NCBI RefSeq assembly: GCF_000003605.2
Contig: NW_003132878.1
Span: 44,842-74,939, forward strand
DNA length: 30,098 bases
Source: Saccoglossus kowalevskii
Lineage: Eukaryota > Hemichordata > Enteropneusta > Harrimaniidae
Reading direction: 5' to 3'
Of this stretch, positions 1-30,098 are shown one piece after another (position 1 is the first letter of the stretch; the number at the start of each line of letters is the position of its first letter). The notes beneath the pieces are model-generated. The model was not told the DNA's origin. It made no database searches and was given only the letters and a program-made list of their open reading frames with translations. A program made the translations under genes and the position numbers.

Positions 1-1640
1 GAGTGGAACAAAAATAACAAGTCCGCAATTAACATGGATATATAAATTATGCAAAAATAGAAAAGAGTGAACTTTGAGGTCATGCTGTGCGACTTTGAAA
101 GCCGTTAGAGAGATGAGTGGACGCATTTGAATTAGTAGTATACCAAGGTATCCAGTGATGTAATTTTACCCAACAAACGGACTTGAAGTTTTTAAGCTAA
201 TTTGTTTAAACCACTTTTGTCCAAAAAAGCATATTTTTGACCCAAAATCAAAGACGCATTCTGAATATTTAAAATAAAGACAAGTTTTACAAAGTTCGTA
301 TAATAAGCTTTCAGAAAATAAATAACATGTTGGATATATAATACCATCTTCATTGTCTAATTACTCAATTAAAAAGCAAGCCAAATAAACTGCATCTCTA
401 CCTTAACATATATGAGAACAAAGATCTTAAATACTCTTGTTATGTATTTATTTCGACGAGTAAACAAAATATTATCCATATATCGGTGTTGAAAATACAC
501 CAACATATATGAATTGAATTGCAACGATAATTACTGATTACACTTTATTTAATTACGAGTTAACAATGTATTTCAGTCACTATGTAGTAAATTACTCATA
601 AAACTGTTAACCTTGCACTCTGTTTATTTAGCCACAGTCGAATATCACATGCCTAGCTTGCAGCTGAAACAAACATTTTATTATAATCGATTCACTTACG
701 TCCAATTAGGCAATGTCAAGCACGACTGTGGTCCAGTTACAACATCAACCACATTCTCTCAGCACAAGCTGCTGTGTAAAGTATAATTGCGACATCAATG
801 TAAATATGTTAACAACTAGAGTAAAACTATTTTTCTAATTTTACAGGCAAATGAGAAAAATTCGAATTACTTGGAAATTCTGAATTATTTTCAAGTCATG
901 GTTTCATGTTCAGCACCACTTCAAACTTTAGAGGTCAATGACAGATGCAAGTGAAACTATGGGAATCACTACAGTGAAATAATCAACCACTCAGTTGTAA
1001 TATGTTTAACAATTAAATAACAATCACCCATAATGTGTGTTTGGAAACAAAAATGACATAAAACATTGAATCGTCAAAGTAGACAAAATTGTGTAAGCAA
1101 ATTGTAAACATAGGTTGCCGCCATGTTGGATTTATATTGTCTGTTAGCAGTGGTAAACAACTACTGTGAGACCATAAATGCCAGCAGCTAAGGGAGCTCC
1201 ATTTTATGGAATATCTATCACAACACCAGAAAACGTATGCATAAACAATCAGCTAGATAAATAACAAATGAAAATGTATATATTGGCTTCAGAGTCTGAA
1301 TGTTGATATATTGACATCACATCATGTATTATTTATAATATTTAAATGATTGTATTATATATACATTAATCTAACCTTAAAGATGTATGTTGAACAGTTT
1401 GCATGAACTGTGATATGTAAGCAAGGGTTGTCACATGATGCATCATTTTATATTCAAAACAAAACATCAAGTTTATAAGGATTTAAATACTGAAATAACA
1501 ATCGTAGACTATGCACATTTCAAAATTGAAATAACATTGTACAGTACAGTATAGTACAAACCTGGTCAAATTGTTTTGTTATTCTCCAGCAAATTACATT
1601 TGTTTAAATTATATAAATATATTTTTACAAATCTACAAAT
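1..1640. other. Intergenic, nothing recognised
   Basis: AT-rich sequence with frequent stops in all frames. I see no coding exon, RNA gene or clear repeat, apart from a short CCGCCATGTTGGATT stretch near 1120 that faintly resembles the repeat family at 1.64-3.40 kb. Confidence 0.6.
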
Positions 1641-1845
1641 AATTATGTGTGGATGTCAACAATTTACGATTTTGCTCACACAGTGTCTGCATTGTAGAAA
1701 TCCAATCTGTGTAGCAAATGTATTGAATTAAGTTGCCAGTCGTTACTAAATAAAACGAGTGACCTTTGTGTTGACATAAATTGTGTACCACATTCCATGG
1801 TATTTAACGGTTGTTGAGTGGTCAGTGTAAGGTGTATTCTACTGT
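1640..1845. repeat. Diverged repeat, copy A
   Basis: Contains TGGTATTTAACGGTTGTTGA followed by GTGGTCAGTGTAAG, nearly matching copy C at 3355-3387. It also shares GACCTTT-TGT-GAC and ACATTCCA-GTATT blocks with copy B. The upstream block CAAATGTATTGA...TAAGTTGCC also recurs in copy C. Family unknown. Confidence 0.6.
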
Positions 1846-2799
1846 TTTATTCTAAAGAATGACATTCAGACACATAAGATATAAATGCAACCAAATTTAC
1901 CAACCATAATTTAGGCACAATTTGGAAGAATGTACTGTAAACACCATTAAACATAAATTTTGTCAAGTAGTAGGTGCAAGTAAATGATATTATCATATTA
2001 TAAACCGTGTATGTTGGCAGTTAGCTGTACCAAGAAGTAGTTGTACACTACACATTTCAGTTTAAAATCATTCATATATCTCGGGTTTGTCCTGTTACTG
2101 AATACAAATCTGGAGTACCGGGGCTATTTAATTTGATTATACCTCACAGGTAACGTGTTCATATTGTACTGATAATATGTAAAAATAATATTTATTTCGC
2201 AAAAATCAAGTAGCATTACAGTCTTAAAAGTTATTAATGCAAAAATTGCATAATATAACTCAAGCTAAACAGACTGAATTATAAAAACAACATCGAAAAT
2301 TGACATTGACAATTTCCAGCTTTGCCTTTTGCTAACATAGAAGAATATTAATGATTAATTTTGTTTTATACAATAATTGAGAAAACATTCAAGGTAAATA
2401 CAAATTTAAACTTATTTGGCTGTACAAATTTATAATTGTTTTTTTAAAAGGAAATATCTTGTATCACAGTTTAAAACACCTAAATTAGCATTTTTACTTC
2501 TATATTATTTTCTCTGTGAATCCAAAATTATGGTTGTTTATCGAAATAATTACGATATTTATTACGACTAACATAACAATATCCCTATGTATGCGCCATG
2601 CTCGAAACGTACCGCGTGTAATAGTGAGAATACTGGACAGACAACAACAAATTCCAGCAACTGAAGTTGATGAGATCACAACATGCCTGCATATAAACAA
2701 GTCTTAGGGGAAGAAACGGGCATTACCCGTATGCAAATTGACCAATATATGAATAATTCATAAAAGTAGATGGTAGAAAGGTACGAGTCACCATCCTAC

Positions 2800-3000
2800 T
2801 AAGCGTTGGTGGCGGTATTACCTAGCTTGCAAATTTGGGCCTCGAGTTGTAGAAAACTGATCTATATATCAAAGGCGTAGAGGACATTGACTCCTGCTGC
2901 TAGGATTCAGTTCATTCATAGATGACCTTTTTTGTGACCTGTCTTTGTATTACATTCCACAGTATTCTGAAGTTGTCGAGTGGTGTAGTCAGGCATGTAG
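2800..3000. repeat. Diverged repeat, copy B
   Basis: Shares with copy A, in the same order and orientation, GACCTTTTTTGTGACCTG, ACATTCCACAGTATT and GTTGTCGAGTGGT. It shares ATCAAAG...GAGGACAT with copy C. More diverged than the other two copies. Confidence 0.5.
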
Positions 3001-3239
3001 TAACTTAATTTCAACATACTATGTATTATTATACAACTTTCATCTTAACGCAATAAGCGCGCGCTGATTTTGAGGGGTATTTTCATCCTACCAAATTAGG
3101 AAATGGAATGATTACGCCCGTAAGCGTCGTCTAATAATAAATACAAAAAATGGCTGCCACCTGGGTTTGACCGAACTCCTCTCAAAGAAGTTCGCTAATT
3201 CTGTTTTAATTATTTTCGATTTCGGCTACACACAATTAT

Positions 3240-3397
3240 GTGTGCAAGTTAAATCTTAGATGCCGCCATTATAGGAATACAATTTACATATCAAATGTAC
3301 TGAGGACATAGACCTAAGTTGCCTTTATTAACTTTAAGCACAAGTAGCTTGCGTGGTATTTAATAGTTGTTGAGTGGTTATTGTAAGATTTTTCGTA
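3240..3397. repeat. Diverged repeat, copy C
   Basis: Carries GGAATACAATTTACATATCA, then AAATGTACTGAGGACATA, CTAAGTTGCC and finally TGGTATTTAATAGTTGTTGA with GTGGTTATTGTAAG. These are ordered matches to copies A and B, so the three are related sequences, not chance AT-rich similarity. Confidence 0.6.
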
Positions 3398-3399
3398 GA

Positions 3400-5980
3400 T
3401 TTACGTTCAAAATATTTACCATGTAATGTCCATAAATCAAATAAATTTCAAGTCGTATTCGTATATGCGGGATTGTATGTACCATGTCGAAGGATGAGTG
3501 TTACCTAAATAAAGGGGTATTCCTAACCCACAATCATAAATAAAACATAAAGAAAACTAACACACTAATTGTGATCATCATAATTTTCACTACAAAACTT
3601 TTATTTGCAGGTACTCATAACTCTAAACTATCTCACTACTGTAATATACTTTATTTCCGCTTAGAATTTATTTTCACTATTTGCGCTGAAGGGATGATAC
3701 AACAATGAAAATAAAATCCAGCGAATACACCTACTATATTTCACATTCTCATCAAAAAGCAATGAAAATTAATTCCATACAAAAAGAAAAAGCCTTTTCA
3801 GCGAAAATTAAATTCCAACAAAAATAAAGTACTTTACAATATTACAAGTCAAAACTCTAAGTTTGAACCTACGCACTAATTCATGTGATCCATATATAGT
3901 TGTGTCAATAGATGTAAATTCCTTGCTCACTAAGTGCACACTACTTCACTGTTGAGATTTTACTTTAATTGAAGTTATTCATTAACTTGTGTTTGAACCC
4001 CGTTATCAAACATCACTCGTTTGGTAGCAGGGTAAAAAGGTTGGTACTAAAGCAGACGTTATTACCTTGTCCTGTTTCATTCAACGCTGAACAACTATGA
4101 AATACTAGTGGTTTATAATTTGATATTAGCACAGGAATTGCGTTTCTTTACAATAGCTTAGAATAACGTATTTATAATTTGCATGCGTTTTTGTGCCGTT
4201 ATTTACGCAAACGTCACTTAGATATGCTGAATTGTTCATGTTACGGTCATCGAGAATATTGAGGTGCAAAACATTACCTTGCCGAAGTGTAACTCGATGT
4301 TAAAATTCTAGACAACATACATACTTAATTATTTTTGTTGAACGTCCGAGGGTAGTAAATTAAACTAATTAACCATACTTCGATTTTCGGGCAACATAGA
4401 TTTTGTTAGGATATACTAATTGACTGTCAACCTAATCAAAAAAAGTTCATTTCGCAGTCATTGCTTAAGAGTCGAGAATAATTGAGATCAAATATTGAAC
4501 GTTTTGAAAAACAGCACTACAAAATACCACCCGTTTAGGTTGTCGTCTATAAGTTATTTACACAGAGTAGCGACATATGATGACAAGCATGACCATCTGT
4601 TATTTGTCACAATAATTAATATTAAATATGACATAATATACCCTATAATTAAATAAATAAAAAAAAAATGAAAAAAAAACAATAACTAAATGTAGCATAA
4701 TCGAACAGTCCAAAACATTTTGTAATTTTGTTGTACACAGTATAATTTGTGAAAAGCAAAAGAAAAAAATAATAATAAATCCCCAGGGTTCCTGTTTTGT
4801 GGCAGATTTACTAAGTAGCATTATTGGTGATTATTTACTAAATACTAGGGTTGTGACGATAGCATTAAATATGTGTTTACTGTAATTATTAAATTTGAAT
4901 GATAAGGACATCAACATATACTATAACGTCTAGAGTGATAAACCACCAAGCTTATTACTTCTGCTGGCGCAATGTTTTACTTAATAACTATAATTTATGA
5001 ATAGAACTATTTTATTTGGATTATTCTACAGTCAAACAGGAAACTCCGCGCACACCGAAGGCCCACAACAAACACGGCCCAAATATTAACTTGGTCATCA
5101 TGTATCTCGGCAAACACTTTTGTCTTTACACGTCCGTAGATTTGATCCAGAACGACGGTCATTTTTTTTTAAATTACATTGCCATGTGATGGGATAGAGT
5201 TGGCAAGCTGCGACTCAATTAAGCTTTTAAAATTCTGAATACTGATAAAGTGAAAAAGAATTCCAAAGAGAACTTTATTTACACCAACACATTCCTCACC
5301 TGGTGGACACAACAGACTTTTTAACAAGAAGAGGGTGTATATCATTGACATTTTTTAATCAAAATAACTTTGTCACTCCGTAAATTTGAGATCTATGAAT
5401 GAATTCTGGCGAAAAAAAAACTTGTACATGCTGCGAAATGCCCTAAATATCGGGTATAAAAAGGGCTGTGAAGTAAACGACAAACGTCCACTTTGCATGG
5501 CGTTGTCTGGACTCTAGAGGGCCAGTAAATGCCGCCATCGGTGAACACTTATAATTGAACCCATTCATTCTAGTATGTCAATCTCATAGAAGTGCAATAT
5601 ATTACAATCGACGTGCGGAGCATGGGGAAAAATATTCCCAAGATAACGCGCCAGTTAAGTTATACTTCGCGTGATGATATTTGGTCTACGCGAAGCATTA
5701 CTTTTTCTAAACATTTTCAGAGACCATGCATGATGTTTATTCACAAAATAATGCGATCATATCTTGTACTATGTCGATTTGTGGTTTCATTACAAGGTCA
5801 GGCAAATACAACTAGTGCCAACTAGTTGGGGCGGTACGTAACGTCAGAATATTGTTTAAAGTAATATATTCCATTCCAATCAAATCTAGGTCAAAGTGTC
5901 AGATTGCGTGCATATAATTATAGACAGTTAAAAGCTAAATATATTTGAATTTGTTATTGCTATTCTGTTATGAACACTGA
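3400..5980. other. Intergenic, nothing recognised
   Basis: AT-rich sequence with no exon-like reading frame, splice pair or RNA gene that I can support. Short frames at 4600-4821 and 5169-5351 (minus) and 5592-5825 (plus) have no recognisable motif. Confidence 0.6.
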
Positions 5981-6007
5981 CGTTGTGTTCGGTGATCAGG
6001 GAACTCC

Positions 6008-6057
6008 GTCTAGCTTGGCTGATGTTACTGACACGGAGAGGTACCAGATTCAAACCA
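6008..6057 (+). repeat. Possible tRNA-like SINE head
   Basis: TAGCTTGGCTGATG resembles a pol III A box, and CCAGATTCAAACC resembles a B box about 36 bases further on. This is a little closer than in a tRNA. GTACCAG-TTC-AACC recurs in the candidate at 23.75 kb. No tail or target duplication was identified. Confidence 0.3.
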
Positions 6058-8032
6058 AATGAATACACATAAGTTCATTACAGATAGTCCAGCTTTATTC
6101 ACACAAGCAGTCAGCCGAGGTAACCCCTCGCTTCACCGCTCTCTAGGTAACCTCCTCTTACAAAAAGGTTATCAACTCTATATTAAAAGACAAAACACTA
6201 AGGCGTGGCAGAGTAAACATGCGACCAGCCAATTGCTGCAGTCGTTGGCACGATCACGTGATTAGCAGTGATGTGTCTCACGGTTAAAGGCTGGCAAACT
6301 TGCCACTACTAAAAACGATAAGTAAACATAAGTAAACATCTATTTATAAAATTCCTGTAATATATGTTTATAATCTCCACCCTAATCATGCATGTTGCTG
6401 ACAATAGTGGAATGACGTGTGAACCGAATGTACGAACGTGAAGTCGCTATCATAACACAATCATTCCTCTGAAAAATTTAGACTGTCTAAAACTACAAGC
6501 AATACCGAGTTACATATATTTCTTTCGACCATGAATAAATATTTGTGATTATCAAGTAATACGTACGTTGGCGCGCCACTTCTATATCAAAATGGTTTTA
6601 AAATGTTACAAAAGTGCCTCTCAAATCATTAAATTTAAACTCGCAAAATATAGGAACTACTCAAAAAACAAAACGTTAATCGACAACTTTCAAAGCTATG
6701 TGGGGCAATATCCTTCCCATCATATTCCGCACTCACAAACTTCTTAAAAACTTAACAAATCCTTAACAAACTTCAAGACTATGTGTTACAAATACTTCGT
6801 CTACTGAGATTTGTAAGTACTATTTTTAGATAGTACTTAAATAAAACGAACATACTAACTGTTCACACATCAATTCCAACTCCCGACCAGTATGCAGTGA
6901 CTGTTGGTCAAAAAAATAGTTTTGGTGTTCTGCTGCATATCCGCCGGTATTCGGTGTGAAACCTATTAGGGCAACGTTATGGATAAATTATATAAAATGT
7001 ATGGAATTACAAAGAATAAAACAACTCGTTATCAATTAATGGTTACCATCATATTAGTAGTGATGAATTGGTTAAATTGCAGCAAGTTTTCTTTTACAAT
7101 AAGAATACTAATAGACGCTCCAATATTCACAACAACTGAAAAGTCATTGTAGGTGAAAGACTGAACAGACGCAGCAGAAAACACTTCAATGAGCTGAATT
7201 TCTTGATATTGCAGTTTTCGTAAATATTGATGGCATATGGTAGTGCCAGTGATGGGATTTCTATGAATTGTAAATGTCTTTTCTACACAATCAACTCATT
7301 TATTTGTGTTTTTGCCATGAAAAATAAAATGTGATCAACAACTTTGTTAATCAAATTGTTAAAAAAGAAGATACTAGTTTCACTGTATCCATAACAATGT
7401 TCACGTGATTCATGATACAAAGCTTAAGCAATGAATTCTACGTGACATTTTTTGTAATCATACACAATTATAATTATTGTATTTTGTATTCAATGATTTG
7501 TATTAAGGGATTGAAATTGAAATGTGTTGGAAGCTAATAATTTATTATAATAATATAAGTATTCTCATTGCCAATCTTGCTTTCTGTGGTAATCCATGTA
7601 AATGTGTACACAGTTATGGTCGACTATAACATGAGATATGCTAACAGAAGATACACACCATCATAACAACTTTAAAACATGCTCATAAGTTATATTGATT
7701 TGTTGTCTGTCAGTCTCTGCCAGTCTATATTACATGGAATACAATGTGATCTGCGTATATGTCCTTACAGTTTACTATTAGTCATGAAATATTATTATAA
7801 AAATCAAACATTCTGATTATGTAACCCTTAGTGAATAATTTGAATCTAAAAATGTTGCTAGTAATATTACGTTAATCCCTCAAATATTCTGCGAAATAAT
7901 TTATGAACGTAAAACCACGTACAAATTCAGTAATATGAAATACAAGCTGATATAATGCTAATGAATAATAGTGTAAAACTTGTACGCATTATCGCCAACA
8001 ATGTTGTCCTTTTCAATTACAATGACAGCATC
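6058..8032. other. 3' flank and probable 3' UTR of the receptor gene
   Basis: No exon-like structure recognised. The stretch to about 6330 is noticeably richer in GC than its surroundings and includes a 68-codon plus-strand frame (6059-6265) without recognisable motif. The right end should contain the 3' UTR of the minus-strand gene. Confidence 0.5.
7541..7546 (-). promoter_or_regulatory. Candidate polyadenylation signal AATAAA
   Basis: TTTATT on the plus strand reads AATAAA on the minus strand, about 490 bases past the proposed stop. The hexamer is common by chance in DNA this AT-rich, so it is only a candidate 3' end. Confidence 0.2.
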
Positions 8033-8071
8033 CTATTTTCTATCACAATTGATATTCACATAATTTTGGTC
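8033..8071 (-). CDS. Exon 17 (probable): C-terminal tail with YVNI motif and stop
   Basis: A phase-0 acceptor with a good pyrimidine tract (GTTCTCTTCTCAAG) is followed by 12 codons, DQNYVNINCDRK, and TAG at 8033-8035. It is the first well-formed acceptor I noticed below exon 16, and joins as LLEKQ-DQNYVNI. Y-V-N-I is a pYxN-type docking sequence seen in receptor tyrosine kinase tails, which supports the choice. A very short tail and only one supporting motif keep this tentative; another terminal exon further left is possible. Confidence 0.55.
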   Translation of the reverse strand, partial: DQNYVNINCDRK

Positions 8072-11000
8072 CTTGAGAAGAGAACGATGCTGCAAAATAC
8101 AAAACAATTGTCATATATTTATCTATCGTGTTACAACTTTGCAGAGAAAATGGTCCGTGATCACACCAAATAAACATCTGTAATGGATTAAACTGGATGG
8201 TTGTAAAACAAATAACTGACTGTATTCAGTACTCATATAAATGTATAACAGCAGGAAAACTCATAGTACGATTAATTGAAAAATTAAGTTAATATATAAA
8301 TTATATACATGGGCTCTAATATCAAATATAATATTTGAATAAATTTATATATTGTAGTTATAATAATAATATAATATTTGAATAAATTTATATATTGTAG
8401 TTATAAATTTTGCTCACCTGCTTTTCTAATAAACGTTTCAATGTTTTGACAATTGTAGAGAATGTCGGTCGTTTGTTTGGGGCTTCTCTCCAACATGATA
8501 ACATCAAGTTGTATCTACAAAAAAAATTAGAAAAACTATGAATCTATTTCAGTGAGATAGATTGCGATGTTTCGTTCGCCTTATCTACTTTAGCTTAAAT
8601 TATCATGATTTGCGCAATAAATACATGTTAATGGTACTATGCTCTGGTTTGGGCATTCGATATCCTGATTGTATCTTCCTAATTACATCAGCGTCTGACA
8701 TTCCCTGGTAAGGTTCGCCACCTACAAAATGAATACAGAGAGCGACAATTATTATACGCCTAGCTCTGTCAATTATGGCGCTGACCACTACAATAATTTG
8801 TGTACACTGTTTTGACCCTTGATCTCTGTACCTAATCAATGAAAACACAAACGAAATAATCGCACAGAATATGTGCCAAAGTGTACGCTGTATCATTATA
8901 TGCAAGTTTTCACAGAGACCAGGTAACACATTGCTGAACAAATAACTATCATAGAAGTATAAATATCACCTAGTACAATACCACTAACTGTACCAATGGA
9001 TAGAGACTACCACGCTTCGTATATAGAGTTTATGGAGACTTGTCTCCACGTTGATGTGGCATATATTAATTTTAATAGAACTCTAATATTAGTTTAGTAG
9101 TTATATGTATCACTTAATAATATGTGCATGTTATATGTTAAATTTAAGATTTGTAGATAATTACATATTTGATAATTACATGTTACAACTCACCTAGAGT
9201 ACTGATCTCCCACAAAAGAACACCAAACGCCCAAACATCAGTCTTAGACGAATAATTATCACCAGAGAATAGTTCTACTGCTTTCCAACGATGCTGAATT
9301 CCAGCCTGTAGATTTAAATTTAATGCAGATCGAAAGTAAACTTAATAAATACATTAAGTACACTCAATCTAGCGCCGTTTTAATGAAACATTTTATGTCA
9401 TCAACAACATGATTTGTTCAATTTTCATTCATGTTCTCTAGTTTTATTAGCGAGTTGTTTGAGTATGTTGTCAATTCCACTTCAATCCCAAGACACAATA
9501 TACAATTACAAACTCTTCTACGTAGTGTGCCGTAACTTATACGTACAAAAGTATTAGTCACTGTGGTTGATGTAGTATTTCTGGCAGCATAATCCATGTT
9601 TCTTATCTTGCAGATGTTCCCTTCTCCAACGTAAATTGTTTCGGCGCAGAGGCTTCTTAGTGTAATCTGTTGAGGGTAGAAACACAATCTAAATAAATTT
9701 AAAATGAATAGATTGGATATGATGTATATTAGTGTTTCCGATGTATAAAGTAGATATATTGAAAATGTTTAACTGATAAACTTGAATATCATTGAATTGT
9801 TCAAATGTTCATGTAATTAAAGGGAATGTTATTGCAACAATATATATATATATATACACATCATATATTTAAGTAATAAAACTCCGCCGTAGTCGGGTAT
9901 ACCATGAGATTTTGCATAAGTCATGACAATATGCATGAGCTACAGGCCAAAAAAACTGTTCTCTGTTTATTGTTAAAGACAATGTATAATTTCCAATAGA
10001 AATACTATAAAAGGATGTTTTAGTATATAAATATAGATACGTTTCAAATAACTAAGTGACAACATAATACTAATTCTTTACATCAAGCGTTCCCAAGTGT
10101 TCCATTGCTTCTGCTATTTGTAATGAATATACGAGTACATTATCTTCTTTTTCATCATGAATGTTCTTTGCGCTTTTCAATAATGTAGACTTAAGGCTGT
10201 TATTTCCGATGTAGTCCTGTACGAAATACGGTGGTTCTAATCAAGAAAAAGATTAAAAAGAAATCATGTTTGATGAGGGTATTGATAGCATAGGAAGTAG
10301 CATGAGCATTATTGACAAGAAATATCAAAATGTTAAAAACTGCTTTCAACAGGGAGCCTTCGGTTACCAAATCCTTGTTTCCAGGCCCCACAGTGAGAAG
10401 ACTGTGGTTTCGGACAAACATTGTTTTTATTTAGGTGTCGAGAGAGGGCGATCTATTGAACTATAGTTTTGTCAAGCGACCCCAGAAATTACTGTAAAAG
10501 ATGACATTTTACCGTGGGCCCTGTGCGAAAGGTCGACTAAGTCGCCATCGTGAGATTCTCTCCCAGAAGCTCTTTCAGCGATGATTTCATGTGTCATTTA
10601 TCGGGATAGTGTGCATTGTATGACATAATTATCTACGTTCCCCATTACTTCATTATTGTTCGAAATAGCGGCTACTCAACCCTAACACCCATTTAACCTA
10701 TATATTGGTAAAATTTGGTCATCTTTACGGGGTTATTTTTAAACAAGGAAATGTTTGAAGTCACAGCTATTGCCGGTTTGATGGTTCGATAGTTTTTTTT
10801 TTAATTTATTTCAACAATGTGATGTCACGATGGTAGTCTGTTACGCCCGTTTGATGTCATTTCCAGTAACTACTTCAACAAGAGGTGTACATTTGCTCAT
10901 CTTCTCAGCTAGAAAAGACCAAGGTGTGTGAACACCGCCGGATTAAGTGGTATGAACGTCGATGCTACGTAAATTGAACATCATCGAGTCTATATATTTA

Positions 11001-14000
11001 CAAGTATTTGGTTTTCTTGTAAAAACTGATTTTTAATGGACTGAGCTGGTACATATAGTACATATTGTACATACATTTTTGTATAGACATAAATGATTAA
11101 TTTATTTAGATTATCTTATAATTTAATAACAAGCATTTCGAACTTTGACATTATTATTATCGATTGTGCTAGCTATTATATCCCAATCCAATTTAATTTA
11201 TTTTGTAATTGCGGAAGTTTAATTGTGTATCCCAGCCACGCTTAAGAATGGATTTTTTGGTGTTGCGTACATTCAGTCTTAAAATAAAATGGTTAAAAGT
11301 ATTTTGAATACTCAGCCTTAGTATGTTTGTTACAAGTGAATACGGCATGCATATAGTTTTGTATGCATTTTACAGAACATGTAATAAATGAGGTGGAGAG
11401 TACATTAAACTTTGAATACATAATTTTGATTTTGGGACCAGAGACCAGAAGTAAAACTGTGAAATAAAGAACCTGGCAAGTTTGTTACCTAACCTGTTAC
11501 AATAGAATATCCTATTAGTGTTAAAATATATGGATGTGGAGTTATGGTCTTCATTATGCTTATTTGGTCTAGAAACATATCCTTCATCCTCTGACACGCA
11601 TGTCCTGAAATAAAACGAAAAACATCAAGGAAACGTTAGAACACTTCAGCAGATGTGCATACAAGGGATATTCGATTCATATTACCCTCACTTTTTAATC
11701 TCTCTACTTCGACACGTGTGACGCCATCTTTACCACCAANNNNNNNNNNNNNNNNNNNNNNNNNNNNNNNNNNNNNNNNNNNNNNNNNNCATACCAAGCA
11801 TCAGCTACGAAACGCTCACGTTCAGTATCGTCATGTAATATTTCTTTGAAATGTAACCTGTTCGGTGGAATGTCCCATATTTTTTCACCAAGTTTCATAT
11901 ATATTTCATTTCCTTGCTTTTCACTATGGAGGTCTTCATATACAACTGCATTATTCTTGACAACTGAACTGAAAATGACCAATACCAATATTATCAACAT
12001 GCATCAATGGCCCAATCCCTTTACTTAAATGATGCATGGATAATACACTGAAAAACGTGAAGCTGGTATATTACTACAGCATCATTTTACAGCAAATTTA
12101 CCTTTATATCACGAGTGCGTTTGAAATACAAATAGCATCCAACAGCTGTCACAATACAGACTAGTAAAACAATACAAACACTCACAATAATTCCAATGTG
12201 GTTGGTGCCTGACTTATTTCCTGTAATATAAAATTATGAAAATAAAGTTTTCATTCTTATATCTACACCTTTTTTTATCGGGCACTACAATTCGATGTGA
12301 TAACCCTTATAGTTATTTCAATCCTTGTCTGAATCTTAAATGGAATCAAAATGATAGTCTTGATTACTAACTTTTCATAGTTTTGAAATAAGAAGCATAA
12401 TTCAATTATTTGGTAATATGGATACTGAATGCTATATTTATTTTTTATCACTATGCCATTATTCGAAACACATAACAGCTTAAATAAAAGTTAATCCTAT
12501 TTTAGCATGACATGAATTTACTTATTCATTTATTGATTTATTCTCTGGAATATAAAAATATGATAGTTCTCGGACGCTCCATTCAACTATCCAATGTATG
12601 GATAATGTTTTAAATTATAGTTTATATCACTTTGGCAACCAGAATAATTTATAATCCTATTTTAGCTTGTGTTTCCACATTCAATATTCATGTTTTTCTA
12701 GTTGAATGGGTTGTAAAAAAAATGGGGGGGGGGGTGTAATCATTATAAATTGTATTGTTCAAAACACAATTGTCAATACATAAAAACATATTTGAAGAAT
12801 TGTTTTGAAATTTTACTTAATACTTTAAATGTGGGGGCGTACCTTTGTTTTTAAGGATTGGGTAAAAGAATACCTTGGTCACTGCATGCTTGTGGTTATA
12901 CAAGTCAGAATAATGGTCTCATTTTAGTGGATATGCAATGTGGTGCAATATGCTTGTTCAATCAGTTCAAATATGTTATATGAAAGAGTTGTTATATAAA
13001 AAATGTTGTTTTCATTTTTATGACTGCAATTTCATTTAAAAAAAAAACATGCTTTCCTGGTATTATAGTTTATAGTGATGATTGTCCCAGGGAATTTGAG
13101 TGAATTGAGTTCACATCGAAAATTGCGTCCTAACTGACTGTATTCAAAATGAAGACCTTTTTATACAATTGTGAATATCATTGATATGCTTTCTTATTGA
13201 ATTTTATTATTTTTTTTACAAATCATGACGAATTGGTCGAAGACATTAAGACATGACACGTAATATTTTGAAATCATTATTATAACTAATAAAGTGGAAT
13301 AATATGGGTTATATTATTTATACAATAAATACAGTTATATATTGGATGTATTTTAGAAAAGTAACCGCTAATATCCAAAAGGCTATTCACGTATTACGGA
13401 ATACTGATCATACCTGTACTATTTTGTACATGAGTGGATTCTTCTAAACAATGGTTCCCATGTACTGTACAGTATGTCACTCTGTATGCAGCGCTAACGT
13501 CATCCACTGCATATTCAAGTTGACTGCCAAGCACACATTCTTTTATTACAACTCAACTGTCATGTACAAGTTTTTCTAATTTCACACACTGATAACTGCT
13601 ATTTTCATGCCTTGTCCAGGTTAATTTTCCAGTTTCTGGATGTATTTCAATAGTTGGTTTACCTATATAGATATACAATATTTGAAAGAAGAAATGGTTG
13701 ATTTTTGTCTGACATCACTTTGAAATGAAAAAGCACGAAGAGCGGTAAAAAAACACATTGAATATTTAACAATAGAAAAATCATGTATTATTGTTTAGCT
13801 TTATAAAGACACAAATTGAATTTTCGATTTCAAAAGTAAACTTGCAAGATATAAGTAATAAAAAGAAAACAATTGTGATATCTATCAAACAAAAATGGAC
13901 AAAAGCACATGATAGATTTGTAACATCGAACGAAAGGTTATAATCGAAAAAAAGGGTAAAAAACATGGGAACAAACAGAATGCTGTCAGTTGGCCACGAT

Positions 14001-17000
14001 GTGCATAAGTGACAACCCCGATGTGATGCCAAATACAAAGAGTAAAGGAAATCCGGCATAGCACATCGGAGGAACGGGTGATGACATATTACAATTTAGA
14101 TTGTTTGCATACAAATAGCCACAATAAGTCCAACGGCGAGTGAATCTTCTGCAATAGTTTGCATATCATTCACCCAGTATATTTCCCATAATAATATAAA
14201 GCCATCACTTTTGAAGGGCTTGAACGTTTTTTTTTGTTTTTTTTTATAAGTGATGTGATGTATCGTACAGCTTTATTTTGCGAGCGAAGCACTGGTGAGT
14301 CGTGGATGGGCACTGCACATCAGCGCATATATGATTTATATAGAATCAACACCTTGATATGTTGGTCAATGTTTGAAAAAAAAAAAAAAACGTTCCGCTT
14401 TCAAAATTAATTCACCAGTCACACGTCTAACAACTCATCTGCAAAATTTGCGGTTAAATATCGTAAATGATTACACATAGACAAGGAAATAATTTACATA
14501 CTTATTTCATAAGTCTTTATAATATTGTGTGAGCGATAATATAACTTTTGAAGGTCTTATTATCATATATATGGAAAATCAAACTATTAAACAATAAAGA
14601 TGAAGTGTAAAATGCCATGGAAATTATGTATGTCAACTTTAGAACTATTTTAATCCATTTGCATTATTTGCATATTAGTGTCCAAGCTTGTATATGTGGA
14701 TATTGTTTAAGTGTATACTATAGAATTAACAGCTTGCACTTGTCATTTCAATTCAGGAATTTAAAAAAAAAACGTTTATTTTATGATTAGTTTATTTAGT
14801 ATACATTTATTATCAGTAAGAAATAATTGTAAACCTTAATTATAGTGACTATATTGAAGTTACACATATCTCGATGACATATACCCTGTTTGTATTACAG
14901 GTATGAAATATATAATAAATATCGAATATCGAATTTGTTTGACCTTAAAACAGCTGTGTGATATTTGAACTTGATCAGCCCAACCAAAAGAGGGGGAATA
15001 AACACATCCTAAAATGTAGCTGAAAATAGACTATATTTCAATCAATATCATATAAGAACTACATCTTACATATTTTATGATCATTTGGTTTCTTTTTAAA
15101 TGATGGCATTGTATCAACATTATATTAATGTCCGTAACTGATACTATATTTGTCACAAAAAGAAGAACATTGCTAAGGATTTATATTTGTGAAAATATAA
15201 CTTTTATTGTATATGAATGATTTTTTTTGTAATTTTCACACATGAAGCTTAGATAGGTTACAACATAATATTAAGTTAAATATTACTTATACTTGTAATT
15301 AGAGATTAATATTATATGAAGTTATTCAAAGAATACCGCTATGATAACACAGCGACCGATTAGTATTGCCTTTTTTTCGATGTACTATTAATAAACTTAT
15401 TATTCTACATGTTCAGTAATCATACCGCGTGGTTAGAATTCCCAAGGCTAAGCAAAATTGTGAAAACGCTATTCGCTATGAACTGCCATGGTAAAATGTG
15501 GTAATCGCTCCATATTCGAAATTTGCATTTTCTAGTATGGACGATACTTTCTAATGGTGAGACATGTGATATAATTACTGTAATTGTGTTATAAAAGAGT
15601 CAGTACATAAGTATTAGATTACTCACCGTATGTCTTAAAACTGAAACTATTTGATATGTCTCCATCTCCAAAACTGTTGGAAGCATAAGCCCTGAATTCG
15701 TATGTAGTATTAGAATTTAAACCTGTCACTGTCAATTTTTTATTCACACTACCTTCACCATCTTTTGGCCATGGTTTATCAGTTGCATTATTGACAAGAT
15801 TATATTGCAGGTAATACAAAATGTTGTTTGCATCATCTCCATGAAATCCAGGTATTATTTCTACAGTAAGTTGTTCATATCCAGTCTCCAATATTAGAAT
15901 TTCATTTGGTGGTCCAGGAGGGCCTATTAATATCAACAAAAACATATTATAAGTATGATTTTAAAAATTACAGCCACAAAATTATGAAGTACTAAATATT
16001 AGTAATCGGGAACATTACACATATTTTTTTTTTCTTTGTAACATACTAAAACATAAAGTGTGAAAGTCGTTTACTTACTAAACACGCGTTCAGGATAAAA
16101 CAAAACCTGTAAAATAACAGTTTAAAGGATCAGTAACAATTATTCTATAATTTTCTTACATTGTACTTCTACTTCTATTGTTTTAACATCTGTTCCATAT
16201 GAACCATCCCAATACGTATTAGTAGCAATACATGTATATACACCACTGTCAGATTGTTGAACATTAGGTATAATTAGAGCTCCAGTAGTTGTCTTGGTAA
16301 CACCATTCTTTTTCCATTTAATACTGTCGTGTGTAGGATTCGACTCAGCTGTAATTGTACAATGTGCAGAGAATTCCTGGCCCATGTCTATTTTGCCATT
16401 ATTATGACCACTTGTAATATTCACTGTTATCTCTGGTGGATCTAATTTGAAAACACAGAATAAAAGCAATATATCAGGTTAACCACACTATGTATTTAAT
16501 TTATAGTAAGATGAAATCGGATATCACTTTAGTGTAATTAGGTAGATATTTTATTGTACATGTTGTTGATATCGTATGAACATTTTCTTTTAGTTTTGAA
16601 GGTTGACAGGGGAACAGACCTTAATTAGACGCCATCATGTACTATAATAACGAATTATTTTATTGTAATGTAATTGCTAGATTGTTGTTAACCATTAATG
16701 ATAACAGATTAATGTATTATGATATAATATATTGTAGTTTGAGATAAATATGGAGTATTTATATATTGATTAAAAATACCACACCTTTTTATGCTAATAT
16801 TTAACCCCGAAAGTAGTTGTTTAATGATATTGTTTATACTAGAGAAAATTATACAGCTAAATATAGAAAAGAACGTATTCAATTTTGAGAAAAAGATGAA
16901 GCATCATTTTGACCGTAATTAACATTCATCGAACATGTAAATATGTGTTATTGATTACTCTAACACACAAACTATTTCTTGAAGAACGCTTTCCAGCATA

Positions 17001-17409
17001 ATATTGACTTTTAAGTTATCTGAGGCAACTCGAAAACACCACAAATTTGACAGTTGGGGCACTATTGCACCATATATTCAAAATATTAGTTATTTTAGTA
17101 CAAATTTAAAATAGTTGACATGGCATTGTTTAGCATATTTGTGATGGCCGAATGCACAATTACAAACAAATCGCTTATAATCTTGGGTGTTTCCTTCAGG
17201 CGAATCTAGATGTGCTGCCAGCGACACAAACTTTCGAGCCATATCAGAAATCAAAACATCTCCAAAATGTTTAAAATCGCGATAATCATGCCTCTGAAAA
17301 AACAATTTTTTTACAAATTACAGTTTATTGCATGTATTCGCTTTTCGTTTTTAAAATTTATTATCGCTTATTTACAAATAATTGTCAGTGGCATCGATAC
17401 TATTGATTT

Positions 17410-17456
<47 letters not shown>

Positions 17457-20400
17457 ATGCATGGAAACAACTACATTTCAACTTCATAGTACTGATCATT
17501 GAAACTACCCTAATAGCCTCTGTAATTATAAATTTATGCGAGATTTTTTATATGATGTCGTAACCAAACATGAAAACAAATATTTTCCAAAAAATAGAAA
17601 ATTGAAAATATCATTATTAAATAAACAAATCTGGCAGAAGCCTACCCAATACACGATATCAATTTGGCTTATAATTTTAAAGAAGTGAAAAATAGAATGA
17701 GGAAGACCAGTCAACTAGTCAGGTATTTTTATTAAAATCCCCCCAAAAAATGATAAGCATCATTAATCAGCCAAGGGTGGAGTCAAAAACAGTTGGGCAA
17801 GACCGAGATACATTTAATGACATTTTTGATTGTTAATTGTGTTCATGCGGTATTGAGTTCTTTTGGGAGAACTGAAAAATGAATGTTGTTTTTTTGTAAT
17901 ACACATACTTACATTGTACGTCAAATATAATATTGTTGTTACATTGTGGATATGTTGACATTTCACTGTAGGTGTATTTACAGTTATAGCTATCATCCTT
18001 ATTAGTTTTGGTTATTCTTCTAGTCCATGACACTGGTCTATTTCCTTTATGATTTGTATCTTGTCCATTTTTAATCCATAGTAGCTCACCAGGTGGTGCT
18101 ACTTTATTTAGATCACATATCATTGTAACACCAGTACCAGTAATGAGCTCATAATTCGATCTAATAAACCCGTGTGTGGTACAGGTTGGTGATTCATCTG
18201 TAGCAATGAACAAGATTAAAATTAAAAGTTTTCATTCATTGGTTACTCAAAATTGTATTGGTCTTATTGATCTTAAATTGTACCCATTATGTTCAGTATA
18301 CTCCACTGTGAAGATGCGTTATTTCCTTAAAATATCACATGCCTGGGAATTGTCTGAGCTCATCATTATGAATAACTGTAGTATTGCAAGTATTGTTGAT
18401 GCAATCTATTATATAAGTATGTCATTGGACAAGACATGTTACTAAAATTGCTGACTGGAACATTCAACTTAACTTGTGTGGAAATCTCTCATTATATATT
18501 CAGAAGATAACTAAGTAAAGTAAGATAACTAAGTAAATATATGGCGCAATTACATTTTTACATCATGGTACTGATATTTTAGGCTACGCCAATGACAATC
18601 ACGTGATCTCATTAATTATGAAACAGAAGCCTGAAAGCTCGGCGGCTTTTATTCTTCTTTCTTACATAGCTAACCTGTGTGCGCTGATGCGGGCCAATAG
18701 GAACCGGTGAAAATAGTTTTCAAAATGTCGATTTGCCCAATACTTTTGAAATGTTGCATTGCTTCCCACTCTTCCCAATGCTTGCCAGTTTTGAATCTAA
18801 CGAGCTCTAAGAAGCTAAAACTAGTTGCACAATGTCATGTTCTATGCAAAATGTCACCAAACTGGCCAGGAGAAGGCGTTAGGTACAATTATGGTGCATT
18901 GTGTGTAAGTTTTGTTTAGAATTGTAGCTATAGTTCGGAAACTTAGTGAGTACATGTCTGCTTGTCTGCTACAGAAATATCCTTGAAGCATTATGGTTGG
19001 AATTTTACTGACATAAACTATGTGTGTGCTACAATATCTTTCAATACATTCTTCAGCATTAAAGTGATCGCAGAAAAACGGCTTTATTCCCATTTATTCT
19101 TAACCACTTTCATATTACTGCCACATTCGTTCTATTGTTTTGAAATTCTGGTTTAAATAACATACTTCATCAGCCATGTGGTTTTCCTGCTATCTTTGAT
19201 TTTTTACAAAAATAACCAAAAGTCGTTGTAGCCCATACGTAGTTTATGCCAAACAAATCAATTCTCCTTGGACCTCAGATAGATTCAAGAAAATCACTAC
19301 TTCCGGTTTAGGTTGAATCCAAGATGGTGGCCATTTTCAGATTTAATGCGGTGGTATGAAATACATAAATATTATGATCGGAATTGAGACAGCCAATATA
19401 AGACTCAATGGCTACTGGCACTTTGCCCCAGACATTTTAAACCTGCAAAGCCCCGATATTATTTCACACCAATTATAATGTCCATATTCATAGTAGAAAC
19501 ATTTACGGCGTAAGGTAATGACAATATAATAATGTAGTCTTTACACATCATGGTTCCTTTGAAATGCGAAAAAATGCCCAAATTTGTAGACATATTTGGC
19601 AGTAAGTAATAAAGTACTTAGACAAAATCACTGATGGCAACAGAACCACATTACCAATCACAAAGAGTTTCGCAAACATTAAAAAGCTTCATACATAGAT
19701 TCCAGGAAACACTTTCACTTCAATGTGTTCAGCGGTCCTGAAGAATCAGACGTCAGAATCAGAAGAATCAGAAGTGTTTGAACAAAATCTATAGGGTTCA
19801 AACAGACTTGGACCATATATGATGTTAATCAGTAGTATTAAACCTGGCATACTAGAAAAAGTGACATCTTCAAATATTTAAAATAGTCACCCTTTAAACA
19901 AAAAAAATCAACATGCATATGTTTCCCACTCTAACCAACTTAGAACAAAATCAGTCCAGGCATGTCCAGGAAATGGTATGATATAAGATGGACAGACAGG
20001 ATGCAAACTCCTGTTTCGGACTACATCTGACAGGAACTTCAATGTATGGGCATTAAAACTATTCATCATTCAAGTATAATAAAAATGATTAATATTGATT
20101 CCAATGACATTCATAGAAAAATGTGATTTTGCCTGCAGTACAAAACACGAATGGAACAGAAAATAATAGTTGAATCAAGACCAAATGTGACACTGATACC
20201 AGAACAATTTCCTATTATTTTGTAAATTAACTAAAATATTACCTACCTAATACGAACAATGTAGTAGACTTGGCACTATGAGTAATATTATGTGCTAAGC
20301 ATTCCCACACACCTTCATCTGTGTTGACATTGACATGGTTGATTGTCAGATAGTATTCACCATTGGTATGGTTACCGCTAAGTCCACAAGTATTACATTT

Positions 20401-23400
20401 ATCAGAGTCAATGTTAATACCACGTGATACGACTCTTGATGATATCGAATCATATATTTGCTGCCATCGTGGGTATGTAGTAGGCTGAGGAGCATCTAAT
20501 ACACATCTCAGAGTGGCAGAACCACCATGTTGTACCACAGTATTGGTTGGTTCTTCAGTCCACATGGCATCCGGGGTACATAACAAATGACAAAGTGCTT
20601 ATTAATATTTTTTTAATTATTCAAAAAGTCTTGGCTATAGACTGTTGAAATTTTGTAGAATTGTGAATAGTGTAAAATACTCAAAACACGATTTTAAAAT
20701 ATAGATAACAGGTGCAAACATTATCTCTTTTGAATTCTTAGCAAGATTTAGCAAGGCTGTACATAAATAATAAAAAAAAACATGGTGAAAAAAAGAAATG
20801 ACGGGATCTCCATATTATGCACTGTATTAAACTTTTTACAAAACGATTATACATTTAAATTTGAAACTGTAACAGCCATTTTAATTATGAGCGTTGGCAA
20901 ACTTTTTACTGAGTGAATTGTTATGCAAATTAGCAATTATCTCATATTGAAAAGGTGTGATTTTGATGCATTTTCACATGAAAATGACTGCTATTTTCCC
21001 ACCTTTGTTGGGATCACAAACGCATGTCCTACATGACGTTTTATGTGTGTGAAGGTCGAATTGGGTCACTCCAATCATGTATTAGATATGCTTGAATACA
21101 AATCGAGGCATGCACACATGGACGCACGATGGTCACTGCGTCTAAACTTCATTAAAAGCAATGGTTGATGTACAATGCATGAAGTTATGCTGGTAATTAG
21201 AATGGTATATTTAGTTAAACAAAGTAAATCATAATAGAATACACACGTATAGACTTTATAAAGTACAAAACATTTAGATGTATTACGAGTTAAATGTTTA
21301 ACATTTTTGCACAAGTCATGAACCAGTGTTTTCTATTGTAATAAATTTGTGAACTTTCAAAGGTCAGAAATAGTCAATTTTACCATACATACCCAATAAC
21401 TTGTCCTTAAAATGAGAATCGCTGTTAGTACGTGTTTCAAAGTGATCTTTGAAACGAGTGAATTATGTGTAAATATGTGTTAAAGAAAGGTTTAAAAAAA
21501 GGCTCATAATTTAGCCGTAATTTTTGGATCATTCCAATCTTTCCTGGTGCCTAAATTAAAGTGTAATTTATTTTTTGTGGGCTCTGATGCTTATTCACTA
21601 ATACGATATGAAAATGTGGCTAGAGGCTGGTACCGCCATTCTGATTGGTTAACAAACTGAGGTCAAATGGCGCAGTTTCAAGGCAACTCATCCATGAGAA
21701 AAGCGGTCATCACATGCTGCATGGAATAATTTGTTTTTGCATTTGCATTTAATTAAGAATAAATCTAGTTAAACCACTACATAAATTATACAACCTTAAC
21801 GTATCGCCAGGAATCCTGATACACTGTATTATTTCAAAATATACTCACTGGATATTATATAGGAATAATTAACTACATTTCATGCTGCCTAGAAAAATCG
21901 GAAACAGTTTCTTTCAGAGTACAATATTTCATTATGAAATTCATGGCAACTCTGTTTTTCACCATTCATTCCTTTGACATTTTCTGCTATTATTTAATCT
22001 GCTTTCTAACCAAAGCATTATCAACATGCATATGCTGAAAAAGAAGTTACAAACTTTCTTTAAGGTGATAATAAATCATTTGTTTTATGTATATTGTCAT
22101 TTCATCCTTTTTTCCCATCGGGACTCACCACATTATAATGCGACCGCAACCCAAAAATTCTCATTATATAGCGTATAAAGAAAGTGTATAAGGAAGGTTA
22201 ATTATAATTTTACTTAAACGCAAGGGCCTACAATATCACAATGTTTGATCAAAGTCGTAGTCATAAGCTAGTGTGTCCGTGTACTATACCCCACAACAAC
22301 ATTGGACGTCCTATGTTCACACTCTCCGACTTTGGTCATTATGTGCTGTAGTTTTCACAAGCAGCGAACATTTATAAATTGCCTCCACAAATTGTAGCGT
22401 TTGTTTAGGACGTTCGTTCGTTATTAGCTTACTCTGCGATTAGTGCCACCAGCGACGAAGAAGTAAAATATTTAACCACCAATGAAACGGGCGAGGGAAA
22501 CGTGTAGCTCAAACCATATACATTTTGATAAAATATATTTATATCAGTGAAAATAATAATATTGTATTAGCAAGACCAGTCGTTTAAATTGAGATGAACG
22601 GATCCATATAAATTTATACGAGCGCTGACGCAGCAGAATTACCTCGTCCATAAGAATGCCAGGGGACTGATAATTGTATCGGACCCATTATGGGAGCCAT
22701 TGTCTAATCCTGGTGCTGCGTATTGAATGTACTCAACTTTACTGCTGAGTGAGCTAGCAAAGAGTCTAACCAACAACAGTCACACGCGCCCGAAAACTTA
22801 ATTGATTAATTAATTCCAGCAGTCTAGTATGCAAGTTTGATATTGCATACAGCTGTAGTGCAAACGTCAAACGACGATAATGTGTATTCAAGAAACATGC
22901 GATTGTATAACTAACAAGAATTTAAGCGAAAGCACAAGCTGGAATTAAAATTAAATCAACTAAAAGAGGCAAAGTAGAATAGTATTTATATAGTAGATAT
23001 ATTGCATGAAACAAATATTGTTTTGCTATACAAAATAGTCGATAAAATACAAAATAATAATAAAACCGATCGATAAAATACAAAAATTGCAAACGCACAT
23101 GTTATTTGAATTGACAGTATTTAGCAGTAATTAAAATGTGCTGTTTTTAGTAATACATGTAAAATGGCAGTCCTACAAAAACAACGCTACTTGTGTCGAA
23201 GTAAATCACAATTATTATATCATTATGCAATGTTGATTAAAGTATTACGATATACTCCAAATGTAAACTACTTTTCCACTTTAAACAATATAAAGAGTAC
23301 AATTGTGCGTTACGCATACACAGTTGTCATCCTAATATCACGATGCACAGGAGCACGTGTAGGTTACGCAAATAACTGATTTGTAAGTTTACCATTATAA

Positions 23401-24417
23401 CATCGATTATTCGTGCGGGGATTCCCACTGGTCACTGAAACAAAGTGCATTTGTTTGCCGTAAATTATGTGCATGGCAGTGGATTGAACAGTATGGAAAA
23501 CGGTATACGTATATTTTCCGAGGTTACGCGTTTGGTAGACAGTACTGTTAAACCACAATCACTAAATTCAATTACCGCGGTTAAATAGAGACACCTCTCG
23601 CGAACTTTTTTCTTGAAGATCTAGTTCTCCCTTTAGTATTGATACATTTCTCGTCTGGTGCTTATGTTATGTATTGTCACACCGGCGACATTTTGGGGGA
23701 GGATGTGTACTTCGGTGTTTATTCAAAGTTTACACTGTATGACACGACTCTAAGTTAGAGTGGGTCAATAGCATGGGCAGAGTGTACCAGTTCGAACCGT
23801 ATGCCTGATACTGTGTGAGGGCTGTAGATATGTATCGATGTAGACATTATAAGCGACTCAATTTGACCAATGTTAGAATAATGAAACAGAATCACTCAAG
23901 TGTTTCACAGTTACTCCCAGTATAACTGCTTTGTCAAGAATATGATTCTGTTGAACAGGTCGTAGCCTGGCATATACTATAATTTTGGCATGGATTGGCG
24001 ACTGTGTACAGACAAGCAGAATTAATGAATAGAAACAAGGATATATTCCAATTTTAATACTGAGTAACTCTTTGTATGACATGTGGAACTATTTGTACAC
24101 TATGTATTCGCTTTAATAGAAGACCATTTATGCATGTAGTACCATGTGGAATCCTTAGGGCGGAGTAAACTCGACAATAAATAAAAAAGAAAAATGATGT
24201 ATTGCATCCATATTATCCCAAGTCAAATACTACTAAATTTTATTTAGCATAGACCAACACAATAGTGGAAAGAGCTGTAGATCCATTTTTTCTCAGATGT
24301 GATAATTTCAAATTTAATTTTCTCTTCAGAATTTGGGATATAATAAATCAAAAGAAATCCGAAACTTTCTGATATGCCTGTGGAAATTCAGTAAAACCGT
24401 TTCAAAAGCTAATAAAA

Positions 24418-24481
<64 letters not shown>

Positions 24482-27400
24482 ATTATAATTGTATTAGAGA
24501 GTACATAATTGTATGCAATGCCTACAAGTCAGACATGTATTTCCAGGTGCACATGTAGGTGGTTCCTAAGTATTTATATATACCACTATTCAAACAAGGA
24601 TTTGGGTTACACGGGCTGACAGCTGAAAATAGGCCACACATTCATAGTACAACGAACGCCCAAAGTGGAGGATGTTAGTTTTAAGTGTAAGTAGTATATG
24701 CATAAATACGAAGTAAATATGTAACGCGTTGTTGTTTATTGTTACATTGATAATTGATACATTAATGATACAATACTAGTACATTATAGTCAGTCTAACC
24801 TGCAGACCACGTGACTTTCCATCCGGAGTACTCCAAGTTTTTATCAGTACCGAAGTACATCCAGAACGAATCAGTCTTAATTGTCAATGATTCTGGGACA
24901 GCTTGGCCATCATAGAACCAAATCACACCGGGCTGGCTTACACCTCGGAAATTGGCAACGCTATACTCCACCCCAGGACCAATGTATAGTTCGTCTTTCG
25001 GTTCTTCCACGTGAAAAAGTGGGTCAAATATTAAGGTTATAGACTTGGCACCGGGAATGTAACATACATATCCTGCCGAATGCCGAGGTGGGTAGGTATC
25101 AGGCCAATTGATAGATTGAAAAGACCCCGTTGCACAGTCAATTCCGTAGCAGCTGTATAGATTTTGGTGATCTGAAAACAATGGAAATTATTACATGACT
25201 TAATGCAATTATCATGTCGTTTGTAATGTTCATGATATTGGACGTCAATGTGTCTGAACTTTGCTGTCAGTGCGTTCATCCGAGTTCGTCATCTCGTTGT
25301 TATAATATAACACCTATTATTTTTATTATTTCAATAAGTATAACTGCACATGCGTATTAGTGCTAGTTTACATTTTTAAGCGAGCGAATAATGTTGCATG
25401 TGTGTACTGCAAAAACAATATACGATAGTTTATAATCCGATTTTGTTTTCAACGTGCAACTATTAAACTTACAAATGATAAGCAAGTCCCTGTGTCTATA
25501 TTGCCTTTTTAATTTCGATATAGCTAATAGCGGACGTAATTGTACAGGTCAAATGTGCCAAAACCCACTTACCTCCTATAACATTGCACTCAGGACCCAT
25601 ATAATGAGAATCGATATCTTCTAAACATTCACACACGTATGACAACTCGTTCAATGGTGGATCTATCCGATCATAGCATGTACGCGTAATTCCACGAGCA
25701 TTGCATACATTCATTGAACAATCTGCAAAAAATAATATACACACATGTTAATGTACAATAACATACAGTTTAAGAGTAATTCTGGTAAATACTTTTCAAT
25801 TCCACACCAAACGTACACGACCTCGGTGTTTTCAAGTGTTTATCTTATTGTGTTGTCATAAACTGGTTTGACCTTAACATATACATAACATATAACTCGG
25901 TTTTAGGTTTTTGTTTATGAAGATATAAAAACTAGGTATCTTTATCAATATAAATTTGTAATTACGAGAAGCCATTTCAAATGACCATTATACCCCACCA
26001 CGCCAAATCACCATTAGGCTGCCCGGGAAAACCAATAGTCTTGACGAGATGTGTATATTGTAACGGAACGTCAACGCGCGTCTTTTCATACAATTATACG
26101 GCATAGATGTATAAAAAAACACTAGGCTAAAGGTACTGTCGATAGTTCAGTCTGTGCCATAAATAAAATAATATATTGAGAATATATCATCGGAGGTGGT
26201 ACACTTACTAGGTTTTTACCAAGTAACGCATGGAGAACTATAGCATATACGGTCTATTGGTTATATAGCGCCACCAATTACGAAATTCGCTTTGGTTCAC
26301 ACCCTACTGTACATAATGTGACGATGAAATAGCTACATGTCATTTTAGGTATACTTTCATTGAAATTAACTACATCTTAAATTAGCGAAATTACAGATTA
26401 GCTAAAATAGCATACTAGCTAAAAGGACATGTTTATTGTATATTGTCGGTAGGTTACATATTATTGTGACAAGAAACTGGTTTCAAAAGCCTGTTGTACC
26501 AATGCAGTTCACACCATTATATAGACGTAACATACTTTTTCATCAGTGTTCCTTTGTTCTCCGACAACTCAAATCGAAAAAACAAAACAAAAACTAGACA
26601 GTTAGTAAATATTGACATACGAACACGCTTGTTTTCAATTAATCAGGATAACTTCAATCAGAAGAGCTTGAAGGCGTGGTATAAAAAGGCTGATATTGCT
26701 CATCGCCTACATGCAATATATCAGTGGCCACTTCAACAGTTTATTATGAAAGAGCATAAACTTCTATAGTTTATGGGAAGAGAAACGAATATAATAGAAT
26801 CTAAAAAAAAACATATACTATCAATTTGAACTATCGTGCTACATAGGTTTGTTTATACAGGGTTACTGCGTGTCATACTGTCTGAGCATGCGCATTCCCT
26901 GTCGAAATGATTCATTTGATGAGGTGAAGAAAAGAAAGGTAGTACATGCACTGATCGCCCTATGCCCTGGTTGACACCTTTGTTATACATTTCTTTAAAG
27001 GCCATGGCATGTTGAACCGTTGTTCATCGTTGTTCTGTGTCACGATTCACTTCACTCCGAAAAGCGTGAGACTAACAGTATTTGTATTTACAATGAAGCG
27101 TAACGAGCAGACAATGAAACTATAACAGATTTTATAAAAGTTGATTTTATCAGCTTTAACTTTAAATAAAGCCATGAACTGAGCGACTCATTACATACCA
27201 AATTAATTCAAAGAACGTATTACCATGTATGTTGCGTATATACTTATTGTGTTCTCGGCTACGTGTTTCTATAATAATATTTTCCATATGGTTAATTAAG
27301 GGTTGTAACGTCACAGTATAAAAACCGTCACATACGCAATACTGTATACAGGCAGAGTTTAAATGTTTATGAACGACGAGTAAAATTAAAAAAAAAAAAA

Positions 27401-28244
27401 AACTACTAATAACACCGTGTCCGATATGCCGTACATGACAACATTGAGCCTGGCAATTTTTACGATGGCCAGTTCCGTTAGGAACGTGCTCAATATCAAT
27501 GCCATGAAATGTCTTTATAATGAACAAGCTTGTAAAAGAGTTCCTGAACTTTGTAATGGCCATGATAATGGCGTTAAATAATGAAAAACTAGCCATATCT
27601 CCCTCAAGGGATATTCAATTAATTATATATTTATTTATGGATGAAACAGTCATGTCCAATTCCAAAAAAAGTTACTGAACGAGTGCAAGCGTTCAGTGAA
27701 GTACGAATTAGGGTCTATACGTAATTATTTTAGATGCAGCATCACGTGATTACTGGTTCGCCCATGTAATTACATATGCCTCACGTAATTGTCATTGATT
27801 ACTCTCCCATAGCATTGTTACAATGTGTACTGGCAAATAAAAACCTAACATTCTGCTTAAATTATTTTGTGTACGCTGTAGCATTTAAGCAAATATAACA
27901 ATGCTTACTCTTTTAAATGACCGTCATATTTACTTTGCTTTCATATTACGAATCGCTTTGAATATACTGTGACGCACGTTGAAATAGTTACATGCCATTT
28001 TAGCAAATTTGGCTCGGTGCACGAAATAGCGTCAACAAGTACCAATAGTATGATTGTTTTATTGTGACTAACATGATACATGTAATGGTTGGTTTCGTGC
28101 GCGACAGCATAGAATTTTTCCTAGTTTCACCGCTCGCTACATCGCACCAGACCGGGTAATTGCAATATAACTACGAATATTACCTTGCGCATCAGTCCAA
28201 ACTGCTAAAGCAGTCGCTACAAACATACACGTATAAATCCACAT
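8033..28244 (-). CDS. Receptor-tyrosine-kinase-like pseudokinase gene, 17 exons (EGF-CUB-Ig3-FN3x2-TM-pseudoTK)
   Basis: This is a single-pass membrane receptor reconstructed exon by exon. Domains run signal peptide, EGF-like, CUB, Ig, Ig, Ig, FN3, FN3-like, transmembrane helix, tyrosine-kinase fold and a short tail, about 1,060 codons. What I see is that all 16 junctions use GT-AG with matching codon phase, and the kinase exons align in order with receptor tyrosine kinases. The Lys of VAVK, the helix-C Glu, the HRD Asp, the loop Asn and the DFG Asp are all replaced, so catalytic activity is not expected. By family knowledge such proteins act at the plasma membrane as ligand-binding co-receptors, decoys or scaffolds; that role is inference here. 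Oddities are a 50-N gap in the N-lobe and an in-frame TGA at 13553-13555. The kinase part is most like the FGFR/VEGFR/Tie-type group, but I cannot name an orthologue. More modules could hide in the long introns. Confidence 0.88.
8325..8406. repeat. Tandem duplication, 43-base period
   Basis: 39 bases at 8325-8363 recur without change at 8368-8406 (core ATATTTGAATAAATTTATAT). The second copy ends about 11 bases from the exon 16 donor, inside the last intron. Confidence 0.9.
8418..8514 (-). CDS. Exon 16: kinase subdomain XI
   Basis: Acceptor TTTTTTTTGTAG leads, in phase 2, into YNLMLSCWREAPNKRPTF, then STIVKTLKRLLEKQ. C-W-x-x-x-P-x-x-R-P-T-F is the subdomain XI signature, with the conserved Arg present. 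Donor CAG|GTGAGC is in phase 0. This closes the kinase fold. Confidence 0.9.
8625..8721 (-). CDS. Exon 15: kinase subdomains IX-X
   Basis: After acceptor CATTTTGTAG the exon reads GGEPYQGMSDADVIRKIQ and SGYRMPKPEHSTIN. This matches the C-lobe of receptor tyrosine kinases (G-G-x-P-Y-x-x-x and G-Y-R-M-x-x-P). Donor AACAT|GTATTT leaves phase 2, which joins the next exon to give INIYNLMLSCW. Reading past this donor meets a stop within a few codons, which supports the splice. Confidence 0.88.
8722..9193 (-). other. Intron 14
   Basis: 472-base intron between kinase exons 14 and 15, with GTGAGT donor and TTTTGTAG acceptor. Nothing else recognised. Confidence 0.75.
9194..9305 (-). CDS. Exon 14: kinase subdomains VIII-IX
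   Basis: A 112-nt exon runs from phase 0 to phase 1 (acceptor AAATCTACAG, donor G|GTGAGT). IQHRWKAVELFS replaces the usual R-W-M-A-P-E-A-L-F, so the APE Pro is Val. The next part is fully canonical: SSKTDVWAFGVLLWEISTLG matches subdomain IX, including the structural Asp and the W-x-F-G-V core. Confidence 0.9.
9547..9666 (-). CDS. Exon 13: degenerate catalytic loop and DFG region
   Basis: A 120-nt, phase 0-0 exon (acceptor CTACCCTCAACAG, donor GTACGT). It begins ITLRSLCAETIYVGEGN, which aligns residue for residue with I-H-R-D-L-A-A-R-N-V-L-V-G-E-G-N. HRD has become LRS and the metal-binding Asn has become Thr. ICKIRNMDYAAR aligns with V-x-K-I-x-D-F-G-L-A-R, with DFG changed to NMD. The activation segment NTTSTTVTNTF has no tyrosine pair. 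The conserved G-E-G-N and K-I framework shows that the fold has been kept while the chemistry was lost. Confidence 0.85.
9667..10081 (-). other. Intron 12 with TA dinucleotide repeat
   Basis: 415-base intron, GTAAAG donor, CCTCAACAG acceptor. It holds a short (TA)8 run at 9841-9856 and nothing else I recognise. Confidence 0.75.
10082..10236 (-). CDS. Exon 12: kinase beta5, hinge, helices D and E
   Basis: A 155-nt exon runs from phase 1 to phase 0. The acceptor is strong (TTTTTCTTGATTAG). EPPYFVQDYIGNNSLKSTLL matches beta5 and the hinge of receptor kinases (x-Y-x-V-x-E-Y-x-x-x-G-x-L), with Val in the gatekeeper region. VYSLQIAEAMEHLGTLD matches helix E (Q-I-A-x-x-M-E-x-L). Donor GAT|GTAAAG gives exactly the canonical spacing to the HRD position in the next exon. 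It contains an insert-like acidic stretch, HDEKEDN, between helices D and E. Confidence 0.82.
10237..11493 (-). other. Intron 11
   Basis: 1,257-base intron between helix C and hinge exons. I found no further kinase exon and none is needed, since helix C joins directly to beta5 in correct phase. The plus-strand frame 10266-10466 shows no motif. Confidence 0.7.
11494..11604 (-). CDS. Exon 11: kinase helix C and beta4
   Basis: A 111-nt, phase 1-1 exon with a strong acceptor (GTTTTATTTCAG). MKDMFLDQISIMK aligns with helix C, and TPHPYILTLIGYS aligns with the H-x-N-I-x-x-L-L-G strand beta4. The salt-bridge Glu of helix C is Gln (codon CAA, 11564-11566). Donor G|GTTAGG is preferred over the nearby GTAACA because the latter would add an in-frame TAG. 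Confidence 0.83.
11686..11968 (-). CDS. Exon 10: juxtamembrane segment and kinase beta1-beta3, interrupted by assembly gap
   Basis: Acceptor TTTTCAG leads into a juxtamembrane segment with tyrosines in VVYEDL and EIYMKL, then KIWDIPPNRLHFKEIL, which matches the W-E-x-P-R-x-x-L start of receptor tyrosine kinase domains. The glycine loop that should follow (GxGxFGxV) is instead HDDTERERFVADAWY. N bases fill 11740-11789. Beyond the gap the frame GKDGVTRVEVERLKSE matches strand beta3, but VAVK has become VEVE. The donor is G|GTAATA, phase 1. The reading frame across the N run is not continuous, so the true gap length differs from 50 or is unknown. Confidence 0.75.
11740..11789. other. Assembly gap of 50 N
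   Basis: A run of exactly 50 N interrupts exon 10 between the degenerate glycine loop and strand beta3. The coding frames on its two sides are not in register through the N run, so its length should be read as a placeholder rather than a measured size. Confidence 0.95.
12091..12220 (-). CDS. Exon 9: transmembrane helix
   Basis: After acceptor ATATTACAG the exon reads GNKSGTN, then the hydrophobic helix IGIIVSVCIVLLVCIVTAVG and the stop-transfer sequence YFKRTR. This is a type I single-pass anchor. Two donors are possible. AAAG|GTAAAT at 12102 would leave phase 0, which matches no acceptor in the next exon. TTTGCT|GTAAAA at 12091 leaves phase 2 and fits the acceptor at 11968. I therefore chose 12091, which makes a 122-nt intron. 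Confidence 0.8.
12221..13413 (-). other. Intron 8 with poly-G tract
   Basis: 1.2-kb intron between the FN3-like exon and the transmembrane exon. It contains an 11-G run at 12724-12734, which stands out in this AT-rich DNA and is a likely sequencing-error spot. Confidence 0.7.
13414..13662 (-). CDS. Exon 8: second FN3-like membrane-proximal domain with in-frame TGA
   Basis: A 249-nt, phase 1-1 exon (acceptor CTATATAG, donor ACAG|GTATGA) fits between exon 7 and the transmembrane exon. The first half (GKPTIEIHPETGKLTWTRH) and the second half (DVSAAYRVTYCTVHGNHC) resemble an FN3-type fold with several cysteines. Codon 37, at 13553-13555, is TGA in the only frame that joins both neighbours; good coding sequence continues after it. 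CGA is one transition away. Exon length divisible by three means skipping this exon would keep the reading frame. Whether the TGA is real, allelic or an error cannot be told from this copy alone. Confidence 0.7.
13663..15626 (-). other. Intron 7
   Basis: About 2 kb between the two FN3-type exons. A-rich runs (14377-14390) and T-rich runs (14228-14245) are present; no further FN3 or Ig exon was recognised. Confidence 0.65.
15627..15923 (-). CDS. Exon 7: fibronectin type III domain
   Basis: A 297-nt, phase 1-1 exon (acceptor ATTAATAG, donor G|GTGAGT). The 99 residues start with PPGPPNEILI and show FN3 landmarks: ILYYLQYN in the C strand region and LTVTGLNSNTTYEFRAYA followed by SFGDGD, matching the L-x-P-x-T-x-Y-x-F-R-V-x-A-x-N-x-x-G pattern. 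Two sequons (NAT, NTT) are present. FN3 domains near the membrane are common in receptor kinases. Confidence 0.88.
16160..16441 (-). CDS. Exon 6: immunoglobulin domain 3
   Basis: A 282-nt, phase 1-1 exon joined after exon 5 to give the classic inter-Ig linker VQ-YPPEITV. The core is complete: FSAHC, IKWKKNG, then SDSGVYTCIA, which is the canonical D-S-G-x-Y-x-C motif. The donor is CAAT|GTAAGA. This is the best-conserved Ig domain of the gene and sits next to the fibronectin region. Confidence 0.88.
17090..17293 (-). other. Orphan exon-like ORF inside intron 5
   Basis: A strong acceptor (ATTGTTTTTTCAG) is followed by 67 open codons and TAA. The product, with FKHFGDVLISDMARKFVSLA and later FVCNCAFGHHKYAKQC, has balanced composition but no family I recognise. 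Joined to exon 5 in phase 1 it would give an immediate TAG, so it is not a coding extension of the receptor. It may be a transposon or retrocopy remnant, or chance. Confidence 0.25.
17411..17454. repeat. (TAT)n microsatellite
   Basis: Uninterrupted TAT trinucleotide repeat of about 14.7 units in intron 5. Confidence 0.98.
17913..18197 (-). CDS. Exon 5: immunoglobulin-like domain 2
   Basis: A 285-nt, phase 1-1 exon (acceptor ATTGCTACAG, donor CAAT|GTAAGT). It shows an Ig-like core: GTGVTMIC, then LLWIKNG with the core Trp, then DDSYNC. The usual D-x-G-x-Y-x-C is changed to D-D-S-Y-N-C. Two further cysteines (PTC near the start, PQC near the end) could form a second disulphide. The domain is more divergent than its neighbours but occupies the expected slot between two clear Ig exons. 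Confidence 0.75.
18198..20246 (-). other. Intron 4
   Basis: About 2 kb between Ig exons 4 and 5. It includes a small tandem duplication (AAGATAACTAAGTAAA at 18504-18519 and 18522-18537). No further Ig exon was recognised. Confidence 0.65.
20247..20597 (-). CDS. Exon 4: immunoglobulin domain 1
   Basis: The exon encodes an Ig domain with GGSATLRC (strand B Cys), YPRW (core Trp) and LTINHVNVNTDEGVWECLA (D-x-G-x-W-x-C, strand F). The donor TTAG|GTAGGT is clear and in phase 1. The 5' edge is uncertain. The acceptor used here (AATAAG, exon from 20597) has a poor pyrimidine tract. A second in-frame choice is CTGAAG with the exon from 20552. Both keep phase 1-1 and both lie upstream of the Ig core. 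An extra CNTC pair sits between strands D and E, and two N-glycosylation sequons (NHT, NIT) are present. Confidence 0.8.
23748..23800 (+). repeat. Possible tRNA-like SINE head
   Basis: TCTAAGTTAGAGTGGG resembles an A box. CAGTTCGAACCG, about 39 bases on, closely fits the pol III B-box consensus GGTTCGANNCC. The preceding GTGTACCAG resembles the candidate at 6.0 kb. It does not fold convincingly as a functional tRNA gene by eye. Confidence 0.35.
24418..24480. repeat. (TAT)n microsatellite
   Basis: About 20 uninterrupted TAT units within intron 3, the same motif and strand as the repeat at 17.4 kb. Confidence 0.98.
24800..25171 (-). CDS. Exon 3: CUB domain
   Basis: A 372-nt, phase 1-1 exon (acceptor TTGTTTTCAG, donor GTTAGA) encodes 124 residues. 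CUB hallmarks are visible: a first Cys followed by G-x-F-x-S-x-NWPDTYPP, then a second Cys in YVCYI, the strand ITLIFDPLFHVEE, the acidic DELYIG stretch, and a closing SGWKVTW. Cysteines 3 and 4 of the classical CUB domain are missing, so only the first disulphide is expected. CUB domains bind proteins in extracellular complexes; the partner here is unknown. A CUB domain inside a kinase-type receptor is unusual. Confidence 0.85.
25172..25572 (-). other. Intron 2
   Basis: 401-base intron between EGF and CUB exons, GTAAGT donor, GTTTTCAG acceptor. Nothing else recognised. Confidence 0.8.
25573..25722 (-). CDS. Exon 2: EGF-like domain
   Basis: This is a 150-nt, phase 1-1 exon with acceptor TTTTTTGCAG and donor GTAAGT. 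The 50 residues carry six cysteines spaced C-x4-C-x8-C-x14-C-x-C-x12-C, ending with GPEC. That is the EGF-like disulphide pattern. It lies directly after the signal peptide and forms the N-terminal extracellular module. No calcium-binding EGF consensus is evident. Confidence 0.8.
25723..28183 (-). other. Intron 1
   Basis: About 2.5 kb between the signal-peptide and EGF exons. Frames at 26494-26769 (plus) and 27162-27596 (minus) are open but carry no recognisable motif. First introns often hold enhancers; no specific site is claimed. Confidence 0.6.
28184..28244 (-). CDS. Exon 1: start codon and signal peptide
   Basis: ATG at 28242-28244 opens a 20-codon exon beginning MWIYTCMFVATALAV, then WTDAQ. 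The hydrophobic core followed by small polar residues is a typical secretory signal peptide. The exon ends in phase 1 at CAAG|GTAATA. This start was chosen because it gives a complete signal peptide and its phase matches the next exon, which begins G|AT (Asp) TGT (Cys). No in-frame stop lies close upstream, so an earlier ATG is not formally excluded, and an untranslated upstream exon is possible. Confidence 0.75.
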
Positions 28245-30098
28245 TATGGCTGTAGAGTCTGCTGATTGATTCTTGTCGTCGCTACTATAATCAAAGCAAG
28301 TACAAGTCACATAATATCGTTAAGTTGATCAGCCCACTGATTGCATCAGTTTTCTGTGACATTCATTTTACAACACCTTCTCCAAAAAAAACCAAGACGG
28401 CAATCCCACTGGCCAAATAAAACACAGAAGACAGTCTGATTGTTCAAACGTTTCAAAAGGATTTGTTCATGCTTGATTGCATCTAATCATGCTTTACGTA
28501 GCACACTCTATTGTTATATCACCTTTTCCGCCATTTCAATAATATTTTACACATGATTCTAGATTTAGGACCGTTACTCGTAGCCAAAACTCAGAAAATT
28601 ACGACAAATATTGTTATAATCTAAACGTATAGAACACTCAGAGACCTGTTGATTTGCGAAAGCCATATACTAAAAAAATAATATCATGTATGTGTATTCA
28701 CTGCAAAGGTGTTAGTGAAAATCCTGTGTTTCCAATGTCAACCGAATTTGGTGGGAATAAAATAATATACAGAATCTACGACAGTAAAAATGTGTTGTAG
28801 CGACGTCATATAATATGCACTGAAATACATTCCAATCACAAGAAAAAACAATATTCTATTCACACCGACATAACGTTATTATTGATTCCTCCCGGAAATT
28901 AGCGTTCACCTTAATTAACATGAGGGCGAGTAACACTTAAAACATCTCAAGTTAAGATCTGCATTAAAAACACATACAGGCGGGTGATAAATACCAGCGT
29001 CCTAGATTTCATTCTACTTATGACTTTTCACATGAAGACACATGCCCTACAATGTTGTAGAGTCTTTGATAATAGTAACTTAATCTCCATTTATGCATGA
29101 TTATGGTTTGTAGTGCGTAACGTCTTGAACACCTGACCCTTCATACTGTAATACTACAGCACAGTAGTGTGAGGTTACATACACATGACAAGAATATCTA
29201 GCTACAGCAACTTTTTAAACATGAAGATGTATTAACAAAACCTCTCTACATAGAGCTTGGTAATTGACCCGCACTCGCGTCTCTGTACATTAGGGCATAG
29301 AATATAAAGAAGTAAAGTATACACTTTGATCAAACATATCCATTGATCCAACAATTAACTTGCATTGTATCCATTCTTTTAACAATCATGGAAACCCACG
29401 TCTCATGCCATCCTAGTCGATACATTTATATTTGGAAATATAGTTGAATGAAAACATATAACTGTTATATTATTTCTACCTGCATTCGACTCAATATATT
29501 TTTCAAGAAGTTATGCTTTAGTTTCATGATTGTGTTTTCGGGGAGACATACCATAACAAATGAAGCTAGTCGATGTGCTGCCTGAAATTTGATGTACATT
29601 TTCTTTTTTGTCGTTATGGCGCAGTTGCAGATGGCTATATTCCATGAATAACGTTCATTTTCGAAAGTATGGCTTATAACAACATCATGAGTTAATACAC
29701 TATGGCAATTGTACTGTAACAGAAGGGAAACAGTGAATAGCACATTTAGTGTATTATGTCACTCTGATATCCCTCTGAATATTACTCGCTTTCGAATGAT
29801 TAGACGAACTATAATGACGCTACTGAGATTCGTATACCAAGAATTTAAGTCATTTCATTCCGCATCAGACTATATGGTTACTTAAGGTAGCAGAATAGTT
29901 TTTTGGGCACTTTTCACATTTTTTTTTGAAAATCACACGAATAGCTCCCTAAGGCATGCTACATACATGGGTGTATTTATTTTATTGAAAAAAAAATATC
30001 TTGTACAAGTAAACTGATTTTTTTCTAGTGTGCAAACAAATGGCCAAGTTTTTGTTTATCCAGTGTACACCCAACTAGTGCATCTCATTAATATGCAT
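28245..30098. other. Upstream flank, expected promoter region
   Basis: Sequence upstream of the receptor start codon. No exon, RNA gene or clear repeat was recognised. The promoter and 5' UTR should lie here, but no TATA or initiator arrangement stands out against the AT-rich background. Confidence 0.5.

Follow-up and report, generated by a model that had tools for sequence, protein, structure and literature searches.

The window, i.e., the whole 30,098-nt stretch of Saccoglossus kowalevskii DNA that was analysed, carries a receptor gene whose kinase-like domain has lost nearly all of its catalytic residues and kept its fold. Judging from the order and frames of its exons, the gene is predicted to encode a receptor that crosses the membrane once and has a tyrosine-kinase-like domain. 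It belongs to an expanded family and spans approximately 28244-8033 on the minus strand, and the kinase exons (8033-11968) form its 3′ end. The residue losses, the retention of the fold motifs, the open kinase exons, and the kinship with degenerate paralogs are established. With a probability of roughly 0.55, the product would be a non-catalytic receptor pseudokinase working non-enzymatically, within a set in which catalysis was lost repeatedly and the fold remained under selection.

The motif losses quoted in the earlier sequence-only reading are real and lie where it placed them on the minus strand: the glycine loop reads HDDTERERF, VAVK has become VEVE, the helix-C Glu is Gln, HRD is LRS (with the Arg kept), the loop Asn is Thr, and DFG is NMD. 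The fold motifs DVWAFGVLLWEI, GYRMPKPE, and CW...RPTF are intact, as it had also claimed. All three residues used to define a pseudokinase are replaced (VAIK Lys by Glu, HRD Asp by Ser, and DFG Asp by Asn), and the spliced protein matches the tyrosine kinase-like fold of PF07714 at 176.4 bits (cut-off 23.1; E 8.5e-52). When invariant residues are defined from eight reference tyrosine kinases, 1 of 16 catalytic residues is kept, whereas the remaining invariant residues are kept at 29 of 34 (Fisher p 9.5e-8); the figures are 1/8 versus 24/28 in the C-lobe alone (p 2.8e-4) and 1/16 versus 27/32 in a second alignment with more sequences, including human controls (p 1.9e-7). For comparison, PTK7 retains 11 of the 16 catalytic residues in the same alignment, and ROR2 and HER3 retain 13 each, relative to the single residue of the window gene. 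This selective residue loss bears out the claim that catalysis was lost while the fold was kept. To judge from these replacements, the domain would be incapable of phosphotransfer, and it very probably lacks the usual Mg-ATP binding.

It is very improbable that the cell makes an active kinase from this gene, the missing motifs being supplied by alternative exons or by exons that were not assembled, or being missing only through misassembly. A run of 50 N at 11740-11789, between the glycine loop and VEVE within one exon and overlooked earlier, would leave room for such a restoration, but the losses are spread over several exons, and degenerate catalytic exons with open frames also occur in 15 paralogs. 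Exons restoring the Lys, HRD, and DFG, which the sequence-only reading had named as grounds for abandoning its proposal, were sought in the window; a six-frame phmmer search and a motif scan found no further significant kinase similarity there, and hence no alternative kinase exon. The window holds five HRD[LIVM] strings, none among the kinase exons, and these were judged to be chance occurrences; one of them (frame 14799-14894) has an Asn at the right spacing. A virus collection gave no match. In a prokaryote collection, kinase-like matches came from three bacterial MAG loci, which were set aside.

Ectodomain modules, one transmembrane (TM) segment, and the kinase domain are joined in one predicted gene, the architecture of a receptor tyrosine kinase (Table 1). 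This in-frame exon order requires that the exon with the TGA be skipped and that a microexon be used, and the signal peptide and TM segment were judged by eye. In the spliced protein, CUB, one Ig, FN3, and the kinase pass the Pfam cut-off; the pre-TM exon has no Pfam match over the cut-off. The relic EGF-like exon is probably left out of the transcript.

Table 1. Exons and exon candidates of the receptor gene, in order of transcription (JM, juxtamembrane).
Feature	Position	Strand	Basis and remarks
First coding exon, signal-peptide-like (MWIYTCMFVATALAVWTDAQ)	28184..28244	-	ATG, in-frame phase-1 donor; signal peptide by eye
EGF-like exon, six Cys	25573..25722	-	Pfam EGF_2 E 0.0072, below cut-off; in frame
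CUB exon	24800..25171	-	Pfam CUB 6.6e-9, over cut-off
Relic EGF-like exon, in-frame TAG at end	24522..24622	-	In the top 1% of the null for coding-like composition; Pfam EGF match of 0.033, below cut-off
Ig-like exon 1, weak acceptor aataag	20247..20597	-	Pfam Ig_3 1.4e-5, below cut-off
Ig-like exon 2	17913..18197	-	Pfam Ig_2 1.7e-4, below cut-off
Ig-like exon 3	16160..16441	-	Pfam Ig_3 1e-12, over cut-off
FN3 exon	15627..15923	-	Pfam fn3 match of 1.4e-5, narrowly passing the cut-off
Pre-TM exon, 249 nt, phase 1-1, in-frame TGA 13553-13555	13414..13662	-	Coding-like on both sides of stop; stop-free homologs
Transmembrane exon	12102..12220	-	Hydrophobic stretch by eye; phase-0 donor AAG/GTAAAT (slash, exon end); homologous TM exon on C55
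Candidate 23-nt microexon, joins TM and JM in frame	12025..12047	-	Strong sites on both sides
JM, glycine-loop and beta3 exon	11686..11968	-	Contains 50-N gap 11740-11789
Helix-C exon, Glu to Gln	11494..11604	-	Read in spliced frame
Hinge to helix-E exon	10082..10236	-	Read in spliced frame
Catalytic-loop exon: HRD to LRS, Asn to Thr, DFG to NMD	9547..9666	-	Alignment
APE/helix-F exon, DVWAFGVLLWEI intact	9194..9305	-	Motif
Helix-G/H exon, GYRMPKPE intact, weak donor	8625..8721	-	Motif
Helix-I exon, CW...RPTF intact	8418..8514	-	Motif
C-tail exon, YVNI and stop	8033..8089	-	Read in spliced frame

The integrity of the gene is less simple than first described. Its seven kinase exons are confirmed, but the list was incomplete, as a coding tail exon follows them. 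The splice sites called good are mostly so, with the exception of a weak donor after 8625 (CAT/GTATTT) and of the TM-to-JM junction, where an apparent frameshift was resolved by the candidate microexon, the only route that is in frame with strong sites; this microexon has no recognisable counterpart in contig C55. Taken at its written length of 50 N, the gap puts its two flanks in different frames; when lengths of 0-12 N were tried, the frame was open at 0, 3, 6, 9, and 12, and 0 N scored highest against the homologous exon in paralog C2043. The claim of open frames holds for the kinase part but not for the whole gene, where the TGA, likewise overlooked, lies in a coding-like exon directly before the TM exon. 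Stop-free homologs of this exon occur on four other contigs (C55, C1691, C779, and C356). A frameshift in the exon was discarded (a script shows one TGA and zero shift), as was an intron around the TGA, which by eye would be approximately 34 nt and out of phase. A strong coding signal reaches as far as the TGA, the sequence after it is also coding-like (top 0.2% of the null), and the homologs read through; the stop is therefore likely to be recent. The TGA and relic EGF-like exons could both be skipped in frame, both being phase 1-1, and elsewhere the codons read, 319 from the kinase and 623 from the ectodomain (942 in total, the two stop-bearing exons being left out), contain no stop. Given a TGA in a skippable exon, translation of the window allele through the membrane is uncertain.

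Two alternatives turn on this stop. The first, possible though clearly less probable than a working pseudokinase, is that a formerly retained pseudokinase receptor has recently died through the TGA, so that its kinase exons yield nothing useful. The TGA exon, stop-free elsewhere and formerly constrained, would fit such a death, as would the relic exon with its TAG, the weak Ig1 acceptor and the one weak donor, and the long branch of the gene in the kinase tree; yet the remaining 942 codons are free of stops, the affected exons can be skipped in frame, and a single stop may stem from an error in the sequence or from a minority allele. The second, an improbable one, is that the TGA exon is included, so that ligand is bound by a soluble ectodomain, away from the membrane-bound relatives, the kinase exons being left over or used only in the skipped isoform. 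A stop just upstream of the TM exon, past all recognised ectodomain domains and preceded by a strong coding signal, suits a secreted decoy, whereas the coding-like sequence beyond it speaks for a recent stop, and nonsense-mediated decay is to be expected of a transcript with such a premature stop.

The pseudokinase reading draws further weight from the gene's relatives. Paralogs in the same genome share its exon layout, JM motif, and partial losses, and membership in this expanded receptor kinase set follows from the kinase exon layout, the JM motif, and the nearest tree position, with moderate support. Among 25 relatives whose catalytic exon was read, a biased sample, 15 have an altered HRD and/or DFG, in ten combinations; four nearby paralogs keep both motifs. 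The window gene alone has lost both the VAIK Lys and the helix-C Glu, each of which is kept in all ten other degenerate paralogs read. HRD is kept in the GFG group, and the DFG Asp in most of the LRx group; by residue logic that admits no regain, catalysis looks to have been lost independently at least twice, perhaps four times. The sequences NFGYA, NFSYA, and NMDYA at the DFG position tie the window gene to the HRY pair. On C55, the closest copy, no similar catalytic or APE exon was found among 43 matches, and all matches of the CUB domain were to distant CUB exons, the best of them, at 40%, on C759.

In kinase trees built with own-genome relatives and reference and human kinases, as had been suggested, the window gene lies nearest to degenerate paralogs of its own genome. 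With the 16 catalytic columns removed, it joins the HRY pair (88/37), and these join the HRK quartet (80/90). Its placement is moderately supported and unstable between trees, no starred set contains it, and its branch is the longest of its clade (1.33 versus 0.26 and 0.45 for the HRY pair). The tree with human controls recovers PTK7 with ROR2 (0.878) and EGFR with HER3 (1.000), and sets the window gene beside a TIE2/FGFR/VEGFR/PDGFR/RET group (0.750); it does not group with the PTK7, ROR, or HER3 families in the kinase tree. A single origin of all 16 degenerate members, the window gene included, is not rejected by an AU test (p 0.119) and appears in 0% of 200 bootstrap trees without the catalytic columns.

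Evidence of selection comes from the paralogs, with dN/dS of 0.07-0.11 in three HRK pairs and 0.22-0.33 in three GFG pairs; purifying selection acts on both groups, whose members are degenerate. That this genome contains an old pseudokinase family kept by selection is well supported. For the window kinase exons, dS to kinase relatives is saturated, so their own dN/dS is not computable, and the proposed retention of a non-enzymatic signalling role is accordingly supported for the family and presumptive for the window gene. Relative to C55, its pre-TM exon is under purifying selection (dN/dS 0.22), and its TM exon shows weak constraint, with differences at 10 of 21.7 synonymous and at 24 of 68.3 nonsynonymous sites. 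In simulations, neutral divergence of 0.05 substitutions per site produced a mean of 7.8 stops in 942 codons and no stop-free run among 400, and 1.25% of runs passed when two stops were allowed; such drift costs approximately 1.9 of the 16 catalytic residues, and 15 are actually lost. Stops and residue loss thus agree that the losses are not the neutral decay of an active kinase. The zero stops in 3406 paralog-exon codons were set aside as evidence because the pieces were taken from stop-free frames. The long branch and the unique loss of Lys and Glu appear equally compatible with relaxed constraint and with a new role, and it is uncertain whether the window copy still works.

The closest known systems share parts of this pattern. 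TIE2, the angiopoietin-1 receptor, has Ig, EGF, and FN3 modules in its ectodomain, as does the window gene, and both tails contain Tyr-Val-Asn. TIE2 was also the top natural single-domain chain for a query of the C-lobe and tail (100.8 bits versus 98.7 for PDGFR-alpha), and a whole-kinase query places RET, PDGFR-alpha, and FGFR3 above it. Unlike TIE2, the window gene has a CUB domain and a dead kinase, and membership in the Tie family, prompted by the tail motif and modules, was rejected when three kinase trees did not join the two. One tree joins the C4613 pair to TIE2 (89), which the tree without catalytic columns does not repeat. One source counts eight human receptor tyrosine pseudokinases, i.e., HER3, PTK7, ROR1, ROR2, RYK, EphA10, EphB6, and STYK1 (PMC13259870). 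Like the product of the window gene, these are receptors that cross the membrane once and retain a kinase fold from which catalytic residues are missing. Two of them, EphA10 and EphB6, are also described as lacking the Lys of VAIK and the Asp of both HRD and DFG (PMC7586955, in part). In the table of the human set, none of the eight is without both the glycine loop and the VAIK Lys (PMC13259870, Table 2). The window gene has lost these two together with the helix-C Glu, the His and Asp of HRD, the loop Asn, and the whole DFG. The KIN-16 family of C. elegans, lineage-specific receptor kinases in which the pseudokinase FLOR-1 works with the active OLD-1, parallels the window set, by description, in having a pseudokinase member (PMC10523662, in part). 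FLOR-1 is reported there to have the Lys and Glu in place, its losses being the glycine loop, the HRD Asp, and the Asn, whereas the window gene has lost the Lys and Glu as well, and 15 of its 25 sampled relatives are degenerate.

The most likely mode of the window receptor would then be non-enzymatic. Catalysis would have been lost more than once in this genome's receptor set while the fold stayed under selection. The EGF/CUB/Ig/FN3 ectodomain may bind a ligand or partner receptor, and the pseudokinase fold may dock with one of the set's active receptors. The active partner would phosphorylate tyrosines in the JM region and tail (YMKL and YVNI), which could recruit SH2 adaptors by analogy with HER3 and the nematode OLD-1/FLOR-1 pair. 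A wider proposal, held tentatively at a little below even odds, is that, of the members read, the window gene has degenerated furthest within an expanded receptor tyrosine kinase set where pseudokinase status is the rule, catalysis having been lost independently at least twice, perhaps four times, and that the dead members form a selected recognition repertoire signalling via a few active relatives.

In the open-licence literature, most of it covered by title only, no recognisable description of such an expansion of degenerate receptor kinases was found. In humans, the receptor tyrosine pseudokinase genes number eight and are scattered; the set in this genome, if the reading is true, is a graded series, running from canonical HRD/DFG through GFG, HRK, HRY, and LRx forms to the loss of every catalytic motif. 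Such a series would allow tests of the order in which catalysis is lost, of the purpose of the kept fold, and of the number of active partners that are needed.

The gene under study, a receptor pseudokinase gene on the minus strand, lies wholly within the window (~28244 to 8033), and its kinase domain is encoded by eight exons (11968 to 8033), with a C-tail that terminates in DQNYVNINCDRK. Pfam assigned PF07714 to this kinase domain at E 8.5e-52. Every motif named in the sequence-only reading, which held that all catalytic motifs are lost and the fold motifs are kept, was found where it had been placed on the minus strand. Junctions between the beta3 exon and the tail are in frame with GT-AG sites; one kinase-part donor is weak (CAT|GTATTT). 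The glycine-loop exon is broken up by exactly 50 N (11740-11789), and its flanks lie in different frames at that length; when the length was varied over 0-12 N, open frames resulted at 0, 3, 6, 9, and 12, and the best score against the homologous exon of C2043 (paralogs are named by contig) was obtained at 0 N (73; others 59 or less). The gap is probably a placeholder. A perfect 43-bp tandem duplication (8325-8406) occupies the intron preceding the tail exon.

The loss of catalytic residues is selective. Alignment of eight active or ancestral kinases, some with partial domains (TIE2, FGFR1, VEGFR2, INSR, RET, EGFR, the Src-Abl ancestor, and PDGFR-alpha), yielded 50 invariant columns, 16 of which we take to be catalytic or nucleotide-binding. 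The window gene retains 1/16 of these (the HRD Arg) versus 29/34 of the others (p 9.5e-8), and 1/8 versus 24/28 in the C-lobe only (p 2.8e-4). When PTK7, ROR2, and HER3 were added (48 invariant columns), the catalytic and other columns retained were 1/16 and 27/32 for the window gene, 11/16 and 30/32 for PTK7, 13/16 and 30/32 for ROR2, and 13/16 and 31/32 for HER3. EphA10 and EphB6 are reported (PMC7586955) to lack the VAIK Lys, the HRD Asp, and the DFG Asp together; therefore, this triple loss is not by itself new.

The exons further upstream begin with a signal-peptide-like segment, followed by an EGF-like exon, a CUB exon, three Ig-like exons, an FN3 exon, and a transmembrane (TM) exon. The CUB, third Ig, and FN3 exons are above Pfam cut-offs, and the EGF-like and first two Ig exons are below. 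Ectodomain exons are separated by phase 1 introns. A phase 0 donor closes the TM exon, whereas the juxtamembrane (JM) exon requires phase 2; a candidate microexon would link them, and it remains a proposal because no counterpart is recognisable in the paralog C55. Intronic TAT microsatellites were seen at 17411-17454 (~15 copies) and 24418-24490 (~24 copies).

Features of the window gene, and altered HRD/DFG motif states among own-genome paralogs
Feature or motifs	Position or contig	Strand	Remarks
Additional exon with in-frame TGA	13414-13662	-	Between FN3 and TM exons; 249 nt, phase 1-1
Relic EGF-like exon with in-frame TAG	~24522-24622	-	Probably not used
Candidate microexon	12025-12047	-	23 nt; strong splice sites; links TM and JM exons in frame
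HRD with GFG	C1010, C2189, C665
HRK with SFS	three on C1750, plus C3408
VRA/ELG	C1372 (59.5 kb)
LRS/DLG	C2031
LRV/DLG	C4032
LRF/DLE	C768
IRI/DLG	C2478
HRY, NFG	C2043		Asn to His
HRY, NFS	C779		Asn to His
HGN/NIG	C2915

Given the TGA and TAG exons, the earlier claim of open frames holds for the kinase part and fails for the whole gene. The TGA exon has no Pfam match above cut-off. Its composition is coding-like on either side of the stop, ranking in the top 0.07% and the top 0.2% when set against overlapping non-exon windows that lack stops, and homologs free of stops occur on C55 (81% protein identity), C1691, C779, and C356. Relative to C55, its dN/dS is 0.22 (14/48.3 synonymous and 15/194.7 nonsynonymous sites differ; Fisher p 1.9e-4), and constraint therefore acted on it until not long ago; in the TM exon, constraint is slight (10/21.7 and 24/68.3, respectively). 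The length and phase of the TGA exon mean that the frame survives skipping. C55:24800-26800 is a close paralog (pre-TM exon at 87% DNA identity, then a TM exon, after which homology stops), and no similar catalytic or APE exon occurred on C55 among 43 matches; it is possibly an ectodomain-only receptor. Approximately 9.5 kb past the window, C2469:84474-84602 (+) weakly matches the pre-TM exon (35%, E 0.32) on the opposite strand with an internal TGA, perhaps as a neighbouring duplicate's relic or by chance.

Might the gene simply be an active kinase in neutral decay? Simulations of substitution started from the codons as they now stand, 319 in the kinase part and 623 in the ectodomain (two stop-bearing exons excluded). 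Wholly stop-free runs fell from 3.75% at 0.02 substitutions/site to 0/400 at 0.05, and with two stops allowed, 17.75% passed at 0.03 and 1.25% at 0.05. At 0.03-0.05, 1.1-1.9 of 16 catalytic residues were lost; a loss of at least 15 was reached by 1.1% of runs at 0.5 substitutions/site and by 28% at 1.0. Neutral decay of an active kinase thus does not fit, and the loss of catalysis long predates any possible pseudogenisation.

A PF07714 search of the own assembly (572 Mb, 4830 contigs) returned 158 exon matches. Loci were chosen by likeness to the window exon pattern, then with family JM and LRx-type queries, and 26 relatives were rebuilt, a biased sample that may include near-copies or alleles, omits many of those matches, and is not a census. 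Reading the catalytic exon in 25 of them showed canonical HRD, Asn, and DFG in 10 (C1237, C1372 at 45.5 kb, C1501, C2265, C2390, C3323, C4312, C4445, and two on C4613) and altered motifs in 15. These 15 keep the HRD Asp in 3 and the DFG Asp in 4, the APE Glu in all, and the helix-F Trp in 14/14. The VAIK Lys (one by eye) and helix-C Glu were each present in 10/10 altered relatives read at those sites, such that both are lost only in the window gene. Elsewhere, C1939:25518-26054 reads HKDLATRN...SNLALTKDAY, PTK7-like in its HKD and altered DFG, and is perhaps a PTK7 ortholog; repeat-like long frames (FITCYLYFQVHYMLFIFPSS and variants) lie at C779:53500-56500, in the intron directly upstream of an HRY catalytic exon.

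Nei-Gojobori dN/dS for paralog kinase exons was 0.07, 0.11, and 0.11 in three close HRK pairs (Fisher p 1.9e-13 to 7.5e-12), 0.22, 0.26, and 0.33 in three GFG pairs, and 0.33 in the C4613 pair (HRD/DFG). The remaining pairs tried (distant HRK, HRY, LRx, C2265-C2390, and the window gene) had saturated dS; one LRx pair gave dS 3.1 (ratio 0.14), and the window gene's own kinase exons yield no ratio. The low values show that dead-looking kinase domains of this receptor set are maintained by selection, the HRK group giving the firmest case.

In a tree of 33 rows and 258 columns, with the 16 catalytic columns removed, the window gene groups with the HRY pair (88/37), sharing with it the Asn and subsequent Tyr-Ala at the DFG site, and these three with the HRK quartet (80/90). 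Apart from these stand the LRx (97/92) and GFG (100/100) groups, which join each other at 90/75. The window gene falls in no starred set and has a long branch (1.33). It adjoined the Src-Abl ancestor (0.129) in an earlier, smaller tree and the TIE2/FGFR/VEGFR/PDGFR/RET group (0.750) in a second; its exact position is therefore not settled. Parsimony requires three changes. A single origin of degeneracy was not rejected (AU p 0.119), yet was seen in 0% of 200 bootstrap trees. The GFG group has HRD and lacks the DFG Asp, whereas LRx members lack the HRD Asp and retain the DFG Asp in 4/5; because neither state is derivable from the other without regain, the sequences speak for at least two inactivations.

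The best reading of the window gene product is a non-enzymatic co-receptor. The ectodomain would perform recognition, the pseudokinase would dock on an active member of the set, and JM and tail tyrosines may be phosphorylated. The tail YVNI matches pYxN, the Grb2 motif, and TIE2 likewise carries YVN in its tail. The closest functional precedent is FLOR-1, a C. elegans pseudokinase receptor that acts with active OLD-1 (PMC10523662). The retained non-enzymatic signalling role proposed earlier was partly right and too narrow. The weak point is the window copy itself, where the TGA may reflect exon skipping, sequence error, a minority allele, or very recent death. Within the literature searched, we recognised no paper describing such an expanded receptor set with repeated catalytic loss. 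The strong claim is repeated catalytic loss across an expanded receptor group, with selection seen in two branches.
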